DNA from: an uncultured Pelagibacteraceae bacterium
Lineage (GTDB): Bacteria; Pseudomonadota; Alphaproteobacteria; Pelagibacterales; Pelagibacteraceae
Length of the DNA: 64,000 nt
NCBI GenBank assembly: GCA_902569105.1
Contig: CACFTE010000002.1
Location: 43,501-107,500 of the forward strand
Direction: 5' to 3'
Below the pieces are notes generated by a model. The model ran no database searches. It worked only from the letters and a program-made list of their open reading frames with translations, and was not told where the DNA came from. Shown in pieces: positions 1 to 64,000 of the stretch (position 1 is its first letter; each line of letters opens with the position of its first letter). Made by a program: the position numbers and the translations under genes.

Positions 1-1384
1 TCTCACTAAGGTCATTTATCCAACCGAAGAATGGTTGGTGCCTCATTTCAATTGTAACAAATAACATTTTGTAAATTGCAAAGAAAAAAGGTATTTGTAA
101 CAAAATTGGAAAACATCCACTTAAGGGATTTACTTTCTCTCTTCGATATAAAGCCATCATTTCTTGTTGCAGTTTAACTTTATCCTCTTTGTGAAGCTCT
201 TTTAGTCTTGCCATTTCTGGCTGTAATAATTTCATACGCGCCATTGACTTAAATGACATATTAGCAAGTGGAAAAAATGCAATCCTTATACATATAGTAA
301 TTAAAATAATTGCAATTCCAAAATTTCCCGAAAATTTAAAGAAATAATCTATTGCAAAGAATAAAGGTTTTACTAACCAATAAAACCAACCCCAATCAAT
401 CACTAGGTCAAATTTACTTATTTTTTGATTTTCTGCGTATCCATCAATTATATCCACCTCCTTAGCAGCAACTATCACCTTAAGATTATTTGATTTTGTT
501 TCGTTCGCACCAACAACAGTTGGTTTATTTTCTATAAAACTTGCTTTAAATTTATTTTTGTAATCAAAATCTGCTCGAAATGATTTATTTTCCTCTGGTA
601 TAATGCTAGCTACCCAGTATTTATCTACAATTGCAACATATCCCTCTTCAGCATTTTTTGAATAAGATTTTTCTTCAATATCATCATAATCCTCTTCAAC
701 TAGATTGCCATCAAATACACCTAGAAGACCTTCGTGCAAAATATAAAAATTTGTTACTTCGGGAGCTGTATTTCTAATTACTTGTCCATAAGGATAAAAA
801 TTATATGTCTTCTCAGAATTATTAATTATCTTTTGTTCGATATTAAATAAATATTTATCATCAAGTTTAATTATTTTTTCAAACGTAATATTATTATTTG
901 TCCATTTTAATTTTACTGGAGTATTAGGTGTAAGTTTATTATTACCATCTATTTTCCAAATTGTTTTATTATTTGGTGTTTCAATTTCATTGTTATTAAT
1001 AGCCCATCCAGTGTCTATGTAATAACCAGTTTTAATTTCTTTTGGATTTAATAAGGTAACTTTTTCATTCCCTTCAACTGAAGTTGTATATTTTTTAAAA
1101 GTTAAATCGTCAATTACTGCACCGCTTAAAGAAATTGACCCTACAATATTTTCGTTCTCAAAAATTATTCTTTCACTTTCATTTATAGCATTTTCTCTAG
1201 TAAGGACTTTTATTTCTTCATTTTCAATTAATTTAGGAGCATCCTCATTTTGTAGAAGTTCATTTTTTTCTTTTTCTATTTGTGTTTCTTTTATTTGTTG
1301 TGGGTCTGGTGCAAAAAATAAACCCCAAAGCACTATAACAGCAGCACTTAAGCTTACAGCAGCAAGAGTTGACTTTAGATCCAT
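1..1384 (-). CDS. yidC: YidC membrane protein insertase (C-terminal part truncated by window edge)
   Basis: Reverse-strand reading gives MDLKSTLAAVSLSAAVIVLWGLFFAPD... and ...SMARMKLLQPEMARLKELHKEDK...NPLSGCFPILLQIPFFFAIYKMLFVTIEMR, typical YidC; followed by yidD-rnpA-rpmH. Confidence 0.95.
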   Translation of the reverse strand, partial: MDLKSTLAAVSLSAAVIVLWGLFFAPDPQQIKETQIEKEKNELLQNEDAPKLIENEEIKVLTRENAINESERIIFENENIVGSISLSGAVIDDLTFKKYTTSVEGNEKVTLLNPKEIKTGYYIDTGWAINNNEIETPNNKTIWKIDGNNKLTPNTPVKLKWTNNNITFEKIIKLDDKYLFNIEQKIINNSEKTYNFYPYGQVIRNTAPEVTNFYILHEGLLGVFDGNLVEEDYDDIEEKSYSKNAEEGYVAIVDKYWVASIIPEENKSFRADFDYKNKFKASFIENKPTVVGANETKSNNLKVIVAAKEVDIIDGYAENQKISKFDLVIDWGWFYWLVKPLFFAIDYFFKFSGNFGIAIILITICIRIAFFPLANMSFKSMARMKLLQPEMARLKELHKEDKVKLQQEMMALYRREKVNPLSGCFPILLQIPFFFAIYKMLFVTIEMRHQPFFGWINDLSE

Positions 1385-1608
1385 TAGCTTTTACCTTTCT
1401 TTACAGGATCATATCCTTGTCCACCAAGAGGATGACAAGATAATATTCTTTTTAATCCTTTTAAAGATCCTTTAACAACACCATATTCATTCAAGCAATC
1501 AATAAAATATTCAGAACAAGTTGGAAGGTATCTACAGCTTGGACCTAAAATAGGTGATAGAAATAATTTGTAAATTTTAATCAGAACAATCAGAATAGTT
1601 TTAATCAT
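1384..1608 (-). CDS. yidD: YidD membrane protein insertion efficiency factor
   Basis: LSPILGPSCRYLPTCSEYF...GLKRILSCHPLGGQGYDPV signature. Confidence 0.95.
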   Translation of the reverse strand: MIKTILIVLIKIYKLFLSPILGPSCRYLPTCSEYFIDCLNEYGVVKGSLKGLKRILSCHPLGGQGYDPVKKGKS

Positions 1609-1946
1609 CTTACTTTTATCAAATCCTTAAAAATTGTTTCTTTTATAGTTTTATAATTAGCTTCAAATATATTTTTTTTTGCAATAAATAAGTATGAGTA
1701 ATTCAAATTTATATTAACGTTTTTGACTGCATCGTTCATAATACTTCTTAATCTTCTTTTTATTTTATTTCTTTTAACAGCGTTTCCAATTTTTCTCTTA
1801 GTAACAAAACTTACATTTAGCAACTTATTATTTTTAGATGAAATTTTTTTAAAAAAAATTGTTGAGTATGGATTTATTATTTTTTTACCATTTAATAAGT
1901 TTTGAAAATCTTCACTTTTTGAAAGACTTAAGATTTTACTCTTCAT
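1605..1946 (-). CDS. rnpA: Ribonuclease P protein component
   Basis: FVTKRKIGNAVKRNKIKRRLRS motif; position between yidD and rpmH. Confidence 0.93.
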   Translation of the reverse strand: MKSKILSLSKSEDFQNLLNGKKIINPYSTIFFKKISSKNNKLLNVSFVTKRKIGNAVKRNKIKRRLRSIMNDAVKNVNINLNYSYLFIAKKNIFEANYKTIKETIFKDLIKVR

Positions 1947-2080
1947 TAAACTGAAAGTGTTTTTCTACCTTTTTTTCTTCTATTTTTTAGAACCTTTTGT
2001 CTTTTTTTTGTAGACATTCTAGATCTAAAACCGTGTTTTCTTTTTCTTTTTACTCTACTTGGGTGCCAGGTTCTTTTCAT
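1946..2080 (-). CDS. rpmH: 50S ribosomal protein L34
   Basis: 44-aa [47 protein letters not shown] read from reverse complement; absent from the ORF track because short. Confidence 0.95.
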
Positions 2081-2162
2081 AGACTATTAATATATTGTTA
2101 AAATTTCGTTCTTATAGAAAATAAAAGTATATAAGTACAGGTATTTTTAATAAATTATACCA

Positions 2163-2879
2163 ATGAGTAAGACAAAAAATATCAAAATAGTTCTAGGTAT
2201 TTCATACATATTGATAGTTTCAATTTTTTTGTGGTTTTTTTTTCAAAATTTCTCAATTCAAGAGTTTACAAGTTATGAATTAATTAAAGCAAATAGAGAC
2301 ACCTTGGAAGAAATTAAAAATAATAATATAATTTTATCCAGTTTATTATTCTTTCTCGTCACAATTATCTGGGTCCTTCTTTTAGGTTTTGGTTCGCCAA
2401 TATTTTTGGTTGGTGGCTTTATATTTGGAAAATGGCTTGGAACTTTTTTAGTAGTTTTTGGTTTATCAACTGGGGCTACGGTTCTTTATATTTTTGCTAA
2501 CTTCTTCTTTAAAGACATTATTAGAGAAAAGTTTTCAAAAAGATTTAATATATTAACTGATAAATTTAAAAAAAATGAACTTTTATATTTCATAATTTAT
2601 AGATTTGTAGGTGGAATTCCTTTTTTTATATCAAATATTTTGCCAACTCTATTTAATGTAAAATTAAAAAATTTCTTTTTTGGATCTATTATAGGAATGG
2701 CTCCACAACTTTTTGTCGGAGTCTCATTAGGAGCTGGACTTAGCAAAATACTTGAGGAAAACAAAAGCCCACCAAGTTTCTTTGAATTAATATTTACTCC
2801 AGATATTTATATTCCGATACTAGGAATATTTGTATTATTAATTTTAGCATATTATTTTAAAAGATCTTTATTTAAATAG
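2163..2879 (+). CDS. TVP38/TMEM64 (SNARE-associated/DedA-like) membrane protein
   Basis: Multi-TM; GSPIFLVGGFIFGKWLGT and RFVGGIPFFISNI motifs. Confidence 0.75.
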   Translation: MSKTKNIKIVLGISYILIVSIFLWFFFQNFSIQEFTSYELIKANRDTLEEIKNNNIILSSLLFFLVTIIWVLLLGFGSPIFLVGGFIFGKWLGTFLVVFGLSTGATVLYIFANFFFKDIIREKFSKRFNILTDKFKKNELLYFIIYRFVGGIPFFISNILPTLFNVKLKNFFFGSIIGMAPQLFVGVSLGAGLSKILEENKSPPSFFELIFTPDIYIPILGIFVLLILAYYFKRSLFK

Positions 2880-3814
2880 TATTTTAAAAGTTTAATAATT
2901 AGTTTATTGCCATAAATTTTATAATTAAAAGCTAAATTATTTTTTTTAAAATCATACTTATTGTCAGATGTTCTTATCTTAAAATCTTTTTTCCGAAAAT
3001 TATTTTTATTTATTAGTATGTATTTTCTGAAATCTAAATTAAAATAATCAAATGCGAAATCTACCATTTGCATAGCGGAAAATGGTTTATTGTTTGATAA
3101 TATAAAATCTTGAGGTTTTTTATTCAAAAATTTTAACATATAATCGCATTGTTCAGGACACCAATTCCATTCTCTTATTACACTTAAATCACCAAAACTT
3201 GTTTTTGAATTATATTTCTTTGCATTAATAGCTGCTAAACAGATTTTTGGAATTAAATAATTTTTTTCTCTATAAATAGACTCAGAATTAAAAATAACAG
3301 CATTATATGTTAATAAATTTTTTTTCAGCCTATATTTTTTTGTTAAATTAAATGACATTAATTTTGATTTTCCATAAGGACTTATAGGTTTTTTTTTTGA
3401 CTTAATATTTAATTTACTTCTTGATCCTGCAAAAATCTCACTTGAACTAGTATTTAAAAATTTACACGAAATATTATTTTTATAAATTACTTCTAAAAAA
3501 TTTTTACATCCTTGATAATTGCTTAGAAATGTCTCTTTTGGTTTCTTGAAAGACAATCCAGGTGAACTTAATCCTGCAAAGTAAAAAATATAATTAGGCT
3601 TATTTTTTTTTAAAATTTTCTCTATTTGTTTTTTAGTTAGTATATTTAGCTTTATAATCTCTAATTTTTTGTTATTTGATGATATTCTTTTTTTTGCCTC
3701 TTTAACATTTCTACTAGTTATTATCACTTTATGATTTCTTTTAAGTAATTTTTTAGCTAAAATGATTCCAAATTGACCAGAACCACCGACAATAATTGAA
3801 ATTTTGTTTTTCAA
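2852..3814 (-). CDS. NAD-dependent epimerase/dehydratase, GDP-mannose 4,6-dehydratase-like
   Basis: Rossmann GGSGQFGIILAKKLL, NTSSSEIF, SPYGKSKL motifs. Confidence 0.75.
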   Translation of the reverse strand: MKNKISIIVGGSGQFGIILAKKLLKRNHKVIITSRNVKEAKKRISSNNKKLEIIKLNILTKKQIEKILKKNKPNYIFYFAGLSSPGLSFKKPKETFLSNYQGCKNFLEVIYKNNISCKFLNTSSSEIFAGSRSKLNIKSKKKPISPYGKSKLMSFNLTKKYRLKKNLLTYNAVIFNSESIYREKNYLIPKICLAAINAKKYNSKTSFGDLSVIREWNWCPEQCDYMLKFLNKKPQDFILSNNKPFSAMQMVDFAFDYFNLDFRKYILINKNNFRKKDFKIRTSDNKYDFKKNNLAFNYKIYGNKLIIKLLKYYLNKDLLK

Positions 3815-3829
3815 AGTTATATTCCTTTT

Positions 3830-4543
3830 GTGAACAATGATAAAAAAATATTAGTTTTTACAGCAACTTACAACGAAAAAGAAAATATTGAAAAATTAAT
3901 ATTTGATATAAAGCTAAACTTACCATTTTCAACAATATTAATTATTGATGATAACTCACCTGATGGAACTGGAAAAATTGTAGCTGAAATACAAAAAAAA
4001 ATAGATAATCTAATCTTGATTAGTAGAGAAAAGAAATTGGGATTAGATAGTGCCCATAAAATTGCATACGATTATGCAAAAAAAAAAAAATTTGATTTTT
4101 TGATAACAATGGATGCAGATTTTTCTCATGACCCTGCTATCTTACCTACTATTATTAAAAATTTAGACTTTAATCCTTTTGTTTTAGGCTCAAGGTATAT
4201 TGAAGGTGGCAAATGTCAAATGAGTGGGAGCAGACTTTTAATGAGTAAGCTTGGAAATAAATTAATTAAATATCTGTCAGGAATTAACATAAACGAATTT
4301 ACTACTTCTTATCGTGGTTTTAATATAAAAAAATTAGAAAATTTTGATTTAAATAATGTAGAGTACAAAGGATATAGTTTTTTTATGGGAACAGTTTTCG
4401 AATTGCATAAAAATAAAATTTCAGTAAAAGAAATACCTATAATTTTCAAAGATAGAACTAAAGGAGTTTCAAAAATACCAAAGTTAGAGATACTTAGAAC
4501 ATTAAAAAATTTGATATTTTATTATTTTAAAAAATTTTTTTAA
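3830..4543 (+). CDS. Family 2 glycosyltransferase (polyprenol monophosphomannose synthase-like)
   Basis: TATYNEKENIEKL, IIDDNSPDGTG, TMDADFSHDP motifs. Confidence 0.85.
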   Translation: MNNDKKILVFTATYNEKENIEKLIFDIKLNLPFSTILIIDDNSPDGTGKIVAEIQKKIDNLILISREKKLGLDSAHKIAYDYAKKKKFDFLITMDADFSHDPAILPTIIKNLDFNPFVLGSRYIEGGKCQMSGSRLLMSKLGNKLIKYLSGININEFTTSYRGFNIKKLENFDLNNVEYKGYSFFMGTVFELHKNKISVKEIPIIFKDRTKGVSKIPKLEILRTLKNLIFYYFKKFF

Positions 4544-4551
4544 ATTTTTTG

Positions 4552-4625
4552 TGGTGCCCCGACCCAGAATTGAACTGGAAACTGATCCTTACCATGGATC
4601 TGTTATACCATTTAACTATCGGGGC
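4552..4625 (-). tRNA. tRNA-Thr (anticodon GGT), CCA encoded
   Basis: Reverse complement folds: acceptor GCCCCGA/TCGGGGC, anticodon arm GATCC-ATGGTAA-GGATC, T-arm TCCAG-TTCAATT-CTGGG. Confidence 0.85.
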
Positions 4626-4710
4626 TTTTTTATCAACAATATTGTATAAAACTAAATTTGACAAACTATTGACTTAATTTATAAGTATTTATTAGATAAA
4701 GGATGACAAA

Positions 4711-4932
4711 ATGGGAATTCATTACACCAGAAGAGCATTTGAAGGCCAGATCAAAATGGAGAAACAGGCCAAGAAAGAAAAAAGAAGGCTTGAAAAACTA
4801 GCTAAGAAAAATGCAAAAGCAAAAGATAAAGGTATTAATATTAAGGAAAAAGAAAAAGATGATACAATCCCATTGGACACTGTCATAACCTTGGATTTAC
4901 TTACTTCAACCAAAGATCCTGACAAAAAATAA
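4711..4932 (+). CDS. Small Lys-rich hypothetical protein (73 aa)
   Basis: ORF MGIHYTRRAFEGQIKMEKQAKKEKRRLEK... with coding-like composition. Confidence 0.6.
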   Translation: MGIHYTRRAFEGQIKMEKQAKKEKRRLEKLAKKNAKAKDKGINIKEKEKDDTIPLDTVITLDLLTSTKDPDKK

Positions 4933-4939
4933 AATTTTC

Positions 4940-5056
4940 ATGAACAAAAAAAGAAAGCCCTCAAAGCTTGATCTTGAACACGCTTTAAAGAAGAACTTAA
5001 AAAGAAGAAAACTTCTACAAAAAAAATTCAGTAAAAAAGATGATACTAAGCGATAA
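4940..5056 (+). CDS. Small basic hypothetical protein (38 aa)
   Basis: ORF MNKKRKPSKLDLEHALKKNLKRRKLLQKKFSKKDDTKR overlapping the dcd start. Confidence 0.4.
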   Translation: MNKKRKPSKLDLEHALKKNLKRRKLLQKKFSKKDDTKR

Positions 5057-5591
5057 ACAAATTACTAAGCTTGCAAATGAAGAAAAAATGATAAGTCCTT
5101 TTGTTAACAAAAGTGTTTCCAAAGGAATTAGTCATGGTCTTAATTCTTTTGGTTATGACTTAAGATGTGGTTCAGAATTTAAAATATTTACAAATATAAA
5201 AGGAGCAACTGCAGATCCAAAAAATTTTAGTGAAGATAATTTTATTACAGTGAATGGTGAAGATTCTATACTAATTCCACCAAACTCTTTTGCTCTAGCA
5301 AGTAGCCTAGAGTACTTTAAAATGCCCCGTAATGTAACAGGACTTGTTACTGCAAAATCTACATATGCAAGATGCGGTTTGGGAACACCTCCAACAGTAT
5401 TAGAAGCAGGATGGGAAGGAGTATTAGTTTTAGAGTTTTCTAATCATACAAGTAATTCTATAAGATTGTATGCAAATAGTGGTGCTGCACAAATATTATT
5501 TTTTCAAGGTGAGCAGCCAGATGTTTCTTATGCTGATAGAAATGGAAAATATCAAGGACAGACTGGTATTACTTTAGCAAAATCAAAATAA
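5040..5591 (+). CDS. dcd: dCTP deaminase
   Basis: SFGYDLRCG, TAKSTYARCGL, EAGWEG, GKYQGQTGITLAK motifs. Confidence 0.95.
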   Translation: MILSDKQITKLANEEKMISPFVNKSVSKGISHGLNSFGYDLRCGSEFKIFTNIKGATADPKNFSEDNFITVNGEDSILIPPNSFALASSLEYFKMPRNVTGLVTAKSTYARCGLGTPPTVLEAGWEGVLVLEFSNHTSNSIRLYANSGAAQILFFQGEQPDVSYADRNGKYQGQTGITLAKSK

Positions 5592-5595
5592 AATA

Positions 5596-6861
5596 ATGAA
5601 AAGATTTATAATTAAGGGCCCTAATAAAGCAGTAAAGGGAGAGGTAAACATAAGTGGTGCAAAAAACTCATGTCTTCCTTTAATGGCAGCATCTATTTTA
5701 TTTAAAAATAAAGTAATTCTAAAAAATGTAGCTTTTGTTAAAGATGTACATACAATGAAGGACTTATTAGTTTCTTTGGGTGCTAAAGTTGATTTCTCAA
5801 TATCAAAAAAAATGATGACAATATCTAATAGAGCAATACACAAATTAACAGTACCATATAATTTAGTTTCAACAATGAGGGCAGGAGTTTTAACTATGGG
5901 GCCACTATTGGCTAGATATCCACAAAAAAAAATTAAAGTCGCTTTAGGAGGAGGCTGCGCTTTAGGAGTAAGGGATACAAACTGGCATTTAGCAGGATTT
6001 AGAAGTTTAGGAGCGTTAAACAAGCTAGATAAAGGGTATGTTAATATTTCAACAAAGAAAGGACTAATTGGAAATATGTATAAGTTTCCAAAAGTAACTG
6101 TTACGGGTACATCAAATTTAATTATGGCTTCAATTTTTGCTAAAGGATCACACTTGATTAAAAATATATCCATTGAACCTGAGGTAATAGATTTAATTAA
6201 CTTTTTAAACAATTCTGGAGCAGATATAAAATTTTTGGGTAAAAGATCTATTAAAGTTACAGGTGTAAAAGAACTAATTAATGGAACACATAATATTATT
6301 GGCGATAGAATAGAAGCTTTTAGTTATCTATGTGTTGGTGCAATAACGAATGGAAAAATTAAAGTAAAAAATATTAATCCTAATCATTTAAGTTCTGAAA
6401 TAAGTATTTTAAAAAAAATAGGTTGTAAAATTTTTGTTAAAGAAAACTCAATATCAATGTATCCAACAAAAAAATTGAGACCAATAAAAATTAAAACTGG
6501 TCCATGGCCATCTTTTGCTACAGATAATATGCCATTATTATTAGCAGTATTATCCACTGTACCTGGAAGAAGTCAAATAGAGGAAACAATCTTTTCTAAC
6601 CGCTTTATGGCAGCACCTGAATTAAATAGAATGGGAGCTTCAATTAAGATAAAAAAAAATAATGCAATTATAATAGGTCAAAAACTGACAGCGGCCTCTT
6701 GTATCTCTTCTGATTTAAGAACAACATTTTCGATTATATTAGGTGCTATTGCAGCTAAAGGCGAAAGTACCCTCGCGCGTGTTTACCATGGTCTTCGTGG
6801 TTATTATAAGCTTGAAACTAAATTGAGAAAAGTAGGAATTAAAATTAAATCAAGAAACTAG
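5596..6861 (+). CDS. murA: UDP-N-acetylglucosamine 1-carboxyvinyltransferase
   Basis: VKGEVNISGAKNSCLPLMAASIL; GGGCALGVR; WPSFATDNMPLLLAVL. Confidence 0.95.
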   Translation: MKRFIIKGPNKAVKGEVNISGAKNSCLPLMAASILFKNKVILKNVAFVKDVHTMKDLLVSLGAKVDFSISKKMMTISNRAIHKLTVPYNLVSTMRAGVLTMGPLLARYPQKKIKVALGGGCALGVRDTNWHLAGFRSLGALNKLDKGYVNISTKKGLIGNMYKFPKVTVTGTSNLIMASIFAKGSHLIKNISIEPEVIDLINFLNNSGADIKFLGKRSIKVTGVKELINGTHNIIGDRIEAFSYLCVGAITNGKIKVKNINPNHLSSEISILKKIGCKIFVKENSISMYPTKKLRPIKIKTGPWPSFATDNMPLLLAVLSTVPGRSQIEETIFSNRFMAAPELNRMGASIKIKKNNAIIIGQKLTAASCISSDLRTTFSIILGAIAAKGESTLARVYHGLRGYYKLETKLRKVGIKIKSRN

Positions 6862-7260
6862 ATGGCTGAGAAATTTTTAAAAAAAATAATTACTCAAAAT
6901 CAGGATGATCTAAGAGTTATTTCAGCTTTATGCTCTGAAGCAAAAATTAAACAATCAGAAATAAAGTTTTTGAAAGAAAATAAAATTTTTTTAATATTTC
7001 TACAAAGAAAAAATAAAGAGAAAAGTAAGAATAAAGAAAAAATTAATAGTATCTTAAAATTTGAGTTTATTGATGAGTCAAAGTCAAAAAATATTGACCA
7101 AAATAAAGATAAAAATGTTTTAGAGTTATTAGCTATTGAATCCTACAAAAAAGAAAATAATTATGAAATAATACTATTATTTTCAAATAATAGAATTATA
7201 AACCTTTTTTGTGAAGTTATTGAGTGCACATTAGAAGACGTAAAGGTAGTAAATGATTAA
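6862..7260 (+). CDS. DUF2948 family protein
   Basis: Between murA and hisD as in other alphaproteobacteria; VISALCSEAKIKQSEIKFL pattern. Confidence 0.6.
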   Translation: MAEKFLKKIITQNQDDLRVISALCSEAKIKQSEIKFLKENKIFLIFLQRKNKEKSKNKEKINSILKFEFIDESKSKNIDQNKDKNVLELLAIESYKKENNYEIILLFSNNRIINLFCEVIECTLEDVKVVND

Positions 7261-8515
7261 AATTTTGAATTGTAAAAATAAAAATTATAAAAAAAAATTA
7301 ATAGATTTTCTTGAAATAAGAAGATCCAGAAGATCAACAAATACGTCAATAGCATCAAAGATATTAGAGGATGTTAAAAAAAAAAAACTTAAAGCAGTTA
7401 TAAAATATGAGAAGCGCTTTTCAAACAATAAAAAAGTTTATGCATCAATAAATGAGATTAACAAGACAATTAAAAATTTAGATCCAAAAATAAAAAGAGC
7501 AATCGATTTTGCTTATTCAAGAATACTAAAATTTCATACATTACAAAAACCAAAAGATATTAAATATATTGATAGATATAATAATAAAATTTATTACAAA
7601 AATTTACCATTGCAATCAGTTGGGATTTATGTGCCAGCAAATTTGCCAAGTACACTTTTAATGTGTGCTATACCTGCTCAAATTTCTAAAGTTAAGAAAA
7701 TTATAGTTGCAAATCCTAGGGTAAATGGAAAACTTAATCCTGCAGTCATGTACGCAGCAAAAAAATGTGGGGTATCTAATATAATAACTTGTGGAGGTGC
7801 ACAAGCAATTGGTAATTTAGTTTATATTCAGAAAGTAAATAAAGTAGTTGGACCAGGATCAGATATAACAGCAGAAGCAAAACGTTTAGTTTTTGGTGCA
7901 GTTGGAATTGATGGTATCGCGGGCCCTAGTGAAATATTAGTTCTTGCAGATAAAAAAACAGATATTAATGAAATAGGTACATCTATTGTTGGACAAGCAG
8001 AACATGGAACTGAAAGTCAGTGTATTTTAGTGACGAAGCAAAAAGAAATTATTAATAGGGTTAAAAAAAACGTCCTATCAAATTTAGTTAAATTACCAAG
8101 AAAGAAGATTGCCATAAAAAGTTTAAAAAAACATGGATTAATTATTTTATGTCAAAATGATAATCAAATTATTGAGGTAATTAATGAAATAGCTCCTGAA
8201 CACTTGGAATTAAATGTAAGTAATTATAAAAAATATATTAATCGTATAATAAATGCAGGATCAGTATGTGTTGGAAGGTACACTCCTATGGCTGTAACAG
8301 ATTATAATTCTGGTAGCCAACACACTCTCCCAACTCTTGGTAGTTCAAAATATTCTTCTGGTTTAAATGTGAGTGATTTTTATAAAAAAATAAGCTATGT
8401 AAACCTCTCAAAAAAAGGTGTTGCAAAAATTGGGAAATTTGCGATACATCTCAGTGATTTTGAAGAGCTAAAAGCTCATTCAAAATCAATAATGTCTAGA
8501 ATAAGGAGTAAATAA
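7253..8515 (+). CDS. hisD: Histidinol dehydrogenase
   Basis: [47 protein letters not shown]. Confidence 0.95.
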
Positions 8516-8517
8516 AT

Positions 8518-8733
8518 TTGGTAAAACAGGATACTTTAACTTTTGATGGAGTAGTAAAAGATTTATTACCCAATGCAATGTTTAGAGTAGAACTTTCGAA
8601 CGGGCATATGATTACGGCACACACTGCCGGTAAATTAAGAAAAAATCGTATAAGAGTTCTCCAAGGAGATAAAGTTACAGTAGAAATGACTCCTTATGAC
8701 TTAACAAAAGGTCGGATAATATTTCGATCTTAA
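8518..8733 (+). CDS. infA: Translation initiation factor IF-1 (TTG start)
   Basis: [57 protein letters not shown]. Confidence 0.95.
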
Positions 8734-8736
8734 CAA

Positions 8737-8811
8737 GGCCTTGTAGCTCAGTAGTAGAGCAGTACCCTGAAAAGGTATGTGTCGTAAGTGCGATTCTTAC
8801 CAAGGCCACCA
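8737..8811 (+). tRNA. tRNA-Phe (anticodon GAA), CCA encoded
   Basis: Acceptor GGCCTTG/CAAGGCC, anticodon arm GTACC-CTGAAAA-GGTAT, T-arm GTAAG-TGCGATT-CTTAC. Confidence 0.92.
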
Positions 8812-8905
8812 GCCAAAATAACTTCTTGAATAAATTTTAAAAATACATTAACAAACGCTCAAGCTAAATTTTAGCTTAATTAATAACAAAGAAGAAAGAG
8901 TAAAA

Positions 8906-9115
8906 ATGAGTCTAAAAGGAAAAGTCAAGTGGTACAACTCTAAGAAAGGGTATGGATTTCTTGAGCGTGAAGATAAAGAAAAAGATGTGTTCGTACATGC
9001 GAGCGCAGTTAGAGATGCAGGTTTAAAATTCTTAAACGAAGGTGACGAACTTACTTTCGATGTAGAGGATGCAGAAAAAGGTCCTGCGGCTGTTAACTTA
9101 CAAAAAACGTCGTAA
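8906..9115 (+). CDS. Cold shock protein
   Basis: GKVKWYNSKKGYGFLEREDKEKDVFVHASAV. Confidence 0.95.
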   Translation: MSLKGKVKWYNSKKGYGFLEREDKEKDVFVHASAVRDAGLKFLNEGDELTFDVEDAEKGPAAVNLQKTS

Positions 9116-9133
9116 ATCTTAATCATCATTATT

Positions 9134-9184
9134 ATTGTATAGGGATATATTGGTAAAACTTTACCATTATTGTTCCTATACAAT
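9134..9184. other. Two-tier perfect inverted repeat downstream of csp (candidate structured 3'UTR or terminator-like element)
   Basis: ATTGTATAGG(9134-9143)/CCTATACAAT(9175-9184) enclosing TGGTAAA(9151-9157)/TTTACCA(9160-9166); no U-tract after it. Confidence 0.6.
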
Positions 9185-9225
9185 TCAGCCTTGAATTTTT
9201 AATTTAAAGTGTTAATTACTCACCA

Positions 9226-9300
9226 ATGATTAAAAAAATTAATAATTATAATTCTTCTCACAGACATCATTTTCATGCTGGCTGCACGCTAGCTATTTAA
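9226..9300 (+). CDS. Putative histidine-rich leader peptide MIKKINNYNSSHRHHFHAGCTLAI
   Basis: 24-codon ORF with His at codons 12, 14, 15 and 17, directly upstream of tRNA-His-hisS-hisZ-hisG; hairpin GCTGGC(9277-9282)/GCTAGC(9288-9293) begins immediately after the last His codon. Confidence 0.6.
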   Translation: MIKKINNYNSSHRHHFHAGCTLAI

Positions 9301-9352
9301 TCATTTTAAAAATTTAAATTTAACAATTATTAGTATAAAACAGTGAAAGGAA

Positions 9353-9427
9353 GCTGCCGTCGTATAATAGTTATTACTCCCGCCTGTGGAGCGGGCTATC
9401 TTGGTGCGATTCCAAGCGGCAGTACCA
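9353..9427 (+). tRNA. tRNA-His (anticodon GTG), CCA encoded, A73
   Basis: Acceptor GCTGCCG/CGGCAGT (G1-U72 wobble), anticodon arm CCCGC-CTGTGGA-GCGGG, T-arm CTTGG-TGCGATT-CCAAG, ACCA end. Confidence 0.85.
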
Positions 9428-9430
9428 AAA

Positions 9431-10819
9431 ATGAAAAAAGAAAACAATTTAATACCCAGTCTTCCTAAAGGATTTAAAGATAGATGGGGAAAAGAATTAG
9501 CTTTAAAAAAAAAGTTATTAAAAATCATTGAAGCTAATTTTACAAAATATGGATTTTTACCATTGGAAACTTCTCCAATGGAAATCAGTGAAAATATAGG
9601 ATCATTTCTTGCAGATGATGATACCAACCCTATGTCTGATGTATTTACATTCAATGATGAAAAAGAATCCTTAACCCTCAGATATGATATGAGCGCACCT
9701 CTGGCAAGATTCGTGGCTCAAAACTATAGAGATCTAACATTTCCATATAAAAGATATACTTTTGGCGATGTCTTCAGAAGAGAAAAACCAGATAGTGCAA
9801 GATATAGATCTTTCATGCAGTTTGATGCAGACATCATTGGCAATGTAAATGAAGGACAGGCAGATGCTGAAATTTGTAATATTATTTCTGATACTTTTTT
9901 TAACTGTGGACTTAAATCAGATCAATTTACAATAAATGTTTCTAACAGAAAGATTGTTCAAGGACTTATTTCTGAACTTAAAATAACGAACGAGCAAGAA
10001 CTAAAAGTTATTAGAGCAATTGATAAGTTAGAAAGAATTGGAATAGATGGTGTTAAAGATCTTCTTCAAAAAGAGAGAAAAGATGAGAGTGGAGCAATAA
10101 CTAAAGGTGCAAACTTAACTAATGAGCAAACATCCCAAATTATTGAATTCTTAAAGATAAAAGATATTAAATCATTGAAATCAAATATCAAAAACAACAT
10201 ATCTCAAGAGGGAATTAATGAGATAGAAGAGCTATTTAATATTTTATCTAAAGGAAATTTCTCAAATCAGATTAAAACTAATTTCAATATTGTCAGAGGG
10301 CTAGCTTATTATTCTGGTTTTTGTGTTGAGACAAATTTAAATTTTAAAGGAAAAAATACTCAAGGAAAAGAAATCGATATTGGTTCTTGTGCATCAGGTG
10401 GTAGGTACAATTCTCTTATTAAAAGATTTAAAGGCGTTGATTTTAAAGGAACAGGTATGTCAATAGGTGTAGACAGGTTAGTTTTTGCTTTAAATCAATT
10501 AGATCAGTTTAAAGAAGATGACAGTAACAATATTCTAGTTTGTGTTTTAGATCCAAACTATATGGATCAATATTATAAAATAGTAAACGAACTGAGAGAA
10601 AATAATATTAATTCTGAAATATACCTAGACTCTTCCAAAAATCTTAAAAAACAATTAACTTATGCGGATAAAAAAGGTTGCTCTCTTGCAATTATTTGTG
10701 GCCAAGAAGAAATTGAGAAGGGCAGAATAACAATTAAGAAATTAAAATCTAAAAAAGAAAACGATCAAATATCAATCAGTTCAAAAAATTTAATAAATGA
10801 AATCAAGAAACTTATTTAA
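9431..10819 (+). CDS. hisS: Histidyl-tRNA synthetase (track start 9386 lies within the tRNA; Met at 9431 preferred)
   Basis: LPKGFKDRWGKE; TLRYDMSAPLARFVA; RYKRYTFGDVFRREKP-like class II motif; GLAYYSGFCVE; GGRYNSL. Confidence 0.92.
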   Translation: MKKENNLIPSLPKGFKDRWGKELALKKKLLKIIEANFTKYGFLPLETSPMEISENIGSFLADDDTNPMSDVFTFNDEKESLTLRYDMSAPLARFVAQNYRDLTFPYKRYTFGDVFRREKPDSARYRSFMQFDADIIGNVNEGQADAEICNIISDTFFNCGLKSDQFTINVSNRKIVQGLISELKITNEQELKVIRAIDKLERIGIDGVKDLLQKERKDESGAITKGANLTNEQTSQIIEFLKIKDIKSLKSNIKNNISQEGINEIEELFNILSKGNFSNQIKTNFNIVRGLAYYSGFCVETNLNFKGKNTQGKEIDIGSCASGGRYNSLIKRFKGVDFKGTGMSIGVDRLVFALNQLDQFKEDDSNNILVCVLDPNYMDQYYKIVNELRENNINSEIYLDSSKNLKKQLTYADKKGCSLAIICGQEEIEKGRITIKKLKSKKENDQISISSKNLINEIKKLI

Positions 10820-11834
10820 AATTCTTAAGTCCAAAGGGTTTAAGAATATTGAGTTAGACAATATAATAGAGTCAAAATATGTTCTTAAAAGATCAGGAGG
10901 AAGTTATAGACAATTTCTGTTTTCTTTTTATGATCAGAACTTAAAAGAATGGTCATTAGTACCTGATTTATCTGTTAGCAGTGTTGTTAAGTTTATTCAG
11001 AATAAAATTAAGTCAAAAACTAAATGGTTTTATACCGGAGAGGCTTACCGTAAACAAAATAAAAACTATAACTCTCCCATAATTAATCAGACTGGATTTG
11101 AAATTTTCGCTTCTAATGACAAATTTAAAGATGATAAAGAGATAATTCAAACATCTATTGAAATATTTAAAAAATCAAATTTTAAAATAGGTGAATTAAA
11201 TATAAGCAACATTGAAATATTTAATGCATTAGTAAATAGACTAACACTAGCAAGGCGCTGGAAGGACAGGATAAAAAGACATTTTTGTAGAGAAGTATAT
11301 TTTAATCAATTATTAAAAAAACTTTCTAGTAGTTCAGATATAGATCCTGTTGCTGTTGAGAAAGATAAAAAAATTGCTGAAAAATTAAGAAAGCAAAATC
11401 TTAACACTTTATATTCCGGTAGAACACTTAAAGATATTTTAGAACGTTTTGATTTAAAAAATTATAAAGAACCAAGATCTGGAACAGATAAAAAAAATGT
11501 TAAAATTATAAAAGAGTATCTTAAAATTTCCTGTCCAATAGAGAAAGCCACAGTTACATTAAACAAGTTTTTTAAAAAAAATAAGTTAAATTTATTTATT
11601 AGTGATGACTATTTTCCTGTAATTGTTAATAAAAGTTTAAGAATAAAATTTTCAACAAATATAAATCGATCTCTCGAGTATTATTCAGGAATGGTTTTTA
11701 ATATTTCGGTTAATAAAAAGGGTAAAAAAAGTGTGCTAGTATCAGGAGGTCGTTACGATGGATTGCTAAAAAATCTTGGAAGTAAAAAAGATACATCAGC
11801 GGTTGGTGCAGCTATTGATATGAGTTTATTATGA
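10797..11834 (+). CDS. hisZ: ATP phosphoribosyltransferase regulatory subunit (HisRS paralogue)
   Basis: HisRS-like fold motifs (WFYTGEAYRKQ, YYSGMVFNI, SGGRYDGLL), located between hisS and hisG. Confidence 0.88.
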   Translation: MKSRNLFKILKSKGFKNIELDNIIESKYVLKRSGGSYRQFLFSFYDQNLKEWSLVPDLSVSSVVKFIQNKIKSKTKWFYTGEAYRKQNKNYNSPIINQTGFEIFASNDKFKDDKEIIQTSIEIFKKSNFKIGELNISNIEIFNALVNRLTLARRWKDRIKRHFCREVYFNQLLKKLSSSSDIDPVAVEKDKKIAEKLRKQNLNTLYSGRTLKDILERFDLKNYKEPRSGTDKKNVKIIKEYLKISCPIEKATVTLNKFFKKNKLNLFISDDYFPVIVNKSLRIKFSTNINRSLEYYSGMVFNISVNKKGKKSVLVSGGRYDGLLKNLGSKKDTSAVGAAIDMSLL

Positions 11835-12511
11835 AAAATGAAATATTAAACATTGCTACTTTATCCAAAGGCCGTTTAAAGGATCAGGCTGAAAAAGTTT
11901 TTAAAAAAAATGGTTTAAAAATTATTTCAAAATCAGAAAGATCATTAATTGGATCAATCAAGGGGTTTCCTAATGTTCGTGTAATGTATATGAATGCGAC
12001 AGAAATTATTGAAGCTTTAGGAAAAGGCGTTTGTGCGATTGGGATTAGCGGAAAAGATCTATGGAGAGAAAGTGAGCCCAGCATTCAATCTAAAGTATCT
12101 TTAGTAAAAGAGTTTGAATGGGGAAAGTCTGATCTAGTAGTTGCTGTTCCAACTACTTGGATTGATTGTATAAATTCTGCAGATTTAGAGGAAATATCTT
12201 TTGAGTTTTTTAAAAAAAAGAAAAGACTAATGAGAGTTGCAACAAAATTTAAGAACCTCAGTAGAGATTGGTTTAATGAAAAAGGAATTACACAATATGA
12301 ACTTATTTCTTCTCTTGGAGCAACAGAAAACTCACATATAATTGGAAAATCAGATCTGATTGTTGATTTGAGCTCAACAGGTGAAACCTTGCGTCAAAAT
12401 AATTTAAAGATTATTGAAGTTATTTTAAAGTCATCTGCGTGTCTTTTTACTTCTAAAAAGTTAAAAAATAAAAAAGAGGTAAAAAAAATTGTAAAATTAC
12501 TTTCTAAATAA
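11831..12511 (+). CDS. hisG: ATP phosphoribosyltransferase catalytic subunit (short form)
   Basis: IATLSKGRLKDQAEKVF, DLIVDLSSTGETLRQNNLKII. Confidence 0.93.
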   Translation: MKNEILNIATLSKGRLKDQAEKVFKKNGLKIISKSERSLIGSIKGFPNVRVMYMNATEIIEALGKGVCAIGISGKDLWRESEPSIQSKVSLVKEFEWGKSDLVVAVPTTWIDCINSADLEEISFEFFKKKKRLMRVATKFKNLSRDWFNEKGITQYELISSLGATENSHIIGKSDLIVDLSSTGETLRQNNLKIIEVILKSSACLFTSKKLKNKKEVKKIVKLLSK

Positions 12512-12513
12512 AT

Positions 12514-12714
12514 TTACTTTTTAATTCTTCCGTATTTATCTCTTTTAGACCATTTCTTTGCAGTTTTAATATTTACACTACCTTTTTTAGCAGCAGTATA
12601 ACCAAGCATATAAATTTTTGCTTGCTTAGTTGCGTCAGTTTTCGATAAACCTTTTTTTCTATAAGCTGAAATAACCTTTGATAATGTCATTTCTCTTTGT
12701 TTGATTGCTTTCAT
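12514..12714 (-). CDS. Hypothetical protein (66 aa, basic)
   Basis: ORF only. Confidence 0.5.
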   Translation of the reverse strand: MKAIKQREMTLSKVISAYRKKGLSKTDATKQAKIYMLGYTAAKKGSVNIKTAKKWSKRDKYGRIKK

Positions 12715-12730
12715 AATTAAAAACCTCAGT

Positions 12731-13192
12731 TTAATTACCTATCATATAATAAGGTTTAATAATCGTACACCATTCATTAGCATAGGCCATATCTGGTGTT
12801 ATTCCAATATCGGTATCTCTCCAGGGTCGTCTTTCATATAGATCAAATATTCTTATTTCCGGATAATCAATATTGGTGCCACCTGCAAACCAATACTCTA
12901 AAGTAGTTGCAAAATAAATGTTATGCCCCTGAATCATTTCACACTTTGATGCAAGATCAATAAAATTCCAAACTTTTGATATTTCATTAAATTTATTAGC
13001 CTTAGCGTCATACTCCCAAATTATGTCACCTCTTTCATATTGTTCTATGTAGATAAAATTTTCATTATCTAATTTATATATTCTCTCAATGTTTGCATCT
13101 TTATGAGGAATTTTTTTTATTTTTAATATTTCACTAGAGTGAGAAATTGTGAATTGGAATAATAATAGAAAAAATACAATAATTTTCTTCAT
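12731..13192 (-). CDS. Hypothetical protein with N-terminal signal sequence
   Basis: MKKIIVFFLLLFQFTISHSS signal-like N-terminus. Confidence 0.6.
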   Translation of the reverse strand: MKKIIVFFLLLFQFTISHSSEILKIKKIPHKDANIERIYKLDNENFIYIEQYERGDIIWEYDAKANKFNEISKVWNFIDLASKCEMIQGHNIYFATTLEYWFAGGTNIDYPEIRIFDLYERRPWRDTDIGITPDMAYANEWCTIIKPYYMIGN

Positions 13193-13194
13193 TT

Positions 13195-13488
13195 CTATTT
13201 CTTATAATCGAAAAAATTTATGACATTATTTTGTTTATCTTTAACTTTATTCTTTATAATTTTTTTATTACCTTTACTTAAAGCTGATAAACCCATTGAA
13301 AATGCAGAGTCAGGCTCTGTGGTAGCTAAATGAATGAGACCATGTGCAATAGTATTGACCATTTCAAATTCATCAAATGTCATATTTTTGGAATTCTCAT
13401 TATTAATTGAACATGAAAAACCAGTTTCAGTAGGACTTAAATAAATTTTAATTGTTTTATTATTGTCTATTTCTGATCTAGTTTTCAT
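13195..13488 (-). CDS. Hypothetical protein (97 aa)
   Basis: ORF in overlapping operon-like series. Confidence 0.55.
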   Translation of the reverse strand: MKTRSEIDNNKTIKIYLSPTETGFSCSINNENSKNMTFDEFEMVNTIAHGLIHLATTEPDSAFSMGLSALSKGNKKIIKNKVKDKQNNVINFFDYKK

Positions 13489-13783
13489 CTTTTTTAGTAC
13501 CTGTTGTAACCTTTATTGCGTTGTCTATAATTTCTTTTTCAAGTCTACTTAACTCAACAACATTTGACATCACTTCGCTGAGAGTTTCTTTTGAATTTTT
13601 TACCAAACTACCGGTATGCATTGTAAATCGAGTATAAGGTTTTTCGTTTGTAAGAATTGTTAATACATTCTGCTCTTTGTCATTTTTTCTAACTTTTATA
13701 TAAATACACCACTCACAAGCATCATCTGGATTTTGCTTTTCAAATTCTATTTCAAGAGCATCAGCTGTAATTAGTTTTCCCAT
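13478..13783 (-). CDS. Hypothetical protein (101 aa)
   Basis: ORF in overlapping series. Confidence 0.55.
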   Translation of the reverse strand: MGKLITADALEIEFEKQNPDDACEWCIYIKVRKNDKEQNVLTILTNEKPYTRFTMHTGSLVKNSKETLSEVMSNVVELSRLEKEIIDNAIKVTTGTKKDEN

Positions 13784-13971
13784 TAGTGCAAAGTCCTTTC
13801 AGTATTTTGTCGATTATGAATAATTTTATTCTCAACCTTACAAAATGTGCATTTCTCTTTTATTTCCTTACCAAGATGATAGGGGCCTACCTGGGCAATA
13901 TTTTTAATAACTTTCACCTCTCCAGTTCCTTGACAAGCAAAACATAAATTTTGATTATTTTTTGACATCAC
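13783..13971 (-). CDS. Small zinc-ribbon-like protein (CxxCxGxG / CxxC)
   Basis: CFACQGTGEV...CTFCKV. Confidence 0.55.
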   Translation of the reverse strand: MMSKNNQNLCFACQGTGEVKVIKNIAQVGPYHLGKEIKEKCTFCKVENKIIHNRQNTERTLH

Positions 13972-14272
13972 CTTTGCCTTTTTCTTTGAAAGATTTAATT
14001 CTTAAATATTTATTAATTATAAAGTGTGCATCTATTAATGCGTGAACAACTAATATAAAAATTCCAATTTTTATTAGAAATAAATTTTCTAAAATAATTC
14101 CACCTGCTAAAAATAGACAGCCAGAATTTCCTATTACAAAAAATATGTTTCTTGATGAGAATGGAATTTTTCCATCTTTACCAAAAAAGTAAAATAATAA
14201 AGCAGCTTGAAATATAATCGTAATTTTAGCTGCAATTAACATTGCTTTTAATAAAACAGGATCTGATATCAA
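13955..14272 (-). CDS. Small multi-TM membrane protein
   Basis: Hydrophobic segments; overlaps the herA-like end. Confidence 0.55.
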   Translation of the reverse strand: MISDPVLLKAMLIAAKITIIFQAALLFYFFGKDGKIPFSSRNIFFVIGNSGCLFLAGGIILENLFLIKIGIFILVVHALIDAHFIINKYLRIKSFKEKGKGDVKK

Positions 14273-16017
14273 TTAGGTCTCCTTTGATCAGATTTAAATA
14301 TTTTATCAAATTTACCAGATAGTAATTTTTTACTTTTTGAAATGTAGGTTTCTTTCCAGTTCTTGACATCATTGATGAAATCTTCATCTCCAATATCATC
14401 GTTGGTTAAATCATCATCAAATTTGATTTGTACAGTAAGTGGTATATTTGTAATTTGACCACTAACTATACCTTGGCCATTTGCGAAATTAGGCAACTGT
14501 TTTGCCTCTTCATTATCCCAATTCTCCATTGTCTTTTTAACAAAATTTTGGTCTCTCTCATTTTTTAATCTTAAAATGATATATGAGTTCATTTGAGAAC
14601 ATACCGTTTCATCTAGTCTGTAAGGTCTTTGACTTACTAGCATAAGACCAACACCAAATTTTCTTCCCTCTGTTGCAATTTTTTTAATTGTTGAAACAGA
14701 AGGATAGCCATCTTGACCTTCAGATTTAGAAGGTATGAAGTTTTGAGCTTCCTCAAGAACAGTAAAAAATGGGGGAATTACATTTGAACTTACTGATCTA
14801 TGATTAAATAAGCTCTCAAGAAGAATTGAAACAATTGTGCTTGAAGGTAGGCTTTCATATCCTTTAAGATAAAGAATAGAAACTTGTGATTTAGCAATAA
14901 TTTTCTCTGGTTGAGAATAAGGATCAGGCAACTCTTCAAATTTAAGATGAGGAAACTTGTCCATATTTGATTTATTACTCTGCTCCATCTCAGTTAATTT
15001 TTTTTCTACTTTTCTAAGACTTCTTGAAACAACCCCCATTGTTGAGGCACCTGTGTGACTTGCGCCTCTCAATCCATTAGATGATTTATTTCTTTTATTT
15101 TCTGCAGCTGAATTAGATCTTTGAATTAGTATTTTTATATAGTCGATAAGACTAGTGCCAGTTTCGTACTCAATATTCATTAATAACCAGTTTAAAAATT
15201 CGTATTGAGGCTCTGTTAACTTATTACCTAATCTTTCTATAAGTGTAAAAATTACTTCTTTATTATTTTTAGGTGCAGAAATTTTCGGATAAAATAATTT
15301 TATCTCATGTTCAGGGAACAGTTTTTTAGCTTTTTGAACAATTCCTAAATTATCACCATGCGGATCAAAAATTAAAATTGGATATTGTTTTTCCATTAGT
15401 TCTCTTACAGCTCTTCTTACCCATACTGATTTACCAGCTCCAGTCATCCCAATTACAAGAACATGACGAGAAACCATATTGTCGGCTGAAACATAAACAT
15501 CTACGTCTTTTCTAGCTACTAAGTTACCAATAAATATTGGATTTTTGCCTTTCATATCTGCATTAAGAAGTTTGCTTAAGTCTTGAGATGAGGGATATTT
15601 AACAGCTCCACCCGGAGATACTGGATAATTTAATGGTATTAATTCCATTTTTTTTCCAGCAAGATTTTCAGTATAACCTAAATTTTTTACGGTGCAGATA
15701 GAGTCGTTTTTGGTTAAAGGTAAAATTGTATCTTGAATACTTATATTTTCTTCAGTCAGTTCTTTAGTAGCTTCATTTGGAAGAAAATCATTTGTAGAAA
15801 CAATCTCCATTATTCTTCCCCATACAATTACATCAATGACTTTACCTTCGCCGGTAGGAAGTTTTGATTCTGCAGCTACGATATCACCTTTTTTAGCTTT
15901 AAATTTTTTAAGATAAAACATGTACTCATTAATACTTGTTTGTCCAAGAATTGTTCCAATATCAATCCAAGGTGAACTTAGTTTAGTCATTTTACCAATT
16001 ATATTTTCTTTACTCAT
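14269..16017 (-). CDS. HerA-like hexameric ATPase (HAS-barrel + DUF87/FtsK-HerA fold)
   Basis: VLVIGMTGAGKSVWVRRAV Walker A, PILIFDPHGDNLGI, FFTVLEEAQNFIPSK Walker B, LMLVSQRPYRLD. Confidence 0.88.
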   Translation of the reverse strand: MSKENIIGKMTKLSSPWIDIGTILGQTSINEYMFYLKKFKAKKGDIVAAESKLPTGEGKVIDVIVWGRIMEIVSTNDFLPNEATKELTEENISIQDTILPLTKNDSICTVKNLGYTENLAGKKMELIPLNYPVSPGGAVKYPSSQDLSKLLNADMKGKNPIFIGNLVARKDVDVYVSADNMVSRHVLVIGMTGAGKSVWVRRAVRELMEKQYPILIFDPHGDNLGIVQKAKKLFPEHEIKLFYPKISAPKNNKEVIFTLIERLGNKLTEPQYEFLNWLLMNIEYETGTSLIDYIKILIQRSNSAAENKRNKSSNGLRGASHTGASTMGVVSRSLRKVEKKLTEMEQSNKSNMDKFPHLKFEELPDPYSQPEKIIAKSQVSILYLKGYESLPSSTIVSILLESLFNHRSVSSNVIPPFFTVLEEAQNFIPSKSEGQDGYPSVSTIKKIATEGRKFGVGLMLVSQRPYRLDETVCSQMNSYIILRLKNERDQNFVKKTMENWDNEEAKQLPNFANGQGIVSGQITNIPLTVQIKFDDDLTNDDIGDEDFINDVKNWKETYISKSKKLLSGKFDKIFKSDQRRPN

Positions 16018-17303
16018 TTAGATACCTTTCCGGCCTTTGGCCTTTTTTGCCAACTTCTTCCACCATGTGAAATTGACTTTAGTGCTGAGGTAATTGTATT
16101 TTTATCGTTACCATCGAGCGCAATTTTTAAATAATATTTTAAGTAATAACCTTTGGCTGTTCTTCCCAGCCAAGATGGAATTCTTGCAGCTTTATCAACA
16201 ATATCTAAACCAACTGGAAAACCGTAGCTTGGCAATAGTTTGCTGCACGCTAAAATATATTCGTAATCTTCGATTAATTTTTTTGGATAATTTAATGACT
16301 CAATTCTTATTGGTGATTGATTTTTATTAGTTTTAACATAGCCAACAAATACTTTAGGAAAACTATCCATAGCATTTTGCCAATCACCCCACGCCTTCGA
16401 AGGAATTTGTTTTTCAACTTCAATTGGCTTTAATGCTTGGCTATTTTTAAGAATTAACTCAAACAGATTTCCATCATTAATTTTATATCTTTTAATAAGA
16501 CTAACAGTCTTGTCATAGTCATGTTCAGCAAGAACACCTTTTTTAACAGCTCTTATTAAAATATTTCTCAAGTAAATTGTCGACCCGGTTCTTTCTACAA
16601 TTCCATAAATTGGAAACTTAGCTTTTTGGATATATTTGTTTGAATTTAAATAGATATTAATGAAGTGTCGATCTAGATCATTTTCATCATTTAATTTAAA
16701 AAAAGGTACTAGGGTTTTAACAACATTTTTTTTAAATAAAGGAAATTCTGGACCTGAAAAGGGCATAATTGGAGTTTGAAGGGGCCCATGTAAAAAACAG
16801 TATTTAAAATTTTGCTTATTAAATACATGTTTAACAACTGCAGCCATTTCAAATGTAATTCTTGCAGCATCTTTTTTCTTGGTTAACAACTGATTGTCTT
16901 CATATGGATCCTCACTTAGGTCGTAAATATTATTATTTGGATCATATAAATCCCCAAAATATCCAACAGTGTCTTCAAACTTTTCTCTATTTTTCCCAAA
17001 TTCATTTGGTTTTATGATGAAACTTTTAGCTCTGATTGCAAAAGGAGCACTGCTTGATAAGAAATTACTGTAAACTCCTCCGTCCACAAAACAACTCTTA
17101 AAATCTTTTGCTTTTTTCCAATAATCTTTTCCTTTGTATTCAAGATCGATAATTAATTTTTCATCCTCACATATTTTTTTAAATATTTGAACTATGCTTC
17201 CCATTACTTCCATAAAATTCTTTTGAACTTTAGGCGAAGGACTTGTCACAGCATTTTGAATAAATTCTTTAAATAAAGAAGAATTTGTATTTATAGAACT
17301 CAT
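16014..17303 (-). CDS. NurA-domain nuclease-like protein
   Basis: CFVDGGVYSNFL and FLHGPL acidic-site-like motifs, IYGIVERTGSTIYLRNIL; stop overlaps herA-like start. Confidence 0.65.
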   Translation of the reverse strand: MSSINTNSSLFKEFIQNAVTSPSPKVQKNFMEVMGSIVQIFKKICEDEKLIIDLEYKGKDYWKKAKDFKSCFVDGGVYSNFLSSSAPFAIRAKSFIIKPNEFGKNREKFEDTVGYFGDLYDPNNNIYDLSEDPYEDNQLLTKKKDAARITFEMAAVVKHVFNKQNFKYCFLHGPLQTPIMPFSGPEFPLFKKNVVKTLVPFFKLNDENDLDRHFINIYLNSNKYIQKAKFPIYGIVERTGSTIYLRNILIRAVKKGVLAEHDYDKTVSLIKRYKINDGNLFELILKNSQALKPIEVEKQIPSKAWGDWQNAMDSFPKVFVGYVKTNKNQSPIRIESLNYPKKLIEDYEYILACSKLLPSYGFPVGLDIVDKAARIPSWLGRTAKGYYLKYYLKIALDGNDKNTITSALKSISHGGRSWQKRPKAGKVSK

Positions 17304-17638
17304 TGATTTACCTCACAAAAATATTGGATTTTATTACCTCTAATATTTGTTCTAATTCTTAATTTTTTATCTGAAAAATTATTAAATTTACTTTTTAACT
17401 TTTGTTTAAAATTAAAACACGATCTTCTGTTCACAAAAGTTCTAAAGTGAATTTTAATTGTTCCTTTTAAAGCTTTAGAAGAACTGCCGCAGAAAGGCAC
17501 TTGGTTATGATAGAAAGGAAATGAAGGAGAACCAAGTGTTCGAGGCGTCGCCGCTACTCGACAGCTGCTCTTGCTAAAGCTATAAAAGTTACTTGCACGT
17601 AACCTCCTTTGTTTAAAGTTTTTTTTGTTTAGTTGCAT
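17300..17638 (-). CDS. Small hypothetical ORF (112 aa) containing a GC-rich palindromic insert
   Basis: Overlaps both neighbours (stop over nurA-like start, start over sigma-like end), suggesting coupling; middle about 40 aa encoded by a strong inverted repeat. Confidence 0.4.
   Translation of the reverse strand: MQLNKKNFKQRRLRASNFYSFSKSSCRVAATPRTLGSPSFPFYHNQVPFCGSSSKALKGTIKIHFRTFVNRRSCFNFKQKLKSKFNNFSDKKLRIRTNIRGNKIQYFCEVNQ
17462..17588 (-). repeat. GC-rich palindromic element / predicted three-way-junction RNA
   Basis: Arms CTTTTAaAGCTTTAG / CTAAAGCTaTAAAAG, inner stems CACTTGGTT(17498-17506)/AACCAAGTG(17530-17538) and TCGAG-GCG-TCGC-CGC-TA-CTCGA (17540-17561), a GCGA GNRA loop on the minus strand. 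Confidence 0.65.
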
Positions 17639-18705
17639 ACTTTTCTAATACCCACAGTTTTATTGTTTTCAATATTTTTAAAATATTTTGTTTTCGAAAA
17701 TATTAGAAATTTTGCTAGAAGATTTTTCTCAATCATAGCAACTCTTTGTTGACTAATTCCTAATTCAATTTGAAGATCTTTTAATTTAGGTTGTTCATCT
17801 TTAAATTTAAGTATACGGCTATTAAAAATAATTTTTTCTCTTTGATTACAATGTTTTAGAAAATCAATTACACTTTTTTTTAACAAAACTTTATTTTGCC
17901 TTTGGATTAAGTTTTCATCAATTTCTAAACCATCATATTCATTATTTTCTTTATAAGTATCTTTTGAAAAAGTTTTTTTACAAATATCCCAGGTTGCTAC
18001 CTCAAGTTCCTTATTATCATCAGATACTATTTTCCAATTTGGAACTTTACCAAATTGAATACTTTCAAGTTCAAATATTACATTTATATTTTTTTTATAA
18101 AGTTTAGCTAAATCTTTTGCTTCTGGGAAAGATAAATGAATAGAGTTTAAAGCATTTCTATATCCTAATTTAATATTTTTTTCCCTTATATTTCTTATAT
18201 GTGTATGAATTTTTTCTGTGGTATCACATCCACTTAAATTATTTTCTTTATTAAAATATTCTTTAATTTTTTGTTTAATATAATTTATAGCAAAAGTTGA
18301 AAATTTTAATTTTTCACAATTATAATTTAAATTTTTATCTTTTAAGTAAGCTCCTCCTCCATATTCTCCGTCTCGATTTACTTTTAATGTTTGTGACCCA
18401 TCCCTGTGAGTATAAATGAAATAAGTCTTTGATGACTCCATCAATAGCAGTAGCGCTTGACTTTGGATATCTTCACATTTCACTAAATTTCCTAAAGATG
18501 AGCAAATGATTGATTTTTTCTTTTTAATCCCTTTTAACCTAGAGAAATCTAAGTAAAGTCCGCTTTCAGCATTGATTTTGCCAGATGTATTGAATTTATC
18601 GGTATTATCTAAAAGACAAAGCTCGTTACTAACGAGTGTTTTTGATTTTTTTTCAATTTCTATGAGAGCTTTAGGGTCTGCCACCAGACCAAGTTTGTTT
18701 ATCAT
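17629..18705 (-). CDS. Divergent sigma-70 family factor (RpoH-like regions 2 and 4)
   Basis: FSTFAINYIKQKIKEYF resembles sigma region 2.3-2.4; C-terminal HCNQREKIIFNSRIL...TLKDLQIELGISQQRVAMIEKNLL resembles region 4 HTH. Confidence 0.65.
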   Translation of the reverse strand: MINKLGLVADPKALIEIEKKSKTLVSNELCLLDNTDKFNTSGKINAESGLYLDFSRLKGIKKKKSIICSSLGNLVKCEDIQSQALLLLMESSKTYFIYTHRDGSQTLKVNRDGEYGGGAYLKDKNLNYNCEKLKFSTFAINYIKQKIKEYFNKENNLSGCDTTEKIHTHIRNIREKNIKLGYRNALNSIHLSFPEAKDLAKLYKKNINVIFELESIQFGKVPNWKIVSDDNKELEVATWDICKKTFSKDTYKENNEYDGLEIDENLIQRQNKVLLKKSVIDFLKHCNQREKIIFNSRILKFKDEQPKLKDLQIELGISQQRVAMIEKNLLAKFLIFSKTKYFKNIENNKTVGIRKVCN

Positions 18706-18853
18706 ATACTTGGTGGCTGCTCTTAACTAGTTATATACCCATCAAAATTAATTTTTCAATAGAACATTAATAAAATATTTTCTCAAGGTATTAAAAAATA
18801 ATACAATAATTATTTAGCAAAATTAGGGCAAATAGAGGGTGATTTGTAAAAAA

Positions 18854-20077
18854 CTAAATATTTAGAGTTTTTTGCGTAAAACTGTTAAATCTAGTTGGAG
18901 TTGTGTATTGTTTTTTTTTTACCGGATCAGTGATTATTTCTAAATGAAATTGATCCTTGCCACGACTTTTTCTCAATTTCGGCTCTTTCTTTGTTGGAAA
19001 GTCCTCATATATATCAATCCCCTTGCCAAAGCACATGACAATTTTATTATTATTTTTAGAATTGACTAAAATTCCTTTTCTATAAAATTGGTGATTGTTA
19101 TCATCTGCTCCATATTCATTAACAATTTTCAAATTTATTTTATAGTCATTCCATTTAATGTTTTGGAAGCATTTTAATATTTTATTACTAATATTTCTTT
19201 CAAGGAATGGCTCATTATTATCTTTTGAAAACATTTGAAAATATATGGAATTAAATAAATCATTTATATTTTCTTTCTCTTTCAATAAAAATACTTTCTT
19301 GTTTTCTTTATTATTTTCATTATTAGTCGTATCGTTTTCATTTTCTTCAAGCCTCATATCTATATCTTTTTTATATTCTTGGATTTCTTTTAAGATTTTA
19401 TGAAAAATATTTTGATCTTTATCTTGTATAGGAGATAAAATTTCTATTTTTAAATTTTTTTCTTTATTGTTTATCAAAATTAACTCTAAAATTTTTCTTA
19501 TGGATGCTTTGTGATTACATTTATGCATAATTTTTATTTCAAAATTTTGATACTCTTTTGCTTTTTTTATTTTGGACATCGAGGATCTTATTTCACTAAT
19601 ACCTTTTGCTGAAAAATTTGTCATATGTTGTGCTATATAGGGATCAAAAATAATAATTTTTTCTGCGTATTTCGTGAATTTTTGGATACAATTTTTTAAT
19701 TTTTCTTCAGTAGTTGGCAAACTTTGATAAGGAATATTTATTTCAACAGGATTTTGAATATCTTTTGCTTCATCAAAAAAAAAATCAATATCTAATTCAG
19801 TAGGAGAATAACTTTTTAAATCAATTTTTTCGAATTTTGATTTTAGAAGAAAATCTTGAATTAGATAAAATAAAACATTATTCTTGCCTGCTATTTCTTT
19901 TGCAATTATTTGATATTGTTCTCTGTAATTTTCTTTTTCATCATCAATTAAAAATAATATTTCTCTAAAAACTTTGTTTTTGACTGTTAAATAAAATTCT
20001 TTAAATTCTTTTAATAGTAATTCATTTGATATCAAAATTTTTAAAAAATTAGGTGTTACTACAAATGACTTGATCAT
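18854..20077 (-). CDS. Hypothetical protein, possible C-terminal PLD/MIT_C-like domain, partner of the upstream AAA ATPase
   Basis: EKIIIFDPYIAQHM and late HQFYRKGILV...MCFGKGIDIYED resemble PLD-like/MIT_C motifs; 4-bp intergenic gap to the ATPase gene. Confidence 0.45.
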   Translation of the reverse strand: MIKSFVVTPNFLKILISNELLLKEFKEFYLTVKNKVFREILFLIDDEKENYREQYQIIAKEIAGKNNVLFYLIQDFLLKSKFEKIDLKSYSPTELDIDFFFDEAKDIQNPVEINIPYQSLPTTEEKLKNCIQKFTKYAEKIIIFDPYIAQHMTNFSAKGISEIRSSMSKIKKAKEYQNFEIKIMHKCNHKASIRKILELILINNKEKNLKIEILSPIQDKDQNIFHKILKEIQEYKKDIDMRLEENENDTTNNENNKENKKVFLLKEKENINDLFNSIYFQMFSKDNNEPFLERNISNKILKCFQNIKWNDYKINLKIVNEYGADDNNHQFYRKGILVNSKNNNKIVMCFGKGIDIYEDFPTKKEPKLRKSRGKDQFHLEIITDPVKKKQYTTPTRFNSFTQKTLNI

Positions 20078-20081
20078 TAAT

Positions 20082-21938
20082 TTAAAGCAGGTCTAATCTT
20101 TCGGTAAAGAAACCATCTCTCCAGCTAGATCCAAATCTACCTTCTTCATTGATTTCTAGTTCGTCAATTTTAGATTGACCATTATTGATATAAATATAAG
20201 ATATTTGAACGTCTCTATGACTAATTTCTTTATCTCTTATTTTTTTTAAAACCCCGAGAAGTAAATTTTCACTATGAGTCTCTATTATGAATTGGTTTTT
20301 TTTACTACATTCTACAAATAAGTCAGCCATCTTAGCCTGTAGTCTAGGATGCGCTCTTCTTTCGGGTTCTTCCCATATGATTACTTTTTCTTCTGCTGCC
20401 ACTGATTGTGCTATGACAGGCAATATGTTTTCAGCGCCCAATCCTCCCATTTTATAATTTATCTTTACATTTTCTTTCTTGTGAAAAATATATGCATCGT
20501 TCATAGCCCCAGATGTTTCTGCTCTGACCTTAAAATCATATCCAAAATGTTTAATCCACTTGTCTACTTCGTTTGAATGGTTTCTTATAACTGATGCCAA
20601 GTTAGAATAATCATAACCAATAAAGTTTGGCGCTGTTTCACCAACCTCAAACTTAACAGGCAGTGGCCTTTGTCCTTGAAATATTAAGATCTTCTTTAGA
20701 ATTTCATCGACTCTGTTTTTGCATAAATTAACCATATCTCTTGGCTCTAGCGTTTTAGGTTTTTCTCCAGGGATTTTACTGTTTGGATCAAATCCAAATA
20801 CATTTGGTCTTTGGTCACCGCAAATTTGACTTAAGTTCCAACACAAAAAATTAGCGATACTAGAATAACTGTATCCACCATCCCAAGTTACCTTCTTTAT
20901 TTCTTCATCATAGCGCGAGTCATGTAAATTTCTCAAATTTCGATACATCTCTTCTTCGTCAAATAATTCGTTATCTTTGTAGAAATATCTTTTTTGTAAT
21001 TTAATATCTGCTGAAATATAAGCTATAAATTGATCATAATTCATTTCACCAAGTCGGTTTAAGAATTTTGAATGAACTGAATAGATTGTTATTTCTTTCT
21101 TTTTATCCTTGTTTTTTGAAACTTTTTTTTTTGGGAAATTGAAAATTAAAGGAGAAAAAACATAGGTTGGTTTTTTTTCTTCTTTAAAAACATTATCTAA
21201 TTCTTTTCTTTTTTGTTCCTCAGTAATTTCCTTTTTATCGATAATATCATAAATTTTATCATCAAATTCTTTGCATTCCTGTAAACGTTTTAATAGCTCC
21301 AATTTATGTTTTTTTGCATATTTAAATAACTCTCTCCATGAAAATTTATTATCTATAAATGTTATTTTGGAGGTATAGTAATTTTTTATATCATAGAAAT
21401 TAAAAACTGAATTTTCTAAGGAAACAAATTTATCGGTATCTAAATTTTTTTCTTCATTGTGTGAATAATAATCAGATGTAATAGTGTTGATTTTATTTTT
21501 TTTAAAATTAAATTTTTTTATAATGCTTGTCGACATCTCATCGAGTTCACCTTTTCCTTCCTCATTTTTTACTGAATGACTTATTCTTGATCGAACACCC
21601 AACGTTAAATCTTTATTAAATGAACCATTAGATAAAATGCTTCTAAAATCTATAAATTTTAATCCTCCAGGATCATTATCAGGAGGATTTAAAAATATAT
21701 CATTTCCATTTTTATTTGATTGCTCTATTAATTTAAGAGCATGAATAATAGAGCTTTTTCCACTACTGTTTCGTCCAAATAAGAGTGTAATTCTTGGTGC
21801 AAATTTTATTCTAGTCGTTTTATCGTTATAAAAACTTTTGAAATTATTTATGTAAAGCGAGTCTAAGAAGTGACCTAATTTTACAAGATTTCCATTAGAA
21901 TCTTTAATAAATTTGGTAAATTTTTTTTTATTATTCAT
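20082..21938 (-). CDS. AAA family ATPase (OLD/AAA_15-like with DUF3696-like C-terminus)
   Basis: ITLLFGRNSSGKSSIIHALKLI Walker A; VIIWEEPERRAHPRLQ Walker B; FIIETHSENLLLGVL; C-terminal SSWRDGFFTERLDLL. Confidence 0.8.
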   Translation of the reverse strand: MNNKKKFTKFIKDSNGNLVKLGHFLDSLYINNFKSFYNDKTTRIKFAPRITLLFGRNSSGKSSIIHALKLIEQSNKNGNDIFLNPPDNDPGGLKFIDFRSILSNGSFNKDLTLGVRSRISHSVKNEEGKGELDEMSTSIIKKFNFKKNKINTITSDYYSHNEEKNLDTDKFVSLENSVFNFYDIKNYYTSKITFIDNKFSWRELFKYAKKHKLELLKRLQECKEFDDKIYDIIDKKEITEEQKRKELDNVFKEEKKPTYVFSPLIFNFPKKKVSKNKDKKKEITIYSVHSKFLNRLGEMNYDQFIAYISADIKLQKRYFYKDNELFDEEEMYRNLRNLHDSRYDEEIKKVTWDGGYSYSSIANFLCWNLSQICGDQRPNVFGFDPNSKIPGEKPKTLEPRDMVNLCKNRVDEILKKILIFQGQRPLPVKFEVGETAPNFIGYDYSNLASVIRNHSNEVDKWIKHFGYDFKVRAETSGAMNDAYIFHKKENVKINYKMGGLGAENILPVIAQSVAAEEKVIIWEEPERRAHPRLQAKMADLFVECSKKNQFIIETHSENLLLGVLKKIRDKEISHRDVQISYIYINNGQSKIDELEINEEGRFGSSWRDGFFTERLDLL

Positions 21939-22028
21939 AATATTTAATTATTATATTACCCTTAATAAGTTGAATTTTAAATCTTTTATATCTATTTAAA
22001 TTTTAGATATTGCGGATATAACAGAAGT

Positions 22029-23102
22029 ATGGAACTTATATTAATAATTTTGGCTTTAATTTTAACTGGTGTCATTTTCGCTATTTATTTCATAGTAAAA
22101 AAAATTCCACAAAGTAATAGTAATAATGAAACATTTAATAATCTTCAAAATCAATTGAGCGAATTAAAAAATTCTTTAAATACATCTGTAAACACAATGT
22201 CTACTTCATTTAATAATCTTTCAAAAGATGTGACCAGAGATATGACTTCAACTTTAACTTCAGTTAATGAGAAAGTAGCAGCGTTTAATACTCAAGTTGA
22301 AAACTTAAATGAAAGCCAAAAGGGAATTAATAAGATTTTGGCCGGGGTTAAAAAATACGGAACTTTGGCTGAATTCAGTTTAGGATCATTAATTAATGAT
22401 CTACTTCCTTCTTCTCAATATATTTCAAATGCAAGGATGAAAGAGGATACAAATGAGAACGTAGAATTTGCAATTAAACTTCAAGATGGAGTTTTAGTTC
22501 CAGTTGATAGTCACTTTCCGGTAGAAAAATTTAAAGCTATTCAAGATGCCCATCAAGAAGATGACAAAAAGGCTTTAGCAGATGCAAGAGCTAAACTCGC
22601 AAGAGCATTTAAAGATAAAGCAAAAAGTGTCAATGAAAAATATATCGTTCCACCAAAATCAACTGACTTTGCAATTGTATATGCTCCAACAGAAAGCTTG
22701 TTTTTAGAATTAACTAATTACCAAGACCCAACTACCAAAGAATTATTAACCCAAGAATTAATGAAGAAACACAAAGTAACAATAATGGGACCAAATAACT
22801 TATCCGGTTACTTACAATCTCTTCATATGGGTTTTCAAACACTTAAAGTTCAAAAACACGCAACTCAAATCTATGATGATTTAAAAACAATCACTACTAG
22901 ATTTAATAAACATTTTGACAATATCTATGGTCTTAGAAAGAAATTAGAAGAGGCCATGACTGTTGTTGATAGCTTTGGAAAAGATGCAAGATCCATATCA
23001 AGAACTTTAGAAAATATAAAAGATCCTGACCAAATAGAGACAGCTGTTCAGACGGAAAACGTGGAGAAATTTGTTAATAACCAAAAACAGCTTAAAAATT
23101 AA
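22029..23102 (+). CDS. rmuC: DNA recombination protein RmuC
   Basis: N-terminal TM, coiled coil, KKYGTLAEFSLGSLINDLLP, PVDSHFPVEKFKAI, FAIVYAPTESLFLEL. Confidence 0.88.
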   Translation: MELILIILALILTGVIFAIYFIVKKIPQSNSNNETFNNLQNQLSELKNSLNTSVNTMSTSFNNLSKDVTRDMTSTLTSVNEKVAAFNTQVENLNESQKGINKILAGVKKYGTLAEFSLGSLINDLLPSSQYISNARMKEDTNENVEFAIKLQDGVLVPVDSHFPVEKFKAIQDAHQEDDKKALADARAKLARAFKDKAKSVNEKYIVPPKSTDFAIVYAPTESLFLELTNYQDPTTKELLTQELMKKHKVTIMGPNNLSGYLQSLHMGFQTLKVQKHATQIYDDLKTITTRFNKHFDNIYGLRKKLEEAMTVVDSFGKDARSISRTLENIKDPDQIETAVQTENVEKFVNNQKQLKN

Positions 23103-23139
23103 TTTCAATTTCAATCCAATAACACCTATAAGTAACTTA

Positions 23140-23829
23140 ATGGAGTGGAACAAAAAATATTCATACCCGTCCTCAACAAGAGCAATTGTAAATGGTTCGA
23201 GACACTACTCAATGGATGGTTTTAATTATCCTTCAGTCACAACCATCATATCTGCCACTAAGAGCCAAGAGGATAAAGCAGCTATTGCGGCATGGAAAGA
23301 AAGAGTGGGCCATGAGGAGGCAGAAAGAATTAAAAATGAAGCATCATCAAGAGGAAGTTCAATGCATTCTTATATAGAACAATTTTTGTTAGGAAAAATG
23401 AATTTAGATTTAATTGAGGAGGACAATCTCTCAAAAAGAATGGCTGAAGAAATTATAGATAATGGTTTAAAGAATAAGCTCAACGAAATTTATGGCGCAG
23501 AGGCAACTGTTTTTTATCCTGGCAATAACGGATTTGCAGGAACTGCTGATTGTATTTGTTTATATTCTGGAAAAGAAACAATTTTAGATTTCAAGCAAAG
23601 CAATAAGCCAAAAAGGGAAGAATATATTGAGGATTATTTTTTACAACTCGGGGCATATTCTTTAGCTCATAACACTGTTTATTCGTCAAATATAACTCAA
23701 GGTGTAATTCTTTTATGTACTGTAGATAGATTATTTCAAGATTTTAAGATTGAAGGAAATGAATTAATTAATTTTCAAAATAAGTTTCTTGAGAGGGTTG
23801 AACAATTTTATCATCAATTTAATAAATAG
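23140..23829 (+). CDS. PD-(D/E)XK superfamily exonuclease (RecB/MGME1-like)
   Basis: YPSVTTIIS, GSSMHSYIEQFL, GFAGTADCICLYSGKETILDFKQS; Met at 23140 preferred over track start 23071, which overlaps rmuC. Confidence 0.7.
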   Translation: MEWNKKYSYPSSTRAIVNGSRHYSMDGFNYPSVTTIISATKSQEDKAAIAAWKERVGHEEAERIKNEASSRGSSMHSYIEQFLLGKMNLDLIEEDNLSKRMAEEIIDNGLKNKLNEIYGAEATVFYPGNNGFAGTADCICLYSGKETILDFKQSNKPKREEYIEDYFLQLGAYSLAHNTVYSSNITQGVILLCTVDRLFQDFKIEGNELINFQNKFLERVEQFYHQFNK

Positions 23830-23831
23830 GT

Positions 23832-23948
23832 TTGACTTTAGAAAAAATTAATATATTTAACAAACAGAACCTTGCTACTTGTTTAGATGCATGTTTATTC
23901 TTAAAACTTCCATCACAATCAGCAAAAAACAAAAAGGATAAAAATTGA
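23832..23948 (+). CDS. Possible small ORF (38 aa, TTG start)
   Basis: LTLEKINIFNKQNLATCLDACLFLKLPSQSAKNKKDKN overlapping the exoI start. Confidence 0.25.
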   Translation: MTLEKINIFNKQNLATCLDACLFLKLPSQSAKNKKDKN

Positions 23949-25375
23949 ATTTAGTTATTTGGGATATCGAGTCCTCTAATGCCAACACCGATTTTGGAAG
24001 TATTATAGAAATTGGTGGCATACTTGTTGATGAAAACTTAAAAGAAAAAGACCGGTTTAATTTAAGATGTAGATTGCCAGAAGGTGAAATTCCTCAGGCA
24101 ATGGCTTTAATAGTAAACAAGACAGGCGTTGATATGTTAACCAAAGCTAATTTAAGCCATTATCAAATGTTGGCAGAAGTCGAAAAAATATTCAAAAAAT
24201 GGAGCCCAGCAATATTTTTAGGATGGTCAAACATAGGATTTGACGATGAGATGATAAGGAAAGAATTTTTTAAAGGTATAAGATATCCTTATATTACTAA
24301 TGCATCACCAAATAAAAGAACGGATGGTCTAAATATTGCACGAGCAGCCTATGCAGTGGATCCGACAGTATTAGAAACAGAAACTAATCAAAAGGGTAAC
24401 GCTGTAATGAAGCTAGAGTCTTTAGCTAGAATGAATGGGTTTGAGTCAGGTGGTGCTCATTCAGCCTTATTTGATGCCGAACTTACTGTTAAAGTTTTAG
24501 GTTTAATCAAAAGCAAACAGCAAAATACCTGGAACAGTTTCCTAAAAACGTCCAGTAGAGTAGACACAGAAACAGTATTTAAAAAAGAAAAAATTATTAC
24601 CTTAAATGAATATTTTTATGGAAAATCTAGGCTTTATTTATGTGCACCTTTGCACCCAAAATATTGTGTTCATCCTGTTTATCAGTGGGGACAGGCGGTT
24701 GATTTAAGAGTTGATGTTGAACCTCTATTAAATTTATCAGTAAATGAAATTAAGTCTGAATTAAAAAAAACACCTAAGTTTTTAAGAACTATAAGATCAA
24801 ATAAAGCTCCTATGATATTAGACGAAAGTTATGGAATGAAAGCTGAGCCTTATAACGCGATGGATAAAGAATTAATCTATAAGAGAGCAAAGCTTGTCAG
24901 GGAAAATGAAAAATTTTCTGAAAAAGTAATTACAGCGCTTAGAGAAATTGCAGAAGAAAAAGAGCAAACAAAATCACAAGAAGATATTTTAGCTGAAGAA
25001 AGTATTTATCAAAGATTTACTCCAAATAAGGATACTGCTTTATTTCCTAAATGGCATAGCGCATCCTGGAAAGATAAACTTGTAATGCTTGATAAATTTG
25101 AGGATGAACGGTTAGTAGGATTTGGAAAAAAAATTATTTATCAAGAGTCGCCAGAAACACTTCCTAAAGAAATTTATAATGAAGTTAAAAGAGAAATAGC
25201 TAAGAGAATACTAAGTGAAAAAAAAGAGAAATGGTGGACATGTAAAGAGTTTTATTTCGAATGTGATAATCTAAGAGAAAAATATTCCAATGAAAACGAT
25301 CACTCAAAGCTAAAATTTTTAGATGAATTAAATGAGTTTGTAATGACTATCCAAAAAAAATATGAAAATGCTTGA
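23945..25375 (+). CDS. sbcB: Exodeoxyribonuclease I (TTG start)
   Basis: DEDD: WDIESSNANTDFGSIIEIG, GWSNIGFDDEMIRKEFF, GGAHSALFDAELTVKVL; ExoI C-terminal region. Confidence 0.88.
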   Translation: MNLVIWDIESSNANTDFGSIIEIGGILVDENLKEKDRFNLRCRLPEGEIPQAMALIVNKTGVDMLTKANLSHYQMLAEVEKIFKKWSPAIFLGWSNIGFDDEMIRKEFFKGIRYPYITNASPNKRTDGLNIARAAYAVDPTVLETETNQKGNAVMKLESLARMNGFESGGAHSALFDAELTVKVLGLIKSKQQNTWNSFLKTSSRVDTETVFKKEKIITLNEYFYGKSRLYLCAPLHPKYCVHPVYQWGQAVDLRVDVEPLLNLSVNEIKSELKKTPKFLRTIRSNKAPMILDESYGMKAEPYNAMDKELIYKRAKLVRENEKFSEKVITALREIAEEKEQTKSQEDILAEESIYQRFTPNKDTALFPKWHSASWKDKLVMLDKFEDERLVGFGKKIIYQESPETLPKEIYNEVKREIAKRILSEKKEKWWTCKEFYFECDNLREKYSNENDHSKLKFLDELNEFVMTIQKKYENA

Positions 25376-25441
25376 TGTGGATAAATTTAAAATTTAAATA
25401 TTATTACTTGAAACTTAATTTCCAAAATATATATAGATGAT

Positions 25442-25762
25442 ATGGCAACAGTAAATGTAACAGATGATAATTTTGAAGCAGAGGTTATTAAAGCTGGAAA
25501 ACCAGTAATTGTCGATTTTTGGGCTGAATGGTGCGGACCTTGTAAGATGATTGGACCAATCCTTGAGGAACTTTCAGATGAAATGTCAGCACAAGTAACT
25601 ATCGCAAAACATAACATTGATAATGAACCCAACACACCCACGAAATATGGTGTGAGAGGAATTCCTACAATGTTACTGTTTAAAGATGGTGAACTTAAAG
25701 CTACAAAAGTTGGAGCAACAACTAAATCAGATTTAAAATCTTGGATTGAGCAGAATATTTAA
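25442..25762 (+). CDS. trxA: Thioredoxin
   Basis: FWAEWCGPCKMIGPILEEL; YGVRGIPTMLLFKDGE. Confidence 0.97.
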   Translation: MATVNVTDDNFEAEVIKAGKPVIVDFWAEWCGPCKMIGPILEELSDEMSAQVTIAKHNIDNEPNTPTKYGVRGIPTMLLFKDGELKATKVGATTKSDLKSWIEQNI

Positions 25763-27027
25763 TTAAGATTTAAAACTTCTCCGACCATATAAAGTGAACC
25801 TGTAAATAGACAAATTGTGTCTTGATGTTTTGAGTTTAATTCAATAGCTTCTTCAATGGATGAAGATAGGTTTATGTCCATTTTTAAACCATCTAATTTA
25901 TCTTTAAATTCTTCTTTTGAAATTGACCCATTTTGATTAGGTATATCAATCAACGTTATTGATTTAACAATATCTTTAAAATGTTTCATATATTCATAAT
26001 GTTCTTTGTCTTTCATCATTCCACAGATTAAGTGAACATCTTGATGTTGTTGTCTTATCCAATTGGAAATACTTATACTCGAACTTTCATTATGACCTCC
26101 ATCAATTATTAATCTATTTTTGCTAGAAATGTCTTTTAACTTGCCAGAGTGTAATTCTTGCAATCTTCCTTTAAGTTTAACATTAGTAATGCCTTTTTTG
26201 ATGTGTTCGTTTTTAACATTAAAAATTTTTCTCGATGCTGCTATAGATGTGCTTATATTATAAATCTGGTGATCTCCTAGTAGATTTGGTTCTGGCAGTA
26301 TAATTTCCCCTATATCGTCCTGATAATGAATAAACCCATTTTCATGCTTTGATACATTAAATTCTTTTCCAAAAAAATATTTATTAGATGAGTTATTTAT
26401 AAGGGCTTTTTCTATTTTTGTTCTTATTTCATCATTTAATTGTCTATTAATAAATATATTTGAATTAAGAAGTTTTGATGTTTTTTCGTGGATGATACTG
26501 TCAATAGTTTTATTCTCGAGCCACTGCAAATGATCTGTATGTATCACACCAATCAGTGTCATAAGATTATCTTTAAAGACGTTAGTGCTGTCAAATTTGA
26601 AAAAAAGACCTGCTTCAATAATATTTATATTATTCTTATAATTTTCTGCCTGTTTAAGAAATGCACAGGTTAAAATTTCAAAAAGACTTGCATTGTCATC
26701 TCCTAAAACTTTTTCAATATCTTTTAGTAGTTCTATAAGTTCATCTTCTTTAATTTCTTTATCATTAAAAATAAATCTTTCTGTGAAAGATTGTAAGTGA
26801 GGAGATGTATATAAATTACATTTATAATTTGCTTTATTTAAAATAGATTTAAGACTATAAGCCATACTAGCTTTCGCATTTGTCCCAACTACATTTATAA
26901 CATTTTTTAATTTGTTTTGAGGATTACCTAGTTTTTGTAATAGACTAAATGTTCTATCTAGGGATAAATCAATCTTGCGTTTATGATGCTTCTCTAGCTT
27001 GGATATTAGTCTCTGAAGTTTGTTCAT
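25759..27027 (-). CDS. folC: Folylpolyglutamate/dihydrofolate synthase
   Basis: NVVGTNAKASMAYSLKSIL, YTSPHLQSFTERF, DGGHNESS. Confidence 0.88.
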   Translation of the reverse strand: MNKLQRLISKLEKHHKRKIDLSLDRTFSLLQKLGNPQNKLKNVINVVGTNAKASMAYSLKSILNKANYKCNLYTSPHLQSFTERFIFNDKEIKEDELIELLKDIEKVLGDDNASLFEILTCAFLKQAENYKNNINIIEAGLFFKFDSTNVFKDNLMTLIGVIHTDHLQWLENKTIDSIIHEKTSKLLNSNIFINRQLNDEIRTKIEKALINNSSNKYFFGKEFNVSKHENGFIHYQDDIGEIILPEPNLLGDHQIYNISTSIAASRKIFNVKNEHIKKGITNVKLKGRLQELHSGKLKDISSKNRLIIDGGHNESSSISISNWIRQQHQDVHLICGMMKDKEHYEYMKHFKDIVKSITLIDIPNQNGSISKEEFKDKLDGLKMDINLSSSIEEAIELNSKHQDTICLFTGSLYMVGEVLNLN

Positions 27028-27913
27028 TATTTTCTGAATTTACTCCAGAATTTCTGTTTAGCAATATTGATAATAATGATCCAATTTCTGATCCTAAATT
27101 TTTTCTCTCTACTATTCTGTCTACAAATCCGTGTTTTAATAAAAATTCAGCTGTCTGAAAATCTGGTGGTAATTCCTCTTTTACTGTCGCTTGAACCACT
27201 CTTCTTCCAGCAAAAGCAATTAGGGCACCTGGTTCAGAAAATTGAATATCACCAAGCATTGCAAAGCTCGCTGTTATTCCACCAGCTGTAGGGTCTGTAA
27301 AACAGACAATATATGGAAGATTATTTTCTTTTAACTCATTAATTGCTAAAGTTGTTTTTGTCATTCCAGCCAAAGCTATTGGACTTTCAAACATTCTTTG
27401 TCCACCTCCACAGGGCCAAAACACAAAAGGCGTTTTATTATCAATTGCATGTTGAACACCATAAATTATTGCTTCTGTTTCAGCTGCACCACTAGATCCT
27501 CCAATAAAATCAAAATTTGTTGCACCAGCAGTTATTTCAAGTCCATTTAAATTCCCTTTAGCTATTACTACTGCACAATCCTGATTTGTTTTTTTTCTAG
27601 CGTCTTTAAGTCTTTGCTTATAAGATTTGGTATCAGTCCATTCTAAAGGATCATCTTTTGGTATAGGAGTTTTAATAACTTCGTAATTGTTTTTTCCAAA
27701 AATTATATCAAACCTTTGTGTGGGACTTATTCTATGGTGTTTGTTACAATGAGGACAAACAAATAAATTCTCCTCTATTTCAGTTTTTAAAATAGGTCCT
27801 TTACAACAACTTGTCCAAGCACTTGACTCCCTCTCTGATTTTGTGGGAAATTTTTTATTTATATTTTGTTTTATGCTCTCACCAAATTTTTTAATTCGAT
27901 TAATCCAATTCAT
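26981..27913 (-). CDS. accD: Acetyl-CoA carboxylase carboxyltransferase subunit beta
   Basis: WTSCCKGPILKTEIEENLFVCPHCNKHHRISPTQRFD; PTAGGITASFAMLGDI. Confidence 0.95.
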   Translation of the reverse strand: MNWINRIKKFGESIKQNINKKFPTKSERESSAWTSCCKGPILKTEIEENLFVCPHCNKHHRISPTQRFDIIFGKNNYEVIKTPIPKDDPLEWTDTKSYKQRLKDARKKTNQDCAVVIAKGNLNGLEITAGATNFDFIGGSSGAAETEAIIYGVQHAIDNKTPFVFWPCGGGQRMFESPIALAGMTKTTLAINELKENNLPYIVCFTDPTAGGITASFAMLGDIQFSEPGALIAFAGRRVVQATVKEELPPDFQTAEFLLKHGFVDRIVERKNLGSEIGSLLSILLNRNSGVNSENNEQTSETNIQAREAS

Positions 27914-28710
27914 ATAATTTTATTTCTTAAGCTTATAACAGTTTTACTTACATTTGTGACAGGATTTTGTCTTTTTTTTAAACTATTAGTAATTTCTTTA
28001 CAAATTGCACTTCCTACAACCAATCCATCAGCAGATCTTAATTTCCCTATTGAACTAGATGTAATTCCAAAACCAATTACACAATTCTTTCTAGGATTAA
28101 TTTGTTTTATTTTTTTATATTTTGTTAGAATTTCCTTTGGAGAAACCTTAAGTTTGCCCCCAGTTGTTGATAGCATAGATATATAGTAAATCATATCATG
28201 TGAATCTTTAATAATCTTCTTTGCTCTTGAATAAGTTGTTGTAGGAGAAATAAGTTGTATAAAGGATATATTTCTTTCTTTACACTTTTTCGAAAAATTT
28301 ATATTTTCAGGCCAAGGTAAATCTACAACTATAATTCCGTTTACTCCTGAAACTTTACATTTATTTAAAAAATTCTTTTCACCATATTGATAAATTATGT
28401 TGTAGTAACCCATTAATATTATCGGCTTAGAGGATTTGCTTTTTTTAAATTTTTTAATTATTTTAAATACATCTTCAATTTTTAGTCCATTTTTTAGTGC
28501 TCTATAAGCACTAGTTTGAATTTGTCCCCCATCTGCAATTGGTGTATTGTGAGGAAATCCAAATTCACAAATATCTACATACTTAGAAATTGATTTTAAA
28601 ATTTTTAAAGAGTTTTGTTTTGTATTATCGCCAGCTACTGTATAAGTAAGTAAAGCAGGCCTTTTTTCTAATTTTGATTTTTTAAAAGCTAAACTAATTA
28701 AATTTGTCAT
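27910..28710 (-). CDS. trpA: Tryptophan synthase alpha chain
   Basis: EFGFPHNTPIADGGQIQ, VDLPWPE, YISMLSTTGGK. Confidence 0.95.
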   Translation of the reverse strand: MTNLISLAFKKSKLEKRPALLTYTVAGDNTKQNSLKILKSISKYVDICEFGFPHNTPIADGGQIQTSAYRALKNGLKIEDVFKIIKKFKKSKSSKPIILMGYYNIIYQYGEKNFLNKCKVSGVNGIIVVDLPWPENINFSKKCKERNISFIQLISPTTTYSRAKKIIKDSHDMIYYISMLSTTGGKLKVSPKEILTKYKKIKQINPRKNCVIGFGITSSSIGKLRSADGLVVGSAICKEITNSLKKRQNPVTNVSKTVISLRNKII

Positions 28711-29938
28711 ATTTTTTTCCTAATTTTTGTCTTAAAATATTTCTATCTTTATGTGCGTCACCACAACTATTAACTATAACTATTGTATCTTTACTAAGTT
28801 TCTTTGCCTCTCTTATAGCAACTGAAAACGCATGACTCGGTTCTAAAGAAGGCCTTAAGTTTTCGTATCTTGTAACAAGTTTGTATGCGTCCAGTGCATT
28901 TTCATCACTTGCAGCTGTATATCTTGCTCTTTTAGTATCTTTTAAAAAACAATGCAGCGGCGATACCCCAGGATAGTCAAGACCAGCTGATATTGATTCT
29001 GTCTCTTCTATTTGTCCTTCAGAGTTTTGATTTACATATTGTGCAGCACCATGAAGGATACCAATTTTTGATCCATAAGTTAATGGTGCAGCATGTTTTT
29101 GGCTATGTTTGGGACCTCCAGCCTCAACACCGATTAATTCTACATGTTTTTTTTTATAATCTATAAATTCACTCCAAAAACCATAACTAGAAGATCCTCC
29201 ACCTACACAATTATAAAGTTTTAATTTCCGTGGAATTGATCCAAATTCCTTTTTTAACTGAACTTTTAGCTCTCGAGAAATTTGACTAGTACTCCAGCCA
29301 CATATTTTTACAAATATATTTGGACCAACTGTTGAACCAACACACATTGCTGTAGTATCACAATTTGCAACCCAGTATCTCATACACTCAGAGACAGCAT
29401 CTACTAGTGTTTGACTCCCTGTATAAACTGGAACTATTTCAGCGCCATTTTTTCTCATTGCTTTAACATTTGGTTGCTGTCTTTTAATATCCTTAGCACC
29501 CATAAAAATCTTACAATTTAGTCCAAATTTCTTTGCTGCCATACTTAACATTTTCCCAGCATAACCTGCACCAGTATCTCCAACTATAAATTTTTTACCT
29601 GCTCTTTTTGCTAATAAACAATGTACTGTAGCATTGTAAATTTTGTGAGCACCACCATTTGCATCAGACACTACTTTAGCCCATATTTGGGCTCCACCTA
29701 TATATGAAGATAAATTGTTTAATTTTATCAGTCTTGTTGGTGCACCTACCCAATTTTTGAAATATTTATTTCTCTCATAAATGAAACCTTTATTTTTTCG
29801 CAATTTTGAAAAAAGAATTTCCAAATCTTGAATAGGTTTTTTTAAAGTTTCAGGCACAAAATTTCCTCCAAATTTATTACCCCACATACCAAATTTATCG
29901 TGTTGATCAATTAAAGGAATTTTTTTTTTAAGCTTCAT
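28694..29938 (-). CDS. trpB: Tryptophan synthase beta chain
   Basis: GNKFGGNFVPETL, NATVHCLLAKRAGKKFIVGDTGAGY, CVGGGSSSYGFW, GLDYPGVSP. Confidence 0.95.
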   Translation of the reverse strand: MKLKKKIPLIDQHDKFGMWGNKFGGNFVPETLKKPIQDLEILFSKLRKNKGFIYERNKYFKNWVGAPTRLIKLNNLSSYIGGAQIWAKVVSDANGGAHKIYNATVHCLLAKRAGKKFIVGDTGAGYAGKMLSMAAKKFGLNCKIFMGAKDIKRQQPNVKAMRKNGAEIVPVYTGSQTLVDAVSECMRYWVANCDTTAMCVGSTVGPNIFVKICGWSTSQISRELKVQLKKEFGSIPRKLKLYNCVGGGSSSYGFWSEFIDYKKKHVELIGVEAGGPKHSQKHAAPLTYGSKIGILHGAAQYVNQNSEGQIEETESISAGLDYPGVSPLHCFLKDTKRARYTAASDENALDAYKLVTRYENLRPSLEPSHAFSVAIREAKKLSKDTIVIVNSCGDAHKDRNILRQKLGKKYDKFN

Positions 29939-30557
29939 ATTTCTTCATTTTATTTAAAAAATTATTTATTTTTTGTAAATCTTTTTTTCCATACTTATTT
30001 TCTAAAGATCCACTCAAATCAATATAATAATCTAAATTTTTTATAATAGGAATATTATTAATTTTTATATTACCAGCTATCATAATTTTTATTTTATTTG
30101 AGACATAATTTAATAATTTATGATCAAATCCTAATGATTTTTCATAACCTTTTCCATCAAATAGAATAATATCTGAAACATCTTCATATAATTTATATTT
30201 AATAATATCATTTTTGTTTTTAACAGTGAGTGCAGAAATAATCTTTATTTTATATTTATTTCTTATAAATTTTGTTCTTCTAGGACTAACATCATATAAT
30301 TGATAATAATCGAATTTAAGATTTTTAATTTTCTCTAATAGACTATCATCTGGATTAACTAAAACTGAAACAAACTTAATTTTTTTTTTTTTTAAGTCTA
30401 TTAAATTTTTTAATTTATTAAACTCCACATATCTTTTTGATTTTTTGTAATTTGTAATGAAGCCAATAAAATTAGGTTGATTAGGATGATTTATAACATA
30501 GCTTAAAGTCTCAAAATCTGAGATACCACAGATTTTTACACCCTTAATCATTGTCAA
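29928..30557 (-). CDS. trpF: Phosphoribosylanthranilate isomerase
   Basis: GVKICGISDFETL, VSVLVNPDD, LFDGKG, DLSGSLENKYGKKD. Confidence 0.9.
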   Translation of the reverse strand: MTMIKGVKICGISDFETLSYVINHPNQPNFIGFITNYKKSKRYVEFNKLKNLIDLKKKKIKFVSVLVNPDDSLLEKIKNLKFDYYQLYDVSPRRTKFIRNKYKIKIISALTVKNKNDIIKYKLYEDVSDIILFDGKGYEKSLGFDHKLLNYVSNKIKIMIAGNIKINNIPIIKNLDYYIDLSGSLENKYGKKDLQKINNFLNKMKKYEA

Positions 30558-31221
30558 GATGATAAATTAGGTTTTTAATATTTTGTTTAATATTTCCTTT
30601 TGTAATTGGTCTTCCAATTACTAACCAATCACTTCCTTTTTTAAATGCATCTACTGGTCTCATCACCCTTTTTTGATCGTTAGTTTTTGAATTTAGTCTT
30701 ATCCCTGGAGTTATTATCTCATTTTTAAAAAATTTTTTTACATAATTTATCTCTTTAGCACTGCAGACAATAGCATCTAGTTTAGCTTTAGCTGCTAGTT
30801 TTGCTTGGCACATCACAAGTGAAGCAATTTTTTTATTGTAGCCAATTTCTTTTAAGGATTTTTCATTTAGAGATGTGAGTGTGGTTACGCCGACAATCTT
30901 TATTTTTCCAGACACCTTTTTTACAGCTTTTAGTGCTTCAAGACCTGAACTTATGTGTATAGTTAAATAATTAACGTTTAAATCTTTAATTGCTTTTATT
31001 GTTGATAAGCAAGTATTCGGAATATCGTTCAATTTCAAATCTAAAAAAATAGTCTTATTTTTAATCTTAGATAAAAAATTTCTTCCATTTTTAGAATTTA
31101 TAAACTCAAGGCCAAACTTGTATCCAATTTTAATTTTTGATTTGTATGTACAATTTATAATTTTTTTTACTTTGTCTATTTTTGTAGTATCGCAAGCAAT
31201 AAAAATTTTATTTTTTTTCAT
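30544..31221 (-). CDS. pyrF: Orotidine 5'-phosphate decarboxylase
   Basis: IFLDLKLNDIPNTC, ITPGIRLNSK, SDWLVIGRPITKG. Confidence 0.93.
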   Translation of the reverse strand: MKKNKIFIACDTTKIDKVKKIINCTYKSKIKIGYKFGLEFINSKNGRNFLSKIKNKTIFLDLKLNDIPNTCLSTIKAIKDLNVNYLTIHISSGLEALKAVKKVSGKIKIVGVTTLTSLNEKSLKEIGYNKKIASLVMCQAKLAAKAKLDAIVCSAKEINYVKKFFKNEIITPGIRLNSKTNDQKRVMRPVDAFKKGSDWLVIGRPITKGNIKQNIKNLIYHLDND

Positions 31222-31498
31222 TCAGTTTTTTTTTCCATTCTTTAGAACACTTAAACAAAACACTTTTTTTTTCGGGTGTTTCAATTTTTTCCAAAGTTTT
31301 AGGATTTAGGGATAATCTTTTTTTTTGAATTCTTGTTTCAAACATCATTACATCCCTCAATTCTACCCTTTCTCCATTTGACAAAGACTTAATTATTTCA
31401 GCTATTAAAATATCAAATAATTTATTAATATCTTTTTTATAAAGGTTTGGAAAATTTTTTGAAATCTTATTTATTATTTCTGACTTCGATACAGACAA
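31208..31498 (-). CDS. ihfB: Integration host factor beta / HU-family protein
   Basis: SKSEIINKISKNFPNL, SLSNGERVELRDVMMFETR; adjacent to rpsA. Confidence 0.85.
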   Translation of the reverse strand: MSVSKSEIINKISKNFPNLYKKDINKLFDILIAEIIKSLSNGERVELRDVMMFETRIQKKRLSLNPKTLEKIETPEKKSVLFKCSKEWKKKLNEKK

Positions 31499-31505
31499 AT
31501 TTTTT

Positions 31506-33242
31506 TTATTTTTCCTCTTTCTTTTTGTCGTCTAATTTTTCAGAAAGCGATGAGAAAGGTAAGTTTTTACCACTCAGAGGGCTTGAAAATTTAGAGACAG
31601 CCTCTTTGTTTTGCATTTCCTCAAGTAATTTTACACTAAGTGAAATCTTTCTTTTTTCAAATGATAATTCTGAAATTGCAACATCCAATCTATCGCCAAC
31701 AACAAAACGATTATAGTTTCTTGCGTCTTCGGCATTTATTGCTAATTGATTTTTTTTAATATTAATTTCTAAGCTATTACCCTCTAACGAAACTACAATA
31801 CCTTTTGGACTAGTAGATTTTACTTTAACAGTAATTATATCGTTAATTTTTTTGTCTTTAAAAATATTGAATGGATCTTCTTCAAGCTGTTTCACACCAA
31901 ATTTAATTTTTTGATCCTTAGGCTTAATCTCTAAAACTTTGACATTAATCTCATCACCTTTTGAATATTTTTTAATTTCTTCCTCAGGTTTGCTGGAATA
32001 TGCCAGATCATTTGCATGCATGAAACCATCGATCTCAAACTCTTCAATGTTTAGGTAAATTGACAGATCTTTTATATTCGAAATTTTACATTTCAAAGTT
32101 GAATTTACAGGGTATTTTTTTTCAAAACTTTCAAAAGGATTTTCCTTCACAAGTTTATGAGATATAGCTATTCTTTTTTTATCTTTATCAATGTCAGTTA
32201 TAACGCATTCAATTTCATCGTTTACTTTTAGGAATTTGCTTGGTGATATATTTTTTTTGCTCCAGCTTAATTCGCTTGAATGCAGTAAACAAGTTAATCC
32301 TGGTTGCAATTCACAAAATGCTCCATAGTCGACAACTTTGATTACTTTTGCTTTATAAATTTTTCCAACTTCGTAGTTAGATATGTTCTCAAATGGGTCT
32401 GGGGTTAAAGCTTTTATAGAACAAGATATTTGCATCTTATCCTTGTCTATAGATATTATTTTAAGATCATGTTTTTCACCAATTGAAAAAATTTCATCTG
32501 GATGATTTATCCTAGAATAAGAAATCTCTTGTAAATGAACTAGGCAATCAATTTCGTTATTTATTTCAAAAAAACAGCCAAATGAAGTGTATCCTTTTAC
32601 AACTGCATCTTTAATGTGATCCCCAACATTGTATTTTTCCAACACTTTGGCTTTATCTTGTTTGTTAAAACTGCTTATAACTTCTCTTCTAGAAACACAT
32701 GCATTACCTCTGTATCTATCAAGTTTAATTATTTTAAAATTTTGCTCTACACCAAATAGGTGATCAAAAGATTTTAAAGGTTTTGAATCGATTTGTGATC
32801 CAGGACAGAACATCAAGGATTTGGTATCTAAATGTTCCACAATAACACCACCTTTACATTTCGAAACTATTTTTCCTTTAACATTCTCATTTGCCTCGTA
32901 GGCTTTTTCTAAAATATACCATCCTCTTATTTTCTGCGCTCTGCTAGCTGATACTATTACTTCGCCATTTTTATCTTCTATTTTTTCAAGATAAACTTCT
33001 AGCTTATCATTTTCCTTTATTTCTTTATTTAAGCTTGAATAAATTATTTTTACCTCACTAATATCTATTAGCGCTTCACTTTTCATTCCATCTATTAGTA
33101 AATATACGTGCTTTTCTGTTATTTTTGTTATTGTTCCAGTTAATAGTTTTCCTTCTTCAATTTTAGTTTTTGAAAAGTTGTCTATTAATAGCTTTTTAAA
33201 TTCTTGGCTTTGACTACTCGAAATATCTTTATATATTTCCAT
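31506..33242 (-). CDS. rpsA: 30S ribosomal protein S1
   Basis: Multiple S1 repeats (VKGYTSFGCFFEINNEIDCLVHLQEIS; VVDYGAFCELQPGLTCLLHSSELSW). Confidence 0.95.
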   Translation of the reverse strand: MEIYKDISSSQSQEFKKLLIDNFSKTKIEEGKLLTGTITKITEKHVYLLIDGMKSEALIDISEVKIIYSSLNKEIKENDKLEVYLEKIEDKNGEVIVSASRAQKIRGWYILEKAYEANENVKGKIVSKCKGGVIVEHLDTKSLMFCPGSQIDSKPLKSFDHLFGVEQNFKIIKLDRYRGNACVSRREVISSFNKQDKAKVLEKYNVGDHIKDAVVKGYTSFGCFFEINNEIDCLVHLQEISYSRINHPDEIFSIGEKHDLKIISIDKDKMQISCSIKALTPDPFENISNYEVGKIYKAKVIKVVDYGAFCELQPGLTCLLHSSELSWSKKNISPSKFLKVNDEIECVITDIDKDKKRIAISHKLVKENPFESFEKKYPVNSTLKCKISNIKDLSIYLNIEEFEIDGFMHANDLAYSSKPEEEIKKYSKGDEINVKVLEIKPKDQKIKFGVKQLEEDPFNIFKDKKINDIITVKVKSTSPKGIVVSLEGNSLEINIKKNQLAINAEDARNYNRFVVGDRLDVAISELSFEKRKISLSVKLLEEMQNKEAVSKFSSPLSGKNLPFSSLSEKLDDKKKEEK

Positions 33243-33895
33243 TAATTTTTTAGTTTCCTATCCATAATCGCTTTTATTTTTTTAAAGCAGGCTTTCTTAC
33301 TTAATTTAGTAGTATTAATCAAGATTGAATCTCTTGTTTTTTTTAAGGGTCCATATTTTCTTGTTCTATCTAATTTATCGCGTTTTTTAATACTTTTTAA
33401 AACCTCAAGGTAAGAAATTTCTTTGTTTAAATCCTTGTATTCTTTAAATCTTCTTTTTGCTCTTGTCTCTAAGCTTGCTGTTATAAAGAATTTAAACATT
33501 GCTTTTCTTAATTGTACAGAGGTTATATCTCTACCATCCAATACTGATCCAAAATATTTTTTTGGAGGATTGTAAGCACAAGATTGCTGAAATTGATGTA
33601 CAATATTTCTTACTTGTTTTTGCTTAGCTATTATAGATGCAGAAACAGCAACATCATCAGATAAAAGGTTTTTATTATTAAGCTTGTGGATTTTTAATTT
33701 GTTAATTTTTGTCTTAATAAAATTAAATGAAAAACTTTTTTTATTTTTAAGTCGAAGTAATCCAATATATCTATAAATTTTTCCAGTATCTAAGTAAAAT
33801 AAATTATAATGCTTGGCAATTAGCTTAGATTGTGTACCTGCCCCAGCTGCAGCAGGAGAGTCAATAGCTACTGTAATAAATATTTTTTTTTTCAA
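33242..33895 (-). CDS. cmk: Cytidylate kinase (degenerate Walker A)
   Basis: VAIDSPAAAGAGTQSKLIA, LDTGKIYRYIG, GRDITSV, KRDKLDRTRKYGPLKKTRDSILINTT; between rpsA and aroA. Confidence 0.85.
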   Translation of the reverse strand: MKKKIFITVAIDSPAAAGAGTQSKLIAKHYNLFYLDTGKIYRYIGLLRLKNKKSFSFNFIKTKINKLKIHKLNNKNLLSDDVAVSASIIAKQKQVRNIVHQFQQSCAYNPPKKYFGSVLDGRDITSVQLRKAMFKFFITASLETRAKRRFKEYKDLNKEISYLEVLKSIKKRDKLDRTRKYGPLKKTRDSILINTTKLSKKACFKKIKAIMDRKLKN

Positions 33896-35217
33896 TTATA
33901 TTTCCCCCCTAATTTTTGTATTATCTTCAAAAAATTTGGAAAAGATGTATTTATTGAATCTTTATCATTTATTCTCCAATTTCCTTTTAATGTAAGAGCT
34001 GCAATAACTGACATCATAAAGATTCTATGATCTTTAAGAAAATTTTTAATATGATAATTTCCTTTTAATTCTAAATTTGGATTGCCATATATTTTTAAAT
34101 TATTTTTCTTTCGTATAACTTTTATACCAATCATTTTTAAAAATTTTGTAGCAATATCTAGTCTCGGGCTTTCCTTTTTATTTAGCTCATCCAAATCCCA
34201 GAACGTCGAGACACCTTTTGCTTTTGCTGCTACTAAAAAAATTAATATAAATTCATCTATAGCAGAACTATTTAATAATTTAGAACAGTTAATTGATCTT
34301 AATTTAGTTGTACTTTTAATTTTAATATCACCAATATATTCCCCTTTGTAATTTCTTTTATTAATTATCCTTAATTTTGCATTCATTTGAGTTAAAATTT
34401 TTATTATTCCTATTCTTGAATCATTAATATTTATATTATTAATTACTAACTCCGAATTTTTTGATAATAGCGTCAGAACAATAAAGAAAGAAGCGGAACT
34501 AATATCTCCAGGGACTGTATAATCAAAAGACTTATATTGATTTAACCCTTGCACCTCAATAAAATCATAATTATTATTTTTTTTAATTTTTATTGGATAT
34601 TTTAAATATTTCAATAATAGTTCAGTATGGTTTCTTGATTTTTTTGCTTTTATTTTTGTAGTACCTGAAGTATTTATTGCGCTAAGTATTATACAAGTCT
34701 TCACTTGCGCACTTCCCTTATCTTCATAATAATCAATTGGTCTTAAAAGTTTTGATCCTTTAATTTCAATCGGTAGGCTTCTATTCTTAGATTTTGTTTT
34801 AACACCAAATAAATTTAAAGGTTTAGTAACACGTGAAAAATCTCTTTTAGATAAACTCCTATCACCAACTATTTTGATATTTTGATTTATTGATGAACAT
34901 AAACCCAATAAACATCTTGCTAATGTACCTGAATTACCAGCGTTAATAATAGTATTTTTTTTAATTTTAAAACCATTAATACCTACGCCATATATTTCTA
35001 AACAATTTTTTTTTCTTTTTGATTTAATACCAAGTTTGTTAATTGACCTTACTGCATTTCTTACATCTTCTGAATCTAGTAAATTATATATTTTTGATAC
35101 ACCAATGGCTATTGATGATAATAATACACATCTAATACTTAAACTCTTATCACTACTTACATTTATTTTTTTATTAAATGGTTTTATAATGTTATTAATT
35201 TTGACTTGGTTTTTCAC
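33892..35217 (-). CDS. aroA: 3-phosphoshikimate 1-carboxyvinyltransferase
   Basis: SSDKSLSIRCVLLSSIA, NAGNSGTLARCLLGL, PGDISSASFFIVL. Confidence 0.95.
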   Translation of the reverse strand: MKNQVKINNIIKPFNKKINVSSDKSLSIRCVLLSSIAIGVSKIYNLLDSEDVRNAVRSINKLGIKSKRKKNCLEIYGVGINGFKIKKNTIINAGNSGTLARCLLGLCSSINQNIKIVGDRSLSKRDFSRVTKPLNLFGVKTKSKNRSLPIEIKGSKLLRPIDYYEDKGSAQVKTCIILSAINTSGTTKIKAKKSRNHTELLLKYLKYPIKIKKNNNYDFIEVQGLNQYKSFDYTVPGDISSASFFIVLTLLSKNSELVINNININDSRIGIIKILTQMNAKLRIINKRNYKGEYIGDIKIKSTTKLRSINCSKLLNSSAIDEFILIFLVAAKAKGVSTFWDLDELNKKESPRLDIATKFLKMIGIKVIRKKNNLKIYGNPNLELKGNYHIKNFLKDHRIFMMSVIAALTLKGNWRINDKDSINTSFPNFLKIIQKLGGKYN

Positions 35218-35223
35218 GATTTA

Positions 35224-36000
35224 TTAAATTTTAAAACCTTCACCAAAATATTTTTCAATAGCCCTTGAGTCATGCACTAATTCTTGAGGTGTTCCTTTAG
35301 CAACAATTTTTCCATCTGACAATACCATTGCAGAGTCAACACAACTTAATAGATCACGACTGGAATGATCACTTATCGAAACAGAAATTCTCTCAAACAT
35401 CTGAAGACTTACAATAATTTGTTGTATCATCCGTACACTTTGCGGGTCTAAAGCAGCAAAAGGCTCATCCAATATTAATATTTTTGTTTCCTTTACCATT
35501 GCCATAGCAAGTGTGAGCTTACGAACTTGTCCCCCAGAAAGATGTCTGGACTTTAGTTTAACGACATTTTCTAATTCAAATTTTCTTATTAGATTATTAA
35601 CCTTTGATAATCTTTCTTCTTTGTTTTTAATGTGAAGTTCGGCTATTGCCATTAAGTTTTCAAATACTGTTAAATCAGACCATGATCCACCATATTGAGG
35701 TACCCATGAGATACCGAATTTTGAACATCTTAAGTGAGTTGGAATATTAGTTGCATCAACACCATCAATTATTATTTTTCCAAAGGTGGGTTTTACTAAT
35801 CCAATTATTGTATGGTAAATCGAACTTTTTCCAGCACCATTTGGCCCAAGTAGTCCACAAATTTCAGATTTTTGTATACTTAAATTTAATTGTTCTACTA
35901 TTTGCCTATTTCCATAATTAATAGTAAGATTTTTTAATTCAATTATTGGCCTTTCTTCCTTAAATGATTTTATTCTAAATTTTTTAATTAAAAGACTCAT
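35224..36000 (-). CDS. lptB: LPS export ABC transporter ATP-binding protein
   Basis: GLLGPNGAGKSSIYHTIIGL, LSGGQVRKLTLAMAM, ILILDEPFAALDPQSV. Confidence 0.85.
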   Translation of the reverse strand: MSLLIKKFRIKSFKEERPIIELKNLTINYGNRQIVEQLNLSIQKSEICGLLGPNGAGKSSIYHTIIGLVKPTFGKIIIDGVDATNIPTHLRCSKFGISWVPQYGGSWSDLTVFENLMAIAELHIKNKEERLSKVNNLIRKFELENVVKLKSRHLSGGQVRKLTLAMAMVKETKILILDEPFAALDPQSVRMIQQIIVSLQMFERISVSISDHSSRDLLSCVDSAMVLSDGKIVAKGTPQELVHDSRAIEKYFGEGFKI

Positions 36001-36592
36001 ATTTTGTTTCTAATTTTACTTTTTTTGTTTTATCTAACATTTCAAGTTTAATATCTCCAGTGGACATATTAAAAAATATTTTATCTGTATTTAAACTTAT
36101 TTGATCATTTTTATATATTACATTATTATAAATTATAGTTTTTTTTTCTGTAAAATTTACATCTAAGTTTTGACTAATCATCCAACTATCAAGATATTCA
36201 GCTCTAACATTATTATAAAATGAAGTATCATGATTAATTTTGTTGTAAACTGCATTTTCCGAGTAAATGTTAATGATTCCTCTAGTTTTAATATTAATTA
36301 TAGAAACTACCCCATACAATTTTACAAGATTTTTTTTTTTGTCATCCAATTCTATGACAGCTTTTTCTGCATTAATATAATAACTATTTCCCTCCTCATC
36401 ATATGAATTAAATTCAATATTAACTAATTCTTCTGCAATTTCTTTATTTATTACAATCTCTTTTTTTTTTAAATTCTCTTCAGACGATATTTCATCTAAG
36501 TTTTTCTCGAATATAAATGAATAATAAAATAAAATTATAATCGCTAAGATTATCAAGGCTAAAAAGGCTTGAAAAATAAGTTTTAACCTCAT
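35984..36592 (-). CDS. lptC: LptC-like LPS export protein (single N-terminal TM, periplasmic domain)
   Basis: N-terminal TM plus YINAEKAVIE...IYSENAVYNK...VIYKNDQISLNTDKIFFN; between kdsD and lptB. Confidence 0.6.
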   Translation of the reverse strand: MRLKLIFQAFLALIILAIIILFYYSFIFEKNLDEISSEENLKKKEIVINKEIAEELVNIEFNSYDEEGNSYYINAEKAVIELDDKKKNLVKLYGVVSIINIKTRGIINIYSENAVYNKINHDTSFYNNVRAEYLDSWMISQNLDVNFTEKKTIIYNNVIYKNDQISLNTDKIFFNMSTGDIKLEMLDKTKKVKLETKYESFN

Positions 36593-36594
36593 TT

Positions 36595-37566
36595 TTATGA
36601 AATATTTGCGTTTAAAATATTATGCATATGTATCAGGCCAACAGTTTTTCTTTTATCTTTTTTGAATACACATAATGCAGTGATTTTTTTATTATTCATT
36701 ATTGATAATGCCTCGGCAGCAAGCATATTTTCATTAACAAGAATTGGATTTTTTTTCATTACTTTTTTAACTATCAAATTGTTAATATTTTCTGTTTTAT
36801 AATTTATCCTTTTTATATCTCCATCAGATATTATTCCTGTTGTTCTCCCTTTAGTGTTTCTTGCTATTACAACCCCAAGATTTTTTTTATTTAATATTTT
36901 TAACCCTGTTTTTATATTAGAATTTTGATTAACGAATGGTATTTTTTTACCTTTATACATTAATTCACCTACTGTCTTCAATTTTGCTCCCAAACTTCCT
37001 GAAGGGTGATATAGTTTGAAATCAAATTTTGTAAATTTTCTATGTTTCATTGTTGATATAGCAAGTGCATCACCAAAACATATTTGAGCCGTAGTACTCG
37101 AAGTAGGTATGTAATTACCAGGCCCGGCCTCAACAACTGATGGAAGTAAAAAACGTAAGTTACTTGATTTATATAACAATGAATTTTTTTTTGAAGTCAC
37201 TCCAATAAAAGTAATCCCTTTATTTCTTTTCGCATACTGCACAATATTTTTTAATTCAGATGTCTCACCGCTATGACTAATTAATATAAGAACGTCCCCA
37301 GAACTAATCATGCCAAGATCACCATGAGAGCATGATCCTGCATCTACATAAAAAGAAGGTATTCCTAATGAAGATAAAGTCGAGGATATTTTTTTTGATA
37401 TAATACCAGACTTTCCAACGCCTGAGAAAACAACTTTACCTTTACATTTCAATAAAGAATTAACAATTTTACCAAAATCTTTATTAATAGATTTTTTTAA
37501 TTTTTTTAGAGCATTAATTTCTGCTTGCACCACATCTTTTCCAATTAATGCAAAATTATTTTTCAT
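36595..37566 (-). CDS. kdsD: Arabinose-5-phosphate isomerase (KpsF/GutQ family)
   Basis: GKVVFSGVGKSGIISKKISSTLSSLG, LISHSGETSEL, CBS-domain tail. Confidence 0.93.
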   Translation of the reverse strand: MKNNFALIGKDVVQAEINALKKLKKSINKDFGKIVNSLLKCKGKVVFSGVGKSGIISKKISSTLSSLGIPSFYVDAGSCSHGDLGMISSGDVLILISHSGETSELKNIVQYAKRNKGITFIGVTSKKNSLLYKSSNLRFLLPSVVEAGPGNYIPTSSTTAQICFGDALAISTMKHRKFTKFDFKLYHPSGSLGAKLKTVGELMYKGKKIPFVNQNSNIKTGLKILNKKNLGVVIARNTKGRTTGIISDGDIKRINYKTENINNLIVKKVMKKNPILVNENMLAAEALSIMNNKKITALCVFKKDKRKTVGLIHMHNILNANIS

Positions 37567-37573
37567 ATTAAAT

Positions 37574-38191
37574 TTAATGTGACCAAATATCTTCTGTAAA
37601 TAAAGCTAAATCTAAATCAACTCTTGTCTGAATGCAATTTATTGCTTTTGTATATAGTTCAAATCTATTCTCCCTAATCAATATGTTTTTTAACTCCGAA
37701 GATATTTTATGTAAATAAATTACATCATTAGCACAATACTTTAATTGTTTTTCATTTAATACGCCTCCGAAATCTGTGCTTTGAAATTGTTTACTTATCT
37801 CAATTCCTAAAAATTCTTTAACAAGATCTTTTAAGCCATGTCTATCAGAATAACTTCTAGCTAGTTTACTCATGATTTTAGTACAACTAACGTTTTCTAC
37901 ATCAATATTTAAATATTTTTTTATAAATGTCATGTCACTTCTGGCGAAATGGAAAATTTTTTCAATTCTTTTGTCAGATAGTAATTTTTTTAAATTAGGG
38001 GCATTATAATTTTCTCTATTTAATTGAATAATATGTGCATCATTATTCCCTGATGAAATCTGGACTAAATAAAGCTTATCTCTATTAACATTCAATCCAG
38101 AAAACTCAGAGTCTATTGCTAAAGACTTTTTGTCATCCAGACGTATTTCATCTGGCAAATCACCCTTATGTAATTTAATATCGATTTGCAT
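37574..38191 (-). CDS. rnd: Ribonuclease D-like 3'-5' exonuclease
   Basis: LAIDSEFSGLNVNRDKLYLVQIS, KIFHFARSDMTFI, YCANDVIYLHKI. Confidence 0.88.
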   Translation of the reverse strand: MQIDIKLHKGDLPDEIRLDDKKSLAIDSEFSGLNVNRDKLYLVQISSGNNDAHIIQLNRENYNAPNLKKLLSDKRIEKIFHFARSDMTFIKKYLNIDVENVSCTKIMSKLARSYSDRHGLKDLVKEFLGIEISKQFQSTDFGGVLNEKQLKYCANDVIYLHKISSELKNILIRENRFELYTKAINCIQTRVDLDLALFTEDIWSH

Positions 38192-38204
38192 AAGATATAT
38201 ATAT

Positions 38205-39167
38205 ATGAAACCAAAAGAAATTCTAGTATTTGGAGCATCTGGTCAGATAGGTAGACATTTATTACGAAAATTAATAAGAAAAAATTTTAAGGTGACGGTA
38301 GTTACAAGAAATTTACATACAAAAGGATATATTCTTAAAAGTCAAGCAAATGCTGGATGGATTAATATAGTTGAACTTCAGAATTTTGATGAAAAAAAAT
38401 TAAATGAATTATTTTTGAATAAAGATATATGTATAAATCTTATTGGAATACTTAATGAAAATCGTTTTTCCTCTTTTAAAAAAATACATACTTTATTACC
38501 TCAAAAACTTGCTGAATTGTCAAAAAAAAATAATTTAAAACAATTTATTCATTTGTCCGCATTGGGAATTGAGGAAGCTTTTAAAAGCAAATACGCAATT
38601 AGTAAAATAAATGGTGAAAATGAGATAAAAAAAATATTTAATAAATCTGTAATTTTAAAACCCTCGTTAGTTTACAGTGTTGATGATAAATTCACAACGA
38701 TGCTAATGAGTTTACTTAAACTCTCTCCAATATTTCCATTATACTATGAAGGGAAAACTTCATTTTATCCTATACACGTTGTAGACATATGTGAGATAAT
38801 TGAAAATATAATTTCAAACCAACTAACTTCTGAAACTATAGAATGTATAGGGCCAGAAAAAATGACCTTTAAAGAAATTGTTAAAAAGTTAATGATTGCC
38901 CTGGAGATAAAAAGATTTCTAATACCAATTCCCTTGTTTGCTGCCAACATAATAGCAAGTTTTTTTGAACTAACTATGAGAAATCCATTACTTACTAGAG
39001 ATCAGTTAGTTTTACTAAATCACGATAATGTTCCTTCTGGTAACTATAAGACAAATTTAGAATACAGTTTCAATTCGAATTTAAAAATATTTGACGAGGA
39101 AATTAAAAAATATTCATATATGTGGAAAACAGGTGGTGAATTTTCAAAAAAAAATAATAAGATTTAA
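38205..39167 (+). CDS. NAD(P)-binding protein, complex I NDUFA9-like
   Basis: EILVFGASGQIGRHLLRKL, HLSALGIE, KPSLVYSVDDKFTTML; Met at 38205 preferred. Confidence 0.8.
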   Translation: MKPKEILVFGASGQIGRHLLRKLIRKNFKVTVVTRNLHTKGYILKSQANAGWINIVELQNFDEKKLNELFLNKDICINLIGILNENRFSSFKKIHTLLPQKLAELSKKNNLKQFIHLSALGIEEAFKSKYAISKINGENEIKKIFNKSVILKPSLVYSVDDKFTTMLMSLLKLSPIFPLYYEGKTSFYPIHVVDICEIIENIISNQLTSETIECIGPEKMTFKEIVKKLMIALEIKRFLIPIPLFAANIIASFFELTMRNPLLTRDQLVLLNHDNVPSGNYKTNLEYSFNSNLKIFDEEIKKYSYMWKTGGEFSKKNNKI

Positions 39168-39176
39168 ACTATATGT

Positions 39177-39671
39177 TTAGGCAGATTTCACCTTTTTTTC
39201 TATAAAAGCTGGAACTTCTTCCTCTTTAAAAGATACATCTTCTTTTTTACCCTTCGGTTGGTACACAATCATTAAATGTAAAGGGCAATAAGAAAACTTT
39301 TCAACTGTTTTTCTTCCACAAAAAGAAGAATTTTTTTCATTAGGATGACCTTCCATATATTTGCAAGTTTTCTCACTTAATTCCTCTAATGAAATATTCT
39401 TTGCTTCCTCGAAATTTTTATCTAAAACAAGGCTCTTGAATTTTAGTCTCCTGCTAATGCTACTTGTTTTTTTTTCAATATTTTGGTCTCTTTTGGAAAA
39501 ATTATTAATTTTAACTTTAGGTTTTAATTTTATCGATAAGTTTAATCTGTGGGCTTTTCCAATAACCGCATTTCTACTTACTCCACCAATCATTTCTGCA
39601 ATTTGTGAAGCAGTTTTGCCTTTACCCCACTCATTTTTCAAAATTTCAATTTTTTTTTCGTCCCAGCTCAT
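39177..39671 (-). CDS. gcrA: GcrA cell-cycle regulator
   Basis: MSWDEKKIEILKNEWGKGKTASQIAEMIGGVSRNAVIGKAHRLNL; C-terminal SFCGRKTV...SYCPLH. Confidence 0.93.
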   Translation of the reverse strand: MSWDEKKIEILKNEWGKGKTASQIAEMIGGVSRNAVIGKAHRLNLSIKLKPKVKINNFSKRDQNIEKKTSSISRRLKFKSLVLDKNFEEAKNISLEELSEKTCKYMEGHPNEKNSSFCGRKTVEKFSYCPLHLMIVYQPKGKKEDVSFKEEEVPAFIEKKVKSA

Positions 39672-39853
39672 AAAAATACTAAATATAGTGTATTTTAAAT
39701 AAATTTATACAACATTATGTAACCCATATTTTGCGATTTTAACAAGTTTTTTTTTGATTTTCTTAACAGCTTCCAAAAATTTGAAATTTAACCTTCAGTT
39801 GCATTTTATTTAAGCCAATATTATTTAAATGTGTATAAGATAAAACTAAATTT

Positions 39854-41035
39854 ATGAGCTCGCTAGCAAATAATTATAATAGAAGAAAAATCTCCTTTAA
39901 ATATGGCAGAGGCAGCTTCTTATATTCAACCAAAGGTAAAAAATATTTAGACTTTGTTCAGGGTATCGCTGTAAATTCGTTAGGCCATGCTAATCAACAT
40001 CTTATTAAAGCATTAAGCAAACAGGCCAAAAAGGTTTGGCACGTTTCAAACGCCTTTCAAATTCCAGAGGCAGAAAAATTAGCAAAAATGTTGACACAAA
40101 AAACTTTTGCTGACAAAGTTATCTTTCAAAATAGCGGAGCAGAAGCTACAGAAGCAGCAATCAAAATCGCAAGAAAATATTTTTTCACACTTGGAAAACC
40201 GAATAAAAATCGAATTTTGTGTATTAAAAATTCATTTCACGGCAGGACGATTGCTGCAATTTATGCAAGTGGTTCAAAAAAAATGACAGAAGGATATGGA
40301 CCAAAAGTTCCAGGATTTGACCACATCGAGTTTAGAAACTTTAAACCAAGATTTCCAAATCTGAGACATAAAATTACAAAAAATACAGCAGCAATAATGG
40401 TTGAGACTATAATGGGAGAGGGTGGAATAAAGACAATTCCTGACAAATGTCTAAAATATCTAAGAAAAATTTGTAATGAAAAAAAAATTTTGTTAATTTT
40501 AGATGAGGTTCAATCAGGAATTGGTAGATCAGGAAACTTCTTTGCTTATGAAAGTTCAAAAATTAAACCTGATATTGTGCCAATAGCAAAAGGAATAGGT
40601 GGAGGTTTTCCTATTGGTGCAGTTTTAATGACAAATAAAGTTGCTAAAGCAATGAAGCCAGGAAGTCATGGATCTACATTTGGAGGAAACCCAAATGCTT
40701 GTGCTGTGGGTATTGAGGTTATGAAACAAATTTCAAAATCTCAGTTTTCAAAAAATGTTAAAAAAATGTCAAATTATTTTTTTTTAAGATTAAATAATTT
40801 AAAAAATAATTACCCAAAAATAATCGAAGAAATTAGAGGCAAAGGTTTATTGATTGGAATAAAATTAATCGTCGATCAAACCAAATTTATAAAATCACTT
40901 GAGAGAAAAAATTTATTAACAATTAGAGCGGCTGAAAATGTAGTTAGAATTTTACCCCCACTTAATGTTAAAAAAAATGAAATAGATCAAGCAGTTAAAA
41001 TTATAAATAAAGTTTGTGCAGAATTTAATAAATGA
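39854..41035 (+). CDS. argD: Acetylornithine aminotransferase
   Basis: FVQGIAVNSLGHANQHLIKAL, LILDEVQSGIGRSG, GSHGSTFGGNPNACAVG. Confidence 0.94.
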   Translation: MSSLANNYNRRKISFKYGRGSFLYSTKGKKYLDFVQGIAVNSLGHANQHLIKALSKQAKKVWHVSNAFQIPEAEKLAKMLTQKTFADKVIFQNSGAEATEAAIKIARKYFFTLGKPNKNRILCIKNSFHGRTIAAIYASGSKKMTEGYGPKVPGFDHIEFRNFKPRFPNLRHKITKNTAAIMVETIMGEGGIKTIPDKCLKYLRKICNEKKILLILDEVQSGIGRSGNFFAYESSKIKPDIVPIAKGIGGGFPIGAVLMTNKVAKAMKPGSHGSTFGGNPNACAVGIEVMKQISKSQFSKNVKKMSNYFFLRLNNLKNNYPKIIEEIRGKGLLIGIKLIVDQTKFIKSLERKNLLTIRAAENVVRILPPLNVKKNEIDQAVKIINKVCAEFNK

Positions 41036-41961
41036 AAAATTTTATAAACTTAAAAGATATTTCCACAACTGATTTAAGAAAAATCTTAAATGACGCTAAA
41101 AAAAGAAAAGAAAAAAGAAAGAAATTAAGTACACTTGAGTTTGATAAAGATCAGCCATTAAAAGGTAAACTGCTAATTCAAATGTATGAAAAGCCTAGCT
41201 CTAGAACTCGATTAAGTTTTCATATTGCAATTAATCAGCTAGGAGCTAATTCAATTACAGTAAAAGCGAGTGAATTACATTTGGGAAAAGGTGATGAAAG
41301 TATTGCAGATACAGCAAAAATTTTATCGACTTATGGTGATGGTTTTCTTTTAAGAACAGATAGTGATAAAAAAATTGAAGATTTTAGTAAAAGTTTAAAA
41401 ATTCCCATCATTAACCTGCTCAGCCCAAGCTCTCATCCCTGTCAAGTACTTTCAGATATATTTACTGTAGAGGAAATTAAAAAGAAACCTATATCAAAAT
41501 TAAATATTTGTTGGATTGGTGATTGCAACAATGTTTTAAATTCGTTAATTGCAGCATCGGTAAAATTTAAATTTAATCTAAACATTGCATGTCCTAAAAA
41601 TTATCGTCCACCGAATTTTGTAATGGAGTGGGTAAAAAAAAACAAAGGTAAAATAAATATTTTCAATGATCCAAAAAAAGCAGCAAAGAACGCAGATGTC
41701 GTTTTTTCAGATAAAGTATTTTCTCTTAATGATAAAGGAAATAAGGCAAAAAAAATTAAAGATTTTAAGAATTATAGAGTTAATTCAAAATTGATGAAGT
41801 TTACTAGACCAAATTCAATATTCCTTCATTGCTTACCCAGAGGCAATGAAGTTTCTGAAGAGGTTTTTTTAGGAAAACATTCTAGAGTTTGGCAACAAGC
41901 TTTAAATAGAGTCCATGTTCAAAAAAGCATTATGTTATACAGTTTTGGAAAATTAGGGTAA
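41032..41961 (+). CDS. argF: Ornithine carbamoyltransferase
   Basis: YEKPSSRTRLSFHIAINQLG, SSHPCQVLSDIFTV, FLHCLPRGNEVSEEVF. Confidence 0.95.
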   Translation: MKNFINLKDISTTDLRKILNDAKKRKEKRKKLSTLEFDKDQPLKGKLLIQMYEKPSSRTRLSFHIAINQLGANSITVKASELHLGKGDESIADTAKILSTYGDGFLLRTDSDKKIEDFSKSLKIPIINLLSPSSHPCQVLSDIFTVEEIKKKPISKLNICWIGDCNNVLNSLIAASVKFKFNLNIACPKNYRPPNFVMEWVKKNKGKINIFNDPKKAAKNADVVFSDKVFSLNDKGNKAKKIKDFKNYRVNSKLMKFTRPNSIFLHCLPRGNEVSEEVFLGKHSRVWQQALNRVHVQKSIMLYSFGKLG

Positions 41962-42498
41962 TTGAAGTGGATTATCCGAAAATTTATTTAAGTAAAGAAT
42001 AACAGAGGCTCGATCTTTTTCTTTTCTTAATCCAGCAAAACTCATCTTTGTACCTTTTATCCATGATTGAGGTTTTTTTAAATATCCATTCATTTCTTCA
42101 AAGGTCCATTCCTTATCATACTCAGCTAAAGCTTTAGAATATTTATAATCATCGATTGAAGCAACTTTCCTACCTAAAACTCCGTATAGAGCTGGTCCAA
42201 TTTTATTTGCCCCACCTTTTTCAATTACATGACAAGCAGAACATTTTTTAAAAACTTTTTCTCCATGCGCTAAATCTCCTAAAGCTAGCAAAGCAGCGAT
42301 GTCAACTTCATCAATATCCTCACTTTTTGTTTCAGATGCTTGCATTGCTGAATTACCGTCGGGTATTTCGACTTTGTAACCAGCAGTCTTTGGCTTTTCT
42401 ACATGAAAAATTAAATCAGATATTTTGCCTATTCCAATAAACAAAAGGGCAATTAATAATATAGATGCAACTATTTTATTTATTTCAAATGAATCCAT
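41953..42498 (-). CDS. Membrane-anchored c-type cytochrome (CycM-like)
   Basis: N-terminal TM, CSACHVIEKGGANKIGPALYGVLGR, GTKMSFAGLRKEKDRASVILYL. Confidence 0.88.
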   Translation of the reverse strand: MDSFEINKIVASILLIALLFIGIGKISDLIFHVEKPKTAGYKVEIPDGNSAMQASETKSEDIDEVDIAALLALGDLAHGEKVFKKCSACHVIEKGGANKIGPALYGVLGRKVASIDDYKYSKALAEYDKEWTFEEMNGYLKKPQSWIKGTKMSFAGLRKEKDRASVILYLNKFSDNPLQLP

Positions 42499-42598
42499 GA
42501 AATTTACTTTTTTACGTCGTATAACATGTTAAACACAAAAAATAATATATATATTTATTTTATTTTAAGCGGCCGAAAGACGCATAATTACGTAGTTT

Positions 42599-43336
42599 AT
42601 GAATAAAACTATTATTTTAATACCCTCAAGATTAGGTGCTTCAAGATTGCCTAATAAGCCTCTTCTTAAAATAAACAACAAATCACTAATTGTTCATGTT
42701 TATGAAAAGGGAAGATCTACAAAAATTGGAGAAGTTTATGTAGCTACAGGAGATAAAGAGATTTTTGATGAAGTCTTAAAAAGCAATGGCCAAAGTATCC
42801 TTACAACTAAAAATCATTTGACTGGAACTGATCGTATTTTTGAGGCATACGAACAGTTAAATTTAAATGATGTAGAATATATAATGAATATTCAAGGTGA
42901 TGAGCCTTTAATAGATACAAATGATATTATTAATTTAAACAATTCAGCAATAAGAAACAATTCAGAAATAGCAACACTTGCCTGCAAACTTGACAATAAA
43001 AATATCGAAAATGAAAATGTTGTAAAAGTTATCTGTAATGAAGATCTTGAAAAAGTTAAATTTTCGTCAGCTCAAAAATTTTTAAGATCTATAGATAAAG
43101 AAAAATCAAAGTATGCATACCATCATATTGGAATTTATATCTATAAAGTTTCTGTCCTTAAAAAATTTGTTGGATTAAAACAGTCGACTAATGAAATTAG
43201 TCAAAAGCTTGAGCAACTAAGAGCTATAGATAATGATATTAAAATTGATCTAGTTTTTGCCAATTCTACACCAATTGGAGTAGATACTCATCAAGATTAT
43301 CTGGAAATAAAAAAACTAATGGAATATAAATCTTAA
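42599..43336 (+). CDS. kdsB: 3-deoxy-manno-octulosonate cytidylyltransferase
   Basis: IPSRLGASRLPNKPLLKI, NIQGDEPLI, HHIGIYIYK. Confidence 0.94.
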   Translation: MNKTIILIPSRLGASRLPNKPLLKINNKSLIVHVYEKGRSTKIGEVYVATGDKEIFDEVLKSNGQSILTTKNHLTGTDRIFEAYEQLNLNDVEYIMNIQGDEPLIDTNDIINLNNSAIRNNSEIATLACKLDNKNIENENVVKVICNEDLEKVKFSSAQKFLRSIDKEKSKYAYHHIGIYIYKVSVLKKFVGLKQSTNEISQKLEQLRAIDNDIKIDLVFANSTPIGVDTHQDYLEIKKLMEYKS

Positions 43337-43339
43337 ATT

Positions 43340-44167
43340 ATGAAAATTGCCTATCAAGGTATTCCTGGAAGTTACAGCGAAAGTTGTGCAAAAGAAAATT
43401 ATCCAGGATGTGAGACAATATCTTGTAAAACTTTTGATGAATGCTTCGAAATAGCAAATAATGATAACAGTATAAAAACTATAATTCCAGAGTCAAATAA
43501 AACAACAGGAAATATTGGAATTGAATATTTAATATTTAAATTCAGACTAAATATTTATGCTGAGCATTTTTATAAAATCAGTCACAATCTATTAGGTATC
43601 AAGGGCAGTACTATAAAAAATATAAAAGATGTTTATTCACATGCTCAAGCCCTAAGTCAATCCTCTATATTTATAAAAAAAAATAATTTAAATGAACAGG
43701 TAAGAGCTGATACTGCAGGTTCTGCCAAATATGTATCGGAAACAAATAATAATTCAAAAGCAGCTATTGCTTCAACTTTGAGTGCTGATATTTATAATCT
43801 TGAAATTATTGAAAAAGATATACAAGATAATAAAGAAAATTTTACGAGATTTTTATTAATGGGAAAAGATATTATTCAGCCTGATAATGATGGAAAGTCA
43901 TATGTTACTTCTTTTTTATTTAAACTCAAAAGTAAGCCCGCAGCTCTTTACAGTGCTTTACAAGGAATGGCTATAAATGGAGTCAATATGATTAAACTTC
44001 AAAGTTTTCCTGAAAAAAATTCTTTCTCTTCATATTTTTTTCTATGTGAGGTTGAGGGCCATTTAAATCAGCAAAAAATTAAAAATTCTTTGGAGGATTT
44101 AAATTATCATTGTGAAGATATGAGTGTTTTAGGGGTTTTCGAAGCTGATAAAATTAGAAAAAAATAA
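43340..44167 (+). CDS. pheA: Prephenate dehydratase
   Basis: AYQGIPGSYSESCA, SHAQALSQ, NFTRFLLMG, C-terminal ACT domain. Confidence 0.93.
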   Translation: MKIAYQGIPGSYSESCAKENYPGCETISCKTFDECFEIANNDNSIKTIIPESNKTTGNIGIEYLIFKFRLNIYAEHFYKISHNLLGIKGSTIKNIKDVYSHAQALSQSSIFIKKNNLNEQVRADTAGSAKYVSETNNNSKAAIASTLSADIYNLEIIEKDIQDNKENFTRFLLMGKDIIQPDNDGKSYVTSFLFKLKSKPAALYSALQGMAINGVNMIKLQSFPEKNSFSSYFFLCEVEGHLNQQKIKNSLEDLNYHCEDMSVLGVFEADKIRKK

Positions 44168-44212
44168 GATATCATATTGAAGATTTTAAATTATTACTGA
44201 TATAATATAATT

Positions 44213-44301
44213 GGGGGCCATCCAGGTGAAGGTACCATGAATTCCCCTAGGTCTTAACGGAAGCAAGGGTATTGAGTATTTATTCAGGTTGGTTGGTCTC
44301 C
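44213..44301 (+). ncRNA. ffs: Small bacterial signal recognition particle (4.5S) RNA
   Basis: Conserved apical element AGGTC-T-TAAC-G-GAAGCA with CCC/GGG helix; terminal helix GGGGGCCA/TGGTCTCC; immediately upstream of dnaX. Confidence 0.85.
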
Positions 44302-44310
44302 TTATAAATT

Positions 44311-45954
44311 ATGAATTCAAAAAGTAAAATACTAGCCTTAAAATATAGACCTCAAAATTTTCAACAATTAGTCGGTCAAGAAGTTATTGCGGAGAGTATA
44401 TTCAACTCAATTAAGAATGATAAAGTTCCAAATGCATACTTGTTTCTTGGTATCAGAGGAACAGGCAAAACTTCATTAGCAAGAATAGTTGCGAAAGCTT
44501 TAAACTGTGAAAATGGTGTTCAAAATTTATGTGCAGATAATTTTTGCGATAGCTGCCAATCAATTACTGATGGAAATAATATCGATATAATTGAAGTGGA
44601 TGGAGCATCTTCAACTTCTGTTAATAATATTAAAGAGCTTATTGACTCCTCTAAGTATAAACCTACATCTGCAAAGTACAAAATTTATATTATAGATGAA
44701 GTTCATATGATTTCTTCCTCTGCGTTTGCAGCGCTATTAAAGACACTAGAAGAACCACCGCCACATCTCAAATTTATTTTTGCAAGTACAGAGGTTAAAA
44801 AAATACCTGTAACGATAATTTCAAGATGCCAAAGATATGATCTTTCAAGAGTAAATTCAGAGAAATTATTTAAATTTTTGTCAAAAATTAAGAATTTAGA
44901 AAATGGGAAAATTTCTGATGATGCAATAAAATTGATTGTGAAGTTATCTGAGGGTTCAGTGAGAGACGCTCTCTCTTTACTTGACAGAGCTATGTTAGTA
45001 GAAAATCATGGAAAAGAACTTAGTCTTGAGGCTGCACAAAAAATATTTGGATATTTTGAAAAAAGTATTATTTTGGATTTAATTCAACAAGTTTTAGATG
45101 GAAACGAAGTCAAAACTCTAAAGATATACAAGGAAATTTATAATTCAGGTATAGAACCCAAAGTATTTCTAAATGAGTTTTTAGATGCATTATACTATTT
45201 AAAAAATGTAGAATTCATAAGTTCAGATGGAACTAATTTTGATTTAAATGATAAAGAGTTTGAAAAAATCAAAATAATGTCAAAAAAAACAGAAAAAAAA
45301 GATTTACTTTTACTTTGGCAATTTACTTTAAATAATCTTGAAAAGATTGATATTATAAAAAATCAAAACCAGTTTGTAGAAATGTTTTTAATTAGATCTT
45401 TGTATTTAAAAAAGATTATAGAACCCGAAAAAAAAAATAAAAATGATAAATTTATAAAAGACTCAAATGTAGACCAAACTAAACATGAAAAACAAAATAT
45501 TTTACAACAAGATCCAATCGAACAATTAAAAAATATCGAACAAGAGGAAAAAATTTTACCCGAGTCAGACATAAAAAATAAACTTGAGATTATTGAAATT
45601 AAAAGTTTTGAAGAACTGATAAAAATTTTCGAAAAAAAGAAAGAATTAAAATTAAAATTCGAACTTGAAAATAATTTAAGACTAGTGAGTTTTACGGATC
45701 AAAAAATTGAGATCTCATTTAATTCTAATCTTGATAAGACTTTTGTAAAAGAGTTAAGTACAAAATTGTTGGAATGGACAAATAAAAGATGGATCATTGC
45801 TTTTTCTAAAGAAGAGGGTTTGCCAACTTTAAAAGAACAAAAAAAAAAGTTAAAAGTAAATTTATTAAAAAAAGTATCTAGTTCTGAATTCTCTAATAAA
45901 GTTAAAAAAATTTTTCCTGATGCGGAACTTGTTAATGTAGATGATGGAAATTAA
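44311..45954 (+). CDS. dnaX: DNA polymerase III subunits gamma/tau
   Basis: LALKYRPQNFQQLVGQE, FLGIRGTGKTSLARI, YIIDEVHMISSSAFAALLKTLEEPP. Confidence 0.96.
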   Translation: MNSKSKILALKYRPQNFQQLVGQEVIAESIFNSIKNDKVPNAYLFLGIRGTGKTSLARIVAKALNCENGVQNLCADNFCDSCQSITDGNNIDIIEVDGASSTSVNNIKELIDSSKYKPTSAKYKIYIIDEVHMISSSAFAALLKTLEEPPPHLKFIFASTEVKKIPVTIISRCQRYDLSRVNSEKLFKFLSKIKNLENGKISDDAIKLIVKLSEGSVRDALSLLDRAMLVENHGKELSLEAAQKIFGYFEKSIILDLIQQVLDGNEVKTLKIYKEIYNSGIEPKVFLNEFLDALYYLKNVEFISSDGTNFDLNDKEFEKIKIMSKKTEKKDLLLLWQFTLNNLEKIDIIKNQNQFVEMFLIRSLYLKKIIEPEKKNKNDKFIKDSNVDQTKHEKQNILQQDPIEQLKNIEQEEKILPESDIKNKLEIIEIKSFEELIKIFEKKKELKLKFELENNLRLVSFTDQKIEISFNSNLDKTFVKELSTKLLEWTNKRWIIAFSKEEGLPTLKEQKKKLKVNLLKKVSSSEFSNKVKKIFPDAELVNVDDGN

Positions 45955-45956
45955 TT

Positions 45957-46274
45957 ATGAATGATTTTTCAAAAATAATTGAGAAAGCAAAAGAGCTTGA
46001 AAAAAAAATGAAAGAAAGCCAAGAATCAATAAAAAAAATTGAGGTAGTTGGTAGTTCCGGAGGAGATTTGGTTAAAGTTAAATTAAATGGTGAAGGTGAA
46101 ATGGTATCAATTGAGATATCGGAAAAACTTTTAAATGAAGAAAAAAATATTATAGAAGATTTGGTTAAAGCTGCCCATAACAATGCAAAATCTTCATTAA
46201 AATCAAAAACAACAGAAGAAATTTCTAAATCAGCAGGAAACTTTGGAATACCTGGATTTAAGTGGCCTTTATAA
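45957..46274 (+). CDS. YbaB/EbfC family nucleoid-associated protein
   Basis: Coiled N-terminus, SSGGDLVKVKLNGEGEMVSIEI; between dnaX and recR. Confidence 0.9.
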   Translation: MNDFSKIIEKAKELEKKMKESQESIKKIEVVGSSGGDLVKVKLNGEGEMVSIEISEKLLNEEKNIIEDLVKAAHNNAKSSLKSKTTEEISKSAGNFGIPGFKWPL

Positions 46275-46278
46275 CAAA

Positions 46279-46884
46279 ATGCAAAATATTTCTGAAATTG
46301 AAGAATTGATAAAATTAATTTCTAAACTTCCTGGTTTAGGAACAAGATCAGCAAAAAGGATTGTTTTAAAGATGATCAATAACAGAGAGGAATTAATAAG
46401 ACCATTAGCAAAAAATTTAGCAGAGGTTTACAAAAATATATCTAGATGTAAAACTTGCGGATCATTAAAATCAAATAATATTGGTTGTAATAATTGTGAA
46501 AATTTGAATCAAAAATTCAGTAAAATTTGTGTGGTTGAAAATATAGCTGATCAATGGAGTATTGAAGCATCTAGTGTTTATCAAGGATATTTTCATATTC
46601 TTGGGGGCACAATTTCGTCAAACAACATGAATAAAGATGAACTATTGATAAACGCGTTAGTTAATCGAGTAAAAAAAGAAAAAATTGAGGAAGTAATTTT
46701 AGCTACTAGTGCTACAATTGAGGGTCAGACTACTGCGTTTTATATACAAGACAGTTTCAAAGACGTTGAGGTAAAAATTTCTAAGCTAGCCCAAGGATTG
46801 CCTGTCGGTGGGGAAATAGAAAGTTTGGATGATGGAACTTTAATTTACGCATTCAAAAATAGAAATTCCTTCAAAAAGGATTAA
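46279..46884 (+). CDS. recR: Recombination protein RecR
   Basis: ELIKLISKLPGLGTRSAKRIVLKM, CKTCGSL...CNNCEN, ICVVENIADQWSIE, YFHILGG. Confidence 0.94.
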   Translation: MQNISEIEELIKLISKLPGLGTRSAKRIVLKMINNREELIRPLAKNLAEVYKNISRCKTCGSLKSNNIGCNNCENLNQKFSKICVVENIADQWSIEASSVYQGYFHILGGTISSNNMNKDELLINALVNRVKKEKIEEVILATSATIEGQTTAFYIQDSFKDVEVKISKLAQGLPVGGEIESLDDGTLIYAFKNRNSFKKD

Positions 46885-49031
46885 TTTTTTTTAATTAATC
46901 TGTTTAGATGAAGAAGTGGTTCAGTATATCCCGAAGGCTGGTCTTTACCTTGAAAAACAAGTTCACAAGCCGTCTTAAATGCTATTGACCTATCAAAATT
47001 TGGAGACATTTTTTGATAAAATTTATCCTTTTTATTTTGCTCATCTACGATTTTTGCCATTTTTTTCATAATTTCTAAAACTTGCTTTCTGCTGCAAACT
47101 CCATGATAAAGCCAGTTTGTTATTTGTTGAGATGAAATCCTGAGTGTTGCTCTGTCTTCCATCAATCCAACGTTATTAATATCTGGTACTTTAGAACATC
47201 CCACGCCCTGATCAATCCATCTTACCACATACCCCAAAATTGTTTGTGCAGAGTTAGATATTTCTTTACTTATTTCATCATTTGACCAATTAGGTTTTTT
47301 TACAATTGGAATGTCTAATAAATCGTCTAATTTTGCTTTTTCTCTCATTTTTATTTCAAGGTGTTTTTCAAAAATGTTCACCTGATGATAATGCAAAGCA
47401 TGAAGAGCAGCCGCAGTAGGAGATGGTACCCAAGCACAGTTTGCGCCAGCTTCAAGATGAGAGATTTTTTGTTTTAACATATCAGCCATTAAATCTGGCA
47501 TTGCCCACATTCCTTTCCCAATTTGAGCCTTACCTGAAAAACCACAACTTAATCCAATATCAATATTATTATTTTCATATGCATTTAACCAAGCTGAAGC
47601 TTTCATATCTCCTTTTTTAATTACTGGACCTGCCTCCATAGAAGTATGCATCTCATCACCTACACGATCTAAAAAGCCTGTATTAATGAAACAGACTCTA
47701 TTTTCTAAAGTTCTTATACACTCTTTTAGGTTAACTGTTGTTCTTCTTTCTTCGTCCATAATTCCACACTTGATTGTAAATTTTTCTAATCCTAAAACCT
47801 CTTCTACTTTAGTAAATAACAAATTAGTAAAAGCTGTTTCCTCTGGACCGTGCTGTTTAGGTTTAACAATATAAATTGAGCCTGTTCTTGAATTATTTTT
47901 ATTTTTTAAATCATGAATTGCGCATAAAGAAGTAATAAATGCATCTAAAATCCCCTCAGGTATTTCAGATCCATCTTCTAATAAAATTGCTGAATTAGTC
48001 ATTAAATGACCCACATTTCTATTTAAAAGAAGTGCTCTTCCATGCATATTTTCTTTTTTACCGTTTTTAGATATATAACTTCTATTCGGGTTTAATTTTC
48101 TTCTTAACTTTTTTCCATCTTTTTCAAACTCAGCTACTAGATTTTTTTTCATTAGGCCTAACCAATTTTTGTATCCAATAATTTTATCTTCCGCGTCAAC
48201 TGCAGCTACAGAATCTTCATGATCACAAATAGTAGAGATTGCTGCTTCTACAATTATATCTGATATACCAGCGGGGTCTCCTTTAGCACTAAATGCACTT
48301 GGATTAATAATAATTTCTATATGAAGATTATTATTTTTTAAAATAACTGCTGAAATTTTGTCTTTGTCTAGCCGGTATCCTACATATTTATTTTCATCCT
48401 TTAGTTTAGTTTTTCCCTTCTCAGTCTTTATTACTAAATTATGATCTTCAATTAATATTTCAGTAACTTTTTTCCACGATGAGTCTTTTAATTTGAAGTT
48501 TTGATCTAAAAAATTTTTTGTATATTGAATTACCTGAAGTCCTCTTTCGGGATCATATCTTTCACTAATAGACTCCTCTGAGGACACCACATCAGTTCCA
48601 TATAAACTATCATACAGACTCATCCATCTGGCATTAGCAGCGTTTAACGCGTATCTAGCATTCATTATTGGAACTACAAGTTGAGGACCAGCAATAGTTG
48701 AAATTTCTTTATCTACATTTCTTGTTTTAATTTTAAAATCACTACCCTCTTTTTTAAGATAGCCAATTTTTGAAAGATAGGATTTATACTCACTGACATT
48801 AAATTCTTTTTCATAATTTTCTATATGCCATCTATCTATGTCCATTTGTAATCTTTTTCTTATTTTAAGTAATTCTCTATTCTTTGGAGCGAGTTCGTGA
48901 CTAACTTTGCTAAGACCTTTCCAAAAATCGTGTTCAGTTACACCAGTTTCTGGCAATGCATTCTTATTTATAAAATTATACAAATCTTGAGAAACTGAAA
49001 GGTTTTCAATATTTAAATACTTTTGTTGCAT
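46881..49031 (-). CDS. glcB: Malate synthase G
   Basis: 716 aa; PIMNARYALNAANARWMSLYDSLYGTD, FINTGFLDRVGDEMHTSMEAGP, GANCAWVPSPTAAALHALHYHQ. Confidence 0.96.
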   Translation of the reverse strand: MQQKYLNIENLSVSQDLYNFINKNALPETGVTEHDFWKGLSKVSHELAPKNRELLKIRKRLQMDIDRWHIENYEKEFNVSEYKSYLSKIGYLKKEGSDFKIKTRNVDKEISTIAGPQLVVPIMNARYALNAANARWMSLYDSLYGTDVVSSEESISERYDPERGLQVIQYTKNFLDQNFKLKDSSWKKVTEILIEDHNLVIKTEKGKTKLKDENKYVGYRLDKDKISAVILKNNNLHIEIIINPSAFSAKGDPAGISDIIVEAAISTICDHEDSVAAVDAEDKIIGYKNWLGLMKKNLVAEFEKDGKKLRRKLNPNRSYISKNGKKENMHGRALLLNRNVGHLMTNSAILLEDGSEIPEGILDAFITSLCAIHDLKNKNNSRTGSIYIVKPKQHGPEETAFTNLLFTKVEEVLGLEKFTIKCGIMDEERRTTVNLKECIRTLENRVCFINTGFLDRVGDEMHTSMEAGPVIKKGDMKASAWLNAYENNNIDIGLSCGFSGKAQIGKGMWAMPDLMADMLKQKISHLEAGANCAWVPSPTAAALHALHYHQVNIFEKHLEIKMREKAKLDDLLDIPIVKKPNWSNDEISKEISNSAQTILGYVVRWIDQGVGCSKVPDINNVGLMEDRATLRISSQQITNWLYHGVCSRKQVLEIMKKMAKIVDEQNKKDKFYQKMSPNFDRSIAFKTACELVFQGKDQPSGYTEPLLHLNRLIKKN

Positions 49032-49128
49032 ATAATTTAATCTTGATATGTTTTAAAAAAATTTTGTATAATAGTAAATTGATTAAATTGGCCTCTTTAT
49101 TGCCTTTATTATATAAAATAGTGAATTT

Positions 49129-50235
49129 ATGAAAAATTATTTAAGTTTTGAAAATGAAGTAAAAGAATTAGAGGCTGAACTTGATACGTTAAAGGATCCT
49201 TACAATAATGCTGGAATATCCGAGGTAAATACTGCTGAAATTACCTCGTTTGAAAATAAGATAAATAGTAAATTAGAGAAAATATATTCTAAATTAAATC
49301 CATGGGAAACCACTCAAGTTGCAAGACATGAGGATCGTCCAAAAGCTAAATATTTTATCGAAAATTTATTTGAAGATTTTATTTCCTTATCTGGAGATAG
49401 ATTTTATGGAGAGGATAAATCAGTAATTGCTGGATTTGCAAAATTTAACGGTAAGTCAATTTTAGTTATTGGACAAGAAAAAGGCGAAAACTTAGAGGAA
49501 AGATTGGATAGGAATTTTGGAATGATGAGGCCGGAAGGATATAGAAAAAGTATAAGGTTAATGGAATTGGCAAATAAATTTAACATACCTATAATTACAT
49601 TCATAGATACACCAGGAGCTTATCCTGGAGTTGGAGCTGAAGAGAGAGGACAGGCAGAAGCAATTGCAAGATCAATACAAAGCTGCATACAACTAAAAGT
49701 TCCAAATATTTCTATAATAATCGGTGAAGGAGGCTCAGGGGGAGCAATAGCACTGGCTTCTGCCAGTAAGGTGATAATGTTAGAAAATGCAATTTACTCT
49801 GTAATATCACCTGAGGGATGTGCAACAATTTTGTGGAGAGATCCAAAGAAAACATTGGAAGCAGCAAAAGCTATGAAGCTTACATCGAAAGAATTATTTG
49901 ATTTAAATATTGTTGATGAAATAATTAAAGAACCAATTGGCGGTGCGCATAGAGATAAACAAAAAATTTTAGAAAGCATTCGTGTATCAATTCAAAAAAA
50001 CTTAATAGATTTTCAAAATCTAACACCTGAAGAAATAATATCTCAAAGGAAAAATAAATTTTTAAAAATTGGAAGAGGTGGTGGTTTTTCTAGTACAGAA
50101 GATACTTACTCAGGACTTTCTCTTAAAAAAAATAATTTATCAAAAATACTTGAAAAATTCTCAAAAAATAAAAAAATTATATTTTTTTCTCTTTTATTAG
50201 CAATTTCTATATTTTTTATAGCTTACTTGCTATAG
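49129..50235 (+). CDS. accA: Acetyl-CoA carboxylase carboxyltransferase subunit alpha with C-terminal TM extension
   Basis: FEDFISLSGDRFYGEDKSVI, FIDTPGAYPGVGAEERGQAEAIA, IGEGGSGGAIALA; extra tail ending KKIIFFSLLLAISIFFIAYLL. Confidence 0.93.
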   Translation: MKNYLSFENEVKELEAELDTLKDPYNNAGISEVNTAEITSFENKINSKLEKIYSKLNPWETTQVARHEDRPKAKYFIENLFEDFISLSGDRFYGEDKSVIAGFAKFNGKSILVIGQEKGENLEERLDRNFGMMRPEGYRKSIRLMELANKFNIPIITFIDTPGAYPGVGAEERGQAEAIARSIQSCIQLKVPNISIIIGEGGSGGAIALASASKVIMLENAIYSVISPEGCATILWRDPKKTLEAAKAMKLTSKELFDLNIVDEIIKEPIGGAHRDKQKILESIRVSIQKNLIDFQNLTPEEIISQRKNKFLKIGRGGGFSSTEDTYSGLSLKKNNLSKILEKFSKNKKIIFFSLLLAISIFFIAYLL

Positions 50236-52741
50236 AGCACCACAACAATTTTTATATTTTTTGCCAGATCCACATGGACATGGTTCATTTCTACCAATTT
50301 TTCTAGAAGAAACCTCTTTAGGATTATTCTGAACTTCTTCATTATTGTTGTTTTCATTTTCTTTGTTAACTATTTTTATATTTAGTAGTAATCCAATAAA
50401 TTGATTTTTTAATCTATAAAGTAAATCCTCAAATAAGTTAAAAGCTTCCTTTTTATATTCTATGAGTGGATCTCTTTGACCATATGATCTCAAACCAATT
50501 ACTTGTCTCAATTGTTCTAAATATTGGATATGCATCTTCCAATTTTGATCAATAAGTTGTAAAAATATATTTTTTTCAATTTCTTTAGATTGACTTTCAC
50601 CTAGAATTGATAATCTTTCGCTTCTTTTATATTCTAGTTTTTCTATTATTTGATCTTTGAAATTTTTATCTTCACTGCTTATTAATTTATCAATTTCATC
50701 TTTAGTGAAAGATCCACCGAGTGAAGATAATAATTTTTTTTCAACATCATTTTTTTTGTTTTTATATTCGATCAATTCATCTATTATTTGAATAATAAAA
50801 TTATTAGCAAATTCGTAAGCATTTAAACTTTCCATAACTTTTCTTCTTTGAGAAAAAATTACTTTTCTTTGGTCATTTAATACATCATCAAACTTCAATA
50901 AAGATTTTCTTATATCAAAGTTTCTTGACTCCACTTTTTGTTGAGCTCTTTCGAGTGCTTTATTTATCCATGGATGATCTATACTTTCACCATCTTTTAA
51001 GCCTAACTTTTCTAATAAATTATTCATAGACTCTGAACCAAAAATCCTCATCAGGTCATCCTCTAGGCTAACAAAAAAAATTGAACTTCCTTCATCACCC
51101 TGTCTTCCAGATCTACCTCTTGCTTGATTATCGACTCTTCTACTTTCCATTCTTTCTGTGCCAATAACAATAAGTCCCCCTATTTCTTTAATTTCATTTA
51201 TTAAATTGTTATCTAAATTTTTTCCTCCAAGTTTAATATCAACTCCTCGGCCTGAAATACTGGTAGTAATAATCACAGATTTTTTTGCACCTGCATCAGC
51301 AATAATTTCAGCTTCTTTGTGATGGTTTTTTGCATTTAAAACTATGTGTTCAATTTTTTTCTGTTTAAGCAATGTCGAATAATGTTCTGACTTATTAATA
51401 CTACTTGTAAAAATTAAAATTGGTTGGCCTAAAATATATTTATCATTTACTAATTTGACTATGGCCTCATCTTTTTCTTTTGATGTTCTATAAATTTGAT
51501 CATTTAGATCTTTTCGTATCATTTTTTGATTTGTTGGAATTTCTACAACATTAAGATTATAAATTTCATAAAATTCCTGAGCTTCGGTTGCGGCGGTTCC
51601 TGTACAGCCACAAAGTTTCTTATATAATTTGAAATAATTTTGATATGTAATTGATGCCAAAGTCTGGTTTTCAAACTGTATGTTTAAATTTTCTTTAGCT
51701 TCTAGACTTTGATGTAATCCATCACCAAATCTCCTTCCTGGCATTTGTCTTCCAGACTGCTCATCAATTATTACTATTTCATTTTCTTTAACGATATAAT
51801 CTTTTCCGTTTTCAAATACATAATTTGCTCTTAACGATTGATTTACTAAATGAACTAAAGACATATTCTCTGGGTCGTAAAAATTATTATTTTTTAAAAT
51901 ACCCGCCTCGGAAAAAATTTTTTCTACACTATCTATACCTTTGTTCGTTAATAAAATATTTCTATTTTTTTCATCTATATCAAAATCATCTATCTCTAAT
52001 TTTTTTATTAATTTGTTTACAATTATATACTGTTCAGTCTTATTTTCTGCTTTACCAGATATAATCAAAGGGACTCTGGCCTCATCGATTAAACAAGAGT
52101 CAATCTCATCAACTATTGCATAATTATGACCTCTTTGTACCATTTCCTTTTTTTGAGAATTTCATGTTGTCTTTAAGATAGTCAAAACCTAATTCACTAT
52201 TAGTCGCGTAAGTAATATCGCATGAATAATTTTTTCTTCTTTCAGTATCGCTTTGACCTGAATTAATGTAACCACAGGTCAGACCTAAAAAACTATAAAT
52301 TTTTCCCATATTCTCAGAATCTCTTTTGGCTAAATAATCATTAACAGTAACAACGTGCACCCCATTGCCTTCTAGAGCGTTTAAATATGCAGCGAGAACG
52401 ATGGTTAAAGTTTTACCCTCACCTGTTTTCATTTCAGCAATTTTATTTTGATGTAAAACTATTCCACCCAACAATTGAACATCAAAGTGTCTTTCATTAT
52501 TAACTCTTTTTGAGGCCTCTCTAACCATTGAGAATGCTTCGGGTATTAAATCATTGATCGTAGAACCTTCTGAAATCTTTTTTTTTAATTCTATAGTCTT
52601 TTTTGGAAAATCTTCATCCCTAAAATTTGAAAACTGGCTCTCTAGGCTATTAATTTTTGCAACAATTTTACCCAAATTATCTAATATTTTTTGATTAGAA
52701 GATTTGAATATTCCAGATATAAGATTTATTGGATTAAACAT
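50230..52741 (-). pseudogene. secA: SecA preprotein translocase ATPase, reading frame interrupted by +1 nt in an A7 run (ORFs 52124..52741 and 50230..52143)
   Basis: N-terminal ORF ...GEGKTL...[23 protein letters not shown]; removing one A gives [24 protein letters not shown] continuing into the second ORF, which ends with the zinc-binding NEPCPCGSGKKYKNCCG. Could be a sequencing error rather than a true pseudogene. Confidence 0.85.
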
Positions 52742-52801
52742 ATGAGTTATTGTTATTTAAACAAATCTTATATAATCATATTATTAATTTTTTAAACAGA
52801 T

Positions 52802-54097
52802 ATGCTTTTTAAGAAAGAAAAATATCAAATTAAGCCAAATTCTATTGGTTTTTACCAAGATCTGGAGCACTTAGATGGCATGGGAATATCAGCCGTTTCA
52901 GCTAATTTATATTTAGAAAAAAAAAGAGACGATTTAGTTATTTTTTATTTTAGAAAAGGAGCAAGTTGCGCATCGGTTTATACTCAGTCAAATATAAAGT
53001 CAGAAAATATAAAATGGAATCTAAATAACTCAAGAGAGAAAATATATGCTCTTCTTGTAAATACAAGAAATGCAAATGCTTTCACTGGTGAGGATGGATA
53101 TAAATCTATAAATAATATTGCCATGATGTTATCAGAGCATTTGTCACAAAAACAAATAGTAGATGAAGAGGATCCAAAAAAAATCAGTATTAAAAATCTT
53201 ATTTTTGCTTCGACAGGTACTATCGGAGAGAACTTTCCTGAAAAAAAAATATTACAGTCAGTTCCAAAATTGATTGATAATATAAAATACGTTCAGAATA
53301 AATATGTTTGGATGAAAGCTGCGATGGGTATTCTTACCACCGATACAAGACCCAAATTATCAATGGAAGAATGCAAGATAGCAGGAACAAATGTAAAAAT
53401 ATATGGTGTAGCAAAAGGTTCCGGTATGATTTACCCAGATATGGCTACAACACTAGGTTTTGTTTTTACTGATGCAAAAATAAGTGGAAATATTTTAAAA
53501 CAATTATTAAAAAAAAATATTCAAAATACATTCAATGCAATAAGTTGTGATGGTGACACTAGTACCAACGATATGGTAAGTATATTTTCAACTGGCTATG
53601 CAAATAATAAAAATATAAAATCATATAAAGATAAAGCTCTAAATGAGTTTGACAAATCATTAAATTCTGTTTTAAAAAATTTAGCAAAAGCTGTAGCGTC
53701 TGATGGAGAGGGAGCCTCAAAATTTATAATAATTAAAGTAGAAAAATGTAAAAATGAAAATGATGCCAAGAAAATCTGTTTCTCTATAGCAAACTCTCCT
53801 CTAGTTAAAACTGCAATTGCAGGTGGCGATCCTAATTGGGGAAGAATAGTTATGGCTATAGGAAAAACTAAAATTAAATTAAAGTTAAATAAATTTAATA
53901 TTAATATAGGTCCTTATAAAATAATAGAAAATGGAAAAATTGCTCAAAGTTACAATGAAAATGATGTTGCTGAATATATGTCATCTTTTGAAATACAAAT
54001 AAATGTTCAAATTGGAACTGGGAATAAGGAATTTGAAGTATACACCATGGATCTTACAAAAAAGTATATAGAAATTAACGCAGATTATAGATCTTAG
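52802..54097 (+). CDS. argJ: Bifunctional ornithine acetyltransferase / N-acetylglutamate synthase
   Basis: TTDTRPK, GSGMIYPDMATTLGFVFTDA, CDGDTSTNDMVSIFSTG. Confidence 0.95.
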   Translation: MLFKKEKYQIKPNSIGFYQDLEHLDGMGISAVSANLYLEKKRDDLVIFYFRKGASCASVYTQSNIKSENIKWNLNNSREKIYALLVNTRNANAFTGEDGYKSINNIAMMLSEHLSQKQIVDEEDPKKISIKNLIFASTGTIGENFPEKKILQSVPKLIDNIKYVQNKYVWMKAAMGILTTDTRPKLSMEECKIAGTNVKIYGVAKGSGMIYPDMATTLGFVFTDAKISGNILKQLLKKNIQNTFNAISCDGDTSTNDMVSIFSTGYANNKNIKSYKDKALNEFDKSLNSVLKNLAKAVASDGEGASKFIIIKVEKCKNENDAKKICFSIANSPLVKTAIAGGDPNWGRIVMAIGKTKIKLKLNKFNINIGPYKIIENGKIAQSYNENDVAEYMSSFEIQINVQIGTGNKEFEVYTMDLTKKYIEINADYRS

Positions 54098-54135
54098 GTT
54101 GTTGAATAAGTATATTATATTATTAAAACAATTAA

Positions 54136-54561
54136 ATGATCAAATATAAAATAAGATGTAAAGACTGTGAGAATACTTTTGATAGTTGGTTTGCATCCTC
54201 TAAAGAATTTGAAAAACTAAAAAAAATGAAATTAATTAACTGTAATATTTGTAAATCTATAAAAATTGATAAATCAATCATGTCTCCAAGAATTTCGTCG
54301 AATTCGAAAAGTTTTAATGATAAAAAAATTGCTAATACAAAACAAGTAAGGTCTAAAATTAAAGAATTTCAAAGCTATATTAAAAAAAATTTTGAGTATG
54401 TTGGTGAAAATTTTACATATGAAGCAAGGTCAATTCATTATGATAATAAAAATTCAAAAAAAGCGATATATGGAAAAGCATCTTCAAAGGATATCAAAGA
54501 ATTAAATGATGAGGGAATAGAAACAGCAGTCATTCCATGGGTTAATGACAATGATAATTAA
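54136..54561 (+). CDS. DUF1178 family protein
   Basis: IRCKDCENTFDSWFASSKEFEKLKK, YVGENFTYEARSIHY, EAVI-like AVIPW. Confidence 0.8.
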   Translation: MIKYKIRCKDCENTFDSWFASSKEFEKLKKMKLINCNICKSIKIDKSIMSPRISSNSKSFNDKKIANTKQVRSKIKEFQSYIKKNFEYVGENFTYEARSIHYDNKNSKKAIYGKASSKDIKELNDEGIETAVIPWVNDNDN

Positions 54562-55286
54562 ACCTTTTTGAATACGCTTATATAATTTACACTTGTATCT
54601 TTATTAGTATGCCACTTATCTGTTAAAATGTTATAATTTACGCCATCAATTTCAAATAATTTTAAACTATTTTTTTCACATAATATTTTTAGCTCATCAG
54701 GCTTTACAAATTTGAACCAGTCATGTGTTCCTGTTGGCAACCAATTAAGAATGTATTCAGCTCCTATAATAGCAAACAAGTAAGACTTAAGAGTTTTATT
54801 TATGGTAGCTATAAACATCATTCCATTTTTTTTTAATAATGAAGAACTTGATTTAATAAATAAATTTAAATCATCCACATGTTCAACAACTTCCATATTT
54901 AAAATCACATCGAATTTTTTTTTTATTTTAAGACTTTCTGGAGATGCACAAATATATTTTATATTTAAATTATTTTTCTTTGCATGTATTTGTGCAATAT
55001 TGATATTTTTCATTGATGCATCAATACCTGTTAATTTTCCTCCCAGTCTACACATTGGTTCTGTTAATAGACCACCACCACATCCAATGTCCAATATATC
55101 TAAATTTACAAAAGGTTTTTTTTTATTTTGAATATTGAATTCTTTTATGACTTTGTTTTTTATTAACTCTATTCTAATAGGATTAAATTTATGTAATGGC
55201 TTGAATTTTCCATCTGGATCCCACCATTCTTCAGCTAATTTACTAAATTTTTCTATTTCTTCTTTATTTATTGTGTTATTAGCCAT
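54558..55286 (-). CDS. ubiG: 3-demethylubiquinol 3-O-methyltransferase
   Basis: EEWWDPDGKFKPLHKFNPIR, LDIGCGGGLLTEPMCRLG, NMEVVEHVDD, GTHDWFKFVKP. Confidence 0.94.
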   Translation of the reverse strand: MANNTINKEEIEKFSKLAEEWWDPDGKFKPLHKFNPIRIELIKNKVIKEFNIQNKKKPFVNLDILDIGCGGGLLTEPMCRLGGKLTGIDASMKNINIAQIHAKKNNLNIKYICASPESLKIKKKFDVILNMEVVEHVDDLNLFIKSSSSLLKKNGMMFIATINKTLKSYLFAIIGAEYILNWLPTGTHDWFKFVKPDELKILCEKNSLKLFEIDGVNYNILTDKWHTNKDTSVNYISVFKKV

Positions 55287-55343
55287 AAATTTTATTTTAA
55301 ATTAAACAATATTTTTTAATAAAAGATAATATAGGAAATAACA

Positions 55344-56558
55344 ATGAAAATTGTAGTGTTAAAATTTGGAGGTACTTCAGTTGGATCTATTGAAAGAATA
55401 AAAAATACAGCCAAAATTATAATTAGTTATTTAAAGCAAGGCTATAAAGTGATTGTTGTCTCATCGGCTATGAGCGGAGAAACTAATAAATTAGTTAAAT
55501 TAACAAAAAAAATTTCAAACAATTTTGCACCCTCTGAATACGACTCTATCGTTTCAACTGGAGAACAAGTCTCATGTTCATTGATTGCTGGTAGACTCAT
55601 TGATAAAGGCTTTCTATCTAGATCATGGCTAGGTTGGCAGATACCAATACTTACTAAAGGAAGTTATTCTCATTCTAGAATTTTAAGCGTGAATAAAAAA
55701 AAAATACTTCAATTCTTAAAACAAGGTGGTACACCAATAATTACTGGATTTCAGGGAATTAATGCTGAGTCTCGAATCACTACAGTTGGCAGAGGTGGAT
55801 CCGATGCAAGTGCAATTATGATGGCAAAATTTTTCAAAGCAGAAAAATGTATTATTTATACAGATGTAGATGGAGTTTATACCACAGATCCAAATGTTGC
55901 ACCAAAAGCAAAAAAAATAAAAAAAATTTCGTATGAGGAAATGTTAGAAATGGCATCACTAGGTTCAAAAGTTATGATGCCACACTCCATACAAGATGCG
56001 AGATTAAATAGAATAGATATTGAAGTTCGTTCCTCATTTAAAAACTTACCTGGTTCGTTAATCACGAAAAAAAAAAATATTTCCTCAAACAATATAATTA
56101 GAGGTGTATCATTTACTAAAAATGACACAAAAGTAACTCTTGTTGGTGTAAAAGATAAGCCAGGAGTTGCTGCATCGATTTTTGAGCCACTATTTAAAAA
56201 CTTAATTAACGTTGATATGGTGGTTCAAAATATCTCATCAAATAAAAGAGAGACTGACTTAACATTCACAATTAAAAATGACGATCTGGCAAAAACAGAA
56301 AAATTAATTAAAAATAATAGAAAAATTAACTTTAAAAAAATAACAATTGATGAAAAAGTATCAAAAGTTTCTATAGTCGGTGTAGGAATGATAACCACTC
56401 CAGGTGTTACATTCAGGATGTTTAATGCCTTAGCGAAAAAAAACATAAATATACTAGTTATATCAACATCTGAAATTAAAATATCAGTCTTAGTGGATCA
56501 AAAAAATTTAAAAAAAGCAGTTGATGTACTTCATAAAGAATTTAAATTAGACTACTGA
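55344..56558 (+). CDS. lysC: Aspartate kinase
   Basis: VLKFGGTSVGSIERIK, GRGGSDASAIMMA, YTDVDGVYTTDP, tandem ACT domains. Confidence 0.96.
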   Translation: MKIVVLKFGGTSVGSIERIKNTAKIIISYLKQGYKVIVVSSAMSGETNKLVKLTKKISNNFAPSEYDSIVSTGEQVSCSLIAGRLIDKGFLSRSWLGWQIPILTKGSYSHSRILSVNKKKILQFLKQGGTPIITGFQGINAESRITTVGRGGSDASAIMMAKFFKAEKCIIYTDVDGVYTTDPNVAPKAKKIKKISYEEMLEMASLGSKVMMPHSIQDARLNRIDIEVRSSFKNLPGSLITKKKNISSNNIIRGVSFTKNDTKVTLVGVKDKPGVAASIFEPLFKNLINVDMVVQNISSNKRETDLTFTIKNDDLAKTEKLIKNNRKINFKKITIDEKVSKVSIVGVGMITTPGVTFRMFNALAKKNINILVISTSEIKISVLVDQKNLKKAVDVLHKEFKLDY

Positions 56559-56567
56559 TTAATATTT

Positions 56568-57677
56568 ATGAGCATAAGACCATTTAGGGACATCAAAAGA
56601 AGAAAAACAAAAGTGATTTCAGTTGGCAAGGTAAAAATTGGAGGAGATAATCCTATTTCAGTCCAATCAATGACTAATACTAAAACAACAGATATAAAAT
56701 CTACCATAAATCAGATAAATCAAATTGAGGAAGAAGGTGCTGATATTGTCAGAGTTTCTTGCCCAGATGAAAAATCATCATTAGCTTTAAAAGAAATTAT
56801 AAAAAACATAAATCTTCCTGTAGTTGCTGATATTCATTTTCATTATAAAAGAGCACTAGAAGCTGCTGAAAACGGTGCATCTTGTTTAAGAATTAACCCA
56901 GGCAATATTGGAGACAAAAAAAAAGTTAAAGAAATAATTAAAGCTGCTAAAAATAACAATTGTGCAATACGAGTAGGTGTAAATTCTGGTTCACTAGAAA
57001 AAGATATTTTAGAAAAATATAAAGAACCTTGTCCTGAGGCTTTAGTAGAAAGTGCCTTAAGGAATATAAGAATTCTAGAAGATGAGGATTTTTTTAATTT
57101 AAAAGTTAGCGTAAAATCCTCAGATGTTTTTCTGTCTTTATGGTCTTATCGTCAATTGTCTAAACAAATCGAATATCCAATACATCTTGGTATTACCGAA
57201 GCTGGAAGCTTAATTCCTGGAAGTATAAAATCTTCAATTGGTCTTGGAACTTTATTATTGGAAGGGATTGGTGATACAATAAGAGTTTCTTTATCAGACG
57301 ACCCAGTAAAAGAAGTCAAGATAGGAAATGAAATATTAAAGTCTTTAAACCTAAAAAAAAAGGGAATAAATATTATTTCTTGCCCATCGTGTGCCAGACA
57401 GGGTTTTGATGTTATTAAAACTGTAAAAATATTAGAGGATAAACTTTCTCATATAAAATCTCCAATTACACTGTCAATTATTGGGTGTGTTGTAAATGGA
57501 CCAGGTGAAGCATCATCTACAGACCTAGGTATAACCGGAGGAGGCAACAATAATCATATGTTATATATTAATGGTAATCAAATGAAGAAAATAAATACTG
57601 ATGAAATGGTCGAACAAATAATTTTAATGATAGAAAAAAAAGAGCAAGAATTAAAATTATCTTCTAGAAAAGAATAA
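56568..57677 (+). CDS. ispG: 4-hydroxy-3-methylbut-2-en-1-yl diphosphate synthase
   Basis: [46 protein letters not shown]. Confidence 0.96.
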
Positions 57678-57684
57678 AAATTAG

Positions 57685-58761
57685 ATGTCTCTTCCCAAAA
57701 ATAAAGTTAAAGAAATAATAGATAAACACTCAAGATTAGAAAAGGAACTATCTAGTACAGAATTAGATAGTAAATCCTACGCCCAAAAGTCCAAGGAATA
57801 TTCTAGCCTAAGTGACATTATTAAATATGCCCAAGATTATTCTAATTTTGAAGAAAATAAGAAAGAACTAGAAAAAATGGTATTGGATGGTCATAATGAT
57901 CAAGAGCTTAAAGTATTAGCAAAATCAGAATTAGATAATTTAATTAAAAATCAAGAGCAGAACGAACTAAAATTAAAAATATTTTTGTTACCAAAAGACG
58001 AAGCAGATTCTAAAAATGCGATTTTAGAAATAAGAGCAGGTACAGGAGGGCTTGAGGCTAGCTTATTTGCATCTGACCTTTTTAAAATGTACGAAAAAGT
58101 ATGTAACAATAAAAATTGGAAATTAGAGTTAATAAGTTTATCCAAAAGTGATGCCGGTGGTCTTAAAGAGGTCATTGCATCAATTAAAGGAAAAAATATA
58201 TATTCCTCATTAAAATATGAGAGTGGAGTTCATAGAGTTCAGCGTGTACCTGACACAGAAACACAAGGAAGAGTCCATACCTCTGCAGCTACAGTTGCAG
58301 TATTACCAGAAGCTGAGGATGTAGATGTAAAAATTGAGGATAAAGATTTAAGAATTGATGTTTTCAGAAGCAGTGGCCCAGGAGGTCAAAGTGTAAATAC
58401 GACTGATAGTGCAGTTAGAGTCACACACATTCCTAGTGGTATTGTAGTAAGTCAACAAGATGAGAAATCACAAATACGAAATAGAGAGAAAGCCTTAAAA
58501 ATTCTTCGTTCAAGATTGTATGAATTTGAAAGAAAAAAAATTGATGATCAAAGATCTAGAGATAGAAAAAGCAAAATTGGTACAGGGGATAGATCTGAGA
58601 GAATAAGAACATATAATTTCCCACAAGGTAGAGTAACAGATCACAGGATAAACCTTACTCTTCATAAACTTGAGGAATTTATGCAAGGTGAAATTTTTGA
58701 TGAACTAATCGAAAATCTTGATTTACAAGCCCAAGAAGAACAATTAGAAAATCTAAATTAA
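57685..58761 (+). CDS. prfA: Peptide chain release factor 1
   Basis: [61 protein letters not shown]. Confidence 0.97.
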
Positions 58762-59606
58762 TGAATTATAGAAACGTTATTTCTAGAGGTACAAAAATTT
58801 TAAACAACAATTCTATCAAGACAGCAAACATTGACTCAGAAATTTTGTTTTCAACATCTATTAAAAAAAGTAGAGAAGATATTATTCTTAATTGTGAACA
58901 AAAAGTAAATTATCAAGAAATTAAAAATTATTTAAAACTAATTTATCGAAGGAAGCAAAAAGAACCTGTTTCCTTGATAACTGGGAATAGATTTTTTTGG
59001 AAATATAATTTTAAAGTTGATAAAAATGTTTTGACACCTAGATTCGAGACCGAAATATTGGTAGAGCAAATATTAAAAACTTTTAATCAATCTGAAAATC
59101 TAAATGTACTAGATGTTGGCTTAGGCTCAGGATGTATATTAATATCTCTTTTAAAAGATAAAAGTAAATGGCATGGTACAGGCCTAGATATATCTAATTT
59201 AGCTATTAAAAATGCAAAAATTAATGCAAAAATACAACAGGTTGATAATAGAATTAGATTTATCAATTCAGATATTGACAAATTTTCAAGTAGTAAATAT
59301 GATTTAATAGTATCTAACCCACCTTATATAAATAAAGTTGGTTATAATAATCTTGATTTAAGTGTAAAAGGTTATGAGCCAAAAGTGGCTCTCTGTGGTG
59401 GTGTAGATGGATACAAAATTATCGATAAAATAATAAAAAAAAGTAAAATAATTTTGAAAAATACAGGAACATTAGCTTTTGAGATAGGCTCAGGACAACA
59501 TTACAAAGTGAGAGAACATTTAAAAAAAAATGGTTTCTATGTTTTTAAATTGATTGAAGACTATCAAAATATCAAAAGATGCATATTAGCAAGAAAAATT
59601 AAATAA
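58761..59606 (+). CDS. prmC: Release factor glutamine methyltransferase
   Basis: FEVDKNVLTPR-like FKVDKNVLTPRFETE, LDVGLGSGCILISL, IVSNPPYI. Confidence 0.93.
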   Translation: MNYRNVISRGTKILNNNSIKTANIDSEILFSTSIKKSREDIILNCEQKVNYQEIKNYLKLIYRRKQKEPVSLITGNRFFWKYNFKVDKNVLTPRFETEILVEQILKTFNQSENLNVLDVGLGSGCILISLLKDKSKWHGTGLDISNLAIKNAKINAKIQQVDNRIRFINSDIDKFSSSKYDLIVSNPPYINKVGYNNLDLSVKGYEPKVALCGGVDGYKIIDKIIKKSKIILKNTGTLAFEIGSGQHYKVREHLKKNGFYVFKLIEDYQNIKRCILARKIK

Positions 59607-59995
59607 TGAGAAACTTTAAAAATAATAGAAGAAGATTCAGAAATAATTCGTTTGATAGGAACTTGAAAGTTCACTCAAGTGATCAAAGTTTAAATTCAGG
59701 CCTTGGAAATGTGTCTGATTTTAAGAAAAAAAACTTTTCAAGAAATAACTTTAATACAACTAAACTAGTTCAAAAATATTCAGATCTTGCAAGAGAAGCT
59801 TTATCGAGTGGAGATAAAATATTGTATGAAAATTACATGCAACATGCCGAGCATTTTGTTAGACTTTCTGAAAATAATAACAATAATACAAATATTAAAA
59901 ATAATTCTACTAACGGAGTAAATAATTCAAATCTTGAAAAAATTAAAGAAGTTGATCAAAAATTAAATGATCAAGTTCAAGTAGAAGAGAACTAA
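59606..59995 (+). CDS. DUF4167 domain protein
   Basis: Arg/Asn-rich N-terminus and LVQKYSDLAREALSSGDKILYENYMQHAEHFVRL; after prmC. Confidence 0.8.
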   Translation: MRNFKNNRRRFRNNSFDRNLKVHSSDQSLNSGLGNVSDFKKKNFSRNNFNTTKLVQKYSDLAREALSSGDKILYENYMQHAEHFVRLSENNNNNTNIKNNSTNGVNNSNLEKIKEVDQKLNDQVQVEEN

Positions 59996-61305
59996 TTTTG
60001 ACTATTTATTAACTCTGACTTCAAAACATTTATCTTAATTTTAGCTATTTCAAAATCTTCTCTATTTTTACCAGTTAATTTTTTTCCTGAAGGCAGCTTT
60101 AGTGTTTGTGAATTAATTTTTTTTCCATTTTTGATTACTTCATAATGTAAATGTGGTCCAGTCGACATACCAGTTGATCCTACATAACCAATTACTTGAC
60201 CTTGGGTAACCCTTACTCCTTTTTTAATACCTCTTGCGAATTTTGACATATGTGCATAGACAGTACTGTATGTACTGTTATGTCTTATTTTGACACAATT
60301 TCCACCACCACCACACCAACCAGCTTTTAAAACTACACCAGTTCCAGAGGCCATTATTGGAGTTCCAGTAGGAGCTGCAAAGTCTGTTCCTTGATGCATT
60401 TTATTATATCCAAGAATTGGATGCTTACGCATACCATAGCTAGAAGATAGTCTTGCACCATTTATAGGAGTTTTCATTAAAGTTTTTTTAATACTTTGTC
60501 CGTTAGACTCAAAATGATCATTAATTTTATTTTTTTCAGAATTAAAATAAAATAGCTCTAGAGATTTTCCTTGTAAAATCAAATTTGCATAAAGAATATT
60601 TCCAAAATCTACTGTTTTATTTTCATCATTTTTATATTCTTCATAAACAATTTGAAAACTATCATTTTTTCTAATGTCCCTTTGAAAATCAACTTGGAAA
60701 CCATATATCTGAGCGAATTGTACGATTATATTTGGGTCTATTTTTTTCTCTATAGCTGCTTTGTAAAGACTGCTTTTTATAAAATTTTCTCTATAAACAT
60801 TAGCTAATACTAGCTCCTTTTTTAATTCTATTGAACTGAAAGAATTTTTTTCATTAGTATAAATAACTAAATCTCTTTTTTTATTTATAGGAATTACTAT
60901 TTTTACAATTTTTCTGTTACTTAAATTATCTATATCAAAAGAAATTTTTTGATTCTCATATAGATTAAATTTTATTTTGTTTGACAATATGAAGTCTAAA
61001 ATTTTTTTCTTTTCTTCTTTATCCAGGTTTATTTTGTTTAACAAATTATTAAAGTTTTCTCCTGGGCCTATAACAAAATTGATTTTTTCAAATCTAGGAT
61101 TTAATGAATTTGAGATGGATTCTAATGTTTTATGTAAATAAGTATTTTGAAGAATATTTTCTATGCTATTTAGTTGCTCAGATCTAAACTTATCGTAGGT
61201 GTTAATAATAATTATAGCAAAAGTTATTAAAAACATTAAAATTATAAAGGAACGAAACTCTTTAAACTTTTGATATAGCTGACTTTTTAAAAAGTAATTA
61301 ATCAT
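59992..61305 (-). CDS. M23 family metallopeptidase
   Basis: N-terminal TM; GYNKMHQGTDFAAPTGTPIMASGTGVV, YAHMSKFARGIKKG, GPHLHYEV. Confidence 0.93.
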   Translation of the reverse strand: MINYFLKSQLYQKFKEFRSFIILMFLITFAIIIINTYDKFRSEQLNSIENILQNTYLHKTLESISNSLNPRFEKINFVIGPGENFNNLLNKINLDKEEKKKILDFILSNKIKFNLYENQKISFDIDNLSNRKIVKIVIPINKKRDLVIYTNEKNSFSSIELKKELVLANVYRENFIKSSLYKAAIEKKIDPNIIVQFAQIYGFQVDFQRDIRKNDSFQIVYEEYKNDENKTVDFGNILYANLILQGKSLELFYFNSEKNKINDHFESNGQSIKKTLMKTPINGARLSSSYGMRKHPILGYNKMHQGTDFAAPTGTPIMASGTGVVLKAGWCGGGGNCVKIRHNSTYSTVYAHMSKFARGIKKGVRVTQGQVIGYVGSTGMSTGPHLHYEVIKNGKKINSQTLKLPSGKKLTGKNREDFEIAKIKINVLKSELINSQN

Positions 61306-61469
61306 TAAAAAACGTTAAATATAAAGGGTTTTTTAACATATTTTTTTATATCTAATAGCTTGATTTATATATTTTTTAGCATATAAGCGACCCACTTAAC
61401 TTGAAAAAAGTTATATTTATCGGGCTTTTTAGCTCGATTAGCTATTTAATTTGTTAAAATTTAAGAAGA

Positions 61470-61514
61470 GAAGTGTGGACGGTTAAGGTTACCAAAATTT
61501 GTCGTACACACTTC
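61470..61514 (+). other. Stem-loop in the rrn leader upstream of 16S (candidate processing/antitermination structure)
   Basis: GAAGTGTG(61470-61477)/CACACTTC(61507-61514) perfect 8-bp stem, with GAC/GTC further in. Confidence 0.55.
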
Positions 61515-61570
61515 AATCACATATAAATTTATTCTTAGATTTATATGGAAGCTAGTGTGCGCCGTTTTTA

Positions 61571-63047
<1,477 letters not shown>

Positions 63048-63149
63048 AGGATGATTAAGGAATATTTCTTAATCTAAATAATTAACAGGATAATGTTGAC
63101 CGTCCTCATTTCTCTTCTTAAAAATTTAAAGTGTTACTTTGACTTAAAC

Positions 63150-63226
63150 GGGCCGGTAGCTCAGTTGGTTAGAGCACACCCTTGATAAGGGTGGGGTCGA
63201 AAGTTCGAGTCTTTCTCGGCCCACCA
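63150..63226 (+). tRNA. tRNA-Ile (GAT)
   Basis: GGGCCGGTAGCTCAGTTGGTTAGAGC...CTTGATAAG...CGGCCCACCA in 16S-23S spacer. Confidence 0.95.
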
Positions 63227-63237
63227 TGTTTTATTAT

Positions 63238-63313
63238 GGGGGATTAGCTCAGCTGGGAGAGCGCCTGATTTGCATTCAGGAGGTCAGCGGTTCGATCCCG
63301 CTATCCTCCACCA
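63238..63313 (+). tRNA. tRNA-Ala (TGC)
   Basis: GGGGGATTAGCTCAGCTGGGAGAGC...TTTGCATTC...ATCCTCCACCA in 16S-23S spacer. Confidence 0.95.
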
Positions 63314-63371
63314 TTAACACTTCGTTATTTAATTTGTGAAAAAAAATATATTAATATCAATATCTATATCC

Positions 63372-63420
63372 GATTGTTCGAATAGATGAACAATCATTAA
63401 TGTTCGAATAGATGAACATT
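63372..63420 (+). repeat. Tandem hairpins with identical loops in the ITS
   Basis: GATTGTTC-GAATAGAT-GAACAATC (63372-63395) and AATGTTC-GAATAGAT-GAACATT (63399-63420). Confidence 0.75.
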
Positions 63421-63431
63421 TTTATAAAAAT

Positions 63432-63462
63432 TTGATTCAACACAGAATTTTTTTCTGTGCAT

Positions 63463-63469
<7 letters not shown>
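63432..63469 (+). other. Stem-loop at the 23S 5' boundary (candidate pre-23S processing structure)
   Basis: CACAGAA(63441-63447)/TTCTGTG(63453-63459) inside TTGATT(63432-63437)/AATCAA(63464-63469). Confidence 0.5.

Positions 63470-64000
<531 letters not shown>

Follow-up and report, generated by a model that had tools for sequence, protein, structure and literature searches.

A conserved leader with clustered histidine codons upstream of tRNA-His–hisS–hisZ–hisG in Pelagibacteraceae, a probable ribosome-mediated attenuator

Introduction

Does the short, unannotated open reading frame (ORF) with clustered His codons that precedes tRNA-His and hisS in a Pelagibacteraceae (SAR11) genome serve as a sensor of histidine supply for the genes that follow it? 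Few cells on Earth are as abundant as SAR11 bacteria, which are thought to have shed most regulation. His leaders occur before his operons of gammaproteobacteria and in some Firmicutes (PMC9413887); in bacilli, His leader peptides have been reported upstream of hisZ and of a hisS paralog (Naville and Gautheret 2010, PMC2965389). A search of the open-licence literature turned up no earlier account of such a leader in SAR11.

Results and Discussion

The leader and its genes in the window

The window, a stretch of 64,000 nucleotides of genomic DNA, carries a hisS region that matches records of uncultured Pelagibacteraceae (SAR11), and the leader, its candidate promoters and its genes lie on its forward strand. 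The His leader ORF (positions 9226–9300) has 24 codons, reads MIKKINNYNSSHRHHFHAGCTLAI and has His at codons 12, 14, 15 and 17. A hairpin that we term hairpin B (9277–9293; GCTGGC-TGCAC-GCTAGC, 6 bp with one G-U pair) begins directly past codon 17, the CAT of the last His, and TATTTAATCATTTT comes next. The decamer AATGATTAAA (9225–9234), which overlaps the start codon, is a perfect complement of TTTAATCATT (9296–9305), which lies directly 3' of hairpin B and spans the stop codon; the two are the arms of a candidate helix, S1. After a gap of 52 nt from the leader stop come tRNA-His (GTG; 9353–9427, with CCA encoded), hisS for histidyl-tRNA synthetase (9431–10819), which begins 3 nt past the tRNA, a hisZ-like gene for a HisRS-like protein (10797–11834, PF13393) and hisG for ATP phosphoribosyltransferase (11831–12511, PF01634). 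A sequence-only reading of this DNA had reported the ORF, its His codons, the hairpin and the gene order, all of which were recovered at the same positions, and its perfect match between the two decamers was reconfirmed.

Folded by itself the window leader is not unusual (z = -0.5), and an Rfam scan (gathering threshold and E up to 5) returned the tRNA and one chance match, with no his operon leader and no T-box. An element known to Rfam, be it the gammaproteobacterial HisL covariance model or the T-box riboswitch, is ruled out by the absence of an Rfam match. Because the single-sequence folding is ordinary and Rfam recognizes only the tRNA, the case rests on comparison.

Conservation of the His codons

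The regions upstream of hisS were compared at 200 loci, 190 from the window's family (Pelagibacteraceae) and the other 10 from a sister family within its order; not every locus represents a different genome, and the distinct leaders number 178. A short ORF starting with ATG and containing at least two His in eight codons stands before tRNA-His–hisS at all but one of the 190 family loci, which cover at least 11 genera, and at the single exception (L141) the ORF is kept (MIINIIFRNTNTVYFHSL) with one His. When at least three His in eight codons were required, an ATG ORF was present in 80.5% of all 200 upstream regions versus 0.63% of first-order Markov shuffles, a comparison that is not a p-value because the loci are related. 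A chance ORF is ruled out by these observed and shuffled frequencies (80.5% against 0.6%).

The leader peptides fall into about seven types, for example HRHHFHAG, RGVHxHFHAG, STHRxCFHS, SHSHRMHARLLLS, AKHHFAHARLLLS, STHRHHPHAEHALS and HTHHHTHAKHGLGN, which are hardly alike, yet their geometry is constant; one type has two His codons only. Within the 24-codon type the first half (codons 4–11) is hypervariable with the reading frame always open, while His 14, 15 and 17 are invariant and their CAC and CAT codons swap synonymously. Across the leaders, His is encoded 341 times by CAT and 232 times by CAC. Conservation among Pelagibacterales relatives of the His-codon ORF and of both pairings had been named beforehand as the check on the sequence-only reading, and that check was passed, with the ORF at 189 of 190 loci, hairpin B in essentially all and S1 in most lineages. 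Together these comparisons support a conserved ORF with the appearance of being translated before tRNA-His–hisS–hisZ, with clustered His codons that match the function of the downstream genes, as in leader-peptide attenuators. A small unannotated gene would thereby be added in nearly every genome examined here.

Hairpin B and its fixed position

In all 178 distinct leaders hairpin B begins exactly 3' of a His codon, with a stem of 4–7 bp. A strong stem is present at this exact position in 99% of loci. As a position control, the site was shifted in frame, and nearly every shift gave such a stem in 10% of loci or fewer; only shift -18 stands out, with 22%, and there some clades carry an additional hairpin that covers the His codons or precedes them. 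Counted from the opening base of the first His codon, hairpin B lies 15–18 nt away in 148 of the 178 leaders and 12–24 nt away in 176 of them, and the leader stop codon falls within hairpin B or at most 9 nt past it in every one. The stem sequence differs from clade to clade, in part through changes on both sides, for example from GCTAGC/GCTAGC to GCAAGC/GCTTGC. With a conservative alignment of one stem type, 100% of the cells pair, and the covariation score was reached by 8 of 500 shuffles.

Other roles of the stem were rejected by inspection: hairpin B has a freely varying loop, which speaks against an anticodon mimic bound by HisRS, and pairing of its arms with the tRNA is inconsistent between clades. 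An extra hairpin over the His codons themselves takes the form CAYTCT-CAC-AGARTG or TGCAAAA-CACCA-TTTTGCA in several genera (loci L168–L180, L205–L234, L153, L154, L172–L174, L177 and L178), with a two-sided change in L174.

Pairing of the start region with the tail

In five of seven groups the start region is more complementary to the 20 nt past hairpin B than it is when tails are permuted within the clade. The S1 partners change by lineage and stay complementary: apart from the window's own decamers they are TAAATAGTTA/TAACTATTTA, TATTAAATAAT/ATTATTTAATA, TGATTATAA/TTATAATCA, ATTATAAATA/TATTTATAAT, AATATAAATA/TATTTATATT, AAATATATA/TATATATTT and ATATAGTT/AACTATAT. S1 was not detectable in L007, L016, L020, L169 and L175, and where it is present the shuffle values for single lineages are modest (0.002–0.18) because the RNA is AT-rich.

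In the ribosome-free fold S1 and hairpin B form together. When ribosome footprints were masked, a stalled ribosome plus a queued one left hairpin B alone, the stalled ribosome being sufficient in two of five cases, and a ribosome on the stop codon left neither S1 nor hairpin B. Fixed geometry and this footprint-masked folding, which is a model, thus give an RNA structure that differs between the stalled and the released ribosome. The sequence-only reading had implied that S1 and the hairpin are two alternative folds; they are instead compatible, and both are present without a ribosome. No conserved structure competing with hairpin B, as in a mutually exclusive terminator/antiterminator pair, was found in the family leaders. 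A second, alternative hairpin in the tail was predicted in the window-type clade only, when S1 was blocked, and was discarded as it is not conserved. The HisL-like attenuation first proposed is therefore supported in part: the His leader and its two pairings recur in relatives, and a switch between two folds is not seen because hairpin B and S1 are compatible.

Promoters and the downstream unit

Upstream of the leader ATG, 185 of 189 relatives have P1-like boxes, a TTG -35 and a -10-like hexamer, with a spacer of most often 16 and 6–8 nt between the end of the -10 and the ATG. The candidate P1 of the window (9191–9218) consists of TTGAAT (9191–9196), a 16 nt spacer and TAATTA (9213–9218); a strict-consensus promoter scan of the window did not list it. 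Judged from these boxes, P1 transcription would start at the ATG or within a few nucleotides of it. As the -10 ends 6–8 nt before the ATG in most leaders, the transcript probably has little or no sequence ahead of the leader ORF.

At 116 of 119 distinct loci the 30 nt before the 5' end of tRNA-His hold a TATAAA-like box, preferentially at offsets of -16 to -20; in a neighbouring interval the share is 66%, such boxes being common in this AT-rich DNA. The TATAAA at 9334–9339 is a weakly evidenced candidate for the -10 of a second promoter, P2, which may lie before tRNA-His and would bypass the leader. A hisZ-like gene follows hisS at all 101 loci checked, and at 110 of 119 distinct loci hisS begins 3–6 nt past the encoded CCA of tRNA-His. 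In the window (9427–9433) there is no space for a ribosome-binding site between tRNA-His and hisS outside the tRNA, so excision of tRNA-His would leave a leaderless hisS message. For one clade (L009, L010, L121, L142 and some 20 loci like them) ARAGORN reports no tRNA-His although Rfam finds a tRNA there with 47–51 bits, which suggests that the tRNA-His of this clade is unusual.

Proposed mechanism and alternative explanations

The reading of this ORF as a His-responsive leader peptide is probably correct, and we consider it quite likely that the leader is a cis-acting, ribosome-mediated His sensor, that is, an attenuator, for the tRNA-His–hisS–hisZ–hisG unit. We infer translation, start sites, stalling and the direction of control from the arrangement just described. 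Transcription from P1 would begin on the leader ATG or close to it, and the short ORF would be translated. If charged tRNA-His were scarce, the translating ribosome would stall with the first His codon in its A site and its front edge just short of hairpin B, leaving hairpin B able to form, and the pairing of the start region with the tail in S1 would be blocked by another ribosome waiting at the start codon or, in some lineages, by the stalled one itself. RNA polymerase would then continue into tRNA-His–hisS–hisZ–hisG. If His-tRNA were plentiful, the ribosome would reach the stop codon in or next to hairpin B and melt it, and on its release the RNA would close into a domain of S1 plus hairpin B with the start codon buried, a state favouring premature termination before tRNA-His.

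The output step is the least certain part, and we suggest only tentatively that it is a weak intrinsic signal at hairpin B and the AU-rich tail or else Rho loading on the exposed leader. In the 8 nt past hairpin B, five or six are T in 59 of 178 leaders, including those of the window's clade, and at most four in the other 119. A canonical intrinsic terminator, meaning a GC hairpin with an immediate U run, is absent from most relatives and is approached loosely in the window clade. In the window itself, hairpin B with TATTTAAT was scored as terminator-like by a simple scan (1 found, 0.2 expected), and 6 of 8 are T in the STHRxCFHS clade. It is on balance unlikely, though these two cases speak for it, that hairpin B and the AU-rich tail are themselves an intrinsic terminator, blocked by a ribosome on the later His codons or the stop, in which case control would depend on leader translation generally as much as on histidine. 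Most clades have 2–4 T of 8, while ordinary terminators with T7 tails exist at some gene ends in the family. A ribosome stalled at the first His, 15–18 nt before hairpin B, would moreover leave hairpin B free and give termination under starvation, which is the wrong direction for a biosynthetic unit. The U run is dispensable if attenuation is Rho-dependent, which fits most clades and which we regard as somewhat improbable: the ribosome-free leader, relatively C-rich and G-poor, would load Rho and transcription would stop in the AU-rich stretch before tRNA-His, unless a stalled ribosome covered the loading site. The TnaC leader follows this Rho-dependent logic, a ribosome stalled on it covering the loading site. 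Stalling on TnaC is the subject of PMC8429421. Rho is encoded in complete relatives; no match to it was found in the genome of the window, which is incomplete, and the stretch past the leader is C-poor.

The short distance from CCA to hisS at 110 of 119 loci, with the leaderless hisS message expected on tRNA excision, would also suit post-transcriptional control, in which the leader and its structures act on how the joined pre-tRNA-His/hisS transcript is processed or how stable it is, and not on termination. Nothing ties the leader to processing, however, and the usual role of such leaders is attenuation before the first gene (PMC9413887), so that this is decidedly unlikely. Explanations that dispense with a sensing ribosome fare worse. 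At the nucleotide level, conservation extends to the hairpin, to S1 and to the promoter-like boxes, as it would in a conserved non-coding RNA or promoter DNA with the ORF as a by-product; start codon, frame and His nevertheless persist despite near-total sequence change, CAC and CAT exchange, and stop positions differ, which makes this very improbable. Clustered His are likewise conserved at the peptide level, as in a small His-rich peptide with a function of its own such as metal binding, but the N-terminal half is hypervariable, the types are very different, and what stays constant is a set distance from His codons to an RNA hairpin, always before hisS; such a peptide is scarcely credible here. 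With the leader still taken as a ribosome-mediated His sensor, a more specific form of the proposal, which we rate as possible but doubtful, is a terminator-less leader-peptide control in Pelagibacterales. A leaderless His ORF would have its start region hidden through pairing with the tail past the hairpin, which is itself fixed at the last His codon. Its targets would be the tRNA and synthetase responsible for the signal, so that feedback on His-tRNA charging forms a closed loop, and output would be by Rho or by tRNA–hisS processing in place of a U-run terminator.

Relation to known leaders

Most likely the leader belongs to a known general type, ribosome-mediated attenuation, within which its layout is unusual. 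In the E. coli trp leader the distance from the regulatory codons to the hairpin and the stop codon are so placed that the ribosome covers that segment, and the start region pairs with a distal segment. By analogy, hairpin B of the SAR11 leader would occupy the place of the 2:3 hairpin, whereas no 3:4 terminator was identified in SAR11 and the amino acid differs. Like enterobacterial HisL, where a stalled ribosome is proposed to choose the RNA state (PMC9413887), the SAR11 leader is a short ORF with clustered His upstream of histidine genes; unlike HisL it precedes tRNA-His–hisS–hisZ–hisG, lacks a long His run and an alternative terminator/antiterminator pair, and has a probable near-leaderless start. 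The closest published case by target is that of the bacilli, in which a His leader stands before hisS-family genes, hisZ and the hisS paralog (PMC2965389). Those leaders differ in belonging to Firmicutes and in having been found via intrinsic terminators; no tRNA-His is mentioned in the unit (PMC2965389), and no relation in sequence or layout to the SAR11 leader is apparent. The structured RNA motifs of Pelagibacter ubique (Meyer et al. 2009, PMC2704228) are likewise cis-regulatory intergenic RNAs from the same group of organisms; the main text of that paper mentions neither hisS nor histidine, and regions holding a tRNA were removed from its candidate table (PMC2704228).

With about 95% of the genome coding, the family-wide retention of a leader of about 120 nt implies that it pays these cells to sense histidine supply or His-tRNA charging. 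If the proposal is true, leader-peptide control would act jointly on an aminoacyl-tRNA synthetase and its own tRNA. The mechanism is directly testable with the many leader variants that occur in nature.

Distribution and neighbouring elements

In the sister family hisS has no tRNA-His before it and is preceded by leaders of the type MxxxxHHHxHI with a hairpin past the stop. The leaders in question (L028, L031–L034 and L290–L294) read HHHYHI, HHHSHI or HHHIHI; a hairpin of 6–9 bp lies right past the stop, followed by a C run and a U run, and the promoter-like sequence is TTGAC-17-CATTTC. Among 65 Rhizobiales-type hisS upstream regions there were two unconvincing matches, and among 20 hisS loci of other alphaproteobacterial families one candidate starting with GTG and without a nearby tRNA-His. 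None of these 85 regions being convincing, there is no evidence of an Alphaproteobacteria-wide leader, and a phage origin was rejected as there was no match in phage records. A scan of a complete SAR11 genome for clusters of any amino acid with a hairpin gave five matches, of which the His leader alone has the layout; the other four are ordinary or weak, so that this genome held no leader of the same layout for another amino acid.

In the window an inverted repeat (9135–9183; TTGTATAGG...CCTATACAA) without a T run separates the cold-shock gene from the candidate leader promoter. It is present in many close relatives, another clade having a T-run terminator instead, and may be a binding site for a regulator or else the hairpin at the 3' end of the cold-shock mRNA.
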